NCBI RefSeq assembly: GCF_000024925.1 | Contig: NC_013521.1 | Coordinates: 2,108,001 to 2,172,000 of the forward strand | Reading direction: 5' to 3' | Source of the DNA: Sanguibacter keddieii DSM 10542 | GTDB taxonomy: Bacteria; Actinomycetota; Actinomycetes; Actinomycetales; Cellulomonadaceae | DNA length: 64,000 bases | In this document: piece by piece, positions 1 to 64,000 of the stretch | Layout of the letters: each line of letters starts with the position of its first letter | How positions within the stretch are numbered: position 1 is the stretch's first letter | The notes under the pieces: generated by a model | The model's database searches: none | Told to the model about the DNA's origin: nothing | Seen by the model: the letters and a program-made list of their open reading frames with translations, nothing else | Position numbers and translations under genes: made by a program

Positions 1-39
1 CCGGAGCTCTCCACGACCGCGGAGGAGGCCGAGGGCTGA
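1..39 (+). CDS. C-terminal end of a truncated upstream gene
   Basis: The first 12 codons of the window read P-E-L-S-T-T-A-E-E-A-E-G and end at TGA (37-39). The acidic, alanine-rich tail is typical of the end of a high-GC actinobacterial protein, but nothing identifies the family. It would converge on the hrpB stop at 53. Only the open frame supports it. Confidence 0.3.
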   Translation, partial: PELSTTAEEAEG

Positions 40-52
40 CGCTCGGCGCCGC

Positions 53-2572
53 TCAGCGCGCCGCGAAGGGGTCCTCGGGCCAGGCGTGCTTGGGGTAGCG
101 GCGCCGGAGCTCTGCCCTGACCTGCGGGTACCCGGTGGACCAGAAGGACGCGAGGTCGGCGGTGACCGCGGCGGGGCGTCGGGCCGGTGAAAGCAGGTGG
201 AGCAGCAGGGGCACCCTGCCGCCGGCGAGCCGGGGTGCCTCCTTCCACCCGAAGGCCTCCTGCACCTTGAGCGCGGCGACGGGCTGGTCGCCGGAGTAGT
301 CGACCCGGACGCCTGTGCCGGACGGTGCGGTGACGCGCTCGGGCGCGAGCTCGTCGAGCCGTCCGGCCTCGGGCCAGGGCAGGAGCCGTCGCAGCGCCGA
401 GGTGACGTCGAGCCGCCGGAGGTCGTCGGCGCGGCGCACCCGGTCGAGGTCGGGGCCCAGCCACCGGTCGAGGCCGTCGAGCAGCGCCTGGTCGCTCACG
501 TCGGGCCAGGGTTCGCCGAGGGCTCGGTGCAGGAAGTCCAGCCGGGCGCGCAGCGCGACGGCGGACTCGCGCCAGGGCAGCGCGTCGAGGCCGTCGCGGG
601 CCAGCCCGTCGCGGACGGCGGCGACCACCTGGTCGCGGGGCGGGTCGGTGAGCCGGTCGGAGGTCAGCTCGATGGCGCCGAGCGACGTGGTGCGGCGCGC
701 GACGACGCGGCCATCGGTCCAGGTGACCGTGGCGTCGTCGTGCAGTGCGGAGGACGCGGCGTCGAGGGCGAGGTCCTCGTCGAGCGGGGCGGCCGAGCGG
801 ACCGTCGCGTCGCGGCGCCCTGCTCCACGGTCGGCGTCGGCCACCGCGACCCAGTCGTAGCCGGTGAGCGAAGAGCCCGGGGCGAGCGCGGCTCCGGTGC
901 CGGACACCATGAGGTAGGTCGAGCCCTTGGGGCGCCGTCGGGCGACCCGGTCCGGGTGCGCGAGGGCGACGACGAGCCCGACCGTCAGGTCGAGGCTGAG
1001 CCCGGCCCGCCGGCCTCCGGCGCTGCCGCGGGTGGCAAGCCCCCGCGCTGGTCCGCTGCGCCGTGCGAGCGCCTCGAGACGGGTCACCTGGCTCTTCCAC
1101 GTCGGCGCCGGGAGGGTCCCGGCGCGCAGCCCGCGGACGGCCGCGACGAGGTCGCCGCCCGGGGCGCGGACGTCCTCGGAGAGCAACGCGACCACCTCGG
1201 CCGCGGCGCGCGGGCCGACGGCGTCGGCTCCGTCGAGGAGGGCGCGGGCCAGGCGCGGGTCGACCGGGACCCCGGCGATCTGCCGTCCTCGGGCCGTGAC
1301 GGTCCCGTCGGCCTCGACCGCGCCGAGGCTGACGAGCGTCTGGCGGGCCACGGCGCTCGCCGCGGCGGGCGGGGCGTCCATGAGCGCGAGCGCCGTGCCG
1401 TCGGGCGAGCCCCAGCAGGAGAGCTCGAGCGCGAAGGACGTGAGGTCGGCGGTGAGGATCTCCGGGACCGGGTGCGCGACGAGCCGGACGTGGTCGGCCT
1501 CGCTCCAGCAGCGGTACACCGCTCCCGGCCCTTCACGTCCGGCACGCCCCGCACGCTGCTCGGCCGAGGCCCGGCTGCCCCGGACGGTCACCAGCCCGGA
1601 CAGCCCCCGGCGGTGGTCGACCCGCGGCTCGCGGGACAGGCCCGCGTCCACGACCGTGCGGACCCCGGGGACGGTGAGCGACGACTCGGCCACCACGGTC
1701 GAGACCACCACGCGCCGACGAGGCCCCGCGCTCAGGGCGAGGTCCTGCTGCGCGGCGGGGAGCCGGCCGTGCAGCGGCCGCACGTCGGCCTCGACCCCGG
1801 CAAGGCCTCGGGCGACGACGTCGACCTCGCGTGCCCCTGGCACGAACACGAGCACGTCCCCCGGCCGCTCGTCGAGGGCGCGCCGGGTGGTGGCGACCAC
1901 GTGGTCGAGGAACGCGGGCGTGACACCCCGCTCGTCGAGGGCGGTGACGCGGGCTGGCGGCGGAGCCCAGACCTGCGTCACGGGGTGCAGCGCGCCCGGC
2001 ACCGTGACGACCGGGGCGGCAGGCCCGTCGCCGCCGACGACAGCCGCGGTGCGCTCTGCCTCGACGGTCGCGGACATGGCGACGAGCACGAGGTCGTCGC
2101 GGAGGTTGGCGCGCACGTCGACGAGGAGCGCGAGGGCGAGGTCGGCGTCGAGCTGGCGCTCGTGGCACTCGTCGAGCACCACGGCGGTGACGCCGTCGAG
2201 GCCCGGGTCGCGCTGCAGGCGGCGCAGCAGCACACCGGTGGTGACCACCTCCACCCGGGTGCTCGCGCTGGTGGTCGACTCTCCCCGGACCGAGTAGCCG
2301 ACGGTCTGGCCGAGCGGCTCGCCGAGGAGCTGCGCGAGGCGGCGGGCTGCTGCGCGTGCGGCGACCCGCCGGGGCTGCGTGACGACCACGCGGCCTGCGC
2401 CGAGCAGGTCCGCGAGCGCCGGTGGCACGAGCGTGGTCTTGCCGGTCCCGGGTGGTGCCTGGACCACGACGACCCCGCGGTCGCGGACGGCGTCGGCGAG
2501 CGCCGGGAGGGCGCTGCGGACGGGGAGGTCGGGTGGGTCGGCGAGGAGTCGGGCGATCGGGTCGGCGGGCAC
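53..2572 (-). CDS. hrpB: ATP-dependent RNA helicase HrpB
   Basis: This is an 839-residue DEAH-type superfamily 2 helicase of the HrpB family, predicted to unwind RNA in the cytoplasm; its physiological role in actinobacteria is poorly defined. Visible motifs are Walker A APPGTGKTTLV near the N terminus, the DEAH-box variant DECHER, motif VI QRAGRAGR, and the family-typical C-terminal ending RYPKHAWPEDP. The length matches HrpB (about 800-840 residues). The open frame continues upstream to 3673 but there is antisense to the neighbouring gene. I chose the GTG at 2572 (V-P-A-D-P-I-A-R-L-L) because family similarity begins there. The gene is divergent from the nitroreductase-like gene at 2693. 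Confidence 0.9.
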   Translation of the reverse strand: MPADPIARLLADPPDLPVRSALPALADAVRDRGVVVVQAPPGTGKTTLVPPALADLLGAGRVVVTQPRRVAARAAARRLAQLLGEPLGQTVGYSVRGESTTSASTRVEVVTTGVLLRRLQRDPGLDGVTAVVLDECHERQLDADLALALLVDVRANLRDDLVLVAMSATVEAERTAAVVGGDGPAAPVVTVPGALHPVTQVWAPPPARVTALDERGVTPAFLDHVVATTRRALDERPGDVLVFVPGAREVDVVARGLAGVEADVRPLHGRLPAAQQDLALSAGPRRRVVVSTVVAESSLTVPGVRTVVDAGLSREPRVDHRRGLSGLVTVRGSRASAEQRAGRAGREGPGAVYRCWSEADHVRLVAHPVPEILTADLTSFALELSCWGSPDGTALALMDAPPAAASAVARQTLVSLGAVEADGTVTARGRQIAGVPVDPRLARALLDGADAVGPRAAAEVVALLSEDVRAPGGDLVAAVRGLRAGTLPAPTWKSQVTRLEALARRSGPARGLATRGSAGGRRAGLSLDLTVGLVVALAHPDRVARRRPKGSTYLMVSGTGAALAPGSSLTGYDWVAVADADRGAGRRDATVRSAAPLDEDLALDAASSALHDDATVTWTDGRVVARRTTSLGAIELTSDRLTDPPRDQVVAAVRDGLARDGLDALPWRESAVALRARLDFLHRALGEPWPDVSDQALLDGLDRWLGPDLDRVRRADDLRRLDVTSALRRLLPWPEAGRLDELAPERVTAPSGTGVRVDYSGDQPVAALKVQEAFGWKEAPRLAGGRVPLLLHLLSPARRPAAVTADLASFWSTGYPQVRAELRRRYPKHAWPEDPFAAR

Positions 2573-2692
2573 AGGAGCATTGTCTCCCGCTGGGGTCGGT
2601 GCGGGGGCGTCGTAGGACCTTCGGCACTGTCGCGGGTGGGGCGGGTGGTGCCAGGCTCGGGAGTCAGGGGGATCGACCAGAGGAGAGCGACG

Positions 2693-3703
2693 ATGCTCAC
2701 GACCGAGGTGCTCGAGCGGGTGGTGCGGGCTGCGACGCGCGCGCCGAGCGTGCACAACACGCAGCCGTGGACGGTGGAGGTGGGGCTGTCGCGGGGCCGC
2801 GGAATGGTGGACGTCAGGGTGGACCCGGCGCGGTCGCTGCGGCACGGCGACCCGCTGTCCCGCGAGGCGACGATCAGCTGCGGTGCGCTGGTGGACCATC
2901 TGGTCGTGGCGGCACGGCGCGAGGGTCTCGACGCCGAGGTGACGGTGACCGCCGGTGACGGGGACCTGCGGCTGGCGCGGGTGTCGCTGTCTCCTGGCGA
3001 CCTTCCGTCGGTCGCCGAGCTGGAGCTGTCGGTCGCGACGGTGCACCGGCGGACGACCCGGATCGCGCTGGACGATCTCGTGGTCGACGACGCTCTGGTG
3101 GCACGGCTGGTCCGGATGGTCGCGGACGCGCAGGCGCACCTGGTCGTGCTGCCACCGGGGAGCGCTGCTCGCGGGGTGGTGCTGCGTCAGGTGGCTCGAG
3201 CGGAGGCGCTGGCCACCGAGGACCTGGTCGGCCGTGCCGAGGAGGAGGCGTGGACGGGGCGAGCTGCTGCTGCCGACGGTGCTGGTGACGGTGTGCCGGT
3301 CGAGGAACCGTGGGCGGGCCACCCCGGTGCTGCTCCGGGTCCCGGGTCGCGCCGCCTCAGCGACCGAGCGGGACCCGGAGACGCCACCGAGCACGGGGCC
3401 GTGCTGGCCCTCCTGACCACTCCCGGGGACTCCCCCGACGACTGGCTGAGGGCCGGGCGGGCGCTGAGCAGGCTGCTGCTGGAGGCGACGGTCGCCGGAC
3501 TCACCGCGTCCTTCGCGACCACGGTCCTGGAGAACCCGACGACGCGCCACGAGGTCGTCCGCTCGCTCGGCCTCGTCGGCGCCCCGCAGGTGCTCCTGCA
3601 GCTCGGCTACGGCGAGCCCGGGGTGCGGACGCCTCGTCGTGCGCTGGGGACCGCCGCGGTGCGGGGCGACCACCTCGAGACCGGCGGGGCGTCGACCGCG
3701 TAG
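2693..3703 (+). CDS. Acg-type nitroreductase-like FMN-binding protein
   Basis: This 336-residue protein opens with TRAPSVHNTQPW, the hallmark of the Acg/Rv2032-Rv3131 group of nitroreductase-fold proteins. In mycobacteria, relatives belong to the dormancy (DosR) regulon and are thought to sequester or bind flavin rather than act as classical nitroreductases. The fold appears duplicated, with the usual C-terminal half (GLTASFATTVLENP, then a conserved LGYG segment). The ATG follows a clear AGGAGAG ribosome site 6-8 nt upstream. It is divergent from hrpB and about 90 bp before an ABC-F gene on the same strand. No DosR box was recognised upstream, so hypoxic control is unproven. Confidence 0.8.
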   Translation: MLTTEVLERVVRAATRAPSVHNTQPWTVEVGLSRGRGMVDVRVDPARSLRHGDPLSREATISCGALVDHLVVAARREGLDAEVTVTAGDGDLRLARVSLSPGDLPSVAELELSVATVHRRTTRIALDDLVVDDALVARLVRMVADAQAHLVVLPPGSAARGVVLRQVARAEALATEDLVGRAEEEAWTGRAAAADGAGDGVPVEEPWAGHPGAAPGPGSRRLSDRAGPGDATEHGAVLALLTTPGDSPDDWLRAGRALSRLLLEATVAGLTASFATTVLENPTTRHEVVRSLGLVGAPQVLLQLGYGEPGVRTPRRALGTAAVRGDHLETGGASTA

Positions 3704-3794
3704 CTCCCGGCGGGCTCTCGTCGGAGGATGCCTGCGTGCACGGCTCCCCGTGCCGCGGAGCTGGCGTCGCTCGCGCGATGAGAAGATTCACCCC

Positions 3795-5462
<1,668 letters not shown>

Positions 5463-5489
5463 TTCTCACCCGGTCGCCGCGTGACTTTT

Positions 5490-5505
5490 TGTGGCGCAGA
5501 TCACA
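5490..5505. promoter_or_regulatory. Crp/GlxR-type operator candidate
   Basis: The sequence TGTGG-CGCAGA-TCACA matches the Crp/GlxR consensus TGTGA-N6-TCACA at 9 of 10 arm positions. It lies 23 bp upstream of the start codon of the secreted glycosidase-like gene, across the expected -35 region. Catabolite-type control would suit a carbohydrate-active enzyme. This is pattern matching only. Confidence 0.5.
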
Positions 5506-5514
5506 CCCGGTGGC

Positions 5515-5528
5515 TACTGTGACCCGTA
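5515..5528 (+). promoter_or_regulatory. -10 element of a leaderless promoter
   Basis: TACTGT (5515-5520) is followed by exactly 7 nt and then ATG at 5528, so transcription would start at the A of the start codon. No ribosome-binding sequence precedes the ATG, which agrees with a leaderless mRNA. Confidence 0.55.
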
Positions 5529-6847
5529 TGGCGACCCTGACGAGCGTGAGCGCACAGCGGTCGTCGCGCACCCCCTCCTACCGCACCGCGGGCCAGTGGG
5601 TCGCCGCCGTCACCACAGCGGTCCTGGCGACCTCGGCCTCGTCGTGCAGCACGCCGGACGCGTCGGTCTCCGACGCCTACGCGTTCCTCGACCTCGCGAT
5701 GGACACCTGCGGACGCGGTGACCAGCTGCGGCTGCCGCCGAGCTACCTCAGCGGCGTCCCCGCAGCCGACGCCCCCGAGGCGTCCTACGTGTACGACGTC
5801 GCCGTCACCACGATCGCGTACACGGCCCGCGGCACCGACGAGGACCTCGGCCGCGCGCGCACCCTCGCCGCGTCGCTCGTCTCCCTGCAGGGCTCCGACC
5901 CCGACGGCGACGGCCGCCTGCGCAACGCCTACCCGTGCACCGCACCGGCCGACAGCTCGCAGGCGCTCACCGACGCCAGCAGCACCGGGAACATGGCGTG
6001 GGCCGGCCTCGCGCAGCTGCAGGTCTACGCAGCCGCCGACGACAGCACGGCCGACGCCGCGACGCCCGATACCGCTGTGCTCGACGCCGCCGTCCGGCTG
6101 GGCACCTGGATCCACGACGTCACCGCAGACGACCGCGGCACCGGCGGGTACACCGGCGGCCTCGCCGCCGACGGCACACCGATCCTGTGGAAGTCGACCG
6201 AGCACAACATCGACGTCGCCGCGTTCTTCCTCATGCTCGCCTCCGCGACCGGAGACCCGGTGTGGTCCGAGCGCGCGCAGTCGGCGCTGGCGGTCGTCAC
6301 CTCCCTCCAGGACCCTGCGACCGGGCACTACTGGGTGGGGACCGGCACCGACGGCGAGACCACCAACACCGACGACTACGTCCCCGAGGACGTGCAGTCC
6401 TGGGCGTCGCTCGTCCTGCCCGGCGACGCCACCTCCCGCGCCCTCGACTGGGCCAGCGAGAACCTCCTCGTCGGCGGCGACGACGCCCGGGGCGCGAAGG
6501 TCGGCGACGGCGCCGACCCGACCGAGACCGTCTGGTACGAGGGCACCGCCCACCTCGCCTGCGCCCTGCGGGTCCGGGGCCTCGAGCGCGACGCAGCGCT
6601 CGCCGACGAGCTCCTCGACACCCTCCGCGACGCGCAGCGCGCACCGCAGACGTCCTCGTCCGCCCCGTCCCTCACCGACGGCCAGTCCTCCTCGGGCGTC
6701 GCACCGCGGGGAGTCCCCGCCGCGTCCCAGGACGGCACGGCCGGCGGCGACAGCACCATCTACGACGCCCTGCACACGGGCACGACCGCATGGTTCGTGC
6801 TCGCGGCACAGGGCTCCGACCCCTTCAGCGACGACGGCCGCACCTAG
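5528..6847 (+). CDS. predicted exported six-hairpin (alpha/alpha toroid) glycosidase-like protein
   Basis: A 439-residue protein with a positively charged N terminus and a hydrophobic stretch (residues about 22-38) ending at C40 (SASSC), so it is probably exported; the lipobox is atypical because alanine, not leucine, is at -3. The body carries repeated helical-hairpin segments with aromatic and Asp/Glu-rich turns, notably WKSTEHNIDVAAFF near residue 220 and ETVWYEGTAHLACAL near 335, as seen in six-hairpin glycosidase-like proteins. The substrate is unknown. It lies upstream of, and in the same direction as, the PIG-L/ATP-grasp/GT2 genes, with 274 bp between, and may trim their polysaccharide. 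The fold call is tentative. Confidence 0.55.
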   Translation: MATLTSVSAQRSSRTPSYRTAGQWVAAVTTAVLATSASSCSTPDASVSDAYAFLDLAMDTCGRGDQLRLPPSYLSGVPAADAPEASYVYDVAVTTIAYTARGTDEDLGRARTLAASLVSLQGSDPDGDGRLRNAYPCTAPADSSQALTDASSTGNMAWAGLAQLQVYAAADDSTADAATPDTAVLDAAVRLGTWIHDVTADDRGTGGYTGGLAADGTPILWKSTEHNIDVAAFFLMLASATGDPVWSERAQSALAVVTSLQDPATGHYWVGTGTDGETTNTDDYVPEDVQSWASLVLPGDATSRALDWASENLLVGGDDARGAKVGDGADPTETVWYEGTAHLACALRVRGLERDAALADELLDTLRDAQRAPQTSSSAPSLTDGQSSSGVAPRGVPAASQDGTAGGDSTIYDALHTGTTAWFVLAAQGSDPFSDDGRT

Positions 6848-6940
6848 GCCCCAGCCGCACGAGCCCACGCCCTCGTCCCCCACGGCGTGAACCTCCCTCC
6901 CCGGAGCACAGGCGCGACCCTCCCCGGCCACGCAGCGAAC

Positions 6941-6976
6941 GCCCTGTCTCACCCACCAGCCCTGTCTCACCCACCA
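6941..6976. repeat. 18-bp perfect tandem duplication
   Basis: The 18-bp unit GCCCTGTCTCACCCACCA occurs twice back to back in the gap between the glycosidase-like gene and the PIG-L gene. No coding or structural role is apparent; it may be replication slippage. Confidence 0.7.
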
Positions 6977-6993
6977 GCTGACGAACACACGCG

Positions 6994-7009
6994 GGTCACC
7001 TCGGTGACC
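6994..7009. promoter_or_regulatory. perfect inverted repeat upstream of the PIG-L/ATP-grasp/GT2 unit
   Basis: GGTCACC-TC-GGTGACC is a perfect 7-bp inverted repeat with a 2-bp centre, 112 bp before the PIG-L start. It could be an operator for the downstream operon. With so short a loop it is less likely to be a terminator for the upstream gene. Confidence 0.4.
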
Positions 7010-7121
7010 TCTCTGGCCGGACCACGTGCCCCCTCCCCCGTCGTGCCGTGGCCGTCCACCCCACCTCTTCAGCCTTGTCGCGCCCTCAGACGCGCGCGGC
7101 AACCCCGAAAGGACACCGACG

Positions 7122-8048
7122 ATGGTGCTCTTCGCCCATACCCTCCTCTGCTTCGCCCTGCTCGGCGCGGCCTCCGGAGCGCTGCTCAGCGCACGGTGGC
7201 TCCGACGGCACACCACCCACCCCGACGTCGTCCGCCGGACGGCCTTCGTGTCTGCCCTGCTGCTCGTGCCCGCCGCGACCATCTGCACCGTCTGGCACCA
7301 CTCGACGCTCACCGGCCCGGCATCGGTGGCCATCCAGGTGCTCGGCTGGGCCAGCATCATCCTGCTCCTCGTGGTCGTGCGCGGCACGATGATCGCCCCG
7401 CCCGACGACGAGGAAGCGCCTCGACCCCGGCGCGTGCTCGCCGTCGGAGCGCACCCCGACGACCTGGAGCTGGGCTGCGGGGCGACCCTCGCCCGGTGGA
7501 TCGACGCCGGCTACGAGGTCCACGGGCTCGTCATGTCCAACGGCGAGCGCGGCGGCACCGGCGTCCGGCCTGCCGAGGCACGCTCGGCCGGGAACTTCCT
7601 CGGCGCGCAGTCCGTGACCGTCCTCAACTTCCCCGACACCCGGCTCGCCGACTCGAGCAGCGACATGGTCGTCGCCATCGAGGAGCACGTGTCGAGGCTC
7701 CAGCCCGACATCATCCTCACCCACTCGTCGAACGACTCTCACCAGGACCACAAGGCCGTGCACCTGGCGACGCTGCGCGCAGCACGGTTCCACACCACGC
7801 TGCTGTGCTACGAGAGCCCGTCGGCGACCACCCGGTTCCGCCCGACGGTCTTCGTGGACGTCGGCGGGTACGTGGACGTCAAGGTCCTGGCCATCGCCAC
7901 GCACCGCGACCAGAGCGACAAGCCGTACATGACCGGTGAGCGGATCCGCGCGACCGCGTCCTACCGGGGCGGGCAGGCCAAGGTCCGTCACGCCGAGGGC
8001 TACGAGCCCGTCCGGGTGCTCGCCTCGATGACGACGGTGCTCCCGTGA
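7122..8048 (+). CDS. membrane-anchored PIG-L family deacetylase
   Basis: This 308-residue protein has two to three N-terminal membrane helices (residues about 5-22, 40-60 and 68-88) followed by a LmbE/PIG-L zinc-dependent N-acetylglucosamine deacetylase domain. The catalytic signatures are visible: VGAHPDDLELGCG (metal-binding H and D pair) and HSSNDSHQDHKAVH. Family members remove acetyl groups from GlcNAc-containing small molecules or glycans. The membrane anchor argues against MshB (mycothiol), which is soluble. GAAAGGA precedes the ATG by 8-15 nt. The stop overlaps the GTG start of the ATP-grasp gene by 4 nt, so co-translation with the ligase and glycosyltransferase is likely. Confidence 0.85.
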   Translation: MVLFAHTLLCFALLGAASGALLSARWLRRHTTHPDVVRRTAFVSALLLVPAATICTVWHHSTLTGPASVAIQVLGWASIILLLVVVRGTMIAPPDDEEAPRPRRVLAVGAHPDDLELGCGATLARWIDAGYEVHGLVMSNGERGGTGVRPAEARSAGNFLGAQSVTVLNFPDTRLADSSSDMVVAIEEHVSRLQPDIILTHSSNDSHQDHKAVHLATLRAARFHTTLLCYESPSATTRFRPTVFVDVGGYVDVKVLAIATHRDQSDKPYMTGERIRATASYRGGQAKVRHAEGYEPVRVLASMTTVLP

Positions 8049-8920
8049 GGCGCGTCGTCGTCACCGGGGCCCGCGGGCCGGCGGGCGCGAGCGTCGCCCG
8101 CCAGCTCGTCGAGCGCGGGCACCAGGTCCTCGGGGTGGACATGCACCCCGAGGGCGAGGGCCCCTTCACGGTGCTCCGCGTCCCGCCGGTGCTCGACCCC
8201 ACGTACCCGGACGCACTCTTCGCGGCTGCCCGCTGCTGGTCGGCCGACCTCATCATCCCGACGGTCTCCGAGGAGCTCACCCTCCCGGCGCTGCACCACA
8301 CCTCGCCCGAGTGGTCGGTGGTCGTGGGACCCGCGAGCGCCGTGTCGATCGCGAGCGACAAGTGGTCCACATACCGGGTGCTGGCCGACGCGGGCGTGCC
8401 CGTCCCGGCCAGCACGCTCGGGACGTCGTGGACGACGGCGGCGCACGGTGCGCTCGCCGGGTACGACGGTCCGCTGGTGTCCAAGCCGCGCCACGGGCGC
8501 GGTGGGCGCGGGGTGGTGGTCCACCCGCACGTGGGCCGGCTGGGGCTGACGTCGGACAGCATCGTGCAGGAGTTCGCGCCGGGCACGGAGTACGCCGTCG
8601 ACCTGCTGGTGTCGTCCCGGTGGGGCACGGTCGACGTGGTCGCCGTGCTCGAGAAGACGGCTCTGGCGCAGGGGGACGTCGGCAACGGCACGCACGTGCG
8701 CCGGCTGGCCGCGGGCCAGCCGGCCGACGTGGTGGCCGCGGCGTCGGACGCGGTGCTGGCCATCGGTCTGACCGGCCCTGCGGACGTCGACGTGCGCCGG
8801 CTGCGGGACGGGACGGCGGTGGTGCTGGAGATCAACGCCCGCCTGGGTGCGCACAGCGCGTACGTGCCCGAGATCTGCGGCGGGATCCTGGACCACTACC
8901 GAGTGATGGCGACCCGGTGA
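8045..8920 (+). CDS. ATP-grasp carboxylate-amine ligase-like protein
   Basis: A 291-residue protein with an N-terminal Rossmann-like pre-ATP-grasp segment (VVVTGARGPAGASVARQL) and an ATP-grasp body: SDKWSTYRVLADAGVPVPAS, a basic KPRHGRGGRGV loop that should hold nucleotide phosphates, and the metal-binding VLEINARLGAHS near the C terminus. Such enzymes join a carboxylate to an amine through an acyl phosphate. It starts at GTG 8045, overlapping the PIG-L stop by 4 nt, and its own stop overlaps the GT2 start by 4 nt. Sitting between a deacetylase that would expose amines and a polysaccharide synthase, it may acylate glucosamine residues; this is inference. Confidence 0.75.
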   Translation: MRRVVVTGARGPAGASVARQLVERGHQVLGVDMHPEGEGPFTVLRVPPVLDPTYPDALFAAARCWSADLIIPTVSEELTLPALHHTSPEWSVVVGPASAVSIASDKWSTYRVLADAGVPVPASTLGTSWTTAAHGALAGYDGPLVSKPRHGRGGRGVVVHPHVGRLGLTSDSIVQEFAPGTEYAVDLLVSSRWGTVDVVAVLEKTALAQGDVGNGTHVRRLAAGQPADVVAAASDAVLAIGLTGPADVDVRRLRDGTAVVLEINARLGAHSAYVPEICGGILDHYRVMATR

Positions 8921-10152
8921 GCGGGTGGGCCCTGGCCCTGCAGCTGCTCGTGCTGCCGGCCGTGCTGCTGTCCCTCGTCGAGGCGGCGTACCTGCCGCTC
9001 GCTCTCGTGGCGCACGCGCGGCGCCCGGCGGACCCGTTGCGGGTCCCGTCGAACCCCTTCGTGTCGGTGGTGGTGCCGGCCTTCGACGAGGGGCGGGTGC
9101 TGCGCCGGTGCGTCGACTCGATCCTGGCCGACCGCTACCTCAACAAGGAGGTGGTGCTGGTCGACGACGGCTCGCGCGACGACACGTGGGAGGTGATGAA
9201 GAGCTACCGCGGTCGCCCGGGCGTCGTGGTGGCCCACCAGACGAACGCGGGGAAGGCGGCGGCGCTCAACCACGGGATCTCCCTGAGCCGCGGCAGCATC
9301 CTCATGTTCGTCGACGCCGACGGGGTGTTCTCGGGGTGGACGATCCGCGGGATGCTGCGCGGCTTCGACGACCCGCGGGTGGGGGCCGTGTGCGGCAACG
9401 ACGCCCCGGTGAACCTCGACCGGTTCCAGCCGCGGCTGCTCACCCTGCTCACGCACGTCACGGCGATGGTGCGTCGGGCGCTGGCGCAGGTCAACTGCCT
9501 CACCATCGTCTCGGGGAACTGCGGTGCGGTGCGCCGCGAGGTGCTCGACGAGGTGGGCGGCTTCACCGAGGGGCTGCTCGGCGAGGACCTCGAGCTGACG
9601 TGGCGGGTGCGTCGCGCCGGGTACCGGGTGTCGTTCCAGCCGGAGGCCATCGTCTACGCGGAGGTCCCGGCCGGGGTGGGGCCGCTGTGGCGCCAGCGGG
9701 TGCGCTGGGCGCGGGGGTACCTGCAGACGCTGTGGATGCACCGTGACCTGGTGGGCAGCGTCCGGCACGGGGTGGTGGGGCCGTACCTGGCCGTCAACGC
9801 CCTGACGATGGTCGTGGCGCCGGTGCTCCAGCTCGTGGCGCTGGGGATCATCCTCGGCCTGGCGGTCGACGACTCCCAGACGCTCTACGGCACGCCGGCG
9901 AGCACGCTCGCGTGGGCGCTGCTGCTGTTCCCGGTGCTTTCGGTGGTCGTCTCCGCGGCCCTCAACGGGTCGTGGCGCGACCTGCGGTTCTTCTACGTGC
10001 TGCTCGTGATGCCGGTGTACTCCACGGTGATGAACGCGGTGATGGTCACCGCGATCGTCCAGCAGCTGCGGCGCCGCCCGTCCCGGTGGAACAAGCTGGA
10101 GCGCACCGGGGTGTCGTCACGCCACGGGATCCCGGACGGGGCACGGTTCTGA
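8917..10152 (+). CDS. processive family 2 glycosyltransferase (membrane polysaccharide synthase)
   Basis: A 411-residue membrane GT2 enzyme. An N-terminal helix (residues about 5-33) precedes the catalytic domain with VDDGS (D83, D84), the metal-binding DAD (133-135), the general-base GED (222-224) and QRVRW (260-264), the Q/RxxRW motif of processive synthases such as PgaC, HasA and cellulose synthase. Three or more C-terminal helices follow (about 285-395). It should polymerise a nucleotide sugar at the inner membrane face and extrude the chain. The GTG start overlaps the ATP-grasp stop. With the upstream PIG-L deacetylase, the pair is functionally reminiscent of poly-N-acetylglucosamine systems (IcaA plus IcaB), though the deacetylase family differs. 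Confidence 0.85.
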   Translation: MSGWALALQLLVLPAVLLSLVEAAYLPLALVAHARRPADPLRVPSNPFVSVVVPAFDEGRVLRRCVDSILADRYLNKEVVLVDDGSRDDTWEVMKSYRGRPGVVVAHQTNAGKAAALNHGISLSRGSILMFVDADGVFSGWTIRGMLRGFDDPRVGAVCGNDAPVNLDRFQPRLLTLLTHVTAMVRRALAQVNCLTIVSGNCGAVRREVLDEVGGFTEGLLGEDLELTWRVRRAGYRVSFQPEAIVYAEVPAGVGPLWRQRVRWARGYLQTLWMHRDLVGSVRHGVVGPYLAVNALTMVVAPVLQLVALGIILGLAVDDSQTLYGTPASTLAWALLLFPVLSVVVSAALNGSWRDLRFFYVLLVMPVYSTVMNAVMVTAIVQQLRRRPSRWNKLERTGVSSRHGIPDGARF

Positions 10153-10283
10153 GGAGCGGAGCCTGAGGAGCCGTGCAGCGCCAGCCACCACAGCCGTGGC
10201 GCCGGTCGGTCGACCGTGCCACGGTGGACCCGGGCCACCACAGACCCACGAAGACCCACACCGCTCCGACGAGAGGCACGACC

Positions 10284-10682
10284 ATGGCGCTGCGCTGGTA
10301 CTCGACAGTCGTCGAGTCGACCGACCACCGGGCTCTCGCCGCCTGGTGGGAAGAGGCTCTGGGGTGGACCACCGTCTTCGCCTCGGACGAGGAGGTCGCG
10401 CTCGTGCCACCGTGGGCCGAGGAGCTGGGGAAGACCCTGCCCTTCGAGCGCGTGCCGCCCGGTCTGGTGTTCGTGCCCGTGGAGCACACCAAGACCACCA
10501 AGAACCGTCTGCACATCGACCTCGCGCCGCACACGAGCGACGACCGCGACGCCGAGATCGCGCGGCTGCTGGCGCTCGGAGCGACACGGGTCGACGTCGG
10601 CCAGGGCCCCGAGGTCACCTGGGACGTGCTCGCCGACCCCGAGGGCAACGAGTTCTGCGTGCTCTCCTCCCGGGACGAGTAG
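10284..10682 (+). CDS. VOC (glyoxalase-like) family protein
   Basis: A 132-residue vicinal-oxygen-chelate fold protein: an N-terminal beta-alpha-beta unit with WWEEALGW, a central NRLHIDLAP strand, and a C-terminal VLADPEGNEFCVL, the classic last metal-ligand segment with Glu. Full glyoxalases, dioxygenases and binding-only resistance proteins all share this fold, so substrate cannot be assigned. It is a single-domain, short member. It is separated by 131 bp from the GT2 gene and by 123 bp from the AraC regulator, with no sign of coupling. Confidence 0.8.
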   Translation: MALRWYSTVVESTDHRALAAWWEEALGWTTVFASDEEVALVPPWAEELGKTLPFERVPPGLVFVPVEHTKTTKNRLHIDLAPHTSDDRDAEIARLLALGATRVDVGQGPEVTWDVLADPEGNEFCVLSSRDE

Positions 10683-10792
10683 CCGGAGCACAGGACGAGC
10701 AGCCCAGCCGCGGCACACGTCGGGGCGGGACGGGGCGGGGTGTGGAGGGGCGGGACGCCGATCCGCGTCGCTGGTGGTGCACCTGGTCGTCG

Positions 10793-10798
10793 TACCCT
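10793..10798 (+). promoter_or_regulatory. -10 element of a leaderless promoter (AraC gene)
   Basis: TACCCT is followed by 7 nt and the ATG at 10806, placing the predicted transcription start on the start codon. No ribosome site is visible. Confidence 0.5.
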
Positions 10799-10805
10799 GG
10801 CTGCC

Positions 10806-11645
10806 ATGACCGAGCAGGCCACCGTCTCGCAGCCCGGCGCCACCACGTCGCACCGCTCCGGACCGCGCAGGGCGTCCTCCCGCACCAGCCGCACCCTGCC
10901 GTCCTACGAGGCCGGCTCGGTCGAGGTCCCCTTCGTGATCTTGGGTTCGTCCGAGGTCATCACCCACGACACGTGGTGGGAGGAGCACTCGCACCCCACG
11001 CACGAGCTGCTGTGGAACGAGCGTGGTGCGTCGACCGCGACGGTCGGGCCGCGGACCTGGACGGTCACCCCGTCGATCGGGCTGTGGGTGCCCGCCGGTG
11101 TCCGGCACTCCGGGTGGACGCCCGCCGGGACCTGGCAGCGCGCCGCGCAGCTCAACACCCGGACCGTCCGGTCGATCTCCGAGACCCCGGTCGCCGTCGA
11201 CCTCACGCCGCTGCTGACGCTCCTCCTCGACCGTCTGGACTCCGACCTCGGCGAGGCGTCGCGCGCCACGACCGAGGCGATGGTCCTCGACGTGCTGGTC
11301 CCGGCCCCGACGGAGCTCCTGCTGCAGTCGCCGACGTCAGAGCTGCTCGCCCCGGTGGTCGAGACGGTGCTGGCCGACCCCGCAGACCCGACCACGCTCG
11401 CGGCGTGGGCCGCGCGGCTCGGGGTGAGCACGCGCACCGTGACCCGCACGTTCCTCGCCGAGACCGGTCTCGGCTTCAGCCAGTGGGTCGCGACGGCACG
11501 GACCCAGCACGCGATCGCGCTGCTGGCGCGCGGCGAGGAGATCGAGGACGTCGCGCTGCTCGTCGGCTATGGCTCTGCGAGTGCCTTCGGCACGGCGTTC
11601 CGGCGGGTCACCGGTGTGAGCCCCGGGCGGTTCCGCGCTCGCTGA
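10806..11645 (+). CDS. AraC-family transcriptional regulator with cupin domain
   Basis: A 279-residue regulator. The N-terminal half has a cupin-like effector domain with EEHSHPTHELLW and IGLWVPAGVRHSGW, metal/ligand-binding histidine patterns. The C-terminal 100 residues hold two helix-turn-helix motifs typical of AraC (LGVSTRTVTRTFLAETGLGF and VALLVGYGSASAFGTAFRRV). Its gene ends about 80 bp before the IdeR-controlled siderophore uptake operon on the same strand. AraC regulators often control siderophore genes, but nothing in the sequence proves that link. The first 30 residues are low-complexity and a later start is possible. Confidence 0.85.
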   Translation: MTEQATVSQPGATTSHRSGPRRASSRTSRTLPSYEAGSVEVPFVILGSSEVITHDTWWEEHSHPTHELLWNERGASTATVGPRTWTVTPSIGLWVPAGVRHSGWTPAGTWQRAAQLNTRTVRSISETPVAVDLTPLLTLLLDRLDSDLGEASRATTEAMVLDVLVPAPTELLLQSPTSELLAPVVETVLADPADPTTLAAWAARLGVSTRTVTRTFLAETGLGFSQWVATARTQHAIALLARGEEIEDVALLVGYGSASAFGTAFRRVTGVSPGRFRAR

Positions 11646-11695
11646 CGCACCCGCCAGGTGTCCGATCCGCTCATCTGGGCGTCAGAACTGCTCGA

Positions 11696-11724
11696 TTGCC
11701 ATCCCACTAAGGGCGCACTATCTT
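11696..11724 (+). promoter_or_regulatory. sigma-70-type promoter of the siderophore uptake operon
   Basis: TTGCCA (-35, 11696-11701), a 17-bp spacer and TATCTT (-10, 11719-11724) form a good vegetative promoter. The -10 overlaps the first bases of the IdeR box, a classical position for iron-dependent repression. Confidence 0.65.
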
Positions 11725-11741
11725 CGGTTAGGCAAACCTTA
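11723..11741. promoter_or_regulatory. DtxR/IdeR iron box
   Basis: The 19-mer TTCGGTTAGGCAAACCTTA matches the DtxR/IdeR consensus TTAGGTTAGGCTAACCTAA at 16 of 19 positions. It overlaps the -10 region and start site of the fepB promoter, so an iron-loaded DtxR-family protein should repress the uptake operon. Confidence 0.85.
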
Positions 11742-11878
11742 GGCGGTCCGTTCGACGGCCCGCCGGTCTGCTCCCACCCTTGATCACCTCGCCCACCCAC
11801 GGGCACCGTCGACGGCCCGCGCGGCCCGCACCCTGTGCGACGCGCCGCGAACCGCCGCACCACCACCGAGAGGCCACC

Positions 11879-12922
11879 ATGACCCGCGCCGCCAGCACGT
11901 CCCGCGCACCCCGCCTGATCGCGCTCTCGAGCGCCGCGCTCCTCACCCTCGGCCTCGCCGCGTGCTCGTCCGACGCACCGGCCGAGGAGTCCACCAGCGC
12001 GGCGGGCTTCGAGCCCATCGTCATCGAGCACGCCCTGGGCACCACGACCATCGAGTCGAAGCCCGAGCGCGTCGCCACGGTCCAGTGGGCCAACCACGAG
12101 GTCCCCCTCGCCCTGGGCGTCGTGCCCGTCGGCATGGCCGCCGCGAACTTCGGCGACGACGACGGCGACGGCCTGCTCCCCTGGGTCGACGAGAAGCTCG
12201 AGGAGCTCGGCGCCGAGACGCCCGTCCTCTTCGACGAGACCGACGGCATCGACTTCGAGGCCGTGGCCGACACGAACCCCGACGTCATCCTCGCCGCGTA
12301 CTCCGGCCTCACGCAGGAGGACTACGACACCCTCAGCGAGATCGCGCCGGTCGTCGCCTTCCCCGAGACCGCCTGGGGCACCTCGTGGCGCGACATGATC
12401 CACCTCAACGCCGAGGCCATGGGCATGGCCGACGAGGGCGACGCCCTCGTCACCGAGCTCGAGGACGAGATCACCGAGAAGGCCGCCGCGTACCCGCAGC
12501 TCGAGGGCACCTCCGCGATGTTCCTCACCCACGTGGACACCACCGACCTCAGCCAGGTGAGCTTCTACACCTCGCACGACACCCGCGCCATGTTCTTCGA
12601 GGACATCGGCCTCACCACCCCCGAGAGCATCGCGACCGCGACGGCCTCGACCGACCTGTTCGCCCTCACGCAGAGCGCCGAGCAGGCCGACGCGTTCAGC
12701 GACGTCGACCTCATCGTCACCTACGGCGGCGACGAGCTCGTGACCGCCCTCGAGGCCGACCCGCTGCTCTCGCAGGTCCCCGCCGTCGCCAACGGCTCGA
12801 TCGTCAACCTGCCCGGCACCAGCCCGCTCGGCACCGCCGCGAACCCGACGCCGCTGTCCATCTCCTGGATCCTCGACGACTACCTCGAGCTGCTCGGCGC
12901 AGCAGCCGACAACGCGAAGTGA
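11879..12922 (+). CDS. fepB: ferric-siderophore ABC transporter substrate-binding lipoprotein
   Basis: A 347-residue FecB/FepB-type binding protein. The signal peptide ends in the lipobox LAAC with C29 as lipidation site, followed by a Ser/Glu-rich linker. The mature part has the periplasmic-binding helical-backbone layout: ERVATVQWANHEVPLALGV in the first lobe, NPDVILAAYSGL, and the C-terminal lobe ending SISWILDDYLELL. It should capture ferric siderophore outside the membrane. It is first gene of fepB-fepD-fepG-fepC, 7 bp before fepD, under the promoter and iron box at 11696-11741. The ATG follows a GAGAGG ribosome site. Confidence 0.9.
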   Translation: MTRAASTSRAPRLIALSSAALLTLGLAACSSDAPAEESTSAAGFEPIVIEHALGTTTIESKPERVATVQWANHEVPLALGVVPVGMAAANFGDDDGDGLLPWVDEKLEELGAETPVLFDETDGIDFEAVADTNPDVILAAYSGLTQEDYDTLSEIAPVVAFPETAWGTSWRDMIHLNAEAMGMADEGDALVTELEDEITEKAAAYPQLEGTSAMFLTHVDTTDLSQVSFYTSHDTRAMFFEDIGLTTPESIATATASTDLFALTQSAEQADAFSDVDLIVTYGGDELVTALEADPLLSQVPAVANGSIVNLPGTSPLGTAANPTPLSISWILDDYLELLGAAADNAK

Positions 12923-12929
12923 CCCCCGC

Positions 12930-13997
12930 GTGACACCAGCACCCTCGGGCCCGGCAACCACCGTCGCCGGGCCGACCACCTCGGGCGCCGCAGCCGTGCG
13001 GCGCCCGAGGCGCGTCCGCGCCCTGTGGCTCCTCGTCGTCCTGGCGGTCCTGCTCGTCCTCGTCGTCACCTCGGTGATGGTCGGCTCGCGCGGCGTGGGG
13101 TGGACCGACGCCCTCGCGGCCCTCGGCGGCTCGACCGACGGCTTCGACCAGGCGGCGGTCGCCAAGCGCATCCCCCGGACCCTCCTCGCCGTCGTCGCCG
13201 GCGCCGCTCTCGGCGTCTCCGGTGCGCTCATGCAGGGCGTGACCCGCAACCCCCTCGCCGACCCCGGGATCCTCGGGGTGAACATGGGCGCCTCGCTCGC
13301 CGTCGTCACCGGCATCGCGTACTTCGGGCTCACGGCCGCGTCGAGCTACATCTGGCTCGCCATCGCCGGTGCCGCCGTCACCGCGCTGTTCGTCTACACG
13401 ATCGGCTCCCTCGGCCGCGGAGGTGCGACGCCGCTCAAGCTCGCCCTGGCCGGCGCCGCCACCTCGGCCGCCCTCGCGTCCTTCGTCAGCGCCGTGGTGC
13501 TCGGCCGCAACGACATCGCGGGCGGTGTGCGGTCCTGGCAGATCGGCGGCGTCGGCGGTGGCTCCTACGAGAGCATCCGGCAGGTAGCCCCCTTCCTCGT
13601 GGTCGGGCTGGTGCTGGCGCTCGTCTCGGCGCGGAGCCTCAACTCCCTCGCCCTCGGCGACGAGCTGGCCGCCGGGCTCGGCGAGCGCGTCGCGATCGCC
13701 CGCGGCACCGCCGCCCTGAGCGCCGTGATCCTCTGTGGCGCCGCGACCGCCGTCACCGGGCCCATCGGCTTCGTGGGGCTCGTCGTCCCGCACGCCTGCC
13801 GTCTCCTCGTCGGCGTCGACCACCGCTGGCTGCTGCCCTTCTCCGCGCTCACCGGCGCGGCGCTGCTCACCGGAGCCGACGTCCTGGGGCGCATCGCCAC
13901 CCGGCCCAGCGAGGTCGACGTCGGCATCGTCACCGCGCTGGTCGGCGCGCCCTTCTTCATCTACATCGTCCGCCGCCAGAAGGTGCGTGCCCTGTGA
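12930..13997 (+). CDS. fepD: FecCD-family siderophore ABC permease
   Basis: A 355-residue inner-membrane permease of the BtuC/FecCD family with about nine to ten helices. The family signature RIPRTLLAVVAGAALGVSGA and the segment LMQGVTRNPLADPGILGVN are clear, and the C-terminal GFVGLVVPHACRLLVG matches the cytoplasmic ATPase-coupling region. It would pair with the next gene as a heterodimer to carry ferric siderophore inward. It starts at GTG 12930, 7 bp after fepB, and overlaps the next start by 4 nt. The first 30 residues are a Pro/Ala/Thr-rich cytoplasmic tail. Confidence 0.9.
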   Translation: MTPAPSGPATTVAGPTTSGAAAVRRPRRVRALWLLVVLAVLLVLVVTSVMVGSRGVGWTDALAALGGSTDGFDQAAVAKRIPRTLLAVVAGAALGVSGALMQGVTRNPLADPGILGVNMGASLAVVTGIAYFGLTAASSYIWLAIAGAAVTALFVYTIGSLGRGGATPLKLALAGAATSAALASFVSAVVLGRNDIAGGVRSWQIGGVGGGSYESIRQVAPFLVVGLVLALVSARSLNSLALGDELAAGLGERVAIARGTAALSAVILCGAATAVTGPIGFVGLVVPHACRLLVGVDHRWLLPFSALTGAALLTGADVLGRIATRPSEVDVGIVTALVGAPFFIYIVRRQKVRAL

Positions 13998-15064
13998 CCA
14001 CCGTCAGCCTCGAGGCGGCGTCTGACCGCCCGGTCCTCACCACGGCGCAGTCCGTCGCGCGCGCCCGGTCCGGCCGTGCCGTCCGCCGCCGCACCGTGAT
14101 CGCGGTGCTGGCCGTGCTCGTCGTCGTCCTGTTCGTCACCTCGCTCATGGTCGGCAAGACCTTCTACCCGGCCTCCGACGTGCTGCGCGTGATCCTCGGC
14201 GAGGACGTCGCCGGCGCCAGCTTCACCGTCGGGCGGCTGCGCCTGCCGCGTGCGACCCTCGCGATCCTGGCCGGCCTCTGCTTCGGGCTCGGCGGCGTCA
14301 CCTTCCAGACGATGCTGCGCAACCCGCTGGCCAGCCCCGACATCATCGGCATCAGCTCCGGTGCCAGCGCCGCGGCGGCCTTCGCGATCGTCACCCTGTC
14401 GCTCGGGTCGCGCGCGGTGTCCGTCGTGGCGATCGTCGCCGGGCTCGTCGTCGCGATCCTCGTCTACCTGCTGGCCTACAAGGGCGGGGTCGCCGGGACA
14501 CGGCTGATCCTCATCGGCATCGGCGTCGCCGCCATGCTCGACAGCATGACCGCGTACGTCCTGTCCCGCGCTGCCGAGTGGGACCTGCAGGCGGCGCAGC
14601 GGTGGCTCACCGGCAGCCTCAACGGCGTCAGCTGGTCCCAGGCGCTGCCCGTGCTCGCCGCACTCGTGGTGCTCGCCCCGGTGCTCCTCGCGCAGTCGCG
14701 CAACCTGTCCGTGACGCAGCTCGGCGACGACACGGCCTCGGCGCTCGGGGTCAGGGTGAACCGCACCCGCCTGATCCTCATCGTCGCCGCCGTCGGTCTC
14801 ATCGCCTTCGCGACCGCGGCCGCCGGCCCGATCGCCTTCGTCGCGTTCCTCTCCGGACCGATCGCGGCGCGGCTGGTGGGCCCCAGCGGCTCGCTGCTCG
14901 TGCCGGCCGCCCTGGTCGGCGCGGTCCTCGTGCTCGTCGGCGACCTCGTCGGCCAGTACGCGCTCGGGACCCGCCTGCCCGTCGGCGTCGTCACCGGTGT
15001 CCTCGGGGCGCCGTACCTCGTCTACCTCATCGTCCGCACGAACCGCTCCGGGAGCTCCCTGTGA
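13994..15064 (+). CDS. fepG: FecCD-family siderophore ABC permease, second subunit
   Basis: A 356-residue paralogue of the preceding permease with the same signatures: RLRLPRATLAILAGLCFGLG, FQTMLRNPLASPDIIGISSG and the coupling segment GPIAFVAFLSGPIAARLVG. About nine to ten membrane helices are predicted by eye. GTG start at 13994 overlaps the fepD stop (GTGA), and its stop overlaps the ATPase start, so stoichiometric expression is expected. The two permeases differ most in their N-terminal tails. Confidence 0.9.
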   Translation: MTTVSLEAASDRPVLTTAQSVARARSGRAVRRRTVIAVLAVLVVVLFVTSLMVGKTFYPASDVLRVILGEDVAGASFTVGRLRLPRATLAILAGLCFGLGGVTFQTMLRNPLASPDIIGISSGASAAAAFAIVTLSLGSRAVSVVAIVAGLVVAILVYLLAYKGGVAGTRLILIGIGVAAMLDSMTAYVLSRAAEWDLQAAQRWLTGSLNGVSWSQALPVLAALVVLAPVLLAQSRNLSVTQLGDDTASALGVRVNRTRLILIVAAVGLIAFATAAAGPIAFVAFLSGPIAARLVGPSGSLLVPAALVGAVLVLVGDLVGQYALGTRLPVGVVTGVLGAPYLVYLIVRTNRSGSSL

Positions 15065-15876
15065 CCACCGACCACACCCTCGTCGCACAGGGCCTCACCC
15101 TCGGGTACGGGGACCGCACGGTCATCGACGGGCTCGACCTCGTGGTCCCGCCCGGCAAGGTCACCGCGATCGTCGGCGCGAACGCCTGCGGCAAGTCGAC
15201 GCTCCTGCGCTCCATGTCGCGCCTGCTGTCACCGCGCGGCGGGCAGGTGCTCCTCGACGGCAAGCAGGTCCACAAGACCCCCGCCAAGCAGCTCGCCCGG
15301 ACCCTCGGGCTGCTCCCCCAGTCACCGATCGCCCCCGAGGGCATCACCGTCGCCGACCTCGTCGGCCGCGGACGGCACCCGCACCAGGGCATGCTGTCGC
15401 GCTGGAGCACCGCCGACGACGAGGCCGTCGCCGCGGCGCTCGACGCCACCGAGACCGCGGCGCTGGCCGACCGTCCCGTCGACGAGCTCTCCGGTGGGCA
15501 GCGCCAGCGCGTGTGGATCGCCATGGCGCTCGCGCAGCGCACCGACCTCCTGCTGCTCGACGAGCCGACGACCTTCCTCGACGTCAGCCACCAGGTCGAG
15601 GTCCTCGACCTGCTCACCGACCTCAACCGGGCGCGCGGCACGACGATCGTCATGGTGCTGCACGACCTCAACCTCGCAGCCCGGTACTCGGACCACCTCA
15701 TCGCGCTCGCCGACGGGCGGGTGCACGCGTCGGGCACACCGTCGGAGGTCCTCACCGAGGACACCGTCCGCGCGGTGTTCGGCCTCGAGAACCAGGTCAT
15801 CGTCGACCCGACCTCCGGGAAGCCGCTCATGCTGCCCATCGGGAGGCACCACGTGACGGACCGCGCGGCGGGCTGA
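15061..15876 (+). CDS. fepC: siderophore ABC transporter ATPase
   Basis: A 271-residue ATPase of the FepC/FecE type. Walker A reads GANACGKST, where alanine replaces the usual glycine or a larger residue of GPNGCGKST; the catalytic Lys and Ser are intact. Also visible are the Q-loop LLPQSPIAPEG, signature LSGGQRQRVWIAMAL, Walker B LLLDEPTTFLD and switch HDLNLAARY. GTG start overlaps the fepG stop. It is the last gene of the operon and is followed by a strong hairpin at 15981-16038. Confidence 0.9.
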   Translation: MTTDHTLVAQGLTLGYGDRTVIDGLDLVVPPGKVTAIVGANACGKSTLLRSMSRLLSPRGGQVLLDGKQVHKTPAKQLARTLGLLPQSPIAPEGITVADLVGRGRHPHQGMLSRWSTADDEAVAAALDATETAALADRPVDELSGGQRQRVWIAMALAQRTDLLLLDEPTTFLDVSHQVEVLDLLTDLNRARGTTIVMVLHDLNLAARYSDHLIALADGRVHASGTPSEVLTEDTVRAVFGLENQVIVDPTSGKPLMLPIGRHHVTDRAAG

Positions 15877-15980
15877 CGCCGCAGCCGGTCTCACGACAGG
15901 CGCAGCTGTTGCGCCGGCTGATCCGACGGTAGTCATCCCACCCTGCCGAGACCCAGAGGCCAGGGAGCGGACAGACGACC

Positions 15981-16038
15981 AGGGGCGACACCCCGTGCCA
16001 CCAGGCATGTCGTGCCTGGTCGGCGGGATGTCGCCCCT
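15981..16038. terminator. bidirectional terminator hairpin
   Basis: A long, nearly complete stem runs from GGGGCGACA to TGTCGCCCC with an inner CCAGGCA/TGCCTGG stem. It lies between the convergent fepC and AHSA1 genes and can serve both. There is no U-tract, as is common in high-GC actinobacteria. Confidence 0.75.
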
Positions 16039-16056
16039 CGGCGTCGGGTGCCTCCG

Positions 16057-16539
16057 TCAGCCGGCGAGCACCCCGTCGATCTGGCCCATCGCCTCGCGCA
16101 TGCCTTCTTCCATGCCCATCTGGGCGAGGAGCTCGAGGTGCTCGAGGCTCGCGAAGGTCGTGACGATGGTCATCCGGGTGCGGCTGTCGACCGGCTCGAG
16201 GGTGACGACGGCGCGGGTGGTGTCGGTCGTCGGGGTCGCCTCGCCCTCGTCGGCGAACCCGTCCTCGAACTCGAAGGACCGGGGCGGGTCGACCGTGAGG
16301 ATCGTCCACCAGCCGCCGGCCTTCTCCCCCTCGGGGCCGGTCATGTAGTAGCGCGAGCGCCCGCCCGGGACCAGTGAGTGCTCCTCGAAGGTCGCGGGCC
16401 AGGTGGGCGGACCCCACCACTGCTCGAGCTGGCGCGGATCCTCCCAGATCTGCCAGACACGGTCGACGTCGGCGGCGTGCTCTGACACGATCGTCAGGGT
16501 GAGGTTCTCAGGATCCTTGTGACTGCTCACTACAGGCAT
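16057..16539 (-). CDS. SRPBCC/AHSA1-domain protein
   Basis: A 160-residue protein of the START-like AHSA1 family: VSEHAADVDRVWQIWEDP, QLEQWWGPPTWPATFEEH and the C-terminal MEEGMREAMGQIDGVL all match. These small cytoplasmic proteins bind hydrophobic ligands and often follow ArsR-type regulators, as here. The ATG at 16539 has AGAAGGA 6 nt upstream; the frame is open much further upstream but only through repetitive sequence (16561-16719) without family similarity, so I use the downstream start. Confidence 0.85.
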   Translation of the reverse strand: MPVVSSHKDPENLTLTIVSEHAADVDRVWQIWEDPRQLEQWWGPPTWPATFEEHSLVPGGRSRYYMTGPEGEKAGGWWTILTVDPPRSFEFEDGFADEGEATPTTDTTRAVVTLEPVDSRTRMTIVTTFASLEHLELLAQMGMEEGMREAMGQIDGVLAG

Positions 16540-16560
16540 GGTCGTCCTTCTCTCCGTCGT

Positions 16561-16719
16561 GGTGCTCTCGGCTCTGGTGCTCTCGGCCTTGGTGCTCTCG
16601 GTCGCTGGTCTCCGGGGTTCTCTGCTGCTGTCGTAGTGCGGTGGAGCTGTCATGCGGTGCGGGCTGTCATGGTGCGGTGCTGCTGTCATGCGGTGCGGGC
16701 TGTCGTGGTGCGGTGGTGT
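16561..16719. repeat. short direct repeats between the ArsR and AHSA1 genes
   Basis: Two repeat families lie in this 245-bp gap. A 15-bp unit beginning GGTGCTCTCGG occurs three times (16561-16605), and a roughly 36-bp unit beginning TGTCATGCGGTGCGGG occurs twice (16648-16719). On the minus strand they keep an open frame into the AHSA1 gene, giving a low-complexity H/P/S/T-rich sequence. Confidence 0.7.
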
Positions 16720-16784
16720 CGCGGCGGGGTGGGCTCGTGCGGGCTGTCGTGGTGCCAGACGGCGCCGCTCGCCCTGCTGGTGCT

Positions 16785-17117
16785 TCATCCCTCCGCGAGC
16801 AGTACGTCGATCTGCTGGGCTCGGAGCTGCCAGATCTTCTCGTACTCGCCGAGCAGGTGTGAAGCCCTCCGGACGGCGTCGACGTTCCCGTGCACGATCT
16901 GCTCCCTCCCGCGTCGCTCCTTGGTCACGAGGGTCGCGCGCTCGAGGACCGCGACGTGCTTCTGCACGGCGGCAAAGCTCATGTCGTAGTCCTGAGCCAG
17001 CGCGGACACGGACTGACCGCGCTCCACGACGCGCGCCATGATGTCGCGCCGTGTCGCATCGGCCAGCGCCTGGAACACGCGGTCGACCTCTTCGTCGGCC
17101 CACTGATCTACAACCAT
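16785..17117 (-). CDS. ArsR-family winged-helix repressor
   Basis: A 110-residue winged helix-turn-helix protein: VDRVFQALADATRRDIMARV, a recognition region SVSALAQDYDMSFAAVQKHV and wing TKERRGREQIVHGN. No cysteine metal site (CxC or similar) is present, so it is not a metal-sensing type. These regulators are typically coupled to an AHSA1 gene, which follows 245 bp downstream. The ATG at 17117 lies inside a perfect inverted repeat that is probably its own operator. A candidate -10 (TAACGT on the minus strand, 17131-17126) ends 8 nt before the ATG, suggesting a leaderless or near-leaderless message. Confidence 0.9.
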   Translation of the reverse strand: MVVDQWADEEVDRVFQALADATRRDIMARVVERGQSVSALAQDYDMSFAAVQKHVAVLERATLVTKERRGREQIVHGNVDAVRRASHLLGEYEKIWQLRAQQIDVLLAEG

Positions 17118-17126
17118 AAAGTTGTA
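17109..17126. promoter_or_regulatory. ArsR-type autoregulatory operator
   Basis: TACAAC-CATAAA-GTTGTA is a perfect 6-bp inverted repeat with a 6-bp centre that contains the start codon of the ArsR gene. The AT-rich site is unusual in this GC-rich surrounding and covers the predicted transcription start. Confidence 0.65.
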
Positions 17127-17338
17127 CGTTACGCGGGGTGGCGACAGGGCGCAAGGGTGGGCGATACGAGGGCGCGGAGCGGTGCAACGGTGCGCGGGGC
17201 GGGCGCCGCCGCGCGGACGCCTCAGCGCCACCCCCGCGCCTGTGCCCGGTGGTCGACGTCAGGCGCCCGCCATGCGACGATCCACAGCCTCACAACTCCC
17301 CCTTGCCACCCAAAACCCCCGAACGGTAGTATTCGAAC

Positions 17339-18931
<1,593 letters not shown>

Positions 18932-18978
18932 GCCGGGTCGCTCAGCATCGGCGACAGGGAGCCGCGCAGCGCTTCACC

Positions 18979-19106
18979 GCGCCTCCGCGCCTCCGCGCCT
19001 CCGCGCCTCCGCGCCTCCGCGCCTCCGCGCCTCCGCGCCTCCGCGCCTCCGCGCCTCCGCGCCTCCGCGCCTCCGCGCCTCCGCGCCTCCGCGCCTCCGC
19101 GCCTCC
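18979..19106. repeat. octanucleotide tandem array, 16 copies of GCGCCTCC
   Basis: Sixteen uninterrupted copies of the 8-bp unit fill the gap after the HNH gene. It has no coding role on the annotated strands. It is followed after 29 bp by a second, unrelated octamer array. The 309-bp interval 18932-19240 holds only these arrays. Confidence 0.95.
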
Positions 19107-19135
19107 GCCATGATCATGCCGAAGGGCAGCACCGC

Positions 19136-19255
19136 CTCAAGCCCTCAAGCCCTCAAGCCCTCAAGCCCTCAAGCCCTCAAGCCCTCAAGCCCTCAAGCCC
19201 TCAAGCCCTCAAGCCCTCAAGCCCTCAAGCCCTCAAGCCCTCAAGCCCTCAAGCC
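19136..19255. repeat. octanucleotide tandem array, 15 copies of CTCAAGCC
   Basis: Fifteen perfect copies of an 8-bp unit. The end of the array overlaps the 3' end of the PPTase gene: its last residues (E-G-L-R-A) and TGA stop are encoded by repeat sequence. Confidence 0.95.
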
Positions 19256-20380
19256 CTCAGATGATGCGATCTGCATCGCGATGCTGGTGATGTCGACGGC
19301 ATGGATCCGCGCCGGAACACGCGCTGCGATCGCGGACCTGTAGCCAGGCTCCGTCGGGAGCTCGGTGACGGACAGCCCGAGTGCCTCGGCCGCTCCCGCC
19401 TGCTCGACGAGCCGCCACTCCCACGGGCCGATCATGTCGGCGCGTGTCGGCAGCACTGCGTCGTCAGGACGCGCTGCGAGGAGGAGCTCGTGAGGTGGTG
19501 ACGCCAGACCGACGCCCACGGCCTTGAGCACGGCTTCCTTCTCGACCCAGCACGACAGACGAGCAGCAGTCCCCGAGGCCCCGCGCGTCACCGGACCGAA
19601 GCGCTCTCGCTCGTCGGGGTGCAGCACGAAGTCGTCGAAGCCGTCGAAGACCGTCGACGGGACACGCTCGATGTCCACACCCACCTCCGTCCCCTCGTCG
19701 GCGACGGCGACCAGCACCCGCTGCTCAGAGCTCGACGTGCTCACCGACAGCCCCGCGACGCGCGGGCGACCGTGCGGCAGGTGACAGGTGCTGCAGGTCC
19801 TGTCCACGACGATCTGCGGCGCCAGGCTCAACGGCACACCCAGGCGCGCGGCGACCAGCAGCCTCAGCGCGACGCGGCCTGCCAGCGTCCTGCGCGCATC
19901 GTCGGGACGCTGGCGACGTGCCGCGGCCTCCCGGTCAGCCGGGTCGACGAGCTGCTGGGCGGCCTCGACCTCGAGAGCCGTCCGACGCGCGGGGCCGCTC
20001 CGGACCAGGCCGTCGAGCGCTTGAGTGCCGTGCCCGAGCGCAGCGACGCCGCCCGATGTCGGACAGACAGCTGCTGCCGTCTGGTCAGTCGACGCCTGCT
20101 GGTCAGGAAACGCCTGGTCGCCCAGCAACGCCGAGTCGACAGTCAACGCGGGGTGGCCAGGCAACGCCCGTTCGACAGACGAAGCCCGGTGAATAGACGA
20201 CGCCTGGTCGCCAGACGAAGCCCGGTCGACAGACGACGCTAGGTCGACAGACGAAGCCCGGTCGACAGACGACGCTCGCTGCACAGATGGCACCGCACCA
20301 CCCACGAGCGCGCCCGCCGCCGACAGCCTGCCGCACGCGGCCAGGACGTCGTCGACGGACGCGTCGAGCAGGGTGATCAT
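19241..20380 (-). CDS. 4'-phosphopantetheinyl transferase (Sfp type) with repeat-containing N-terminal insert
   Basis: A 379-residue PPTase that should convert the NRPS thiolation domains from apo to holo form using CoA. Core motifs are in the C-terminal 190 residues: CSTCHLPHGRP (196-206), magnesium-binding VGVDIE (233-238) and WVEKEAVLKAVG (278-289). Typical Sfp proteins are about 220-240 residues; the excess is mainly an N-terminal low-complexity block (33-98) of six-residue repeats based on RASSVD. The ATG at 20380 overlaps the exporter permease stop (ATGA), placing it last in the NRPS operon. The stop codon comes from an octamer repeat array. Confidence 0.85.
   Translation of the reverse strand: MITLLDASVDDVLAACGRLSAAGALVGGAVPSVQRASSVDRASSVDLASSVDRASSGDQASSIHRASSVERALPGHPALTVDSALLGDQAFPDQQASTDQTAAAVCPTSGGVAALGHGTQALDGLVRSGPARRTALEVEAAQQLVDPADREAAARRQRPDDARRTLAGRVALRLLVAARLGVPLSLAPQIVVDRTCSTCHLPHGRPRVAGLSVSTSSSEQRVLVAVADEGTEVGVDIERVPSTVFDGFDDFVLHPDERERFGPVTRGASGTAARLSCWVEKEAVLKAVGVGLASPPHELLLAARPDDAVLPTRADMIGPWEWRLVEQAGAAEALGLSVTELPTEPGYRSAIAARVPARIHAVDITSIAMQIASSEGLRA
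20087..20284 (-). repeat. degenerate 18-bp coding repeat in the PPTase gene
   Basis: About eleven six-codon units (x-x-R/Q-A-S-S pattern), the first six nearly identical at the protein level and later ones increasingly degenerate. They encode residues 33-98, before the catalytic motifs. Confidence 0.85.
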
Positions 20381-21332
20381 CGCTTGCTGATGCGCCGGTA
20401 CTGGCCGACAGCGATCGGGGCGAAGACCGCGATGATCGCGATGCAGCACACGAAGGCGTAGAGCATCGCGTTCTGCGCGGCCCAGCCATCAGCGACCTCG
20501 AAGCCGGCGGGAGGCTCGTTGCCGAAGCCCTGACGGACCGCAGTCGCGACAGCAGTCACGGGGTTCCACTCGGCGATCGTCCGCAGCACGCCCGGGAGCA
20601 TGTCGGCGGACACAAAAGCACCGGAGATGAAGCACACCGGGAACAGCCACAGCAGACCGAGGCTCTGCGCGACCTCGACGCTGCGCGCGGTGAGCGCGAT
20701 GGCCGCACCGATCCACGACGTCGCGAAGGCGAACAGCACCAGCAGCCCGAAGGTGAGGAGCACCTGCCCGACACCGTTGTCGACGCGCCACCCGATGGCG
20801 AGCCCGCACAGCACGATCACGACGATCGAGATGCCGCTCGTCACCAGGTCAGACGTCGTCCTCCCGAGGATCACGCCGACCCGGGACATGGGCAGCGCAC
20901 GGAAGCGGTCGATCAGCCCGGACTGCAGGTCCTTCGCGAGGTAGACCGCGGTGAAGGACGAGTTGAACGTCAGCGTCTGCGCCAGGATGCCGCCGATGAG
21001 GAACTCACGGTACGCGTCGCCCCCCAGCGCGCCGCCGAACACGAACGCCAGGATCAGCACGAAGATGATCGGCTGCGCCACCCCCGTCACGAGCGCGCCA
21101 GGCGTCCGCCGCACGTTCACGACGTTGCGTCGCGCGACGACCCAGCCGTCACGGACCGCGGACACGAGCGGGGCGAGGACGCCCCCGCGCACCTCGGGGA
21201 TCTCGATCACCGAGGTCGGGACGGCGGTCTGCAGACCGGTGCCCTGGGAAGGCGCACCACCACCGGAGGAGCTCGTCGCGGTCGCGCTCGTCCCGGTCGC
21301 GCTCGCGCTCGTCTCGTCGCTCTGGAGCGTGC

Positions 21333-21336
<4 letters not shown>
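20377..21336 (-). CDS. ABC-2 type exporter permease (DrrB-like)
   Basis: A 319-residue membrane protein with a 45-residue Ser/Thr/Gly-rich cytoplasmic N terminus and six hydrophobic segments. The middle shows the DrrB-type features: ARRNVVNVRRTPGALVTGV before helix 1, the cytoplasmic loop DLQSGLIDRFRALPMSR, and SLGLLWLFPVCFISGAFV. It pairs with the adjacent ATPase to form an exporter, plausibly for the NRPS product. Start ATG overlaps the ATPase stop (ATGA), and its stop overlaps the PPTase start. Confidence 0.88.
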
Positions 21337-22498
<1,162 letters not shown>

Positions 22499-22502
<4 letters not shown>

Positions 22503-22708
22503 GACGCGATGCGCTCCTGGTCGTGCACGGGAGTGATGTCCTGCCAGTGCTCGGTCACGTACCCGAGGGCCTGGTCCTTCGCGGCAGGACCGAACACGGC
22601 CACCCAACCCTGGGGGACGTCGGCGAACTCGGGCCACAGGGAGTGCTGGTTGACGCCGTTCACGAGGACCCTGAACTGCGCCTCGTCGTTGTCGAAGGGG
22701 TTCGTCAT
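22499..22708 (-). CDS. mbtH: MbtH-family NRPS accessory protein
   Basis: A 69-residue MbtH-like protein, which binds and activates adenylation domains of the cognate NRPS. The signature residues are present: [22 protein letters not shown] and the two conserved tryptophans, with CDS length exactly that of the family. A good AGAGGAAAG ribosome site precedes the ATG at 22708. It follows the NRPS gene by 356 bp that include a hairpin, so it may have its own promoter, and is coupled to the exporter ATPase by GTGA. Confidence 0.95.
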
Positions 22709-22808
22709 CGTCTTTCCTCTTCTCGTCGTCTGTCGGCTGTTGTCGGGGAGCTGTCGTCGGGGGTGGTTCGACGCCCCCACCGGCGCGGATGGGTCTAGAT
22801 CACGAAGA

Positions 22809-22825
22809 GGTCACGCGGTGTGACC
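22809..22825. promoter_or_regulatory. inverted repeat upstream of mbtH
   Basis: GGTCAC-GCGGT-GTGACC is a perfect 6-bp inverted repeat about 100 bp before the mbtH start, in the 356-bp gap that otherwise holds only the hairpin at 22969-23013. Possible operator for an internal promoter; no convincing -35/-10 pair or iron box was found. Confidence 0.3.
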
Positions 22826-22968
22826 GGGGGCACAGTCGCCACATCGCACACCTGCCCAGGCCCCGATCGTCGAGAGAGCGACGACGCGTGAGGATCCACG
22901 CACGGTCGCCCCGACAGGTCGGAGGGCAGACGCCGGGCCTGTGTCGCACCCAGACGTGAAGGCAGCAC

Positions 22969-23013
22969 GACGGCCGCCGCACGGCGAAGATCTCGCCACG
23001 TGCGACGGCCGTC
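22969..23013 (-). terminator. hairpin between the NRPS and mbtH
   Basis: GACGGCCGCCGCAC and GTGCGACGGCCGTC pair in a long stem with an inner GGCGA/TCGCC helix. It starts about 50 bp after the NRPS stop. It has no U-tract; it may terminate or partly attenuate transcription into mbtH and the export genes, or stabilise the NRPS mRNA 3' end. Confidence 0.6.
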
Positions 23014-23064
23014 TGAGGCTGTCTCGGGTGCTAGACCCGCTGACCTCCCGGGAACCAGAAGTCC

Positions 23065-26000
23065 CTACTCCTGCTCCACGCCCCGCAGCAGCTCGTCGAG
23101 GACCGGGGCGACGTCGTCCATCGCCTCGTCGCTGAGCATGTCGGAGTGGCGCACGGCGACGGTGCTGGACGTCACCGAGCCACGGACGTGCTTCTCCCAC
23201 GCGGACGGCTCCGGCCGACCGGCCGGGACCTCCTCCGTGGCCTCGAAGACGTGCAGGTCCCCCTCGAGCTCGGGCACCGGCGTCGTGTCGAACAGCTCGC
23301 CCATCCGCACGAAGCGGCGGACGCTGCGCTCGATCGACTCGACGGGGACGTCGCCGAGCGGGTTGCCCGCCTCACCGAGCATCGCCAGCACCGTCCGGAC
23401 GTCGAGCTCGACGTCGTCGGGTGCCGTGATGCCGTTGGCGTCGAGGAAGCCGCGCCACATGGCGTCGCCACCGGCGACCCCCTCGAGCGCCGACTCCTCG
23501 GTCGGGTAGGCGTCGAGGAGCGCGACGAGCGCCACCTCGTCGCCCTGCGCCTGCAGGCGTGCCGCCAGGTGCTGCGCCAGACGACCGCCGAACGACCAGC
23601 CGAGCAGGTGGTACGGCCCCTCGGGCTGGACGGTGCGCATCGCGGCCACGTACTCGTCGAGCAGGTCGTCGAGCGTCTCCGCCGTCGCAGTCTCCGGCTC
23701 GTCGGGCGCGATGCCCGGCATCTGCAGCCCGAGCACCGGGCGCCGCGTGGACAGACGACCGAGCAGCACCGAGTACTTCCAGCTGACACCGCTGGCCGGG
23801 TGCACCGCGAACAGCGGAGCGCCCGTGCCCTCGGGGCGCAGCGGGAGGATCGTCCGCAGGCTGTCCGCCACGTCCGCGGTCCCCGACCCCGCGAGGGCCG
23901 CGAGCCCCGCGACCGTCGGGGCCTGGAACAGCGCCTGCACCGGCAGCGAGCTGCCGAGCGCCGTGTTCACCGCGGTGATCGCCGGCTGCGCAACGAAGGA
24001 GTGACCACCGAGCTCGAAGAACGAGTCGTCAGCACCCACGTCCGAGACCCCGAGGACCTTCGCGAAGGCCGCGGCGACGGCGCTCTCCGCACCAGGTGCC
24101 GGGGCACGGCCGCCAGCACCCACGGTCTCGAGCTCGGGCAGGGCCCGGACGTCGACCTTGCCGTTGGGGGTCAGCGGGATCTCGTCGACCACGCGGACCG
24201 CCGCCGGGACCATGTAGTCCGGCACCCGCGAGCGGAGGTCCGCCATGAGGTCGGCGGTGAGGTGGTCTGCACCGTGCTCGACGGTGTGATCCGGCGCCTC
24301 TCCTGCGGGCTCCGCCGACGGCCGTCCTGCGGTGTGCTCCAACCCGCCTCCTGCAGTCTGCGCCGCGAGCACGACCCACGCGCCGAGGCTGACGCCACGG
24401 GCGGTCTCGACCGGGCGGACGACGGCCTGCGAGACGCCGTCGGCGGCGCGCAAGAGCGCCTCGACCTCGCCGGGCTCGACGCGGTGGCCGCGGATCTTCA
24501 CCTGGCCGTCGCTGCGTCCGAGCGTCACGACGCTCGGACGGCGCCCGTCGACGGAGTCACGGACCACCACGAGGTCACCCGTGCGGTACATGCGGCTGCC
24601 GTCGGCGGCGAAGGGGTCGGCGACGAACCGCTCGGCCGTCGCTCCCCCGCGCCCGGCATACCCGTGGGCCAGCTGGCTGCCGGCGAGCCACAGCTCGCCG
24701 ACGCTGCCCGGCAGGGCCGGGCGCAGACGGGAGTCGAGCACGTAGCCGATGGTGTGCGGCGTCGTCGCGCCCAGCTCGGGGCTCGGGGCCTCGGACACGC
24801 GGGCGACGAGCGAGTCGACACCCACCTCCGTCGGTCCGTAGAGGTTCCACGCCTCGACCGCGGGCCGCTCGCGCAGCCAGTCCCACAGCCCGGCGTCGAG
24901 CGCCTCGCCACCGAGCAGCATCGTGAACGGAGCCTCGGGCGAGCGGGCGTTGAGCAGCGTGGTGAGCGAGGTCTGCCCGGCGAGCGCCGCGACATAGCTC
25001 GGCGTCGTCTCCCAGGCGGAGATCTCCCGCTGCTCGAACAGCTCGACGAGAGCCTCCGGGTCGCGACGGACCTCGTCGCCCACGACGTGCAGCTCGTGAC
25101 CGGCGACCAGCCACAGGACGGGGTCCATCGCGGCGTCGAAACCAACACCGGTGGTGTGCGCCATCACGGCACGACGCACCGCAGGGTCGGGCATGAGCGT
25201 CGCACGGTGCGAGACCAGGAGGCTGGCCAGCGCGGCGTGCGGCACCTGGACGGCCTTCGGCTCGCCCGTCGTGCCCGAGGTGAAGATCAGGTAGGCGGGG
25301 TCGTCGAGGGACGGGTTGGTGGTGCTAGCAGCAGGAGCAGGAACGACATCGGAGCTGTCAGACGACCCCGCCCGCGTGAGCAGGTCGGCGAGGGCGACGA
25401 CCTGGGAACGGTCGAGACCTGCCTCCTCGGCGGCACGGTGGGTGAGATCGGTGCTGTGGGTGAGGTCGGAGACGTGCCCCTCGCTCTGCCCTTGGTGCGT
25501 ACCCTGCGGCTCGTGCTCGCTCTGCCCTTCAGGCTCGCCCTGCGCCTCTGGCACGTGGACGACGAGGCGCGGGGCTGCGCTGCGGAGCATGCTGGCGACG
25601 CGCTCGGCGGGGAGCTCGTCGTCGACCGGGGCAACCACGCCACCTGCACGCCAGACGGCGAGCAGTGCGGCGATGGTGTCGGTCGAGCGGGGCAGACGGA
25701 GGGCCACCACGTCACCAGCGCCGACCCCGTGCGCGGTCAGCCCGGCGGCGAGGGCCGAGACCCGGGCGTCAAGGTCGATGAAGTCGAGCGACTCCGCCGC
25801 GTACGCCTCCCCGGGCCCGACGAGCGCGACCTGCTCGCCGAAGCGGCGGACCGACTCGGCGAAGACGTCGAGGACCGGACGGGGCTCGCACACCGACGGC
25901 CACGCGTCGAGCGGGGCGAGCGTGCTCTGCGACAGGACGGTGTCGACGAGCGGCTCGTCGGGCGCGTCCGCCGCCTCGCGGAGGAAGTCGACCCACCGGT

Positions 26001-29000
26001 CGACCAGCCCACGGGCCGCGTGCACGCTGAACATCGCCGCGTTGTACTCGAGCACGCCGTCGACGGTGCCGGAGGTGTCAGAGCCGGAGGTCGGGCTCTC
26101 GCCACGTGTTCCGGCAGCGCCGGCTCCGTCTGCACCTCGGGTACCAGCACCAGCACCTGCGCCACGGGGGCGCAGGGTGAAGGACAGGTCGACCTTCGCG
26201 CTGCCGGTCGTGCCCGGGGCCACCGGGCGTGCCTTGACGCCCTCGAGGTCGAGGCTGATCCCGGTGGGCTCCTCGACGGACAGCATGGTCTGGAACACCG
26301 GGTGGCGACCCAGACGACGCTCGGGGGCGAGAGCCTCGACGATGCGCTCGAAGGGCACGGACTCCCCCTCGAGCGCCTGGAGGGTCGCCGAGCGGGCGCG
26401 CTCGATCGCGTCGGCGAGGCTCGGGGCCCCGTCGGTCAGGTCGATGCGCAGCGGGAGGGTGTTGACGAAGAACCCGACCAGGTCGGCCACGTCAGCGTCG
26501 GTCCGGCCCGCCGAGGGTGACCCGATGACGACGTCGTCGCCCGCACCGATGCGGTGCAGGTACCCGGCGAGACCGCCGAGCCACCCGTGGAACCCGCTCG
26601 CCGACTGGCGCGCAGCAGCAGCGGAGACACGACGTGCGACGTCAGCCGGGATCTCGAACTCCAGCAGCCCGGCGGGCTGCGCGGCAGTCTCGGGACGGCG
26701 GCCGTCGGCCGGCAGGTCGAGCTCGGCCGGCGCACCCGCCAGGCCCTCGACCCACGCGTCCAGCAGGTGCTGGGAGGTGGCGTCAGAGTCAGCACCGACG
26801 TGCTCGCGGCGGGCGACGTCGGCGTACTGGACCTCGAGCGGGCGCTGCAGCTTGGCAGAGCCGCTGCGGCGCGCGGTGTACGACGCCGAGAGGTCACGGA
26901 CCAGCGGGGCGAGCGACGCACCGTCGGTCGCGACGTGGTGGATCACCAGGTCCAGACGCCACCGGTGGTCACCGGTCGCGACGAGCGCGGCGCGCACTGG
27001 CTGGTCGACCGTGAGGTCGAAGCCCACGCTCGTGTCGACCGGCTCGTCACCCATCAGCCCGGTGGGCGAGGGGTGCACGCGCTGGACCGGACGGCCGTCG
27101 ACCTCGGGGTACGTGGTGCGCAGCACCTCGTGGCGGTCGACCAGGTCGTCGACGGCACCGGACAGCGCCGCGACGTCGAGGTCGCCCGACAGCTCGACCT
27201 GCAGCACCACGGAGTACTCCGCCGAGCTCGGGTCCAGCCGGTTGAGGAACCACAGGCGCGCCTGGCCCGACGTGAGCGGCAGCTCCTCGCCGTCCTGGCG
27301 CGGGTTCGCCGCGACCCAGGCACGCAGGCCAGGGGCAGGGTCTGAAGCAGCAACGCTCGTACCGGCAGCACCGGCCCCAGCGGCGTCTGCGCCAGCACCA
27401 GCACCCGACGACCCACGGCCGAGCAGCGCGAGGAGCGCGGCCGGCGTCGGGGCGTCGAAGACGGCGCGCAGCGGGAGGGTCGCGCCGAGCTCGTCGCGGA
27501 CACGGCCGGCGAGGGCCACCGCGAGCAGGGAGTGACCGCCGAGGGCGAAGAAGTCGTCGTCGAGACCGACGTCGCGCACACCGAGGACGTCGCCGACGAT
27601 CGCGCAGAGCGCACGCTCGTCGTCGGTCTCAGGAGCCCGGGACGGCCCGCGGTCGCCCGGCTCGGGCAGCGCGGCGACGTCCACCTTGCCGTTCGGGGTC
27701 AGCGGCACCGCGTCGATCGGGGTGATCGACGTCGGGACCATGTAGTCCGGCAGCTCGGCCGCCGCGAAGGCACGGACGGCAGAGGTGTCGAGCGCCGAGG
27801 GGGCGAGCGCAGTGCCCGTGGTACCAGCAGCGCTGCCCACCACCCACGCGACGAGGCGCGCGGTGTCGGGGCCGCCGGGAGTCACCACGCGGGCGACCGC
27901 GGTGCGGACGCCGTCGGCGCGCTCGAGGGTGCGCTCGACGTCCTCGACCTCGATGCGGTAGCCGCGGAGCTTGACCTGGTCGTCGTCGCGGCGGACGAAC
28001 TCGAGCTCGCCCGACAGGCGCCGGCGCACCACGTCACCCGTGCGGTACATGCGGGTGCCGTCGCCGCTGGGGTCGGCCACGAAGCGCGACGCGGTCTCGG
28101 CCGAGCGGCCGAGGTACCCGTGCGCCTCAGAAGGACCAGAGAGGTACAGCTCTCCCTCGACACCCGGCGGGACCGGGCGCAGCGTCGAGTCGAGGACGCG
28201 CGCCGTGACGTTCGCGATCGGCGCGCCGATGGTCACCCGGCCGGCCTCGACCGGGGCGAGCACCGAGTCCACCGTGAACTCGCTCGGGCCGTAGAGGTTC
28301 CAGCCGTCGACACCGGGAGCCGCCGCCAGGCGGTCCCACAGCGCGGTCGGCACGGCCTCGCCGCCGACGGCGACGAGCAGCGGGACCTCGCGGTCCGCCG
28401 CACCGTCGAGCAGACCGACGGTCACGAGCTGCTGGGCGTACGACGGCGTCGTCTCGAGGACGTCGATGCCGTGCTCGACGACCGCCCGCACGACAGCCTC
28501 GGCGTCCGTGCGCGTCGCGTCGTCAGCCATGTGCAGCGTCGTCCCGGAGACCAGCCACAGGATCGGGTCCCAGGCCGCGTCGAAGCCCAGGCCCGACAGG
28601 TGCAGCATGCGCGGGAGGCGCGGGGTGCTGGTAGCGCTGGTCGTCTCGCTGGCGCTACTCAGACCCGCGAGGCGCTCGCGGAGCGGGCCGACGAGGGTGT
28701 CCTCGTGCTGGGCCAGGACGTTCGCGAGGGCGGAGTGGGGCACCTGGACACCCTTGGGCGTGCCGGTGGTCCCGGAGGTGTAGACGAGGTACGCGACGTC
28801 CCGGGGGGCCGGAGCCGCAGGGAGCGAGACGGTTGCCGTGCCGTCGCTGGGCGAGCCGGCGTCGACGACGTCCTGGGCGGTGCGGACGACGAGCTGGTCT
28901 TCGTCTTCGACGTCGCCGTCCTCGCCGAGCAGACCGACGAGCGTGCTCGCGCGGTCGGCGTCGTCGGTGACGAGCACCCGGGAGTCGCTGTCCGTGAGGA

Positions 29001-32000
29001 TCTGCACGACGCGGGCGTCGGGGTAGGCCACGTCGACCGGGACCGCGACGGCCCCGGCGCGCAGGGCGGCGAGGACGAGGACCACGGCGTCGGAGGTGCG
29101 CGGGAGCGCCACGGCGACGCGGTCGCCGCGGGTCACGCCGAGGGACAGCAGGCCGCGGGCGGCGGCGTCGACACGGACGTCGAGGGACGCGAAGTCCAGG
29201 CTGCCGTGCGTGTCGACGAGGGCCGGCTCGGTGCCGTGCGCCGCGACCGTCTCGGCGAGGCGGTCGAGGACCGTCCCACCGGCAGCGAGCTCACGCCCGG
29301 TGCTCTGCTCGGCGAGGCGCTCGGCGGTCTCCGCGTCGACCGACGGGAGGTCGGAGAGGCGGCTGTCGGTCGAGTCGACGATCGCGGTGAGCACCCGGTC
29401 GAGGGCGTCGCGCAGGCGCTCGGCGGTCGCGCGGTCGAACAGCGCGCGGTCGTAGCCGAGGGCCCCGACGAGCGGGCCGTCGTCACCGGTGGGGGTCTGG
29501 AAGTCGACGAGCAGGTCGGCCTTGACGCCGGCGCTCGTCACCTGCCCGGGGACGGTGACCGCCAGGCCGTCGAGGTCGAGCTCGGCCGGCTCGTTGCTCT
29601 GCAGGGTGAGCAGCACCTGGAACAGCGGGTGCCGGTCGGCGACGCGCGGCGGGCGCAGGGCGTCGACGAGCGAGTCGAAGGGCACGTCCTGGTGGGCGTA
29701 GGCCTCGGTGTTTCCGGCCCGCACGCGGCCGAGGACCTCGGCCAGGGTCGGGTCCTGCGCCAGGGAGGTCCGCAGCACGACGGTCGTCACGAAGAACCCG
29801 ACGAGCTCGTCGAGCTGCGGGTCGGCGCGTCCGGCCACGGGGGTGCCGAGGACCACGTCCTCGCCCGCGCCCTGCTGCTCGAGCGCCACGGCGAGCGCCG
29901 TGTGCAGCACGATGAACACGCTGGTGCGGTGCTCGGCGGCAAGAGCGCGGACCGCTGCGTGCCGCTGCGGGTCGAGCTCGAGGGCGACCTCGCCGACACC
30001 GTTCTGCTCGGGGTCGCTCGGGTCTGCGGCGCCGCGAGAGCGGTCGCGCGGCAGACTGATCTCGTCCGGCGCACCGGCGAGGGCGCGGTTCCAGTAGGTG
30101 AGCTGCTCGGCCAGGACGCTCGACTCGTCGTCCGGGTCGCCGAGGTGCTCGCGCTGCCAGAGCGTGAAGTCGGCATAGGTGACCGGAAGGTCCGACTGCT
30201 CAGGGGCGTGCCCGGCGGCGCGCGCCGCGTACGCGACGGAGAGGTCGCGGGCGAAGGGCGCCAGCGACCAGCCGTCGGAGGCGATGTGGTGCATGGTCGC
30301 GACGAGCACGTGGGTGTCCGGCGCGGTCCGCAGCAGCACCGCGCGCAGCGGGGTCTGCTCGGTGACGTCGAAGGGGCGCAGCGCCTCCTGCTCGATCACG
30401 GCGTCCACCTGCGAGGCGGGCACGTCGACCGAGGTGAAGGGGACGGTGCTGTCGTCGCCGTCGAGGACTACCTGGACGGGCTCGCCGTCCATGTAGGGGA
30501 ACACGGTGCGCAGCGGCTCGTGCCGGGCGACCACGTCACCGAAGGCGGCGCGGAGCGCGGCCACGTCGAGGCGACCGGCGAGGTTCAGCACGACCGGGAT
30601 GTTGTATGCGGCCGACGCCGGCTCGAGGCGGTTGAGGAACCACAGGCGGCGCTGCGCCAGCGAGACCGGCAGGCGGTCCGGGCGGGCGGCAGGTGCCAGG
30701 CGGGCGGCGCGTCGGGGCGCGGTGCCGTCGGCGGCGAGCTCCTCGTCGTCGCCCGACGCGGTGAGGCCGGCGAGCTGTGCGACGGTGGGCTTCTCGAAGA
30801 CGTCGCGGACGGTCACCGTGACGTCGAGCGCCTGGGTGAGGGCCGAGGCGAGACGGGTCGCGAGCAGCGAGTGACCGCCGGCGGCGAAGAAGTCCTCCTC
30901 GATGCCGACCGACTCGACGCCGAGCACCTCGGCGAAGGCCGTGGCGACGGTCCGCTGCACGGCGGTGCGGGGCTGCTGGGCGGAGTCGTCGGCGCTGCGC
31001 CCGGGGGTGGGCAGGGCCCGGCGGTCGAGCTTGCCGTTGGGGGTCAGCGGCAGGTCCGCCAGTGTCATGACGGCGCTGGGCACCATGTAGTCGGGCAGGT
31101 CGGCGCGCAACGCGTCGCGGACCCGGGTGCCCAGGCGCTCGTCGGCTCCACCGTCGGCCGCGCCGTCGCCCTCGCCGGTGACGTACCCGACGAGGCGGGC
31201 CGCGGGGCCCTCGCCCTGGACGATCGCCGCGGCGCCGACGACGCCGTCCTGGCGGCGCATGGCCGCCTCGATCTCGGTGAGCTCGACGCGGTACCCGCGG
31301 ATCTTGACCTGGTCGTCGATACGACCGAGGAACCGCAGCGAGCCGTCGTGGCGGCGGCGCACCACGTCGCCCGTGCGGTACATGCGGGAGCCGTCGCTCG
31401 CGAAGGGGTCGGCGACGAAGCGCTCGGCGCTCAGGCCGGGCTGGCCCACGTACCCGCGGGCCACGTTGACCCCGGCGAGGTACAGCTCGCCGACGGCGCG
31501 GTCCGGGACGGGGCTCAGGCTCGCGTCGAGGATGTAGTGGCGGCTGTTGCGCACGGACGTCCCGATGTGGGGGTCACCGGCGGTGATGGTCGCCACGAGG
31601 CTGTCGACGGTGACCTCGGTGGGGCCGTAGAAGTTCACGGCGTGCACGTCGTCGAGGGCGCCGAGGGCGTCCCACAGCGAGGGGCCGACCTCCTCGCCGC
31701 CGAGGGCGACGACGGTCGGGTGCGGGTCGCGGTCGAACAGGCCGGCCGCGAGCAGGGCCTCGGCGAAGGACGGCGTGGTCTCGATCGAGTCGATGCCGGC
31801 GTCGGAGAGGTGGTCGGCGAGGCGCTGGGGGTCACGGCGCACGTCGTCGTCGATCATGTGGAGCTCGTGGCCGGCGAACAGCCACAGCAGGGGGTCCCAC
31901 GCGGCGTCGAAGGACAGGCCGGCGGTGTGCGCGACGCGCACCGGGCGCCCGAGGCGCTCTGCCGCGGGGTCGAACAGCTCGGTCCGGTGGTGCTGGAAGA

Positions 32001-34011
32001 GGTTGCGCAGCGCGACACGCTCGACGCCGACGCCCTTGGGGCGTCCGGTGCTGCCGGAGGTGAACACGACGTAGGCGAGGTCGGTGCCGTGCAGCGTCGG
32101 GAGGGTCGACGCGTCGTCGCTGCACCGACGCCAGGACCCGGCGGTGTCAGAGTCGACGGCGACGGATGGCACGGTCCAGCGAGCGCCGGCAGCGCGGTCG
32201 CGCTCCGCCTGGCGGTGGCTGGTGAGGAGCAGCACCGGCTCGGAGTCCTCGATCATGCCCGCGACGCGGTCGATCGGGTACTCCGGGTCGAGCGGCACGT
32301 ACACGCCGCCGGCCTTCAGGACCGCGAGGACGAGGAGCGGGAGGTGCTTGCTGCGCTCGATGCGCACGGCCACGCAGCGGCCCGTCTCGACGCCCTGGGC
32401 GAGGAGGTGGTGGGCCATGCGGGTCGACTCGGCGTCGAGCTCGGCGAAGGTGAGCTGCCCGTCGGGGGCCACCACGGCGACGTCGTCGCCGCGCTGGGAG
32501 GCCGCCGCGGCGAAGGCCTCCAGGACGGTCTCGGCCTCGATGGGGAGCTCGGGGCCGGCACCCTGCTGGAGCAGACCGGCGACCTCGTCGTCGGCGACGA
32601 CGCGTGCCGAGGTGACGGCCAGGTCGTCGGGCTGGGCCACGACCTGGTCGACGAGGGCGAGCAGGCGATCGGCGTGCTCGGTGAGGCTCTCCACGGTGTG
32701 CAGGGCGGCGTCGCCCTCGAGCTGGACGGTCGGGACCGCGGCGTCGCTCTCGAGCCCGGAGACCACGAAGGAAAGGTCGTGCACCGGGCCGGTCGACAGG
32801 ATGCGCACCTCGCCGCGAGCGGAGCCGAAGGCGAGCGCGTCGATGACGGGGAGCAGGTTGACCGACGGGCCGGCCTGCGACGGGGCGGTCGGCAGGTCCT
32901 CGGTGCGGAAGCGCTGGTGCTTGACGACCCCGCGCAGCACGAAGCCGGCGTGCTGGATCGTCTCGGCGACGGTGGCCGACGCAGACACGTCGACGCGGAC
33001 CGGCAGGATGCTCGACAGCATCGACGGGGTCGACTTGGCGACCTTGCCGCGGCGGGCCGTGACCGGCAGGCCGAGGGAGACGGTCTCCTGGCCGGTGATC
33101 TTGGCGAGGTACACGGCGATGATGCCGACCATCGTCTTGGGGAGGTCGCGACCGAGGGCGGCGAGCGCTGCCGCCTGGGTCTCGGTCAGCGGCACGGCGA
33201 CGCGGACCACACGGGTCGCAGCACGACCGGTGGTGCCCTCGAGGCCGTCGACCGTGGTCTCCTCCTCGAAGGTCTCGCGCCAGAACGCCTCGTCCTCGGC
33301 GAACTCCTCCGACGTGCGGTACTCCTCGAGGGCGTCGAGCAGCTCGAGGTGGCCGGGGAACGGCGAGGGGGTCTTCGCGGCCGTGCGGGCCACGCGTCCG
33401 GCGAGCGGTCGCAGCAGCAGACCCGTCGGGGCGCGCTTGTCGAGCTCGGTGTACACCCGGGCGAGGTAGTGCAGGGCGATGACGGCCGAGTAGCCGTCGA
33501 GCGTGATGTGGTGGACGCGCTGGAAGAACAGCGACCTGTCCCCCGCGAGACGGAACAGGATCGCGCCGAAGAGCTCGTCGCCGGTGATGTCGCGCGGCGT
33601 GGCCATCTCCGCGTCCATGAGAGCGCGGGCCTTCTCGACGGCGGTGTCGACGTCCTCGGAGCGCAGGTCGACGACCTCGAGGAGGTCGTCGGTGGGCTCC
33701 GGGCGGCGCATCACGGCGTGCGGGCCGTCGTCGTCGGATCGGAAGCGCATGCTGATCGAGTCGATGTCACGGACGGTCTTGGTGAGCGCGATGCTCAGCA
33801 GGCGCGGGTCCACCGGGCCCTCGACGTCCAGGTACTGGCCGATCTGGTACGTCGCGTTGCCCGGGTCGAGCTGCTGCGCGTACCAGATGCCTCGCTGGGC
33901 GGGGGTCAGCGGCAGGCGCAGATCTGACGTCTCGGCGCTGTCACCGACGTCCGGGGCTGTCGTGCTCGTGGCGGTCGTCTCGGTCTGGGCGTCCTGCTCG
34001 TGCTTCGTCAC
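23065..34011 (-). CDS. three-module siderophore-type NRPS (C-A-T)x3-TE
   Basis: A 3648-residue nonribosomal peptide synthetase. Visible order: C1 (HHITLDGYS near 166), A1 (FTSGSTGRPKG near 650), T1 (GGHSLLATRL near 1044); C2 (HHIASDGWS near 1241), A2 (YTSGTTGTPKG near 1742), T2 (GGHSLLAVAL near 2157); C3 (HHVATDGAS near 2357), A3 (FTSGTTGEPKA near 2907), T3 (GGHSFVAQP near 3334); thioesterase (GWSFGG near 3469). No epimerase or methyltransferase is seen. C1 at the N terminus resembles EntF (PLTPAQRGIWYAQQL) and implies a loaded acyl or aryl starter. All A domains share FDAA(W/M)DP and GP(T/S)ExxVDS, so they probably activate similar residues. GTG start with GAGGAG upstream. DHB synthesis genes are absent here. 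Confidence 0.93.
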   Translation of the reverse strand: MTKHEQDAQTETTATSTTAPDVGDSAETSDLRLPLTPAQRGIWYAQQLDPGNATYQIGQYLDVEGPVDPRLLSIALTKTVRDIDSISMRFRSDDDGPHAVMRRPEPTDDLLEVVDLRSEDVDTAVEKARALMDAEMATPRDITGDELFGAILFRLAGDRSLFFQRVHHITLDGYSAVIALHYLARVYTELDKRAPTGLLLRPLAGRVARTAAKTPSPFPGHLELLDALEEYRTSEEFAEDEAFWRETFEEETTVDGLEGTTGRAATRVVRVAVPLTETQAAALAALGRDLPKTMVGIIAVYLAKITGQETVSLGLPVTARRGKVAKSTPSMLSSILPVRVDVSASATVAETIQHAGFVLRGVVKHQRFRTEDLPTAPSQAGPSVNLLPVIDALAFGSARGEVRILSTGPVHDLSFVVSGLESDAAVPTVQLEGDAALHTVESLTEHADRLLALVDQVVAQPDDLAVTSARVVADDEVAGLLQQGAGPELPIEAETVLEAFAAAASQRGDDVAVVAPDGQLTFAELDAESTRMAHHLLAQGVETGRCVAVRIERSKHLPLLVLAVLKAGGVYVPLDPEYPIDRVAGMIEDSEPVLLLTSHRQAERDRAAGARWTVPSVAVDSDTAGSWRRCSDDASTLPTLHGTDLAYVVFTSGSTGRPKGVGVERVALRNLFQHHRTELFDPAAERLGRPVRVAHTAGLSFDAAWDPLLWLFAGHELHMIDDDVRRDPQRLADHLSDAGIDSIETTPSFAEALLAAGLFDRDPHPTVVALGGEEVGPSLWDALGALDDVHAVNFYGPTEVTVDSLVATITAGDPHIGTSVRNSRHYILDASLSPVPDRAVGELYLAGVNVARGYVGQPGLSAERFVADPFASDGSRMYRTGDVVRRRHDGSLRFLGRIDDQVKIRGYRVELTEIEAAMRRQDGVVGAAAIVQGEGPAARLVGYVTGEGDGAADGGADERLGTRVRDALRADLPDYMVPSAVMTLADLPLTPNGKLDRRALPTPGRSADDSAQQPRTAVQRTVATAFAEVLGVESVGIEEDFFAAGGHSLLATRLASALTQALDVTVTVRDVFEKPTVAQLAGLTASGDDEELAADGTAPRRAARLAPAARPDRLPVSLAQRRLWFLNRLEPASAAYNIPVVLNLAGRLDVAALRAAFGDVVARHEPLRTVFPYMDGEPVQVVLDGDDSTVPFTSVDVPASQVDAVIEQEALRPFDVTEQTPLRAVLLRTAPDTHVLVATMHHIASDGWSLAPFARDLSVAYAARAAGHAPEQSDLPVTYADFTLWQREHLGDPDDESSVLAEQLTYWNRALAGAPDEISLPRDRSRGAADPSDPEQNGVGEVALELDPQRHAAVRALAAEHRTSVFIVLHTALAVALEQQGAGEDVVLGTPVAGRADPQLDELVGFFVTTVVLRTSLAQDPTLAEVLGRVRAGNTEAYAHQDVPFDSLVDALRPPRVADRHPLFQVLLTLQSNEPAELDLDGLAVTVPGQVTSAGVKADLLVDFQTPTGDDGPLVGALGYDRALFDRATAERLRDALDRVLTAIVDSTDSRLSDLPSVDAETAERLAEQSTGRELAAGGTVLDRLAETVAAHGTEPALVDTHGSLDFASLDVRVDAAARGLLSLGVTRGDRVAVALPRTSDAVVLVLAALRAGAVAVPVDVAYPDARVVQILTDSDSRVLVTDDADRASTLVGLLGEDGDVEDEDQLVVRTAQDVVDAGSPSDGTATVSLPAAPAPRDVAYLVYTSGTTGTPKGVQVPHSALANVLAQHEDTLVGPLRERLAGLSSASETTSATSTPRLPRMLHLSGLGFDAAWDPILWLVSGTTLHMADDATRTDAEAVVRAVVEHGIDVLETTPSYAQQLVTVGLLDGAADREVPLLVAVGGEAVPTALWDRLAAAPGVDGWNLYGPSEFTVDSVLAPVEAGRVTIGAPIANVTARVLDSTLRPVPPGVEGELYLSGPSEAHGYLGRSAETASRFVADPSGDGTRMYRTGDVVRRRLSGELEFVRRDDDQVKLRGYRIEVEDVERTLERADGVRTAVARVVTPGGPDTARLVAWVVGSAAGTTGTALAPSALDTSAVRAFAAAELPDYMVPTSITPIDAVPLTPNGKVDVAALPEPGDRGPSRAPETDDERALCAIVGDVLGVRDVGLDDDFFALGGHSLLAVALAGRVRDELGATLPLRAVFDAPTPAALLALLGRGSSGAGAGADAAGAGAAGTSVAASDPAPGLRAWVAANPRQDGEELPLTSGQARLWFLNRLDPSSAEYSVVLQVELSGDLDVAALSGAVDDLVDRHEVLRTTYPEVDGRPVQRVHPSPTGLMGDEPVDTSVGFDLTVDQPVRAALVATGDHRWRLDLVIHHVATDGASLAPLVRDLSASYTARRSGSAKLQRPLEVQYADVARREHVGADSDATSQHLLDAWVEGLAGAPAELDLPADGRRPETAAQPAGLLEFEIPADVARRVSAAAARQSASGFHGWLGGLAGYLHRIGAGDDVVIGSPSAGRTDADVADLVGFFVNTLPLRIDLTDGAPSLADAIERARSATLQALEGESVPFERIVEALAPERRLGRHPVFQTMLSVEEPTGISLDLEGVKARPVAPGTTGSAKVDLSFTLRPRGAGAGAGTRGADGAGAAGTRGESPTSGSDTSGTVDGVLEYNAAMFSVHAARGLVDRWVDFLREAADAPDEPLVDTVLSQSTLAPLDAWPSVCEPRPVLDVFAESVRRFGEQVALVGPGEAYAAESLDFIDLDARVSALAAGLTAHGVGAGDVVALRLPRSTDTIAALLAVWRAGGVVAPVDDELPAERVASMLRSAAPRLVVHVPEAQGEPEGQSEHEPQGTHQGQSEGHVSDLTHSTDLTHRAAEEAGLDRSQVVALADLLTRAGSSDSSDVVPAPAASTTNPSLDDPAYLIFTSGTTGEPKAVQVPHAALASLLVSHRATLMPDPAVRRAVMAHTTGVGFDAAMDPVLWLVAGHELHVVGDEVRRDPEALVELFEQREISAWETTPSYVAALAGQTSLTTLLNARSPEAPFTMLLGGEALDAGLWDWLRERPAVEAWNLYGPTEVGVDSLVARVSEAPSPELGATTPHTIGYVLDSRLRPALPGSVGELWLAGSQLAHGYAGRGGATAERFVADPFAADGSRMYRTGDLVVVRDSVDGRRPSVVTLGRSDGQVKIRGHRVEPGEVEALLRAADGVSQAVVRPVETARGVSLGAWVVLAAQTAGGGLEHTAGRPSAEPAGEAPDHTVEHGADHLTADLMADLRSRVPDYMVPAAVRVVDEIPLTPNGKVDVRALPELETVGAGGRAPAPGAESAVAAAFAKVLGVSDVGADDSFFELGGHSFVAQPAITAVNTALGSSLPVQALFQAPTVAGLAALAGSGTADVADSLRTILPLRPEGTGAPLFAVHPASGVSWKYSVLLGRLSTRRPVLGLQMPGIAPDEPETATAETLDDLLDEYVAAMRTVQPEGPYHLLGWSFGGRLAQHLAARLQAQGDEVALVALLDAYPTEESALEGVAGGDAMWRGFLDANGITAPDDVELDVRTVLAMLGEAGNPLGDVPVESIERSVRRFVRMGELFDTTPVPELEGDLHVFEATEEVPAGRPEPSAWEKHVRGSVTSSTVAVRHSDMLSDEAMDDVAPVLDELLRGVEQE

Positions 34012-34029
34012 TCGTCGCTCTCCTCACAG

Positions 34030-34059
34030 ACGAGGTCCCGCCCTCGGGCGGGACCTCGT
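34030..34059 (-). terminator. 14-bp perfect hairpin just upstream of the NRPS ribosome site
   Basis: ACGAGGTCCCGCCC pairs perfectly with GGGCGGGACCTCGT across a 2-nt centre (in practice a 12-13 bp stem). It lies between the 33-codon ORF and the NRPS and ends about 8 nt before the GAGGAG ribosome site. It has no U-tract. It could be an attenuator, a terminator of the short ORF, or an mRNA stability element. Confidence 0.8.
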
Positions 34060-34105
34060 GTCGCTGCGTCGGTCGTCCCGACGGACCTCGGGCCTGGGTG
34101 GGGTC

Positions 34106-34207
34106 CTACTGGAACTGCCCGATCTGCAGGAAGTTGAGGATCCCGCCGAAGTCGATCAGCGGTCCCTGGATGAGCGGGCCTTCGATCAGTGCGGTCCAGA
34201 TGTCCAT
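34106..34207 (-). CDS. 33-residue hydrophobic peptide ORF preceding the NRPS
   Basis: A short frame from ATG 34207 to TAG 34106, preceded by a near-ideal AAGGAG site 6 nt upstream. The peptide starts MDIWTALIEGPLIQGPLIDF and ends LQIGQFQ; it has six Ile, five Leu, five Gly, three Gln and no Cys, Lys or Arg. The PLI unit is repeated. It has no signal peptide and I do not recognise a family. It lies 94 nt before the NRPS start, followed by the strong hairpin at 34030-34059. Options are a leader peptide for attenuation, a small membrane-active or accessory peptide, or a fortuitous ORF; the ribosome site argues against the last. Confidence 0.6.
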   Translation of the reverse strand: MDIWTALIEGPLIQGPLIDFGGILNFLQIGQFQ

Positions 34208-34327
34208 GAGGTGCTCCTTCGGTGCGGTCTCGTGGACGCCCCGGGAGGGACGTCATGGAGAGTTCGGAGCCTGGAGCAGGGCGGATGGGTGGAGTCTGGA
34301 GGAGGATCCGGCGAGAGTCTCCGCTGC

Positions 34328-35236
34328 TCAGCCGAGCGCGCGGTGCCCGCGGTGCGCAGAGTGCTCGTCGAGGAACGACTCGAGGGCCTCGAGCCCGATG
34401 CCCTGGCAGCCGTGGGCGTCGAACCGGCTCAGCGACGGGATCCGCGTGACGGTCTCGACGTCCTGGATCCGCGAGCAGTAGAGGATGCGCAGCTCCTCGA
34501 GGTGCTCGAGGCTCTCCAGGGCGGCGATCGAGGTCAGAGCAGGCAGGCTCTGCAGGCGCAGCCGACGCAGGCCCGACAGCCGGTCGATCCCGGTGAGGTC
34601 GGTGATCTTGCGACCGCCGAGCAGGCCGAGGTCCACGAGGGGCAGGTGGGAGACCGCCTCGAAGATCTCAGGAGCGGGCAGCGGCACGGTGCGCAGCTGC
34701 AGCGTGGAGAGCGTCGGCAGGGAGAGCAGCGCGGCCCACGACGTCCTGGTCGGGGCCAGGTGGGCGTGCTCGAGGTACGGGAACGTGTCGGCCGCGAAGG
34801 TCGACGGACCGTCGGTCGTGTACGAGCGGACGGCGGGGAGGGAGAGGCCCTTGGGCCAGCGGGTCGGTCGCCCGCCGGTGAGCACCGTCAAGGTCGTCAC
34901 CGACCCGGGGATCCCGCCCTGGTCCAGAGCCTTGACGAGGTCTGGCTCGACGTACGGGCCGATCGTGAGGTCCGTGAGGTTCGGGAAGTCGTGCAGCCGG
35001 GCCGGGAGACGGGTGAGCTGCGCGTCGTGCGGGGCGCGCAGGCGCAGGGTGCGGACGTGCACGTCGCGCTCCGGGTCGGCGCTCTCCTCGAGCGCGACGA
35101 AGCCCTCGTCGTCGCGTCCGAGCGGCCCGTGCGCGGCGGCGGCCATGAGCCAGCCCGTCGGGAGCGTGTCACCGGTGGCCCTGCTGCCCGCAGCGGTCAC
35201 CCATCCGGCCTGGTCAGCGTCGTCGACTGAGGTCAT
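34328..35236 (-). CDS. leucine-rich-repeat-like protein of unknown function
   Basis: A 302-residue protein without signal peptide whose sequence is paced by 20-25-residue leucine-rich strands, for example LPTLSTLQLRTVPLP, LSGLRRLRLQSLPAL and LEHLEELRILYCSRIQ, consistent with a curved LRR solenoid for protein binding. No enzyme motif is visible. It overlaps the end of the YihY gene by 23 bp, so it is probably co-transcribed. ATG 35236 was chosen; an in-frame GTG at 35257 is possible and neither has a strong ribosome site. Confidence 0.6.
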   Translation of the reverse strand: MTSVDDADQAGWVTAAGSRATGDTLPTGWLMAAAAHGPLGRDDEGFVALEESADPERDVHVRTLRLRAPHDAQLTRLPARLHDFPNLTDLTIGPYVEPDLVKALDQGGIPGSVTTLTVLTGGRPTRWPKGLSLPAVRSYTTDGPSTFAADTFPYLEHAHLAPTRTSWAALLSLPTLSTLQLRTVPLPAPEIFEAVSHLPLVDLGLLGGRKITDLTGIDRLSGLRRLRLQSLPALTSIAALESLEHLEELRILYCSRIQDVETVTRIPSLSRFDAHGCQGIGLEALESFLDEHSAHRGHRALG

Positions 35237-36605
35237 GGGCGCCAGTGTAGGGATCACCGGCGACGCTGTCAGTCACGTGGTCGCTGTCGGGTTCGTGGGC
35301 GCTGTCGGGCTCGTGGGCGCTGTCAGCCTCGTCGTCCTGCTCCACCGGCTCCGGCGTCGCCTGAGCCACCTCGGGCGGGGTCGTGCCGCGCATTCGCTGC
35401 ACCTCGGCGTTGAGGACGCCGCCGGCGAGGATGACGATGCTGCTCACCCACAGCCACAGGACCGCGGCGAGGATCGCACCGATGGTCTGCGCGGCGATCG
35501 CGACCGTCTGGGTCGCCGCGTCCTCCCCCGGCACGCTCGAGCCGGCAGCCCCGAGGTACACCTGGAAGCCGAGGGCCACCACGAGCAGGCCGATCGTCCC
35601 GCCGACCGCACCCGGCAGGCAACGCTGCCAGGTGGTCGACACGTTCGGGCCGTAGCGGTACAGCAGCGCGAGGAACCCCACCGCGAGCAGCACGACCGCG
35701 GGCCACCGCAGCAGCTCCCACGCGGACGTGAACACCGAGCCGAGGCCGAAGAGGTTCGCGATCTCCTCGCCGCCGCCCAGCAGCGGGCCGATCACCAGCA
35801 TGCTCAGCAGCACCACGAGGGTCAGCACCGCGCCGAGCGCCAGGGCCAGCCCCAGCATCACCTGCTGGACGAAGCTGCGACGCTCCTCCACGGTGTACGC
35901 GTCGTCGAGCGCCCGGATGGCCGCCCGGAACATGCGGCTGGCGAGCCACAGCGCCACGACCGTGCCACCGATGGCCACTCCCGTGCGCTCCTGCCCCAGC
36001 AGCCCCTCGACCAGCGGTGCCAGCACGTCGGCACCGATCTGGTGGTCGAACACCCGCACCACCTGGTCCACCACGGTCGACTGGATCTGCTCGACCCTCT
36101 CCTGCCCCACGAACCGCTCGAGCGAGCCCAGCGCCGCACCGAAGGCGGTCACCAGCGGCAGGATCGAGATGAGCGCGTAGTACGTCATCTCCGCGGCCAG
36201 CCCCGTCACCCGCACGTGCGAGATCCGCCGGGCGCAGCGCACCACGAGCAGCGGCACGTTCAACCACCCGACCGACACCGGGTGCGCCTCGGTGAAGTCC
36301 TCGATGCGCTGCAGCACCGGCGGCTTGTCCTTGGTGCCACGACGGCGCTTGCGCTCGCGGCCGGCAGCGAGGGCGTTCGCGCCGACGTGCGTCGCACCGA
36401 GGGCCGCACCCGCACCGAAGACCACGGCGAGGACCTCCCCGAGGGCGCCGCCGACCACCGCGTTCGCGAGCAGCCCGACGACGAGCGCCGCCGTCACCGA
36501 CCCGATGGTGGTGGCGGCGGTGCTGATCTTCTCGCGCGCGGGCAGCCAGAGCCGGATCACGACGGCGCAGACGAGTCCCGTGGTGACGAGCAGCATGAGG
36601 GTCAT
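35214..36605 (-). CDS. YihY/BrkB-family membrane protein
   Basis: A 463-residue integral membrane protein. Two N-terminal helices and a basic loop precede the YihY core, which begins with the diagnostic AAEMTYYALISILPLVTAFGA and continues with about six helices, including RWPAVVLLAVGFLALLYRYG with the conserved YRYGP segment. Family members were once annotated as ribonuclease BN; their true function is unsettled. The C-terminal tail is acidic with a repeated S-A-H-E-P-D unit. It is transcribed divergently from the gene at 36784 and overlaps the LRR-like gene. Confidence 0.88.
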   Translation of the reverse strand: MTLMLLVTTGLVCAVVIRLWLPAREKISTAATTIGSVTAALVVGLLANAVVGGALGEVLAVVFGAGAALGATHVGANALAAGRERKRRRGTKDKPPVLQRIEDFTEAHPVSVGWLNVPLLVVRCARRISHVRVTGLAAEMTYYALISILPLVTAFGAALGSLERFVGQERVEQIQSTVVDQVVRVFDHQIGADVLAPLVEGLLGQERTGVAIGGTVVALWLASRMFRAAIRALDDAYTVEERRSFVQQVMLGLALALGAVLTLVVLLSMLVIGPLLGGGEEIANLFGLGSVFTSAWELLRWPAVVLLAVGFLALLYRYGPNVSTTWQRCLPGAVGGTIGLLVVALGFQVYLGAAGSSVPGEDAATQTVAIAAQTIGAILAAVLWLWVSSIVILAGGVLNAEVQRMRGTTPPEVAQATPEPVEQDDEADSAHEPDSAHEPDSDHVTDSVAGDPYTGAHDLSRRR

Positions 36606-36770
36606 CGGGTGAGCACCATGGGGAGAACTCTGTCACGGGGCGGGTCGCAGCGCGGAGTCGGGATCGGGGCCTGCGGAGAGCCCTTCGGCCTCCCGCCGGT
36701 TCACCTGCTGGTCACCGGACGTTCAGGCAGTCTTCCGCGAGCAGCCGTCTGGTGTGCGCACACCGACCGC

Positions 36771-36776
36771 TAGCGT
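36771..36776 (+). promoter_or_regulatory. -10 element of a leaderless promoter
   Basis: TAGCGT is followed by 7 nt and ATG 36784, so the message should begin at the start codon. It serves the membrane-protein gene and its coupled partner. Confidence 0.5.
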
Positions 36777-36783
36777 CACCCCC

Positions 36784-37539
36784 ATGACCACGGCGACGCG
36801 GTTCCAGACGGCACGCGCGCGGTGGGCGGTGGCCGTCGGGTACGTCACCTGCTGGGTCGCCGGGCTGCTCGTCGGAGGGCCACAGCTCGGACCGGACGCC
36901 ACGGCCGCCGAGATCGGGCTCGCGTTCTCGGACGAGACGCGTGTCCTCGTCTTCGCCGTCCTCGTGCACGGCGCCGCTGCCGCGTTCCTCGTGCTGCTGG
37001 GCCTCTCGCTGTCCTCGGGTCGGACGCGGCGGCCGGTCGTCGCGCTCGCCACGATCGCCGCGGTGCTGTCCCTCGACCAGCTCGCCGGGGAGGTCAGTCT
37101 CGCCGTCGACCCGTACCGCACCGGGTCCGTCGCCCTCTGGGAGATGGTGAGCCGCGTCGACGGGGTCAAGATGCTGGTCCTCGCGGCGCTGGTGGGGACG
37201 GTCTGCGCAGGGGCTGTGCGGCGTGGGCGAGCGCTGATGGTCGTCACGGTAGTCACGGCGGTCGCCCTCGTCCTGTCGGGCATCGGGTACCTCACGCTGT
37301 CTGCGGCGCTCATGGGTCTTGCCGCCGCGTCCTTGCCGTTGCTGCTCGCCTGGGTCGTCGTCGCCACCGCAGCGACGGTCGGTTCAGAAGCGATCGATGA
37401 CGGTCCATCGGTGCGGCGCGGTGGGTGGCTGCGGCGCGGTGGGACCAGCGCCTCCGGGGCGTGCCCGCAGACTTCGCCCGCTCCTGAGGTCGTCGCGAGC
37501 TCACCAGGAGAACACCAGGGGCTTACGCTCCGAGGATGA
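36784..37539 (+). CDS. small multipass membrane protein, unknown function
   Basis: A 251-residue protein with five to six hydrophobic helices between residues 12 and 205 (for example AVAVGYVTCWVAGLLVGG and VLVFAVLVHGAAAAFLVLLG), followed by a polar C-terminal tail of about 45 residues. No family motif recognised; the layout recalls DUF4386-type or other small actinobacterial membrane proteins, but I cannot confirm that. The stop overlaps the ATG of the next gene (ATGA), implying coupled translation. Confidence 0.7.
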   Translation: MTTATRFQTARARWAVAVGYVTCWVAGLLVGGPQLGPDATAAEIGLAFSDETRVLVFAVLVHGAAAAFLVLLGLSLSSGRTRRPVVALATIAAVLSLDQLAGEVSLAVDPYRTGSVALWEMVSRVDGVKMLVLAALVGTVCAGAVRRGRALMVVTVVTAVALVLSGIGYLTLSAALMGLAAASLPLLLAWVVVATAATVGSEAIDDGPSVRRGGWLRRGGTSASGACPQTSPAPEVVASSPGEHQGLTLRG

Positions 37540-38219
37540 CGACGATCCGGGTCGGGGGCACCCACACCAGCCTCGAGAAGGCGCAGCAGTACGTCCGCGA
37601 GTACGTGACGAACCCGGGACGGATCTGGGCCTATCCCGCGTACGACGGCTACCCCGGGCACGACGGGCCCGAGCTCGGCGCGGCCGACCTGCTGGCGCCA
37701 GCGCTGCTCAACGCCGGGCAGAACGCCATCGGCAGCTACTACGGCTTCGAGTCGATCCTCGACGTCCTCAACGAACGGCTCGCTGAGATCCCGACGGACG
37801 TCACGCTCGACGAGGCCACGCCTGGGACGCTCGAGAGCATCGCCCAGCTCTACGGGGTGCTCGACACGAGCAAGCCGAAGTTCATCAGCCTCACCAAGCT
37901 GTCCAAGGCGCTGCACCGCAAGCGCCCCGGGCTGCTCCCGCTGTACGACCGGAACATCCGCCACTGCTACGTCTACGCGCACGGCGCGCCGGTCCCCGAC
38001 ACGAAGAACCGCAGCTGGACCGACCTCACCCGGTTGTGGGTCGCGGCGGTACAGGAGGACCTGACGGCCCAGCTCGAGCACTGGACCGCGCTGGCCGCTC
38101 TCGCGACGGGACCGACCGTCACGCCGCTGCGGGCGCTCGACATCATCGGTTGGCACCTCGGTGACCCGCGCGGGACCGGCGAGTGGTCTGCCGAGGACCC
38201 AGAACCCTCCGACGTGTAG
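37536..38219 (+). CDS. DUF6308-like protein
   Basis: A 227-residue soluble protein. Features matching what I recall of the DUF6308 family: an N-terminal RIWAYPAYDGYP, DLLAPALLNAGQNAIGSYYG, and a conserved LHRKRPGLLPLYDRNIRHCY segment, then RSWTDLTRLW. Function is unknown; the helical HRKRP-LYD region superficially resembles DNA-glycosylase-like helical folds. It overlaps the upstream membrane-protein gene by 4 nt. Confidence 0.65.
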   Translation: MTTIRVGGTHTSLEKAQQYVREYVTNPGRIWAYPAYDGYPGHDGPELGAADLLAPALLNAGQNAIGSYYGFESILDVLNERLAEIPTDVTLDEATPGTLESIAQLYGVLDTSKPKFISLTKLSKALHRKRPGLLPLYDRNIRHCYVYAHGAPVPDTKNRSWTDLTRLWVAAVQEDLTAQLEHWTALAALATGPTVTPLRALDIIGWHLGDPRGTGEWSAEDPEPSDV

Positions 38220-38345
38220 GACGAGGCTCCGGTCAGAGGTCGCGACGACCGCCTCCCACCGAGAGCCCAGCCGCCAGCACCTCGAGGCGGCTCACATCCC
38301 CACCGTGCCGCACCCGGCGGCCGGGCCCAGGCAAAGGAGCCTGAG

Positions 38346-38498
38346 ATGTACGTAGGTGCCTACCACTCGACCAACCAGTCCGACCCCGACGTGCACCACA
38401 TCTACGACGACTGCCCGAGCGGGCAGCAGATCCCGGCAGGCAACCGCCGGGACGGCACGGGCGGCTGGCGGATCTGCGAGCACTGCAACGTCCGATGA
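38346..38498 (+). CDS. 50-residue cysteine-containing small protein
   Basis: ATG 38346 to TGA 38498, with an excellent AAAGGAG site 6 nt upstream. The product begins MYVGAYHSTNQSDPDVHHIY, then has DDCPSGQQIPAGNRR, GGWRICEHC and ends NVR. Three cysteines (one C and one CxxC) plus neighbouring histidines suggest a small zinc-binding fold. I have the impression that similar short proteins are common in actinobacteria, but no function is known to me. It is followed at once by a terminator. Confidence 0.75.
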   Translation: MYVGAYHSTNQSDPDVHHIYDDCPSGQQIPAGNRRDGTGGWRICEHCNVR

Positions 38499-38503
38499 GC
38501 CGT

Positions 38504-38528
38504 GGCGGGGGCGCGACGCGTCCCCGCC
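38504..38528. terminator. terminator hairpin
   Basis: GGCGGGG and CCCCGCC pair around a GC-rich loop, between the 50-residue gene and the convergent barstar-like gene; usable in both directions. Confidence 0.65.
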
Positions 38529-38562
38529 CTTCGACGGACTGGACGCGTTTGCTCTCAGCGGC

Positions 38563-38955
38563 TCAGGCGAGCGTGAGCCGGAGCTCAGGGTGACCTGCGA
38601 AGACCTCCAGCACGAGGTCGAAGTAGGTCGGACCTGTCCCGGCGTCGAGGGCCGCGAGCGCCCGCTCCGCCAGACCTGACGCGTAGACCTCCGGTCGGTC
38701 GAGCTTCGCCTGGTACCAGGCGCGTGTCGTCTCGGCACCGAGAGCCGCTCGGGAGACCGCATGGTCCGCCCAGGTTACGTGCACGTCGTCCTGGCCGTGC
38801 AGCACACCGAAGCCGCCGTAGAGCAGGTCGTCGAGAGCGTCGAGGCTCTCCCCCAGCCGCCAGTCCTCGTCCGGCATGAAGACACGGTCCAGCTCGACGT
38901 AGAGCGACGCGATGTCGTGGACGGTCGAGCCGTCGATCGTGAGTGCCAGAGCCAT
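38563..38955 (-). CDS. barstar-family (ribonuclease inhibitor-like) protein
   Basis: A 130-residue protein. The N-terminal half matches the barstar fold: TIDGSTVHDIASLYVELDRV, then a DEDWRLGESLDALDDLLYGG helix-strand segment in which the acidic residues would plug a ribonuclease active site. The C-terminal half is longer than in classical barstar (90 residues). No barnase-like ribonuclease is encoded nearby, so it is an orphan inhibitor in this window. The ATG has GAGGAGG upstream. It is divergent from the GNAT gene, 53 bp away. Confidence 0.75.
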   Translation of the reverse strand: MALALTIDGSTVHDIASLYVELDRVFMPDEDWRLGESLDALDDLLYGGFGVLHGQDDVHVTWADHAVSRAALGAETTRAWYQAKLDRPEVYASGLAERALAALDAGTGPTYFDLVLEVFAGHPELRLTLA

Positions 38956-39008
38956 CTGAAGGTCCTCCTCTCGAGGTGTGGTGTGCGCCGCGTGCGACGA
39001 TCTCTCGC

Positions 39009-39491
39009 ATGAGGCTACGAGACGCGACCGACGAGGACCTCGACCTGCTGCACGACATGCTCTACGAGGCGTTCACCTGGGACGGCACCGCACGGTTCAC
39101 CCGCGAGCAGGTCCGCGCCGACGAGCACACGGTCCGGTACCTCGGCGGCTGGCAGCAGCCCGGCGACCTCGGGCTCGTGGCGCTCGACGAGGACGACCGT
39201 CCGCTCGGGGCCGTCTGGGCGCGGGCGCTGCCCGCCGAGGCCCCGGGCTACGGGTTCGTGGCCGACGACGTGCCTGAGATCGGGATGGGCGTGGGTGCCG
39301 CCCACCGTGGTCGTGGGGTCGGGTCGGCGTTGCTCGCCGGTCACCTCGACCAGGCACGTGCCCAGGGCTGGCGTGCACTGAGCCTGAGCGTCGAGGACGG
39401 GAACGTCGCAGCCCGCGCCCTCTACGAGCGGCACGGGTTCGTGGTCGTCGGGCGCAACGGCGGGTCCGACACCATGCTGCGCGAGCTGTAG
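39009..39491 (+). CDS. GNAT-family N-acetyltransferase
   Basis: A 160-residue GNAT enzyme: N-terminal MRLRDATDEDLDLLHDMLYE, the acetyl-CoA pyrophosphate loop in HRGRGVGSALL (the R/QxxGxG/A motif), and the motif B segment LSVEDGNVAARALYERHGF. Acceptor substrate unknown. A possible -10 (GACGAT, 38996-39001) ends 7 nt before the ATG, and no ribosome site is visible, consistent with a leaderless mRNA. An upstream in-frame ATG at 38943 is inside the divergent gene and was rejected. Confidence 0.85.
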   Translation: MRLRDATDEDLDLLHDMLYEAFTWDGTARFTREQVRADEHTVRYLGGWQQPGDLGLVALDEDDRPLGAVWARALPAEAPGYGFVADDVPEIGMGVGAAHRGRGVGSALLAGHLDQARAQGWRALSLSVEDGNVAARALYERHGFVVVGRNGGSDTMLREL

Positions 39492-39590
39492 ACGCGCGCA
39501 CTCCGCCTCCCGCGACCGGCCCCGTCCGCACCTCCTCTGCCCTGAGCAGACGACGCACCACCACCAGAGCCCGTCGTGTTCACTAGGCCC

Positions 39591-40583
39591 ATGCGACGCA
39601 CCCTCATCCTCGGCGGCACGGCATGGCTCGGACACGAGATCGCCCGGCAGGCGGTCGCCCGCGGCGACGAGGTCGTCTGCCTCGCCCGCGGCACCTCCGG
39701 CAGCGCACCTGACGGCGCTCGGCTCGTCGTCGCCGACCGGGCCCAGCCCGGCGCCTACGACGCTCTCGACGGCGAGTGGGACCACGTCGTCGAGCTCTCC
39801 TACGACCTGCCGCTCGTCACCTCGGCGCTCGACGCGCTCGCGGACCGCGCCCGGCACTGGACGCTGGTCTCGACGGTGTCCGTCTACGCACGCACCGACG
39901 TGCCCGGTGCCGACGAGTCCGCGGACGTGGTCGAGCCGGTCGACCTCACGGACTACGGGCAGGCGAAGGTCGCTGCTGAGCGGGCGACGTCCGCGCGGGT
40001 GGGCAGCCGGCTGCTGGTCGTCCGCCCGGGGTTGATCGCCGGGCCCGGTGACCCGAGCGACCGGTTCGGCTACTGGGTCGCGCGGCTCTCCCGGGGTGGG
40101 ACGGTGCTCTCGCCGACGGCCGCCGGTCGGTACGTCCAGGTGATCGACGTCGGTGACCTCGCCGGGTTCGTCGTGCGTGCCGGGTCGGACGGGACGACCG
40201 GCGTCGTCGACGCGGTCGGCCACCCGCACAGCTTCGCCGAGCTCCTCTCGCAGGCCCGCGACGTCACCGGCTTCGAGGGCGAGATCGTCGAGGCGGACGA
40301 CCCGTGGCTGCTCGACCACGACGTCCGGTACTGGGCCGGACCACGGTCGCTGCCGTTGTGGATCCCGGTGGAGGACGCCGGCTTCGCGCGGCGCAGCAAC
40401 GCCGCCTACCTCGCGGCTGGTGGGACGGTGCGGCCGCTCGTCGACACGCTGCGCCGGACGCTCGACGACGAGGTTGCACGTGGCGTGGACCGCGAGCGCC
40501 GGTCCGGTCTCGCGTCGGCGGACGAGGCTGCCCTCGTGGCCGAGCTCGGCGCAGCGGCGGCCCCTGCCTCGCATCAGCGCTGA
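39591..40583 (+). CDS. NAD(P)-dependent epimerase/reductase of the extended SDR type
   Basis: A 330-residue protein with an N-terminal Rossmann motif LILGGTAWLGHEIARQ (GxxxxxG atypical spacing with W and L), a serine-containing VSTVSVYA strand, and the YGQAKVAAE active-site Y-x-x-x-K. The C-terminal substrate-binding part has DDPWLLDHDVRYWAGP. Such actinobacterial proteins resemble isoflavone-reductase or nucleoside-sugar epimerase-like enzymes; substrate not assignable. It ends just before a strong bidirectional terminator. Confidence 0.8.
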   Translation: MRRTLILGGTAWLGHEIARQAVARGDEVVCLARGTSGSAPDGARLVVADRAQPGAYDALDGEWDHVVELSYDLPLVTSALDALADRARHWTLVSTVSVYARTDVPGADESADVVEPVDLTDYGQAKVAAERATSARVGSRLLVVRPGLIAGPGDPSDRFGYWVARLSRGGTVLSPTAAGRYVQVIDVGDLAGFVVRAGSDGTTGVVDAVGHPHSFAELLSQARDVTGFEGEIVEADDPWLLDHDVRYWAGPRSLPLWIPVEDAGFARRSNAAYLAAGGTVRPLVDTLRRTLDDEVARGVDRERRSGLASADEAALVAELGAAAAPASHQR

Positions 40584-40618
40584 GTCCACACTCGCGCCAG
40601 CGCAGAGCCCTCAGACGG

Positions 40619-40657
40619 GCAGGAGCCCGGGACGCGTGGTGCGTCCCGGGCTCCTGC
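40619..40657. terminator. 17-bp perfect bidirectional terminator
   Basis: GCAGGAGCCCGGGACGC, a 5-nt loop, then its exact reverse complement. It separates the convergent epimerase and alcohol dehydrogenase genes and ends 22 bp before the latter's stop. Confidence 0.85.
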
Positions 40658-40679
40658 GGCTCACTTCGTGGTGCTGGTG

Positions 40680-41726
40680 TCAGACGAGCGTCGACGTGTC
40701 GATGACGAACCGGTAGCGGACGTCGGACTTGAGGACGCGCTCCCAGGCCTCGTTGACCTGGTCGGCGTTGATGACCTCGATCTCGGCACCGATGCCGTGC
40801 TCGGCGCAGAAGTCGAGCATCTCCTGGGTCTCGCCGATGGAGCCGATGGCCGACCCGGCGAAGGAGCGGCGCGACGGGATGAGCGAGAACACCTGGACCG
40901 GCAGCGGGGTGGGCGGTGCGCCCACGTTGACCATGGTGCCGTCGACGGCCAGGAGGCCGAGGTAGGCGTTGAGGTCGATCTCGGCGCTCACCGTGTTGAT
41001 GATGAGGTCGAAGGAGCTCGCGAGCTCGGTGAAGGTCTCGGGGTCGCTCGTCGCGAAGTAGCGGTCAGCGCCGAGGCGCAGACCGTCCTCCTGCTTCTTG
41101 AGGGACTGCGACAGCACCGTGACGTCAGCACCGAGGGCGTGCGCGAGCTTGACGGCCATGTGGCCGAGCCCGCCCATGCCGACGACGGCGACCTTGGTGC
41201 CCGGGCCCGCTCCCCAGTGGTGGAGGGGCGAGTAGGTGGTGATGCCGGCGCAGAGCAGCGGTGCGGCGACATCGAGCTCGAGGCCGTCGGGGATGCGGAG
41301 CACGAACTTCTCGGTGACGACGACCTGCTGGGAGTACCCGCCCTGGGTGGGCGTGCCGTCGACGTCGGTGCCGTCGTAGGTGCCGATGTTGCCCTTGAGG
41401 CAGTACTGCTCGAGGCCCTTCTGGCACTGCTCGCACTCACCGCACGAGTTGACCATGCAGCCGACGCCGACGCGGTCGCCGACCGCGTACTTGGTCACGT
41501 CGGAGCCGACCTCGGCGACGACGCCGGCGATCTCGTGCCCGACGACGATCGGGTACTGGACGCCGCCCCACTCGCCGCGGGCGGTGTGGATGTCGGAGTG
41601 GCAGATGCCGGCGAACTTGATGTCGATGCGGACGTCGAGCGGGCCGACGTCGCGGCGCTCGATGGTGGTGCGCTCGAGCGGCTGGTCGGGTGCGGTCGCT
41701 GCGTACGCGGAGACTGTGGTGGGCAT
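40680..41726 (-). CDS. zinc-dependent alcohol dehydrogenase (NADP-type, YahK/AdhC-like)
   Basis: A 348-residue medium-chain dehydrogenase. Catalytic zinc ligands are in GICHSD and GHE; the structural zinc site is [15 protein letters not shown]; the nucleotide-binding loop is [13 protein letters not shown] followed by SQSLKK, which suggests NADP(H) preference. It should reduce aldehydes or oxidise primary alcohols in the cytoplasm. The ATG at 41726 has GGAG upstream. It is divergent from an XRE-type regulator, with a strong palindrome between them that is probably the shared operator. Confidence 0.92.
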
Positions 41727-41835
41727 GGGGGCTCCATCCGGTGAGACGAGGTGTGGTGGGCGCGGACGACGGGAACGCGTCACGTCGTCGGCCTGATCTC
41801 CATGGTGCAGTGCCCGAGCGGTCGGCCGCGACCTG

Positions 41836-41863
41836 AGAGGGGGGTCCTGTCGTACCCCCCTCT
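41836..41863. promoter_or_regulatory. perfect 10-bp inverted repeat between the ADH and XRE genes
   Basis: AGAGGGGGGT-N8-ACCCCCCTCT. It is centred about 65 bp upstream of the regulator start and 123 bp upstream of the ADH gene. Probable operator of the XRE regulator; as a transcript it would also fold into a hairpin. Confidence 0.65.
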
Positions 41864-41901
41864 GCGAGACCCGGTGGGCTGCTGCGCGCAGCGCCGCTCC
41901 C

Positions 41902-41907
41902 TACACT
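41902..41907 (+). promoter_or_regulatory. -10 element of a leaderless promoter (XRE gene)
   Basis: TACACT is followed by 7 nt and the ATG at 41915. The operator palindrome lies 38 bp upstream of the -10. Confidence 0.55.
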
Positions 41908-41914
41908 CGACGGT

Positions 41915-42823
41915 ATGAAGAACCCGGAGGAGCTGCGTGACTTCCTCATGACTCGTCGCGCCCGGATCACCCCAGAGCAGGTCGGCCTGGTGTCTCACGG
42001 CACCCGCCGGGTCCCGGGGCTGCGCCGGGAGGAGGTGGCCATGGCTGCGGGGGTCTCGACGGACTACTACGTGCGCCTCGAGAAGGGCAAGGTCGTCAAC
42101 CCGTCGGACTCGGTGCTCGACGCGGTGTCCCGCGTGCTCGAGCTCGACGAGGCCGAGCACGTCCACCTCTACGACCTGGTCCGCGCCACGTGCCGACGCA
42201 CCGGCGCCACCGCTCGCACCCGGCCTGGTGGGCCGGTGCCGCGGCCCAGCCTGCAGTGGATGGTCGACTCGATGACCGACGCGGTCGCCGTCGTCGGCAA
42301 CCCCTACCTGGGCATCACCGCGATGAACCACCTGGCCCGGGCGATGTTCTCCCCCATGCTCGACACGGTCACCGACGGTCGAGCGAACTTCTCGCGCTTC
42401 GCGTTCCTCGAGCCCACCGCACACGACTTCTACGCCGACTGGGAGAGCGCAGCCCGAACCTGCGTCGCGCTGCTGCGCATGGCCCTCGGTCGCCAGCCCC
42501 ACCAGCGCGAGCTGCAGGCCCTCGTCGGCGAGCTCTCGACGCACAGCGCCGAGTTCCGCACCATGTGGGCCGCGCACGAGGTCCGTCTGCACCACTCGGG
42601 CACCAAGGCCTTCAACCACCCCGAGGTCGGCGTCGTCGAGCTGATGTACCACTCGATCGAGCTGCCCAGCGACCCTGGGCACACGCTGACCATCTACAAC
42701 GCCGTCCCCGGCACCCCGTCGGCCGACGCGCTCAAGCTGCTGTCGAGCTGGGCGGCGAGCCAGGGTCGAGTCGAGGGGGCAGGCGGGGTCGCGGGCGGTG
42801 CGGCGGTCACCCCGAGCGCCTGA
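41915..42823 (+). CDS. XRE-family regulator with MmyB-like ligand-binding domain
   Basis: A 302-residue regulator. The N-terminal helix-turn-helix includes PGLRREEVAMAAGVSTDYYV and RLEKGKVVNPSDSVLDAVSR, and the C-terminal two thirds match the MmyB-like PAS-type ligand pocket (LQWMVDSMTDAVAVVGNPYL and, near the end, HTLTIYNAVPGTPS). In related regulators this pocket binds a fatty acid or other small molecule. Genes of this kind are often divergent from a dehydrogenase that they control, as here. A Gly/Ala-rich tail follows. Confidence 0.88.
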   Translation: MKNPEELRDFLMTRRARITPEQVGLVSHGTRRVPGLRREEVAMAAGVSTDYYVRLEKGKVVNPSDSVLDAVSRVLELDEAEHVHLYDLVRATCRRTGATARTRPGGPVPRPSLQWMVDSMTDAVAVVGNPYLGITAMNHLARAMFSPMLDTVTDGRANFSRFAFLEPTAHDFYADWESAARTCVALLRMALGRQPHQRELQALVGELSTHSAEFRTMWAAHEVRLHHSGTKAFNHPEVGVVELMYHSIELPSDPGHTLTIYNAVPGTPSADALKLLSSWAASQGRVEGAGGVAGGAAVTPSA

Positions 42824-42841
42824 TCCCGGAGATCTCGACGC

Positions 42842-43243
42842 TCAGGCGTCGGCTTCGAGGACCCCCCGGAGCCTCGCCAGGTCACCGCGGACGGTGGTCG
42901 CGTCCTGCTCGAAGTCCGAGTCCTCGACGTCTGGCAGACGGTAGAGCGTGAAGACCACCTCGCTGCCGTCGCCGTTGCGCAGGACGCGCAGCGGGTTGTG
43001 GACCACCGTGCCGTCAGGGAGGACGACGTCGTGGTCGAGGATGCCGTGCTCGACCGGGCCCGTGAAGCGCACCTCGACGGTGCCCATCGGTGAGTCCGTC
43101 ACCCACCTGCCGTCGTCCTCGCGGATGCCGGAGCTCAGGCCTGCAGCCCACCGTGGCAGGTTCTGCGGGTCACCGGCGAACGCTGCCACCTCGGCGGCCG
43201 GGCGGTCGACGGGCTGAGAGATGTGGAGTGCCTCGTAGGTCAT
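42842..43243 (-). CDS. SRPBCC-family protein
   Basis: A 133-residue START/SRPBCC-like domain protein: ISQPVDRPAAEVAAFAGDPQ (first strand and helix), LPRWAAGLSSG, and a C-terminal helix with TTVRGDLARLRGVLEAD. No catalytic residues are recognisable; probably a small-molecule-binding protein. It converges with the XRE gene, 18 bp apart. ATG 43243 was preferred to 43255 because family similarity begins at MTYEALHIS. Confidence 0.75.
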   Translation of the reverse strand: MTYEALHISQPVDRPAAEVAAFAGDPQNLPRWAAGLSSGIREDDGRWVTDSPMGTVEVRFTGPVEHGILDHDVVLPDGTVVHNPLRVLRNGDGSEVVFTLYRLPDVEDSDFEQDATTVRGDLARLRGVLEADA

Positions 43244-43366
43244 GCACCCAGTCAAGCAGCGGGCGGGCGCGAGGGGTAGGCATCCGGCCGTACCGCTCGC
43301 GCCCCGTCTTCAGCAGCAGTGGGTTCAGCCCTACGACCTCAGCCCAGCGAGCTCAGGCGAACGAGC

Positions 43367-43864
43367 TCAGCCTAGCGACCGCCGCGAGCTGATAACCCCG
43401 GTGTCGAAGCCGGCGAGGTGCAGGCCGCCGTGGAAGCGGGCGTGCTCGATCTTGAGGCAGCGGTCCATGACCACGTCGAGACCGGCCTCTTGGCCGCGGC
43501 GGGCGACGTCCTCGTGCCACGAGCCCAGCTGGAGCCACAGGGCCTTGGCACCGACGGCGATCGTCTCGTCGAGGACGGTCGGGAGGTCGTCGTGGCGGCG
43601 GAAGACGTCGACGAGGTCAGGGACCACCGGCAGCGCGTCGAGGGACGGGTAGACGGGGCGCCCGAGGATCTCGGTGGCCCGCGGGTTGACGAAGTACACG
43701 TCGTACGGCGAGCTCGACAGCAGGTACGTCGCGACGAAGTAGCTCGCGCGGGACGGGTTGGCGGAGGCACCGACGATCGCGACCGACGTCGTGCGGCGCA
43801 GCAGGGCGAGGCGCTCGGGGGCGCTGGGTCCCGTCCAGGTGCGGGCTGTGTGGTCGGCGGTCAT
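43367..43864 (-). CDS. CoA-binding (YccU-like) protein
   Basis: A 165-residue Rossmann-fold protein of the succinyl-CoA-synthetase-alpha-like CoA-binding group: SVAIVGASANPSRASYFVA nucleotide loop, then YFVNPRATEILGRPVYPS and the conserved RCLKIEHARFHGGLHLAGFD ending. Function is not established; homologues commonly follow O-acetylhomoserine sulfhydrylase genes in actinobacteria, as here. Its ATG overlaps the metY stop (ATGA). It is the last gene of the sulfur operon. Confidence 0.88.
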   Translation of the reverse strand: MTADHTARTWTGPSAPERLALLRRTTSVAIVGASANPSRASYFVATYLLSSSPYDVYFVNPRATEILGRPVYPSLDALPVVPDLVDVFRRHDDLPTVLDETIAVGAKALWLQLGSWHEDVARRGQEAGLDVVMDRCLKIEHARFHGGLHLAGFDTGVISSRRSLG

Positions 43865-45243
43865 GCGGACACCTCGGTGGTCGTCGATGCCTGGCTCGCC
43901 GATGCCTCGCTCGTCGACGCCTGCGCCGGGACCTCGGCCGGCACTGCCGTCGCAGCGGTGAGGGCCTGGTCGATGTCCCAGAGGATGTCGTCGACGTCCT
44001 CGAGGCCCACGCTGATGCGCACGAGGTCCTCGGTGATGCCCGCCGCAGCCAGCTGCTCGGCCGAGAGCTGCTGGTGGGTGGTCGAGCCCGGGTGGATCAC
44101 CAGGGTCTTGGAGTCCCCCACGTTGGCCAGGTGGCTGGCCAGCTGCAGCGCCTCGATGAACCGTCGGCCCGCGGTGCGACCGTCGACCTCGGGGGTGGCG
44201 GCGACACCGAAGGCGAAGACCGACCCCGGGCCGGTCGGCAGGTAGTGCTGCGCGCGGTCGTGGTGCACGTGGCCGGGCAGGCCGGCCCAGCTGACGTACG
44301 AGACGCGCGGGTCGGCGTCGAGCCACTCGGCGACGGCGCGCGCGTTGGCGAGGTGGGCGTCCATGCGCTGCGGCAGAGTCTCGACGCCCTGGAGCAGCGT
44401 GAAGGCCGACTGGGGCGAGAGCGACGGCCCGATGTCGCGCAGCTGCTCCGAGCGCAGCTTGGTGAGGAAGCCGTACTCGCCGAAGTTCTCCCACCACTGC
44501 ACGCCGCCGTACGACGCAACGGGCTCGGTCATCTGCGGGAAATTGCCGTTGCCCCAGTTGAACCGCCCGCTCTCGACGACCACACCACCGAGGGTGGTGC
44601 CGTGCCCGCCGAGGAACTTGGTGGCGGAGTGGATGACGATGTCCGCCCCGTGCTCGATCGGGCGGCTCAGGTAGGGCGTGGTGAGCGTCGAGTCGACGAC
44701 GAGCGGGATACCCGCGGCGTGCGCGACCTCGGCGAGGCCGGCCAGGTCGGCCACCTCGCCGGAGGGGTTCGCGACGACCTCGGTGTAGAGCACCTTGGTC
44801 TCGGGCCGGATGGCCGCCGCGTAGTCGGCAGGGTCCGTGCCCGGCACGAAGGTCGTCTCGACGCCGAAGCGTCGCAAGGTCACGTCGAGCTGGGTCACGG
44901 TGCCACCGTAGAGCTGCGCGGACGACACCACGTGGTCACCGGCCCCCACGAGCGCCGCGAAGGTGATGAACTCCGCGCTCATCCCCGACGCCGTCGCGAC
45001 CGCGCCGATGCCGCCCTCGAGGGACGCGATGCGCTCCTCGAGCGCCGCCACCGTCGGGTTGCCCAGGCGGGAGTAGATGTTGCCGTACTTCTGCAGCGCG
45101 AAGAGGTTCGCGGCGTCGTCGGTCCCGGAGAACACGAAGGACGTCGTCTGGTAGATCGGCACGGCGCGCGCACCCGTCGCGGCGTCGGGGACGCCCCCGG
45201 CGTGCAGCGCCCTCGTGCGGAAACCCCACTGGCGGTCGGTCAT
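43861..45243 (-). CDS. metY: O-acetylhomoserine sulfhydrylase
   Basis: A 460-residue PLP enzyme of the Cys/Met metabolism family that makes homocysteine from O-acetylhomoserine and sulfide. Visible: TRALHAGGVPDAATGARAVP, the YSRLGNPTVAALEERIA substrate loop, SATKFLGGHG with the PLP lysine, and the long insertion typical of MetY over MetB. After the family end (IDQALTA) there is a roughly 30-residue Ala/Ser/Thr-rich tail. ATG overlaps the acs stop and the stop overlaps the CoA-binding gene start. Placement after ssu genes links organosulfur uptake to homocysteine synthesis. Confidence 0.93.
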   Translation of the reverse strand: MTDRQWGFRTRALHAGGVPDAATGARAVPIYQTTSFVFSGTDDAANLFALQKYGNIYSRLGNPTVAALEERIASLEGGIGAVATASGMSAEFITFAALVGAGDHVVSSAQLYGGTVTQLDVTLRRFGVETTFVPGTDPADYAAAIRPETKVLYTEVVANPSGEVADLAGLAEVAHAAGIPLVVDSTLTTPYLSRPIEHGADIVIHSATKFLGGHGTTLGGVVVESGRFNWGNGNFPQMTEPVASYGGVQWWENFGEYGFLTKLRSEQLRDIGPSLSPQSAFTLLQGVETLPQRMDAHLANARAVAEWLDADPRVSYVSWAGLPGHVHHDRAQHYLPTGPGSVFAFGVAATPEVDGRTAGRRFIEALQLASHLANVGDSKTLVIHPGSTTHQQLSAEQLAAAGITEDLVRISVGLEDVDDILWDIDQALTAATAVPAEVPAQASTSEASASQASTTTEVSA

Positions 45244-47465
45244 CGAGAGAGCTCCTTCGTCGCGTGGTGCTGCGTGTCGTGCTCGTCGTGCTGCTCCTGC
45301 TGAGCCGGCTCGGTCTGCTGCGCAAGGTCGGGCTGCGGCACCGGGACGTTCTCCTCGCCGTGCAGCAGGTGGTGGATCTGGTCGAGGACGTGCGCGTTCT
45401 GCAGCGACGTCACGTCGCCGAGGGTGGTGCGGTCGTGCACCTGGGCGAGCAGGCGCCTCATGATCTTGCCAGAGCGCGTCTTGGGCAGGTCGGGCACGAG
45501 CACCACGCGGCGCGGCTTGGCCACCGGGCCGATGGCCGTCGCGACGTGCGCCCGGAGCTCGTCCTGGACGGCGGCCGACGCGGCGCGCCAGGCCGCCGTG
45601 TCGTCGAGGGCGGCAGGTGCCCGCGACGGGATGACGAAGGCCGTGATGGCCTGGCCGGTCACCGGGTCGTCGACCCCGGCCACGCCGGCCTCGCCGACCC
45701 CCGGGTGCGCGACGAGCGCCGACTCGATCTCGATGGTCGAGAGGCGGTGGCCGGAGACGTTGATGACGTCGTCGAGGCGACCGAGCAGCCAGATGTCGCC
45801 GTCGGCGTCGTAGGACGCTCCGTCGCCGGCGAGGAAGTAGCCCTGGCCGTCGGCGCCAGCACCCGCGTAGGTGCGCCAGTACGCGTCGAGGTAGCGCTGC
45901 GGGTCCCGCCAGATGGTCCGGGCCATCCCGGGCCAGGGCCGGTCGACGACCAGGCGCCCGCCCGAGCCGTACGGGACCTCGGCACCGGCCTCGTCGACCA
46001 CCTTGACGGACAGACCGGGCGACGGTCGGGTGGCCGAGCCGGGCTTGAGGGTGCTCGACCCCGGGAGCGGGGCGATCATGGTCGCGCCCGTCTCGGACTG
46101 CCACCACGTGTCGACCACCGGGGCGGTCCCTGCGCCGAGCTGCTCGCGGAACCACACCCACGCCTCGGGGTTGATCGCCTCGCCGACGGTGCCCAGCAGG
46201 CGCACGCTCGACAGGTCGTGCTCGGGCGGCAGGCCGTCCGGGAACCACGTCATGAGGGTGCGGATGAGCGTCGGCGCCGTGTAGTAGGTGGTGACGCCGT
46301 ACCGCTCGATGATCTCCAGGTGCCGCGTGCGGCTCGGGGTGTCGGGCGTGCCCTCGTAGATCACCTGGGTGAGGCCGTTCGCCAGCGGCCCGTAGATCTC
46401 GTAGGTGTGCGCCGTGACCCACGCCAGGTCGGCCGTGCACCAGTGGACGTCGTCGGGCTTGGCGTCGAAGTGCGCCCAGTGCGTCCACGACGCCTGCGTG
46501 AGGTACCCGCCGCTGGTGTGCAGCAGGCCCTTGGGCTTCCCCGTCGTGCCCGAGGTGTAGATGATGAACAGCGGCGTCTCGGAGTCGAAGGACCGCGCCT
46601 CGTGGACCGGGCTCGCGGTGTCGACGACGTCGTGCCACCACACGTCGCGCCCGGGGGTCCAGGCGACGTCCTGACCGGTGCGGCGGACCACGAGCACGTG
46701 CTCGACGTGGTCGAGACCGGCGACCGCGGCGTCGGCGGCCGACTTCACCTCGACGGCCGCGCCGCGGCGGAACTGGCCGTCGCTGGTGACGAGGAGCTTG
46801 GCACCGGTGTCCTCGACGCGGAACCGGACCGCCTCCGCGGAGAACCCGCCGAAGACGAGCGAGTGGATCGCGCCGATGCGGGCGATCGCGAGGGTCACGA
46901 CGATGGTCTCGGCGATCACCGGCAGGTAGACGATGACGCGGTCGCCCTCGCCGACGCCGAGCGCGGTGAGCGCGTTGGCCGCGCGGGACACCTCGTCCTG
47001 GAGCTCGGCGTAGGTGATGGCCCGGCGGTCGCCGCGCTCCCCCTCGGCGTAGATCGCGACCTTGTCGCCTCGCCCCTCGTCGACGTGGCGGTCGACGCAG
47101 TTCACGGCGACGTTGAGCCGGCCGCCGAGGAACCAGCGGGCCTCGGGGACGGTGAGCTCGCCCTCCTCGCCGCCCTCGACCGGCACGGCCGGGGACCAGG
47201 TGTGTGCCGTGTGCCACGGGGTGTCCCAGCGCAGCCTGCCAGCCGCACGCTCCCAGAACCCGACCGGGTCCTGCTCCCCCTCGGCGAGCAGACGGTCGTG
47301 CTCGGCCCGGTCGACGTTGGCCTTCTCAGCGAAGGCCTGCGGCGCCGGGTAGGTGCGGTCCTCGGTCTGGACGACCGAGATCGACGACGATCCCCCAGGC
47401 TGCAACGGCCCGGGCGCGGTCTCGCTCGCGACAGGCGTCGGGCTCGTGCGGATCGTCTCGGTCAT
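45240..47465 (-). CDS. acs: acetyl-CoA synthetase (AMP-forming)
   Basis: A 741-residue acyl-CoA ligase. The core motifs are IIYTSGTTGKPKGLLH, TVGEAINPEAW and VVDTWWQSETG, where the tryptophan that shortens the acyl pocket in Acs is present, so acetate or propionate is expected. The acetylatable lysine lies in PKTRSGKIMRR. The usual length is about 650; the excess is a 25-residue N-terminal and a roughly 40-residue Gln/His/Glu-rich C-terminal extension. It is embedded between ssuC and metY with ATGA overlaps on both sides, an unusual position. It may supply acetyl-CoA for homoserine acetylation, or activate a sulfur-containing short acid. Confidence 0.93.
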   Translation of the reverse strand: MTETIRTSPTPVASETAPGPLQPGGSSSISVVQTEDRTYPAPQAFAEKANVDRAEHDRLLAEGEQDPVGFWERAAGRLRWDTPWHTAHTWSPAVPVEGGEEGELTVPEARWFLGGRLNVAVNCVDRHVDEGRGDKVAIYAEGERGDRRAITYAELQDEVSRAANALTALGVGEGDRVIVYLPVIAETIVVTLAIARIGAIHSLVFGGFSAEAVRFRVEDTGAKLLVTSDGQFRRGAAVEVKSAADAAVAGLDHVEHVLVVRRTGQDVAWTPGRDVWWHDVVDTASPVHEARSFDSETPLFIIYTSGTTGKPKGLLHTSGGYLTQASWTHWAHFDAKPDDVHWCTADLAWVTAHTYEIYGPLANGLTQVIYEGTPDTPSRTRHLEIIERYGVTTYYTAPTLIRTLMTWFPDGLPPEHDLSSVRLLGTVGEAINPEAWVWFREQLGAGTAPVVDTWWQSETGATMIAPLPGSSTLKPGSATRPSPGLSVKVVDEAGAEVPYGSGGRLVVDRPWPGMARTIWRDPQRYLDAYWRTYAGAGADGQGYFLAGDGASYDADGDIWLLGRLDDVINVSGHRLSTIEIESALVAHPGVGEAGVAGVDDPVTGQAITAFVIPSRAPAALDDTAAWRAASAAVQDELRAHVATAIGPVAKPRRVVLVPDLPKTRSGKIMRRLLAQVHDRTTLGDVTSLQNAHVLDQIHHLLHGEENVPVPQPDLAQQTEPAQQEQHDEHDTQHHATKELSR

Positions 47466-48343
47466 GACCACGTCCTCAGCAGGTACTTCTCGGCGAGGCC
47501 GACGAGGGCGTTCGTCAGGCCTCCTAGCAGGGCGAGCAGGACGATCGAGAGGATCATGCGATCCACCCGGCCGTTCTGGCCCGAGTCGACGAGCAGGAAC
47601 CCCAGGCCCATCGACGAGTTGAGCAGCTCGGCCGCCACGAGGAACAGCCACGACTGCGCGAGCGCCAGGCGCAGGCCCGCGAGGACCGACGGGACGACGG
47701 CCGGCAGCTGCACCTGGGCGAGCAGCCGCGGCCCGCTGAGGCCGTAGGCGCGCCCTGCCTCGACGAGGTGCGGGTCGACGTGCCGGAGCGCCCCGGCGAC
47801 CGTCGTGTAGACGGGGAAGAACGCCCCGATCGCGATGAGGATGATCTTGGAGTCCTCGTTGATGCCCACCCAGAGCACCAGCAGCGGCACCCAGGCGAGC
47901 GACGGCACGGCACGCAGGCCGTCGAAGGACGGTGCGAGCAGGCCGCGCGCCCAGTGCGAGAGCCCCACGACCGCACCGAGCAGCAGGCCGATCACCGCCC
48001 CGATGGCGAAGCCGATGAGGACGCGCTGCGTCGAGATCGCCACGTACTGGCCCAGCAGGCCGCGCTGAGCCAGGTCCACGGCCGCGGACCACACCGACTC
48101 CGGCGACGGCAGCCGGTACGCCGGGACACGGCCGGTCTCGGTCACCCAGGTCCAGGCGGCGAGCACCAGGAGCGGGAGGATCGCGCCGACGGCGACACGA
48201 CGCCAGCGGCCCGGGCCGGTGGCAGGGCGTCGGGCCGAGCCCCGTGGGGCGGGGTTAGTGCCGGGAGCGGTGGCGCCCGTCTCGACCCTGCTGTCCGGCG
48301 CGCCCTTCACCTCGGGGGTCGCACCTGTCCTGGTCGCGGTCAT
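47462..48343 (-). CDS. ssuC: aliphatic sulfonate/taurine-type ABC permease
   Basis: A 293-residue permease of the SsuC/TauC type. After a 45-residue Pro/Gly/Ala-rich N terminus come six helices; the EAA loop reads GALRHVDPHLVEAGRAYGLS, and the C-terminal part ends AELLNSSMGLGFLLVDSGQN and LVGLAEKYLLRTWS. It would form the membrane channel for the neighbouring binding protein and ATPase. Its stop overlaps the acs start. It is separated from ssuA by 97 bp, the only non-overlapping junction in the operon. Confidence 0.88.
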   Translation of the reverse strand: MTATRTGATPEVKGAPDSRVETGATAPGTNPAPRGSARRPATGPGRWRRVAVGAILPLLVLAAWTWVTETGRVPAYRLPSPESVWSAAVDLAQRGLLGQYVAISTQRVLIGFAIGAVIGLLLGAVVGLSHWARGLLAPSFDGLRAVPSLAWVPLLVLWVGINEDSKIILIAIGAFFPVYTTVAGALRHVDPHLVEAGRAYGLSGPRLLAQVQLPAVVPSVLAGLRLALAQSWLFLVAAELLNSSMGLGFLLVDSGQNGRVDRMILSIVLLALLGGLTNALVGLAEKYLLRTWS

Positions 48344-48440
48344 GGTGGGCTCCTCGGGGATCAGGGGTTATCGGGTGAGGTCGAGACGGGCGGCGGCGCG
48401 GTGGCTCGCGTGCGGGCGGTGCCGCGGGCAGAGCGTGCGG

Positions 48441-49538
48441 TCAGTCCGCGATGGTCGACGGGTCGGCCGCGGTCGCGTACGACGGGTCGAGGAGCTCGTC
48501 GAGAGCCGTGTCGATCTGGCTCTGGTCGTCCACGTCGCCGGCCTCGACGAAGAATGGGCCGACCACCTCGAGCACCTTGCGCTGAGCGTCGCCCGGGACG
48601 GGGTCGATGTCGAAGGACGTGCGCTCGGTGAGGACCTTCTCGGCGATCGCCGAGTCGATCCCGGCGGCGTCGGCGAGGATCTGGACGGCCTCGTCCGGGT
48701 TCTCCTCGACCCACAGGCGGGCCTTCTCGTAGGCGTCGACGACCACCTGGGCGAGGTCCGGGTTCTCGGTGAGGAACTCGTCGGTCGCGTTGAGCAGGCC
48801 GTAGGTGTTGAAGTCCACGTTGCGGTAGATCAGCTTCGAGCCCGCCTCGATCTCGCTGGTCGCCATGAGCGGGTCGAGACCGGCCCAGCCGTCGACCGCG
48901 CCGCTCTCGAGCGCCGCCTTGCCGTCGGCGTGCTGGAGGTTCTGCACCTCGACGTCGTCGACGCTCAGGCCGGCCTCGTCGAGGGCCTGCAGCAGGAAGA
49001 AGTACGGGTCGGTGCCCTTGGTCGCCGCGACCGAGGCGCCCTCGAGGTCGGCGACCGACGTGATGGACGAGTCGGCCGGGACGACGATCGCGGCCCACTC
49101 CGGCTGGGAGTAGACGTAGATCGAGGAGATGGGCGACCCGTTCGACTTGGCCAGCAGCGCAGCCGAGCCCGCGGTCGAGCCGACGTCGACCACTCCGGCG
49201 CGCAGCGCCTCGTTGGCCTTGTTCGACCCGGCGGACTGCACCCAGGTGACCTCGACGTCGTCGCCGAGGGTCGACTCGAGCCAGCCCTGGTCCTTGATGA
49301 TGAGGCTCAGCGGGTTGTAGGTCGCGAAGTCGATCGACAGGCTGTCGTCGCTCCAGCCCTCGGCGTCACCCGTCGTGCCGGAGCCCGAGTCGGCAGCGCT
49401 GCCCTCTCCGGCCACGCACCCGGTGAGGGCGAGGGTCGCGGCCAGGGCCACGGCGGACAGGGACAGCACGGGCTTGCTGCGCAGCGTGGTCTTGGTGCGC
49501 AGGGCGGCGGACGCTGCGCGCAGCGGGTGGATGGTCAT
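48441..49538 (-). CDS. ssuA: sulfonate-type ABC substrate-binding lipoprotein
   Basis: A 365-residue SsuA/TauA-like binding protein with lipobox LTGC (C41) and a Gly/Ser/Asp-rich linker. The mature part has the NMT1/SsuA-type fold: SIDFATYNPLSLIIKDQGWL, VQSAGSNKANEALRAGVVDV, VAATKGTDPYFFLLQALDEA and VDGWAGLDPLMATSEIE. Substrate is probably an alkanesulfonate or similar organosulfur compound given metY downstream, but nitrate/aromatic relatives share this fold. ATG overlaps the ssuB stop by 4 nt. Confidence 0.85.
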   Translation of the reverse strand: MTIHPLRAASAALRTKTTLRSKPVLSLSAVALAATLALTGCVAGEGSAADSGSGTTGDAEGWSDDSLSIDFATYNPLSLIIKDQGWLESTLGDDVEVTWVQSAGSNKANEALRAGVVDVGSTAGSAALLAKSNGSPISSIYVYSQPEWAAIVVPADSSITSVADLEGASVAATKGTDPYFFLLQALDEAGLSVDDVEVQNLQHADGKAALESGAVDGWAGLDPLMATSEIEAGSKLIYRNVDFNTYGLLNATDEFLTENPDLAQVVVDAYEKARLWVEENPDEAVQILADAAGIDSAIAEKVLTERTSFDIDPVPGDAQRKVLEVVGPFFVEAGDVDDQSQIDTALDELLDPSYATAADPSTIAD

Positions 49539-50515
49539 GCGGACTCCTCGGTGGGGACGTGTGATGTCGTGGGTGCTGCTGATGCTGTGTCTGACGCCGC
49601 GGGAGCCGCGACGTGAGGTGCTGGGGTGTGCGGTGCCTGGGTGTGCGAGGGACCGGCGACCCGGGCCGGGACGCCGAGGCCGCTGAGGAGCTCGGTGCGC
49701 AGGGCGGCGAGCTCGGCGTCGGCGTGGTCGCGGGGACGAGCGCCGGGGACGTCGATCACGGCCCGGACGGAGCGAGCGCCGTCCGGGGCTGAGTCGGCTG
49801 CCGGGTCGACGGTGCGGAGCAGCACGATCCGGTCGGCGAGGACGAGGGCCTCGTCGACGTCGTGGGTGACGAGCACGACCGTGGTGGGCTCGGCGGCGTG
49901 CACGGTGAGCAGGAGGTCCTGCATCTTGAGGCGGGTCAGCGCGTCGAGCGCACCGAAGGGCTCGTCGAGGAGCAGGACCGCCGGGTTGCGGGCGAGGGCC
50001 CTCGCGAGCGAGGCGCGCTGGGCCATCCCGCCCGAGACCTGCCGGGGACGCAGGTCCGCGGAGGCGGTGAGACCGACCAGCTCGAGCAGCTCGGCGACGC
50101 GCGCAGCCCCGGCGGACTTGGATGTGCCGCGCGGCAGACCGAGCCGCACGTTCTGAGCGATCGTGCGCCAGGGCAGCAGCCGCGGCTCCTGGAAGGCGAC
50201 GGCCGTGCGGTCGTCGACGCCGTGGACCGCGGTCTCCCCGATGAGGATCTCCCCCGTGCTCGGGGTGTCGAGGCCGCTCACCTGGCGCAGCAGGGTCGAC
50301 TTGCCGCAGCCCGAGGTGCCGAGGACGGCGACGATCTCACCGGCGGTGATCGTGAGGTCGACGTCGGCGAGGACCGCTCGCGGACCGGCGGGGGTGGCGA
50401 AGGTGCGGTGCACGTGGCGCAGGGTCACCGTCTGGGCGGCCTGCGCGTGGACAGCGGGAGCCTGCGCGGGCGTCGCCGGCGAGGCGGGGCGCGAGGGGCG
50501 TTCGGCGAGCGACAT
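49535..50515 (-). CDS. ssuB: sulfonate-type ABC transporter ATPase
   Basis: A 326-residue ATPase of the SsuB/TauB type: Walker A GTSGCGKST, Q-loop VAFQEPRLLPW (the EPRLLPW variant is typical of SsuB/TauB), signature VSGGMAQRASLARAL, Walker B LLLDEPFGALD and switch VTHDVDEAL. Ala/Pro-rich extensions of about 25 residues at the start and 50 at the end are unusual. First structural gene of the sulfur operon, with AGGA before the ATG, preceded by a 497-bp leader region with hairpins and a possible leader peptide. Confidence 0.9.
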   Translation of the reverse strand: MSLAERPSRPASPATPAQAPAVHAQAAQTVTLRHVHRTFATPAGPRAVLADVDLTITAGEIVAVLGTSGCGKSTLLRQVSGLDTPSTGEILIGETAVHGVDDRTAVAFQEPRLLPWRTIAQNVRLGLPRGTSKSAGAARVAELLELVGLTASADLRPRQVSGGMAQRASLARALARNPAVLLLDEPFGALDALTRLKMQDLLLTVHAAEPTTVVLVTHDVDEALVLADRIVLLRTVDPAADSAPDGARSVRAVIDVPGARPRDHADAELAALRTELLSGLGVPARVAGPSHTQAPHTPAPHVAAPAASDTASAAPTTSHVPTEESA

Positions 50516-50635
50516 CGGGAGGTCCTGGGGGTTCAGGGCATGGACGTCGCGCGACGAGGGTGACGTCGGGCGGCAGCGGCCACACCATGGCGGGGAAGAG
50601 CACCGGGGCGTGGGCGGGGAAGCCGGGCAGGAGGG

Positions 50636-50770
50636 CTAGGCAGCCTGCAGGACGCGGGGACGGCGCAGATGAGGTCGACAGGACGTTCGACAGCTGTGCG
50701 GCTCCGCGAGGGACGGACCGCGTCCGGCGAGAGTGCCGTCGGTGTGCGCAGCGTGGGTCGAGCTGGTCAT
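50636..50770 (-). CDS. possible leader peptide of the sulfur operon
   Basis: A 44-codon ORF from ATG 50770 to TAG 50636, with AGAGGA about 6-8 nt upstream, 120 bp before ssuB. The sequence begins MTSSTHAAHTDGT and contains SCRTSCRP; these two closely spaced cysteines are a feature expected of a cysteine-sensing leader. It lies in the 497-bp gene-free interval 50516-51012 downstream of two hairpins. Codon use alone does not prove translation and an overlapping longer frame (from 50900) is an alternative. Confidence 0.35.
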   Translation of the reverse strand: MTSSTHAAHTDGTLAGRGPSLAEPHSCRTSCRPHLRRPRVLQAA

Positions 50771-50793
50771 CGGCAGTCCTCTCCATCGGGGTT

Positions 50794-50837
50794 GTCTCGT
50801 CCAGCGAGACGCGCGCGGTCTGTGGTCGAGACAGACG
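50794..50837. promoter_or_regulatory. pair of inverted repeats in the sulfur operon leader
   Basis: GTCTCG-TCCAG-CGAGAC (50794-50810) and GTCTGT-N7-ACAGAC (50819-50837) lie side by side upstream of the possible leader peptide. They could be operators or RNA hairpins. An AGAC-N7-GTCT pair between them resembles, but does not match, the McbR site TAGAC-N6-GTCTA. Confidence 0.35.
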
Positions 50838-51012
50838 GTAGCCGTGGCCCGCCGGGCTGAGCAAACGGAATCTCAGCATGAGGACATCGTGAGTTCTCAT
50901 CGTGGGACCTGCGGCTCAGCGGCAACACACGATCCCCGGCATCCGTCTACTGCCTCAGGTGGCCTGGACTCGACTCAGAGCTCACGACGCCGACACCTCG
51001 TGGATCGTGCGG

Positions 51013-51594
51013 TCAGGAGCCCTGCTTGGCGACGAACCACGCCGTCGCGCTGTTGACGAGGACGCCCTCGTCACCGCCGTCGTACCTGGCAGCGGCGTCG
51101 GGCCAGGCGAGGAGCCGGCGGTCGGCGCGGCGTCCTACCGCGCCCGTCTCGGGGTCGACGGGGACCACCCGCCGGGCCCCGGCGCGCACCACGCGCTCCA
51201 GCTCGGCGACGAAGGCCGGGGTGGCGTGGTCGCCGCGAGGCACCGACGCGCGCAGCTCGCTGTTGAGCAGACCACCCGAGGTGGGGCCCTGACGCAGGAG
51301 GCTCGCGAGGCCGGTCCCGACCATCGCGTAGGTCCAGCGGTGCCCAGCCGGGTGCCGGACCACGTACTCGTCGTGGAACCGACCCTCGGAGACGATGCTC
51401 GTGTCCACGAGGGTGACGAGGCGGCCCCGGCAGCCGGCCAGCGAGGTGCGCATCTCCGGGGTCGCGGTGTCGTCTCCCTGCGCGCTGTCGACGAACCGCA
51501 GCGCGGGGATGTGCGAGACCAGCTCCTCGCCGAGCCGGGCCTCGTCGACGGAGGTCAGGAACAAGACCATCTGGTGGAGCGTGGACGCGGTCAC
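51013..51594 (-). CDS. hypothetical protein, 193 residues
   Basis: A soluble protein starting at GTG 51594 (MTASTLHQMVLFLTSVDEAR). No signal peptide or membrane helix. Mid-sequence features are YVVRHPAGHRWTYAMVGTGL and RQGPTSGGLLNSELRASVPR, and it ends VNSATAWFVAKQGS. Ordinary codon use for the genome. I do not recognise a family. It is divergent from the TetR gene (178 bp) and upstream of the sulfur operon on the same strand. Confidence 0.65.
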   Translation of the reverse strand: MTASTLHQMVLFLTSVDEARLGEELVSHIPALRFVDSAQGDDTATPEMRTSLAGCRGRLVTLVDTSIVSEGRFHDEYVVRHPAGHRWTYAMVGTGLASLLRQGPTSGGLLNSELRASVPRGDHATPAFVAELERVVRAGARRVVPVDPETGAVGRRADRRLLAWPDAAARYDGGDEGVLVNSATAWFVAKQGS

Positions 51595-51687
51595 GAGAGC
51601 ACCCTAGCGAAGCGCGTGCGTCGGCCCCCGCTCTGCCCTGCCGTGCCGTGTCGTGCCCTGCCGTGTCGCGCTCTGCCGCGCCTACAC

Positions 51688-51717
51688 ACCTTAGGTAATC
51701 TGCTACCTTGTATAGGT
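51688..51717. promoter_or_regulatory. operator candidates upstream of the TetR gene
   Basis: Two short palindromes, ACCTTAGGT (51688-51696) and ACCTTGTATAGGT (51705-51717), share ACCT/AGGT arms and sit 17 bp apart centre to centre in the AT-richer promoter region 56-85 bp before the TetR start. Probable autoregulatory sites. Confidence 0.5.
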
Positions 51718-51772
51718 CGGGTTGCGTCGAGAGGATGCCGCCCGAGAGAGCGCAGCAGTCGAGAGGACAGAG

Positions 51773-52342
51773 ATGGCACGCGCAGGCATCACACCGGCCC
51801 GGCTCGCCGAGGCCGCAGCCGACCTCGCCGACGAGTCTGGTCTCGAGCAGGTGACCGCCGCCGCGGTCGCCCGACGGTTCGGCGTCCAGACCGCGAGCCT
51901 GTACTCGCACGTCTCCGGGACCCCCGCACTGCGCGAGAGCGTGTCGCTGCTCGCCCTCGCCGAGCTCGCCGACCGCGCCGAGGCAGCCGTCCTCGGCCGG
52001 TCCCGACGAGACGCGCTCGCCGGGCTCGCCAACGCGTTCCGCGACTACGCCCGCGAGCACCCCGGACGGTTCGCCGCGACCGTCGTCCCGCTGTCCGCCG
52101 AGACCGCGCGTGCGAGCGCCGGGCCACGGCACGCCCGCCTCATCGCCGCGGTCCTCCTCGGCTATGGGCTCGACGGGGCGGTCCACGTCCACGCCACCCG
52201 GCTGCTCGGCAGCACGATCCGCGGGTTCATCACCATCGAGGCAGGTGGCGGCTTCGACCACAGCACCCCGCCACCGGGCGAGAGCTGGGACGAGATCATC
52301 GACGCCCTCGACGCGATCCTGTCCGACTGGCCCACGCGCTGA
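51773..52342 (+). CDS. TetR/AcrR-family regulator
   Basis: A 189-residue repressor. The N-terminal helix-turn-helix reads VTAAAVARRFGVQTASLYSH, preceded by ITPARLAEAAADLADE. The C-terminal part has GFITIEAGGGFDHSTPP and SWDEIIDALDAIL, matching the WHG-type ligand domain of some TetR regulators. It precedes the SGNH hydrolase gene by 88 bp on the same strand, so it may control that gene and itself. Confidence 0.9.
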   Translation: MARAGITPARLAEAAADLADESGLEQVTAAAVARRFGVQTASLYSHVSGTPALRESVSLLALAELADRAEAAVLGRSRRDALAGLANAFRDYAREHPGRFAATVVPLSAETARASAGPRHARLIAAVLLGYGLDGAVHVHATRLLGSTIRGFITIEAGGGFDHSTPPPGESWDEIIDALDAILSDWPTR

Positions 52343-52430
52343 GCAGCGACTCACCCAGGCGTCGGCCCCACCCAGGCGACGGCACCACGCACGTCGTCAC
52401 CGAAGCACCTCACCAGAGACGAGCACCAGC

Positions 52431-53609
52431 ATGACCTCCACCCCACTCACCTCCGTCCCGGTCACCGACGCCCTCGTGCGCGGCGCAGCCGAGCTCGAGA
52501 CGACCGACCACGGCGTCCGGGTACACCGGCTGCCCGCGTGGGCGCGCGCACAGTGCGCCGACCCGCAGCTCGCCATGGTCGAGGCGCAGCCCTCGGGCGT
52601 GCGGGTCGCGTTCCGCACGCGAGCCACCACGGTCGAGATCGACCTGCTGCGGTCCCGCACCACCTACTCCGGGGTGCCGCCACGCCCCGAGGGGATCGTC
52701 GAGCTGAGCGTCGACGGACAGGTCGTGGGGCAGTCCATGACCTCCGGGGGGACCACGGTGACCATCGACATGGCGACCGGCACACCGTCCGTGGACGTCG
52801 GTCCCTCGCACACGGCACGCTTCGACGGGCTGCCGGACGAGGACAAGACCGTCGAGATCTGGCTGCCGCACAACGAGCAGGTCGAGATCGTCGACCTCCG
52901 CGCGGACGCCCCCGTCTCCCCCGCTCCGCAGGACCGACCCGTGTGGGTGCACCACGGCAGCTCCATCAGCCACGGCTCGAACGCCACCCACCCCACGGCC
53001 ACCTGGCCCGCCGTCGCGGCACGCCTGACCGGCGTCGAGCTGGTGAACCTCGGGTTCGGCGGCAGCTCGCTGCTCGACCCCTTCATGGCCCGGACCATCC
53101 GCGACACCCCCGCCGACCTGATCTCGGTCAAGCTCGGCATCAACGTCGTCAACGCCGACCTCATGCGCCTGCGCGCCTTCGGGCCCGCCGTCCACGGGTT
53201 CCTCGACACCATCCGCGAGGGCCACCCGACCACACCGCTGCTGGTCGTCTCGCCCGTCTGGTGCGAGATCCACGAGGAGACACCCGGGCCCGGGGCCTTC
53301 GACCTCGAGGCGCTGGCCAGCGGGAGGCTCGCCTTCCGCGCCACCGGCGACCCCACCGAGGTCGCCGCCGGGAAGCTCACGCTCACGGTGATCCGTGCCG
53401 AGCTGGAGCGCATCGTCCAGGAGCGCCAGGCCACCGACCCGCACCTCACCTACCTCGACGGCCGCGAGCTCTACTCCGCGGACGACGCCGTCGAGCACCC
53501 GATGCTCGACAACCTCCACCCGGACGCCGCCACCCACCAGACGATGGGCGAGCGGTTCGCCGAGACGGGGTTCGGGAAGCTCGGTCAGACTGGTCGTCGA
53601 GCCCTATGA
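52431..53609 (+). CDS. SGNH/GDSL-type esterase with N-terminal beta domain
   Basis: A 392-residue hydrolase without signal peptide. The N-terminal 160 residues look like a carbohydrate-esterase-type beta-sandwich; the SGNH domain begins at VWVHHGSSISHGSNATHPT with the catalytic serine, then VNLGFGGSS, KLGINVVNAD and the C-terminal DNLHPD with catalytic Asp and His. Likely an intracellular acetyl or aryl esterase acting on carbohydrates or small esters. Its last 6 bp overlap the convergent lipoprotein gene. Confidence 0.85.
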   Translation: MTSTPLTSVPVTDALVRGAAELETTDHGVRVHRLPAWARAQCADPQLAMVEAQPSGVRVAFRTRATTVEIDLLRSRTTYSGVPPRPEGIVELSVDGQVVGQSMTSGGTTVTIDMATGTPSVDVGPSHTARFDGLPDEDKTVEIWLPHNEQVEIVDLRADAPVSPAPQDRPVWVHHGSSISHGSNATHPTATWPAVAARLTGVELVNLGFGGSSLLDPFMARTIRDTPADLISVKLGINVVNADLMRLRAFGPAVHGFLDTIREGHPTTPLLVVSPVWCEIHEETPGPGAFDLEALASGRLAFRATGDPTEVAAGKLTLTVIRAELERIVQERQATDPHLTYLDGRELYSADDAVEHPMLDNLHPDAATHQTMGERFAETGFGKLGQTGRRAL

Positions 53610-54032
53610 ATCCGCTTCCACCCGCTGCACAGGCTCTCCGCTCCGGGTGCTGATCACGGTCCTGTCACCGAGAGGCTCGTCGAGGTCGACGTCGATCAGT
53701 CTCGCGTAGCCGATCGCCGGCTGGTAGCCGCCTGCGACCAGGAACTCCACCTCGATCTCGACCTGGACCTGTGATGGGTCCTGGTCGACGTGGACGGCGG
53801 TGAACGCGTCCTCCGCCCCGACAGAGACCTCCACGGTGAGGCGGAGGCCGTCGTCTGACACCTGGTAGGAACCGATGCCGACGGACTGCACGGAGTCGCC
53901 ACCCGCGCAGGACACGACCACCAGCGGGGCGACCGCCAGTACCAGAGCAGCCCGGGTCGATCGCGACAGAGCGCTGAGTGCTCGCGGTGCGCTGTCCTGT
54001 CGCCGCACCCTGTCGGGTCGTCGTTCTCGCAC
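53604..54032 (-). CDS. small putative lipoprotein
   Basis: About 142 residues from GTG 54032 (GAGAGG upstream); an alternative GTG at 54047 adds five residues. A basic N terminus and hydrophobic stretch AALVLAVAPLVVV end in the lipobox VVSC, so export and lipidation are expected. The mature part of about 100 residues is acidic and beta-rich (GSYQVSDDGLRLTVEVSVGA); no family recognised. Its stop overlaps the SGNH gene end by 6 bp. Confidence 0.6.
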   Translation of the reverse strand: MRERRPDRVRRQDSAPRALSALSRSTRAALVLAVAPLVVVSCAGGDSVQSVGIGSYQVSDDGLRLTVEVSVGAEDAFTAVHVDQDPSQVQVEIEVEFLVAGGYQPAIGYARLIDVDLDEPLGDRTVISTRSGEPVQRVEADS

Positions 54033-54133
54033 GATGCTGCCTCTCACCCTGTTGCTGGACCGCGACTCGGGTCCGTCATCGACACCGTAGCGGCAGCGCG
54101 GACCGCAGGCTACGGCGTCAGAGGGTGATGACG

Positions 54134-54835
54134 TCAGACTGCCACGAGCGGGGAGGTGACCTTCGTCGACCTGTAGCCGTCTCCGGCTCGGGTCGGTGCC
54201 CAGCGTCGCCAGTGCTTGGTGGAGAGCTTCACCGGGAGGTGCTGCTGCAGGTGCTGGGCGGCGGGGACCAGTCGTTCGTCGGCGGGCAGGTTGAGCCAGA
54301 GGGACAGGGTCGAGCCCGAGGTGCCGTACGTGGCGCGCACGCCCGACGCGCCCAGCAGACGTCCGTAGCCGTCGACCGCGAAGCCGCCGAACGTCTCGGG
54401 GTCGAGGTCGGACCACGGCTCGCCCGTCCCTGGGTCCAGCAGGTGCACGGCGACGGACTGCGTGAGCGCGGCCAGCGGCGCACCGTACCGCGTCGTCTGC
54501 GGGCCGGCCGCGGCCAGCGCTGCGAGGAGCTCGTCGACGGCCTCGTCGCGGACGCCCCACTCCGTGTGGGTCTGCGTGCGGCGGCTGGGTCCGCCGAGGC
54601 GCTCGGTCGCGACGGCCCGCAGGCCGTCGCTCGCGTCTGGGTCGCCGCCCGTCGCGACCTGGAAGCCCCAGCGCTGCGGGCCTGCGGGCTGCGTGCAGGC
54701 GTCGAGGAAAGTCGCCACCCGTGCCCGGGCGTCCGCAGGATTCTTCACGCGGAGCGCGTGCGCCCCGCCGGCTGCCGCGGGCAGCCCGTCGTAGGTCACG
54801 ACCTGCGCCGCTGCAGCGGCCACGCTCGACGTCAT
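54134..54835 (-). CDS. hypothetical protein, 233 residues
   Basis: A soluble protein with an alanine-rich start (MTSSVAAAAAQVVTYDGLPA) and features THTEWGVRDEAVDELLAALA, DLDPETFGGFAVDGYGRLLG and KLSTKHWRRWAPTR. No signal peptide or motif I recognise. AGGA at a suitable distance favours ATG 54835 over 54844. It lies 99 bp downstream of a terminator that follows the GH3 gene, so it is probably independently transcribed. Confidence 0.6.
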   Translation of the reverse strand: MTSSVAAAAAQVVTYDGLPAAAGGAHALRVKNPADARARVATFLDACTQPAGPQRWGFQVATGGDPDASDGLRAVATERLGGPSRRTQTHTEWGVRDEAVDELLAALAAAGPQTTRYGAPLAALTQSVAVHLLDPGTGEPWSDLDPETFGGFAVDGYGRLLGASGVRATYGTSGSTLSLWLNLPADERLVPAAQHLQQHLPVKLSTKHWRRWAPTRAGDGYRSTKVTSPLVAV

Positions 54836-54883
54836 GCGCGACATCCTAGGGGTCTGCGGAGACCAGGGACCGTGGAGACAGCA

Positions 54884-54917
54884 GAGGCGCGCCGCCCGTC
54901 TCCGGTCGGCGCGCCTC
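54884..54917 (-). terminator. terminator after the GH3 gene
   Basis: GAGGCGCGCCG and CGGCGCGCCTC form a perfect 11-bp stem with a 12-nt loop, starting 33 bp after the GH3 stop. Confidence 0.75.
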
Positions 54918-54949
54918 GTGCGTCACGCTGGCTGCAGCGTCGGCTGCGG

Positions 54950-57439
54950 TCAGGCGTCCTGACGTCCGGCAGCCGACAGCGACTCGACGCGCTCGCGCAG
55001 GACCGGCAGGCCGAGCGTCAGGTTCAGCACGGTGCGTGCCGTGCGCTGGAGCTCGCCGAGGGCGATGCCGTCGGGGCGGGCCAGGGAGTCGAGCAGCGAC
55101 GCCTGGGCGACCTGGTCGAACTCGCCGGACACGTGGTCGAACCAGCCGCCGGGCATGAACACGTCGACCTGGGCGCGGACGCGGTAGGCGTCGTCGGTCA
55201 CGGCCGGGAAGTCCGGGTCGGTCGCGTGCTGCATCCACCAGTCGGTGACGACCGTACCCTCGAAGCCCCACTCGTCGCGGAGCACCTGGGTGCAGAGCTC
55301 GTCGTTGTAGTGCGACCACACGCCGTTGATCTTGTTGTACGACGTCATGATGGTGCGCGGCGCCGACTCGGCGATCGCGATCTGGAAGCCGCGCAGGTAG
55401 ATCTCGCGGAGCGCGCGCTCGGAGACCCGCGAGTCGTTGAGGTTGCGGTTGGTCTCCTGGTTGTTCGCCGCGAAGTGCTTGGGGCAGGCGGCCACGCCGG
55501 CCTCCTGCACTCCCCCGATGACCGCGGCGGCGACCAGCCCGGTGACGAGCGGGTCCTCCGAGAAGTACTCGAAGTTGCGTCCGCACAACGGGTCGCGGTG
55601 GATGTTCATGCCCGGGCTGAGCAGCACGTGCGTGCCCTTGCGGACCATCTCCTGACCGTGGCTGGCCGCGAGGCGGCGCACGAGCGGGGTGTTCCACGTC
55701 GCCGCGAGCGCCGCACCGCACGGGAGCAGCGAGGCGTAGGCGGACAGGCGGATGCCCGACGGGCCGTCGGTCGTGGTGACCGGCGGGACGCCCTTGGCGC
55801 GCAGGGACTCGCTGATCCCGGCGAAGACGCCGGCGTTGCCGGGCACACCGAGCTCGCTGCCCATGACGCGGTCGCCGCGGGTGAGCGCCTCGAGCTCGTC
55901 GTCGCTGAGCTGCGCCACGAACGCGTCGAGGGTCGCAGTGCCGGCGGCGACGTCGGCGAGGGTGATGCCCTGGTCGCCCGTCTGCTCCACGGTGTGGAGC
56001 TCGCGGGCCTCGATGCGATCCTTGCGCGACGCCTGGCGCGTCGGGACGTCCTGCCACGCGACGACGGCCTGACCGTCGGCGTCGCGGCCCACGGTCATCC
56101 GCTGGAAGGCGTGCTCGGCCTCGGGGGCGTTGGCCTCGGCGAGCTGCTGGACCACGCGGGTCGCGTCGACGGTGACGGTCGCGACCGCGGCCGCGGTGCG
56201 GACGTCGGTGCCGACGTAGACGGTGTACTCCCCGGCCTCGAGGACGTAGGCGGAGCGGTGCCCGGTGACGCCCGCGTCGTCGTACGACGCGAGGGAGTCG
56301 ACGGGGACGGTGACCGTGACGGTCTCGGACTCCCCCGGGGCGAGGCGGCTCGACTTGGTGAAGCCGACCAGGCTGCGTGCGGGCTTGCCGAGGAGGCCGT
56401 CGGGTGCCTGGACGTAGACCTGCACCACCTCGGCACCGGGGTGGTCCGAGCCGGTGTTGGTCACGGTCGCCGTGACGGTGACGTCTGCGTCCGTGGTCTC
56501 GACGGTCGGTGCGACCTCGAGGGTCGTGTACGAGAGCCCGAAGCCGAAGGGGAAGAGCACCTTCTCGGGGGCGAAGGTCTCGAAGTAGCGGTAGCCGACG
56601 TAGATGTCCTCGGCGTAGACGTTGTGCTCGAGGCCGCCGAAGTTCGGGGCGCTCGGGTAGTCCTCGTAGTGCCGCGCGATGGTGTCGGTGAGGCGCCCGC
56701 CGGGGACCTGGGCTCCGGTGAGCACGTCGGCCACGGCCCGTGCCCCCTCCATGCCGCCCTGCCAGGCGTAGAGGACCGACGAGATCTTCTCGCCGTAGCC
56801 CTCGAGCCACGCGAGGTCGATGACGTTGCCGCAGTCGAGGATCACCACGGTGCGCTCGAACTCGCCCGTGACGGAGTCGAGGAGCGTGCGCTCGTCGTCG
56901 GTGAGGTAGTAGCTGCCGGGCTCGAGGGTGTTCTCGCGGGCCTCGCCCGCGGCGCGGCCGATGATGACGACGGCGACGTCGGTGCGCGACGCGGCGGCAC
57001 GGACGGTCTCGCGCTCGAGCGGCATCTCGTCGAAGTACCGCGGCCAGTTGCCCCAGGTGCCCTCGTCGGGCTGGTGGTCCTTCGACCACTGCGTGTACAG
57101 GTCGGCGAGCTCGGCGTCGACGTCCACGCGGCCGCCGTCGCGGAGCGCGTCGAGGAGGTTCCACGAGTACGGCGCGTTGACGTCGCCGCCCGAGCCGTAG
57201 CCGACGGTGAAGTAGTCGACCTGTACACGGGAGAACAGCGCGACGCGGGTGCGGGCGGCGAGCGGGAGCGTCCCGTCGTTGCTCAGCAGGACGGTGCCGT
57301 CGGCCGCAGACCCACGGCACAGGGCTGCGAGCTCCGGGTCGACCCAGGTGTCGGTGTCGACCAGGCTCGTCGACGCCTGCGCGAGCTCCTGCTCACCCGC
57401 CGAGAGCTCCGGGGTGGGGGTGTCCGACGGCGTGTTCAT
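54950..57439 (-). CDS. glycoside hydrolase family 3 enzyme, domain-permuted
   Basis: An 829-residue cytoplasmic beta-glycosidase. The usual GH3 order is reversed: the (alpha/beta)6 domain comes first (VLLSNDGTLPL, VVIIGRAAGE, FPFGFGLSYT), followed by a fibronectin-III-like domain (about 310-400) and then the catalytic barrel (TDGPSGIR, GMNIHRDPLCGRNFEYFSED, KHFAANNQE, and VVTDWW with the nucleophile Asp near residue 733). This permuted order is known in some GH3 beta-glucosidases. No signal peptide. The ATG has AGGAG upstream, with a short palindrome at 57503-57513 that may bind a LacI-type regulator. Confidence 0.92.
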   Translation of the reverse strand: MNTPSDTPTPELSAGEQELAQASTSLVDTDTWVDPELAALCRGSAADGTVLLSNDGTLPLAARTRVALFSRVQVDYFTVGYGSGGDVNAPYSWNLLDALRDGGRVDVDAELADLYTQWSKDHQPDEGTWGNWPRYFDEMPLERETVRAAASRTDVAVVIIGRAAGEARENTLEPGSYYLTDDERTLLDSVTGEFERTVVILDCGNVIDLAWLEGYGEKISSVLYAWQGGMEGARAVADVLTGAQVPGGRLTDTIARHYEDYPSAPNFGGLEHNVYAEDIYVGYRYFETFAPEKVLFPFGFGLSYTTLEVAPTVETTDADVTVTATVTNTGSDHPGAEVVQVYVQAPDGLLGKPARSLVGFTKSSRLAPGESETVTVTVPVDSLASYDDAGVTGHRSAYVLEAGEYTVYVGTDVRTAAAVATVTVDATRVVQQLAEANAPEAEHAFQRMTVGRDADGQAVVAWQDVPTRQASRKDRIEARELHTVEQTGDQGITLADVAAGTATLDAFVAQLSDDELEALTRGDRVMGSELGVPGNAGVFAGISESLRAKGVPPVTTTDGPSGIRLSAYASLLPCGAALAATWNTPLVRRLAASHGQEMVRKGTHVLLSPGMNIHRDPLCGRNFEYFSEDPLVTGLVAAAVIGGVQEAGVAACPKHFAANNQETNRNLNDSRVSERALREIYLRGFQIAIAESAPRTIMTSYNKINGVWSHYNDELCTQVLRDEWGFEGTVVTDWWMQHATDPDFPAVTDDAYRVRAQVDVFMPGGWFDHVSGEFDQVAQASLLDSLARPDGIALGELQRTARTVLNLTLGLPVLRERVESLSAAGRQDA

Positions 57440-57502
57440 GTGATGGGGCTCCTGTGGCTCGTGGGTGCGTCCGGGCGCGGTCAGCGCGGTGCGCCGTCAA
57501 CC

Positions 57503-57513
57503 ATCGTAACGAT
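57503..57513. promoter_or_regulatory. palindrome upstream of the GH3 gene
   Basis: ATCGT-A-ACGAT, 64 bp before the GH3 start, in an AT-richer context. The size and symmetry resemble LacI-family operators of sugar-inducible genes. No regulator gene is adjacent. Confidence 0.45.
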
Positions 57514-57617
57514 ACGAGAGGGCTCTGCGCACCCGCCCCAGCCTGGGCTCCCGCGCAGGTCGCAGCGCCTGACCGCCCCTCGGCCGGGCCTCGCCGCCCA
57601 CGCCACCGGACAACCGC

Positions 57618-58421
57618 TCAGGCAGCCGGGACGGCGACCCCGTGCTTGATCATCGCGGTCTCGACGATCTTCAGGCCGTCGAGGCCCGGCATGCGGGAGA
57701 TGTGCTCGTCGAGCTTGCGGATCTCGCGCAGGCCCTCCTCGCCGGCGAACAGGTGACCCATCACGTGGGTGACCTCCTCGGGCTCCATGACGCTCGAGCC
57801 GACCGGCGCCCACGCGTTCTTCAGCGCGAAGCGGGCGAGCACCTGCGCCTTCTTGCTGCTGCCGAGGCGCTCGCGCGCCTGGGTGGCGTAGAAGGCGACG
57901 TGGCGGGCCTCCTGCTTGGCGATGCGCCGCAGCAGCACGGCCAGCACCGGGTGCTTCTCGAGGTCGGCGAGCCGGTTGTACGCCGCGACGGCCGACCACT
58001 CGTTGGCCGCGCCCCAGATCATGTGCACCGCGATGAAGTCCTTGCCCACCACGTTGCCGAGCATCGACTGCTTGATCGGGTCGAGGCGGTCCTTCCACCC
58101 GAGCTTGAGGCGCGTGGCCTTGAGCTCGTCGAAGTCCACGGTGATGCCGTGCGCGCCGAGGACCGCGGCCAGGGCCTCGCCGTGCCAGAACTCCTCGCGG
58201 TTCCACATCGTCATGAAGGCGCTGACGTCCGCCTCCTTGTGCGAGGGCGTGACGAGCAGGTCCCGCAGGTAGCAGACCGTGTGGTACTCGATGTCGCACA
58301 TGTAGCGCAGGCTGCGCAGCGTGGACTCGGGCAGCGGGGTGCGGCTGAACTCCTCGAAGTCGAGGTCGTCCCAGTTCACGCTGACTGACGTCGCGGTGTA
58401 CCTGTCGATGTCGAATGCCAT
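57618..58421 (-). CDS. ferritin-like diiron protein with intact metal ligands
   Basis: A 267-residue four-helix protein. Six predicted ligands are in place: E45 (in DIEYH), E77 and H80 (in REEFWHGEA), E141 (in ANEWS), E171 and H174 (in KQEARH). The EExxHG-type motif and overall layout resemble soluble acyl-ACP desaturases and aldehyde-deformylating oxygenases, so O2-dependent chemistry on an acyl, aldehyde or alkyl chain is likely. It starts 1 nt after the stop of the acyl reductase-HAD gene. It is clearly paralogous to the protein encoded at 60756-61562, which has lost four of these ligands. Confidence 0.8.
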   Translation of the reverse strand: MAFDIDRYTATSVSVNWDDLDFEEFSRTPLPESTLRSLRYMCDIEYHTVCYLRDLLVTPSHKEADVSAFMTMWNREEFWHGEALAAVLGAHGITVDFDELKATRLKLGWKDRLDPIKQSMLGNVVGKDFIAVHMIWGAANEWSAVAAYNRLADLEKHPVLAVLLRRIAKQEARHVAFYATQARERLGSSKKAQVLARFALKNAWAPVGSSVMEPEEVTHVMGHLFAGEEGLREIRKLDEHISRMPGLDGLKIVETAMIKHGVAVPAA

Positions 58422-58422
58422 G

Positions 58423-60759
58423 TCACGCACCATCCTTGAGGGTCACACGCTGGTCGTCGGGCACCGCGGCGGGCGTCGAGGGACGAGCCCGGCGCCTCCA
58501 GTCGAGCACGGCCCACTTCTTCTGCCGGGCGTGGCGGGACAGCTGGACGTCAGGGTTGACCGCGCTCGGGTTGCCGAGCAGGTCGAGCCACACGAGGTCG
58601 GCGTGGGAGTCGCCGTAGCCGTAGGACGCGGACAGGTCGAGGCCGTTCTGCTCCGCGTAGCGGCGCAGCCACGCGGCGCGGGCCTCGTCGACGAGCGGCG
58701 GGTCGGCGAGGTACCCGGTGAGGACGCCGTCGCGCTGGTGCATGCGCCCGGCCACGACCTCGTCGAACAGCGGCGCGAAGGGCGCGGCCATGAGGTCGAT
58801 GGTCCCGGTCACCAGGATGGTGCGGTGACCGGCGGCCCGGTGCTGCGCGACCCGCTCGAGCGCCTCGGGCAGCGCGGCGCGGCGCATGGCGCGGCCGAAA
58901 CGGCCCTGGACCTCGCGCTCGATCTCGGCGACCTTGAAGCCCTCGTAGCGACGCATGAAGGTGCGGATGAACTCGCCGCGGTCGCGGCGCTCCGCACGCC
59001 AGTAGCGGCGGCCCGAGAGCACCAGGTCGGCGAGGTCGTGCGCCGCGCGGCCCCGGGGCACCGTCCTGCTCCACAGCTGCAGGTACTGCTGGACCAGGTT
59101 CGCACCGAGGACGGTGCCCTCGAGGTCGAAGACGGCGACGACGTCGTCGCGCACCGGCAGGGCGCGCTCGGACCTCTCGCGTGCCGGCGGTCGCTTGCCG
59201 AAGGCGCGGGTGAGGGTCGTGACGGCCGGGAGGTGGATACCCTGGAAGTAGTGCTCCCAGTCGATCTCCGTGACGTCGAAGCCCTCGCCCTTGCGGACGT
59301 CCTCGGGCAGCGAGGCGAGCAGCGCCCGCGTGTTCGCGTCGTCGAAGATGATCTCCGTCTGCACGTAGGCGCGGTACAGCTCGGCGAAGGCGCGCAGGCG
59401 ACCCAGCCCACGCTTGTTCTTGCCGACCGTGTCGAGCCACCGGCGCGTGCGCGGGGTGGTCGGGAGCCGCTCGACGATGCGCTCGGCGTGCTCCACCTGG
59501 CGCTCGCGCCGTGCGAGGACGCGCTCGACCTTCTCGCCCCCGGGGAACCGCCACAGCGGGACGGCGATGTCGCCCTTCTCGTCGGGCAGCGGGTTGGCGG
59601 TGAAGTACTCGTTGACGTTCTCGTACATGCGGTGGAACGGCAGCGGGTTGGTCGTCCCGGACACCACCTGGAAGTACTCCGGCTCCCCCGCGACGGCCGG
59701 GCGCGCGGCCGCGGCGAGCGCGGCGTTGACCACGAAGTCCACCGGGATGATGTCGAGGACGGAGTCGGGCAGCCCCGGGAAGTCCTTCAGCTGGCCGCGG
59801 CCGTAGGCGATGATCAGCGGGTCGGCGACCTTGAAGCCGTCGATCCACCCCGGGAAGGGGTGGTGCAGGGCGCTCTCGATGATGGACGGTCGCACCACCG
59901 ACAGGCGGTGGCCGCTCTGCGCCCAGAGCTCCTCGGCGGCGCGCTCGGCGAAGGCCTTGGTGAGGGTGTAGACGTCGGTCCAGCCCAGGCTCTCGGCGCG
60001 CATCCGGCCGTAGTCGACGAGGCGCTCGCGCACCCACTCGGTGCGGGCCGTCTCGGCCAGGCGCGCGACCTGCTGCGGGCCGGCCTTGCCGTGCTGCGCC
60101 TTCGCGGTGCCCAGGTGGCGGCGCAGGGCCTCCGGCTGGCGGGACTCGAGCTCGACGCGCACCCGGGCCGACAGCGCGGCGTCGTGCTCGGCGCGCCAGT
60201 CGACCTCGTGCGTCAGCGACGCCTCGGGGGCGACGCCCTTGCGGATCCCGCCGACGTACGCGGTCGAGATGTGCACGACGTGCGGGTCGCTGCCGCTCGC
60301 GAGGAGCGCGCCGTACAGGCCGGTGGCGCCGCCGACGTTGGTCTCGAAGGCCTCGTCGATCGGCGGGTCGAAGGACACGGTCGAGGCGCTGTGCAGCACG
60401 ACGTCGATGTCGTCCGGGAGCGTCCCCACGTCGCTGAGCGAGCCCTCGTGGGCGGTCACGCGGCGCGCGAACTCGGTACGCGCGGCCTCGTCGCCGAGCT
60501 GCTCGCGCCACCGCGCGAAGACGGGCTTGCGGAGGATCCCGGTGAGGCGCTCCGCCGGGGTCTTGCTGCCCTTGCCGCGCACCAGGACGGTGATGCGCGT
60601 GCCCGGGTGGGAGATGAGCAGGCGCTCGATGATGGCCTGGCCGACGAACCCGGTGCCCCCGGTGACGAAGACGTGCTCGGTGGTGAGGGACAGTCCCGCC
60701 TCAGGAGCCAGCGCGGGCTCAGGGGTCGGTGCGTGCGGGGGTGCGGGCTCGTGGGTCAC
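58423..60759 (-). CDS. fatty acyl reductase (SDR) fused to a HAD-type phosphatase domain
   Basis: A 778-residue fusion. Residues 28-400 form an extended SDR of the fatty acyl-CoA reductase type: VFVTGGTGFVG, HSASTVSFDPP, VHISTAYVGG and the active-site Y-T-L-T-K near 261, then a Sterile-like helical part (RAFAELYRAYVQTE). Residues 540-750 are a HAD-IB hydrolase: VFDLEGT (nucleophile Asp near 541), VTGTIDLMA and GYGDSHADLVW. It would make fatty alcohol or aldehyde, with an associated phosphatase activity on a lipid phosphate possible. GTG start overlaps the stop of the upstream ferritin-like gene. Confidence 0.88.
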   Translation of the reverse strand: MTHEPAPPHAPTPEPALAPEAGLSLTTEHVFVTGGTGFVGQAIIERLLISHPGTRITVLVRGKGSKTPAERLTGILRKPVFARWREQLGDEAARTEFARRVTAHEGSLSDVGTLPDDIDVVLHSASTVSFDPPIDEAFETNVGGATGLYGALLASGSDPHVVHISTAYVGGIRKGVAPEASLTHEVDWRAEHDAALSARVRVELESRQPEALRRHLGTAKAQHGKAGPQQVARLAETARTEWVRERLVDYGRMRAESLGWTDVYTLTKAFAERAAEELWAQSGHRLSVVRPSIIESALHHPFPGWIDGFKVADPLIIAYGRGQLKDFPGLPDSVLDIIPVDFVVNAALAAAARPAVAGEPEYFQVVSGTTNPLPFHRMYENVNEYFTANPLPDEKGDIAVPLWRFPGGEKVERVLARRERQVEHAERIVERLPTTPRTRRWLDTVGKNKRGLGRLRAFAELYRAYVQTEIIFDDANTRALLASLPEDVRKGEGFDVTEIDWEHYFQGIHLPAVTTLTRAFGKRPPARERSERALPVRDDVVAVFDLEGTVLGANLVQQYLQLWSRTVPRGRAAHDLADLVLSGRRYWRAERRDRGEFIRTFMRRYEGFKVAEIEREVQGRFGRAMRRAALPEALERVAQHRAAGHRTILVTGTIDLMAAPFAPLFDEVVAGRMHQRDGVLTGYLADPPLVDEARAAWLRRYAEQNGLDLSASYGYGDSHADLVWLDLLGNPSAVNPDVQLSRHARQKKWAVLDWRRRARPSTPAAVPDDQRVTLKDGA

Positions 60760-61562
60760 AGCCGGGCAGCCTTTCGGAGGAGATCCAGCCCGGACTGGCC
60801 GGGGAGGGAGGAGACGTGCGAGTCGATCTCGAGGAGACGCTCGGGCTGTCCGGAGAAGAGGTAGGAGTAGTAGAACTCAGTCTCGCTGCGCGGTTCGGCA
60901 CGCGCGCCGATGGGCCAGGGGGTCTTGGCGAGCCGCCTGCGGGTGATCTTCCGCGCCCGGGGCGACTCGGCGAGCCGGAACCGGGCCTGCGCCTCGAAGA
61001 AGCTCAGCTGGCGCGCCTTGATCTCCAGGAACCTGTCGACGACCGCCACCAGCTCTGGGTGCGGGTCGAGCTCGGCCAGGCGCCGGTACGCGGCCTGGGT
61101 GAGCCACTCGTCGACGGTGCCCTGCGTCATGTGCACGGCGATCATCGGGACGCCGACGATGTTGGCGTAGACCGACTCGCGGATCGTCCGCTCGGTCGGT
61201 GTCCGCAGCGCGGAGCGGTCGGGCTCGGTGCCCTCCGGCTCGTGGGCCAGCAGGATCTGCGCGAGGGCGTCGGCGACCCAGAACTTCTCGAAGGCCCAGG
61301 TCACCAAGAATGCGGTGATCCGCGCATCTTTGTGGGTTGCCGTCACGAGCACGCTGCGCAGGTGCGTCATGGTCGAGCGCTCGACGACCTGGACGTACCG
61401 GAGGACGCGGAGGGTCTCTGCGGACAGCGGCTGGGAGCGGAAGGCGGCGAGGTCGATGACCTCTCGGTGGCTCCCTGCTGCGGTGCGGGCGTAGTCGCGC
61501 ACGTCGAAGTCCGGGGCCGGGAACCGGGCCTGATCCACGGACGAGTCCCGGGATTCCGACAT
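60756..61562 (-). CDS. ferritin-like protein with degenerate metal site
   Basis: A 268-residue paralogue of the protein at 57618-58421 with collinear helices (VLVTATHKDARITAFLVTWA and DEWLTQAAYRRLAEL align without gaps). Of six ligand positions, E61 and E152 remain, but the others are K93, V96, K182 and Q185, so it cannot hold a normal diiron centre. This pattern suggests a non-catalytic partner subunit. ATG 61562 has GAAGG upstream; it is the first gene of the minus-strand unit and overlaps the reductase gene by 4 nt. Confidence 0.78.
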   Translation of the reverse strand: MSESRDSSVDQARFPAPDFDVRDYARTAAGSHREVIDLAAFRSQPLSAETLRVLRYVQVVERSTMTHLRSVLVTATHKDARITAFLVTWAFEKFWVADALAQILLAHEPEGTEPDRSALRTPTERTIRESVYANIVGVPMIAVHMTQGTVDEWLTQAAYRRLAELDPHPELVAVVDRFLEIKARQLSFFEAQARFRLAESPRARKITRRRLAKTPWPIGARAEPRSETEFYYSYLFSGQPERLLEIDSHVSSLPGQSGLDLLRKAARL

Positions 61563-61611
61563 GCCTTCACCTTCCGTCAGGAGCATGATCTCAGCGGAGT
61601 CTACCGACCTT

Positions 61612-61630
61612 CGCTACGGTCGTCGTAGCG
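61612..61630. promoter_or_regulatory. operator of the divergent lipid-gene promoter
   Basis: CGCTACG-GTCGT-CGTAGCG is a perfect 7-bp inverted repeat immediately upstream of the -10 of the SDR gene and within the 81-bp gap to the divergent ferritin-like gene. A further GCGTACGC palindrome (61628-61635) overlaps it. TetR-family sites have this form. Confidence 0.6.
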
Positions 61631-61636
61631 TACGCT
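61631..61636 (+). promoter_or_regulatory. -10 element of a leaderless promoter (SDR gene)
   Basis: TACGCT is followed by 7 nt and ATG 61644. A repressor on the adjoining palindrome would occlude polymerase. Confidence 0.55.
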
Positions 61637-61643
61637 GTCCGCC

Positions 61644-62507
61644 ATGGCTACTGCTCTCATCACGGGCGGCACCTCCGGCATCGGCGCCGCGTTCGCCGAG
61701 GCGCTGGCTGCCCGTGGCGTCGACCTCGTCCTCGTGGCCCGAGACGAAGGACGCCTCACGGACTCCGCGACGAGACTGGCCTCCACCCACGGGATCACCG
61801 TCGACACCCTGCGCGCCGACCTTGCCGTCCGCGCCGACGTCGAGCGGGTCGCGGCACGGCTCGAGGACACGACGCGCCCGGTCGAGCTGCTCGTCAACAA
61901 CGCGGGGTCCGGCGTCCGCACCCCGCTCGTCTCCCGCGACGTGGCCTCGCACGACCTCGGCTTCGACGTCATGTGCCGCGCGGTGCTGGTCCTCGGCGGA
62001 GCCGCCGGCCGGGCCATGTCGGCCCGCGGCTCAGGCGCGATCATCAACGTGTCCAGCCTGCAGAGCCTGTTCACCACCGGCTCCTACGCCGCGATGAAGG
62101 CGTGGGTGACGTCGTACTCCCAGGGCCTCTCGGTCGAGCTGCACGGCACCGGCGTCACCGTGACCGCCGTGCTGCCCGGGTGGGTGCGCACCGACTGGCA
62201 CGCGCGCGACGGCGAGCGACGCAGCTCCGTGCCCGGCTGGCTGTGGACCGAACCAGCCGACGTGGCCCTCGCCGCGCTCCGCGACTCCGCCCGGGGACGG
62301 GTCGTCTCGGTCCCCTCCCGGCGCTACCGCGTCATCGGATGGCTCGCCCGGCACCTGCCGCGCGCGACGGTCCGGCAGATCTCGGGCAGAATCTCGTCGA
62401 GCAGACGGGACTCCCCGCCCGACACCAGCCCGCCCACCGCCAGCCCGCCCACCGCCAGCCCCGGCACCGACGCCCCCACCCGCACCGTACGAACCGAGGA
62501 CTCCTGA
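61644..62507 (+). CDS. short-chain dehydrogenase/reductase, lipid type
   Basis: A 287-residue classical SDR: ALITGGTSGIGAAFAEAL (cofactor loop), LLVNNAGSGVRTP, catalytic S in INVSSLQSLF and Y-A-A-M-K (YxxxK). The sequence after VLPGWVRTDWH and the C-terminal hydrophobic/basic segment resemble membrane-associated lipid ketoreductases. In this context it could reduce acyl- or alkyl-dihydroxyacetone phosphate. The final 35 residues are Pro/Ser/Thr repeats (P-P-T-A-S). Its TGA overlaps the acyltransferase ATG by one base. Confidence 0.85.
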   Translation: MATALITGGTSGIGAAFAEALAARGVDLVLVARDEGRLTDSATRLASTHGITVDTLRADLAVRADVERVAARLEDTTRPVELLVNNAGSGVRTPLVSRDVASHDLGFDVMCRAVLVLGGAAGRAMSARGSGAIINVSSLQSLFTTGSYAAMKAWVTSYSQGLSVELHGTGVTVTAVLPGWVRTDWHARDGERRSSVPGWLWTEPADVALAALRDSARGRVVSVPSRRYRVIGWLARHLPRATVRQISGRISSSRRDSPPDTSPPTASPPTASPGTDAPTRTVRTEDS

Positions 62508-63196
62508 TGGTCGACCGCTTCAGCTCCAAGGGTGTCGCAGCGGTCCGGTTCGTCGCGCAGCGCGGGTTCCTCAAACCCGTGGTGCGCTCGACCGTCAAGG
62601 TGTCGGTGCACGGTCAGGACCACCTGACGCACCTGCGCCCGCCGTTCATCGTCGTCGCGAACCACGCGAGCCACCTCGACGCGCCGCTGATCCTCGGGTG
62701 GCTGCCCCGCAAGCACTCCCGGTACCTCGCTGCCGGCGCGGCCGCCGACTACTTCTTCGACGTGTGGTGGCGCAAGGCGCTCACCACCCTCTTCTTCAGC
62801 GCCTTCGCGGTCGAGCGCAACGGTGAGCGCAAGCGCGGCGGGACGTCCCGCAAGCTGCTCGAGCGCGGCGTGCCGCTGCTCATCTTCCCCGAGGGCGGTC
62901 GGACCAAGTCCGGGGCGATCCGCCCCTTCAAGAAGGGCGCCGCGGCTCTCGCCATCGCCACCGAGGTGCCCTGCGTGCCCGTGGCGCTCGTCGGGACGGC
63001 GACGGCGATGCCGAGCGGCGTGAGCTGGCCCAAGCGCGGCCGGCCCCCGGTCGACGTCGTGTTCGGCGCGCCCATGCTCCCCCAGCCCGACGAGACCCCG
63101 GCGGAGTTCTCCGCCCGCCTCGCCGACGAGATCCACCGACTCCATGCCTCCGTGCCCTCCGGCGCCCTGGTGCACGTCCAGAAGGGAACACGATGA
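62507..63196 (+). CDS. 1-acylglycerol-3-phosphate acyltransferase-like (PlsC family)
   Basis: A 229-residue membrane-associated acyltransferase with the HX4D motif in NHASHLDAP, an acceptor-binding FPEGGRTKSG motif and the PCVPVALVG segment. It should transfer an acyl chain to a lysophosphatidate-like acceptor. The start overlaps the SDR stop (TGATG) and the stop overlaps the AGPS start (ATGA), so the three are co-translated. In an ether-lipid scheme it would acylate sn-2 of 1-alkylglycerol-3-phosphate. Confidence 0.9.
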   Translation: MVDRFSSKGVAAVRFVAQRGFLKPVVRSTVKVSVHGQDHLTHLRPPFIVVANHASHLDAPLILGWLPRKHSRYLAAGAAADYFFDVWWRKALTTLFFSAFAVERNGERKRGGTSRKLLERGVPLLIFPEGGRTKSGAIRPFKKGAAALAIATEVPCVPVALVGTATAMPSGVSWPKRGRPPVDVVFGAPMLPQPDETPAEFSARLADEIHRLHASVPSGALVHVQKGTR

Positions 63197-64000
63197 CCGA
63201 CACCGTCAAGCACATGAAGTGGTGGGGCTGGGGCAACGAGGGCGTGGGGTTCCACCACGAGGACAAGCCCGGCTTCGCCCCCTTCGTGGAGAAGGCTGTC
63301 GGGCTCGACCTCGGCTCCGCGACGCGCGCGAGCGAGCCGTCCTTCGAGGACGTCGACGTCCCGGCCAGCCGCGCGTCCGAGGGCTTCGTCCGTGAGCTCA
63401 CGGCCATCGTCGGCGGCGAGCACGTGACGACCGACGACATGGTCCGCGTCATCCATACCTACGGCAAGGGCCTGCGCGACCTCGTGCGCATCCGCGGGAA
63501 CCAGATCCTGCGCTCCCCCGACGTCGTCGTGTACCCGGCCGACGAGGCGCAGGTGCAGCGCGTGGTCGACGCGGCCGTCGCCGTCGACGCCGTGATCATC
63601 CCCTTCGGCGGGGGCAGCAACATCGCCGGCAGCCTCGAGCCGCTCCCCGCCGAGACCCGCACCGTGGTGTCCCTCGACCTCGGTCGGCTCCGCGAGGTCG
63701 TCGACATCGACGCCGACTCCGGCCTCGCCCGCGTGCAGGCCGGCGCCCAGGGCCCCGACCTCGAGGCGCAGCTCAACGCGAAGGGCTGGACCATCGGGCA
63801 CTTCCCCGACAGCTTCACGCACTCGACCGTCGGCGGCTGGGTCGCGACCCGCTCGACCGGCATGCAGTCCGACAAGTACGGCGACATCGCCGACATCGCC
63901 CGCGGCCTGCGCGTCGTGCGCCCCGGCGACGTCCTCGTGCTGCGCCCGCTGCCCAGCACGTCGAGCGGGCCGAGCGTCCGCGAGATGATCCTCGGCAGCG
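63193..64000 (+). CDS. agpS: alkyl-dihydroxyacetone-phosphate synthase (AGPS-like), 5' part
   Basis: 269 codons are visible before the window ends. It begins MTDTVKHMKWWGWGNE, the N-terminal hallmark of AGPS. A PCMH-type FAD domain follows: YPADEAQVQRVVDAA, IPFGGGSNIAG (FAD pyrophosphate loop), then GHFPDSFTHSTVGGWVATRS and GMQSDKYG, which correspond to the conserved AGPS FAD segment. AGPS exchanges the acyl group of acyl-DHAP for a fatty alcohol, forming the ether bond. The catalytic C-terminal part lies outside the window, so activity cannot be judged. Start overlaps the acyltransferase stop. Confidence 0.9.
   Translation, partial: MTDTVKHMKWWGWGNEGVGFHHEDKPGFAPFVEKAVGLDLGSATRASEPSFEDVDVPASRASEGFVRELTAIVGGEHVTTDDMVRVIHTYGKGLRDLVRIRGNQILRSPDVVVYPADEAQVQRVVDAAVAVDAVIIPFGGGSNIAGSLEPLPAETRTVVSLDLGRLREVVDIDADSGLARVQAGAQGPDLEAQLNAKGWTIGHFPDSFTHSTVGGWVATRSTGMQSDKYGDIADIARGLRVVRPGDVLVLRPLPSTSSGPSVREMILGS

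Follow-up and report, generated by a model that had tools for sequence, protein, structure and literature searches.

The window, i.e. the whole stretch of 64,000 nucleotides from Sanguibacter keddieii DSM 10542 that was analysed, carries six genes in two divergent units (Table 1), all of them present as an earlier note on this DNA had described them. The divergent starts of C and D are separated by 57 nt. Coupling by 4-nt or 1-nt overlaps had been suggested for the whole locus and holds for C/B (4 nt, GTGA), D/E (1 base, TGATG) and E/F (4 nt, ATGA), but not for B/A. This junction lies outside the strict classes because A either overlaps B by 11 nt, if its first ATG is used, or begins 1 nt past the stop of B, at the ATG that agrees with most relatives. 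Rfam and tRNA scans of the whole window gave no matches.

Table 1. Genes and features of the locus (positions in the window, or in locus L003 where marked)
Feature	Position	Strand	Assignment
Gene A	57618-58433	minus	ferritin-like
Gene B	58423-60759	minus	FAR-HAD fusion
Gene C	60756-61586	minus	ferritin-like
Palindrome CGCTACG-N5-CGTAGCG	61612-61630	none	candidate operator in divergent C-D promoter
Gene D	61644-62507	plus	SDR
Gene E	62507-63196	plus	PlsC-type acyltransferase
Gene F	63193-64000 (window edge cuts ORF)	plus	AGPS homologue
TetR	L003:9967-10623 (outside window)		beyond AGPS

Relatives of the locus were collected by searching named genomes with protein A, and all six genes are complete in 65 of the 80 loci listed out of 332, most of these belonging to Microbacteriaceae. 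The block is conserved as a unit in many actinobacteria of soil and plants, and even where the gene order is broken (L199, L233) the six genes are found together. Among 249 Microbacteriaceae genomes A is present in 74 and AGPS in 68, with both in 66, A without AGPS in 8 and AGPS without A in 2; in 65 of the 66 genomes with both, the two genes lie at most 13 kb apart. The conserved co-occurrence that had been named as a check is thus borne out by the complete loci and by the pairing of A and AGPS, and the same counts led us to reject the idea of chance neighbours. Vertical inheritance in the window's own lineage was also rejected, since A occurs in only 1 of 121 genomes of the window's family; that the A sequence of the window nests among those of Microbacteriaceae counts against it as well. 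We read the locus as a horizontally moving one.

The AGPS homologue F is cut by the window edge and its stop lies 866 bases beyond, giving a full-length protein of 557 aa (L003:8194-9867). The 269 aa inside the window match FAD_binding_4 (3e-33), and the comparison with solved relatives gave 7.9e-114 for Dictyostelium ADPS and 5.8e-84 for guinea-pig AGPS, against 1.8e-21 for the next solved family, D-lactate dehydrogenase. With a full-length match far above the next FAD_binding_4 family, F is by its sequence a true AGPS relative, as had been claimed. The motifs SHHH[GA]VG and PY[LIM]RD are each found in 65 of 65 complete loci and the Tyr motif in 59 of 65; we take them to be the C-terminal His cluster, the Arg and the Tyr of the AGPS active site. 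SHHH[GA]VG also occurs in the protein of the window, and the catalytic residues in the C-terminal part, which had been out of sight in the earlier note, are thus retained. AGPS homologues in Actinobacteria are already in print (PMC11868695).

Sequence comparison identifies B as a fatty acyl reductase fused to a HAD phosphatase-like domain. It matches NAD_binding_4 (1.2e-45, residues 32-346) and HAD (1.6e-31, residues 542-723), with a Sterile domain match under the Pfam cut-off, and it is related to the solved fatty acyl-CoA reductase 7eoz (2.6e-46). TGxxGFxG is kept in 65/65 and YxxxK in 64/65 complete loci, and this reductase is linked with F in 65 of the 80 loci listed out of 332. D is a classical SDR (adh_short, 8.2e-35; YxxxK recognised by a pattern search in 64 of 68 loci and by eye in the remaining four) for which we propose the role of an alkyl-DHAP reductase. 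E, of PlsC type according to its matches to Acyltransferase (7.4e-23) and PlsC 5kym (5.6e-14) and with HX4D kept in 64/65 complete loci, may use DHAP as acceptor rather than acylate sn-2.

Relatives of B and E are also found across the phylum in a module of FAR-HAD, alcohol dehydrogenase, LarA-like protein and PlsC, all three partners being present in 24 of 29 fetched FAR-HAD loci of other Actinomycetota. Its FAR-HAD and PlsC are up to 51% and 55% identical to those of the cluster, AGPS lies within the stretch in only 2 of 29, and A and C were not found in these loci at E <= 1e-4. This distribution would suit a cluster unrelated to ether lipids, e.g. for wax or glycolipid modification, with F as a flavoprotein that resembles AGPS but works on a different substrate. 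Moreover, having homologues of ether-lipid genes is no sure sign of ether lipids (PMC11868695). We regard such a function as very improbable, as the next solved family lies much further from F than true AGPS does, and as F keeps both fully conserved motifs and has an alcohol source, a reductase and an acyltransferase for neighbours, an arrangement close to that of AGPS in the Myxococcus operon (PMC9131029). Conservation of the unit and the sequence relationship of F to true AGPS both support an ether-lipid cluster well, as first suggested, and the cluster is very probably an AGPS-type locus that makes ether lipid.

In contrast, the two ferritin-like proteins can no longer be called a diiron pair. 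Only A shows the desaturase pattern of two Glu...ExxH sets with six diiron ligands (E49, E81, H84, E145, E175 and H178), all six being kept in 81 of 81 copies. C is a paralogue of A (36% identical) without any Pfam match, and in the alignment the C protein of the window has K, V, K and Q at E81, H84, E175 and H178 of A. E81, H84 and E175 are all lost in 78 of 78 copies of C, with Lys at position 81 in 73 and at position 175 in 75 of them, and two diiron proteins were rejected on this ground. From its sequence we propose C as a metal-free partner of A, and the two would presumably form a complex.

The only Pfam matches of A, Rubrerythrin and FA_desaturase_2, both remain below the cut-off, the latter with 19.5 bits under a gathering score of 22.7. 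The closest solved fold to the predicted model of A (pLDDT 87) is the delta-6 acyl-ACP desaturase 7t63 (E 2.3e-4, TM 0.63), the sole fold match at E <= 0.001 and a weak one (rmsd 6.5). Desaturases and R2lox are on top of the fold search, and DesA2 is the best natural protein in a sequence-profile search (1.4e-5). Thus, A resembles soluble acyl-ACP desaturases, DesA2 and R2lox in predicted fold and diiron ligand pattern, but it differs from the soluble acyl-ACP desaturases in its FA_desaturase_2 score below the Pfam cut-off and in its tandem ligand-less paralogue. With its ligands and model, A is a predicted diiron protein and a candidate desaturase. The earlier note had also expected an O2-dependent step unlike CarF/PEDS1 or PlsA, and this part of the claim is plausible and has gained strength because the model of A resembles acyl-ACP desaturases, although the diiron pair attached to it is lost.

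For the known routes we take PF09989 to be the PlsA domain; it was not found in the 21 genomes searched, with 4 of 14 controls positive, and the anaerobic PlsA route was rejected on this result. PF10520 (CarF/PEDS1) is absent from the six proteins in Pfam scans, F being scanned as its 269 window residues, and a genome search for it matched 0 of 21 genomes and 0 of 14 controls. The literature describes vinyl-ether formation by the membrane enzyme CarF/PEDS1 with O2 and by the anaerobic PlsA/PlsR (PMC9131029, PMC9702350). PlsA/PlsR works by reduction of ready-made diacyl lipids and uses neither DHAP nor O2 (PMC9702350), whereas both would be used in the route proposed here; the end product is possibly common to both. 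In Myxococcus xanthus, the operon MXAN_1676-1674 likewise combines AGPS and FAR with a reductase-type protein and a GNPAT-like acyltransferase, and together with CarF it yields a plasmalogen made with O2; disruption of the AGPS gene is described there as lowering ether lipids only slightly (PMC9131029), which counts against our reading. Our cluster differs in the fusion of FAR to HAD and in having one gene for PlsC and another for a classical SDR, and the ferritin-like pair stands where the unlinked membrane enzyme CarF acts in Myxococcus (PMC9131029). For the activities of animal FAR1, GNPAT, AGPS and acyl-DHAP reductase (PMC9131029) the cluster has candidates in B, E, F and D, but none of the six proteins is similar to the animal PEDS1, A being a predicted soluble four-helix diiron protein.

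The reactions and their order, the desaturation above all, are what we infer from these comparisons. The FAR domain of B would convert an activated fatty acid into fatty alcohol, acyl-DHAP would come from E or from a housekeeping acyltransferase of PlsC type, and AGPS (F) would exchange the acyl chain for the fatty alcohol. The keto group would then be reduced by the SDR D and sn-2 acylated by E or a core enzyme, before A with metal-free C and O2 would desaturate the alkyl chain at its first C-C bond to give the vinyl ether. That the vinyl ether is formed by the A/C pair has in our view roughly even chances. The same even balance applies to the reading as a whole, an aerobic ether-glycerolipid locus, most likely for plasmalogens, in which the vinyl-ether step falls to a soluble, unrelated desaturase. 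Slightly less than even is our confidence that A and C are a third, independent plasmalogen-forming enzyme, a soluble ferritin-fold plasmanyl desaturase of one diiron and one conserved metal-free subunit, which would explain the dimethylacetals that taxonomists have noted in Microbacteriaceae.

Such dimethylacetals have been published for four species of Subtercola, for Agreia, and for Frigoribacterium faeni and F. adelgis, the latter grown aerobically (PMC5945732, PMC12823222). None are reported for F. endophyticum, F. salinisoli and Frondihabitans. Agreia and Frigoribacterium are acetal genera with cluster loci, that of Agreia bicolorata being L216; Salinibacterium xinjiangense and Plantibacter flavus carry the cluster too. 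On the other side, for three Herbiconiux strains with the cluster (L175, L176, L187) the main text of the describing paper mentions neither DMA nor acetal, and papers on one Salinibacterium and one Lacisediminihabitans species are likewise silent in their main text, a comparison confined to the literature. A literature search for Cellulomonas and dimethylacetal found no paper, and in a library with few subscription journals neither the cluster nor a plasmanyl desaturase of ferritin-like type turned up.

The main objection to the vinyl-ether reading comes from one clade (nine pair-only rows) that retains A and C without neighbouring B, D, E and F. AGPS is absent in 7 of 8 genomes searched from this clade, apart from distant flavoenzymes; G388 has an AGPS of 37%. 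Next to the A/C pair of L035 lie the genes pth and mfd, and an Agromyces also has only A and C. A clade of this kind would suit a cluster that makes plain alkyl-ether lipids, with A/C modifying a chain elsewhere, be it acyl-ACP, alkyl or acyl, by hydroxylation or by desaturation in mid-chain. The pair would then be an enzyme of lipid chains, of use also to cells that have no alkyl ethers. Mid-chain acyl-ACP desaturases are the closest fold to A, and single A homologues occur in 23 loci of other Actinomycetota with FAR-HAD and AGPS absent from the fetched stretches. We nevertheless consider such a function unlikely, as A and AGPS are nearly always paired in Microbacteriaceae and dimethylacetals are on record for genera holding the cluster. 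Moreover, Ala148 and Gln174 are present in all 81 copies of A, while most of the distant single homologues differ at 148.

FAR adjoins a small ferritin-like protein in the cyanobacterial alkane genes as well, and by this likeness A/C could act on the fatty aldehyde or alcohol of B, either in an O2-dependent removal of the aldehyde carbon similar to aldehyde-deformylating oxygenase or in clearing aldehyde that has leaked. Free aldehydes are another possible source of acetals, and the published ones would in this case derive from them. One paper indeed labels the peak as aldehyde/DMA (PMC12823222). An enzyme for free aldehydes would give no reason for the tied AGPS, SDR and PlsC, however, and FAR-HAD was not found at E <= 1e-30 in the pair-only genomes G345 and G388. 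Desaturases and R2lox lead the fold search, and in Pfam, counting matches up to E 0.1, A does not hit the aldehyde-decarbonylase family, presumably that of aldehyde-deformylating oxygenase, so that we judge this function improbable.

According to a review myxobacteria are exceptional among aerobic bacteria for having plasmalogens (PMC9131029), yet acetals of vinyl-ether type are on record in Microbacteriaceae, and the cluster offers candidate genes for them. Deleting these genes one at a time would now put the plasmalogen question to the test, and as a small, movable set they could serve ether-lipid production in a laboratory host. If the pair is the desaturase, an enzyme of different fold would be added together with a likely regulator and operator. 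The TetR adjoining F would control both arms via the C-D palindrome, which by its distribution is a candidate operator of this regulator: of 30 complete loci with the TetR, 25 have the palindrome no more than 150 bp from D, compared to 1 of 35 without a TetR match.

The six genes described in the earlier note are present and arranged as it claimed, and the window was placed in the source genome at G000:C1:2108001-2172000. Its translational coupling holds for C/B and E/F (4 nt) and for D/E (1 nt), but the B/A junction differs: depending on the start codon chosen, the two genes overlap by 11 nt or are separated by 1 nt. The divergent start codons lie 57 nt apart, and the AGPS gene F, truncated by the window end, encodes a full protein of 557 aa in the genome.

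Features of the cluster region and of related loci (G, genomes; L, genomic loci; L003 includes and extends beyond the window end)
Feature	Position	Remark
Gene A	window 57618-58433, minus	ferritin-like diiron protein
Gene B	window 58423-60759, minus	FAR-HAD fusion
Gene C	window 60756-61586, minus	paralogue of A
Palindrome CGCTACG-N5-CGTAGCG	window 61612-61630	between C and D
Gene D	window 61644-62507, plus	SDR
Gene E	window 62507-63196, plus	PlsC-type acyltransferase
Gene F	window from 63193, plus	AGPS homologue
TetR gene	L003:9967-10623, strand opposite to AGPS	beyond AGPS, outside window
Solute-binding lipoprotein and AraC-like gene	L003:11306-13333	just right of TetR, between cluster and conserved right flank
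Second PlsC-type acyltransferase frame and adjoining CdsA-like frame	L003:17318-18948	further right of cluster; names by eye
Stand-alone C and A in Agromyces, Leifsonia and Glaciibacter relatives	L189, L198, L215, L219, L220, L222, L227, L034, L035	
FAR-HAD / zinc alcohol dehydrogenase / LarA-like (Lar_N) / PlsC	L140:6148-12304	28 other FAR-HAD loci (among L126-L156)
AGPS adjoining PlsC gene	L117:7096-10653; L118:4411-6781	57-58% AGPS, two genomes of another family
AGPS-like protein	G388:C2:320541-322121	34-39% identical to that of the window

The co-occurrence which had been proposed as a check was found in two counts. Searching a named genome collection with gene A plus six relatives, we retained the best 80 of 332 relatives, which biases the set toward the nearest kin of A, and scored these loci by tblastn with the six proteins. 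All six genes were found in 65 of these best 80 loci, with TetR additionally in 30 of the 65, and the others carried A-E without F (three, at contig edges), C and A only (eight), A only (three) or, on a short contig, A together with an A/C-like gene and TetR (one). The loci belong mainly to Microbacteriaceae (Salinibacterium, Rhodoglobus, Herbiconiux, Plantibacter, Agreia, Glaciihabitans and others), and the complete loci also include one from Ruaniaceae, three from Phytoactinopolyspora and two from Streptomyces. Gene order is disrupted in L199 and L233, where the six genes are nonetheless clustered. The second count covered 249 genomes of the family of G345, which we infer to be Microbacteriaceae since AGPS lies at identical coordinates in its members G615 and G727 and in the Agreia sp. 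Leaf210 (L207) and Agreia bicolorata (L216) genomes. With cut-offs of E <= 1e-40 for A and E <= 1e-120 for AGPS, A was found in 74, AGPS in 68 and both in 66 of these genomes (Fisher 1.6e-48, kinship ignored), the two lying at most 13 kb apart on one contig in 65 of the 66. A occurs without its partner in eight genomes and AGPS in two, whose assemblies are 85% and 77% complete.

The catalytic residues of AGPS beyond the window end, whose loss had been considered, are not lost: among the 65 complete loci SHHH[GA]VG and PY[LIM]RD are found in all and the Tyr motif in 59. The FAR of B shows TGxxGFxG in 65/65 and YxxxK in 64/65, PlsC shows HX4D in 64/65 and PEG[GT]R in 61/65, and YxxxK of the SDR was found by pattern in 64 of 68 loci and by eye in the remaining four. 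Motif I of the HAD domain is DxE in 63 and DxD in none of the 65 complete loci, making HAD activity unsure. We consider it very probable that the six-gene block is a conserved ether-lipid locus.

A and C are paralogues with 36% identity, and the earlier description of both as a diiron pair has to be corrected. The ligands E49, E81, H84, E145, E175 and H178 of A are retained in all 81 copies, and in all 78 copies of C E49 is retained and E81, H84 and E175 are lost. Position 84 of C is Ile, Leu, Val or Met in 77/78, and the two Glu ligands 81 and 175 are now Lys (73/78 and 75/78), as if filling the empty metal site; these conserved lysines suggest that selection maintains C in the role of a metal-free partner. 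For A, the AlphaFold model (pLDDT 87) has the acyl-ACP desaturase 7t63 as nearest fold (E 2.3e-4, TM 0.63, rmsd 6.5) and sole match with E <= 0.001, followed by R2lox and with mycobacterial DesA2 at rank 31; in a sequence profile search a designed helix bundle came first (6.3e-9) and DesA2 was the best natural protein (1.4e-5). The model of C (pLDDT 88) gave no match at E <= 0.001, the best being R2lox (E 1.3e-2). On this evidence A looks suited to O2-dependent hydrogen abstraction from an alkyl chain, the chemistry required of a plasmanyl desaturase, with this substrate being a candidate only. That A with C forms the vinyl ether is our best single guess, and we hold it to be evenly balanced.

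Regarding the other routes, PF09989, which we take to be the PlsA marker, was found in 0/21 genomes (4/14 controls positive), and PF10520 (CarF/PEDS1) matched 0/21 genomes and likewise no control, which is no proof of absence. We regard the cluster as a variant of the AGPS-type pathway and do not place it in the PEDS1, PlsA or acyl-ACP desaturase families.

Published lipid data bear on the vinyl ether in both directions. Subtercola, Agreia and Frondihabitans are aerobes, free aldehydes are an alternative source of acetals, and fatty-acid libraries such as ACTIN1 may not name acetals. Four Subtercola species are listed with i-16:0 DMA (7-17%) and ai-15:0 DMA (3-11%), Agreia with only i-15:0 DMA (<=4%) and Frondihabitans with none, in a paper that does not use the term aerobic (PMC5945732). 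Anteiso-15:0 aldehyde/DMA is given for Frigoribacterium faeni and for the aerobic culture of F. adelgis D8 and not for two other species (PMC12823222). The cluster is present in Agreia bicolorata (L216), in two Frigoribacterium-labelled MAGs (L202, L213) and in Herbiconiux oxytropis, gentiana and daphne strains (L175, L176, L187). For these same Herbiconiux strains, analyzed by MIDI with the ACTIN1 library, the main text mentions no DMA or acetal (PMC10011130), which counts against vinyl-ether formation. Such a mention is also missing from the main text for a new Salinibacterium and a new Agromyces species (PMC10713820) and for Lacisediminihabitans profunda (PMC7033078), whose own genomes are outside our survey. 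Disrupting AGPS in Myxococcus is reported to reduce ether lipids by only a small amount, since the main route there is through ElbD (PMC9131029).

The nine rows that have C and A only (two Leifsonia, Glaciibacter, four Agromyces, G345 and G388) group in a single clade (100/99) embedded among cluster-bearing rows, so a single loss of the remaining four genes in this clade is probable. AGPS had no match beyond distant flavoenzymes in seven of the eight genomes searched in this clade, which are all except that of L219, and G388 has one AGPS (37%). The pair there either has a function that needs no alkyl ethers or persists as a relic whose ligands are all intact. A and AGPS are both present in G678, which belongs to the genus group of G345 and G388. 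Naasia (L180), pair-only at the locus, branches at a different point of the tree and carries an AGPS of 72% at another genome position. In the phylum sample A matched in 24 of 396 genomes, and the stretches retrieved from the 23 of these other than the source genome contain no FAR-HAD or AGPS.

Gene A was found in 1/121 genomes of the window's own family, and the window copy falls inside a 17-row set with Salinibacterium, Microbacterium, Rhodoglobus and others (support 99/98 in a 90-row tree whose bootstrap is not fully settled). The same-genus genome G019 shares the flanks, namely GH3 (88%), a DUF1801-like gene (82%), an FMN-reductase-like gene (87%) and a second TetR (84%), flank names being assigned by us, and the distance from GH3 to the DUF1801-like gene is about 3 kb in G019 versus about 11 kb in the source genome. 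Acquisition of the cluster by transfer is most likely. None of five same-genus genomes has a match (E <= 1e-30) to the lipoprotein right of TetR, so more than the lipid cluster may have been acquired.

The palindrome, a candidate operator, lies no more than 150 bp from gene D in 25 of the 30 complete loci with TetR and in one of the 35 without a TetR match. In this one, L173, 331 bases separate AGPS from the contig end where the locus starts, and a TetR may therefore lie beyond that end. In four Plantibacter loci the palindrome instead directly precedes the TetR gene, L162 carries it in both places and L205 in neither; in total 30 sites occur in 609 kb of TetR loci versus 1 in 647 kb of other loci.

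Relatives of B and E also occur in a recurring four-gene module of other Actinomycetota: FAR-HAD matched in 93 other genomes, and of the 29 FAR-HAD loci read from these, all three partners are present in 24 and an AGPS within the stretch in two. The closest AGPS of the phylum sample outside the window (57-58% identity, G501 and G458) adjoins a PlsC gene, in G501 (L117) also an extended SDR, with no FAR-HAD nearby in L117 or L118. The separate AGPS-like protein of G388, which we regard as a second AGPS type, recurs in numerous further genomes of Actinobacteria in the phylum sample.
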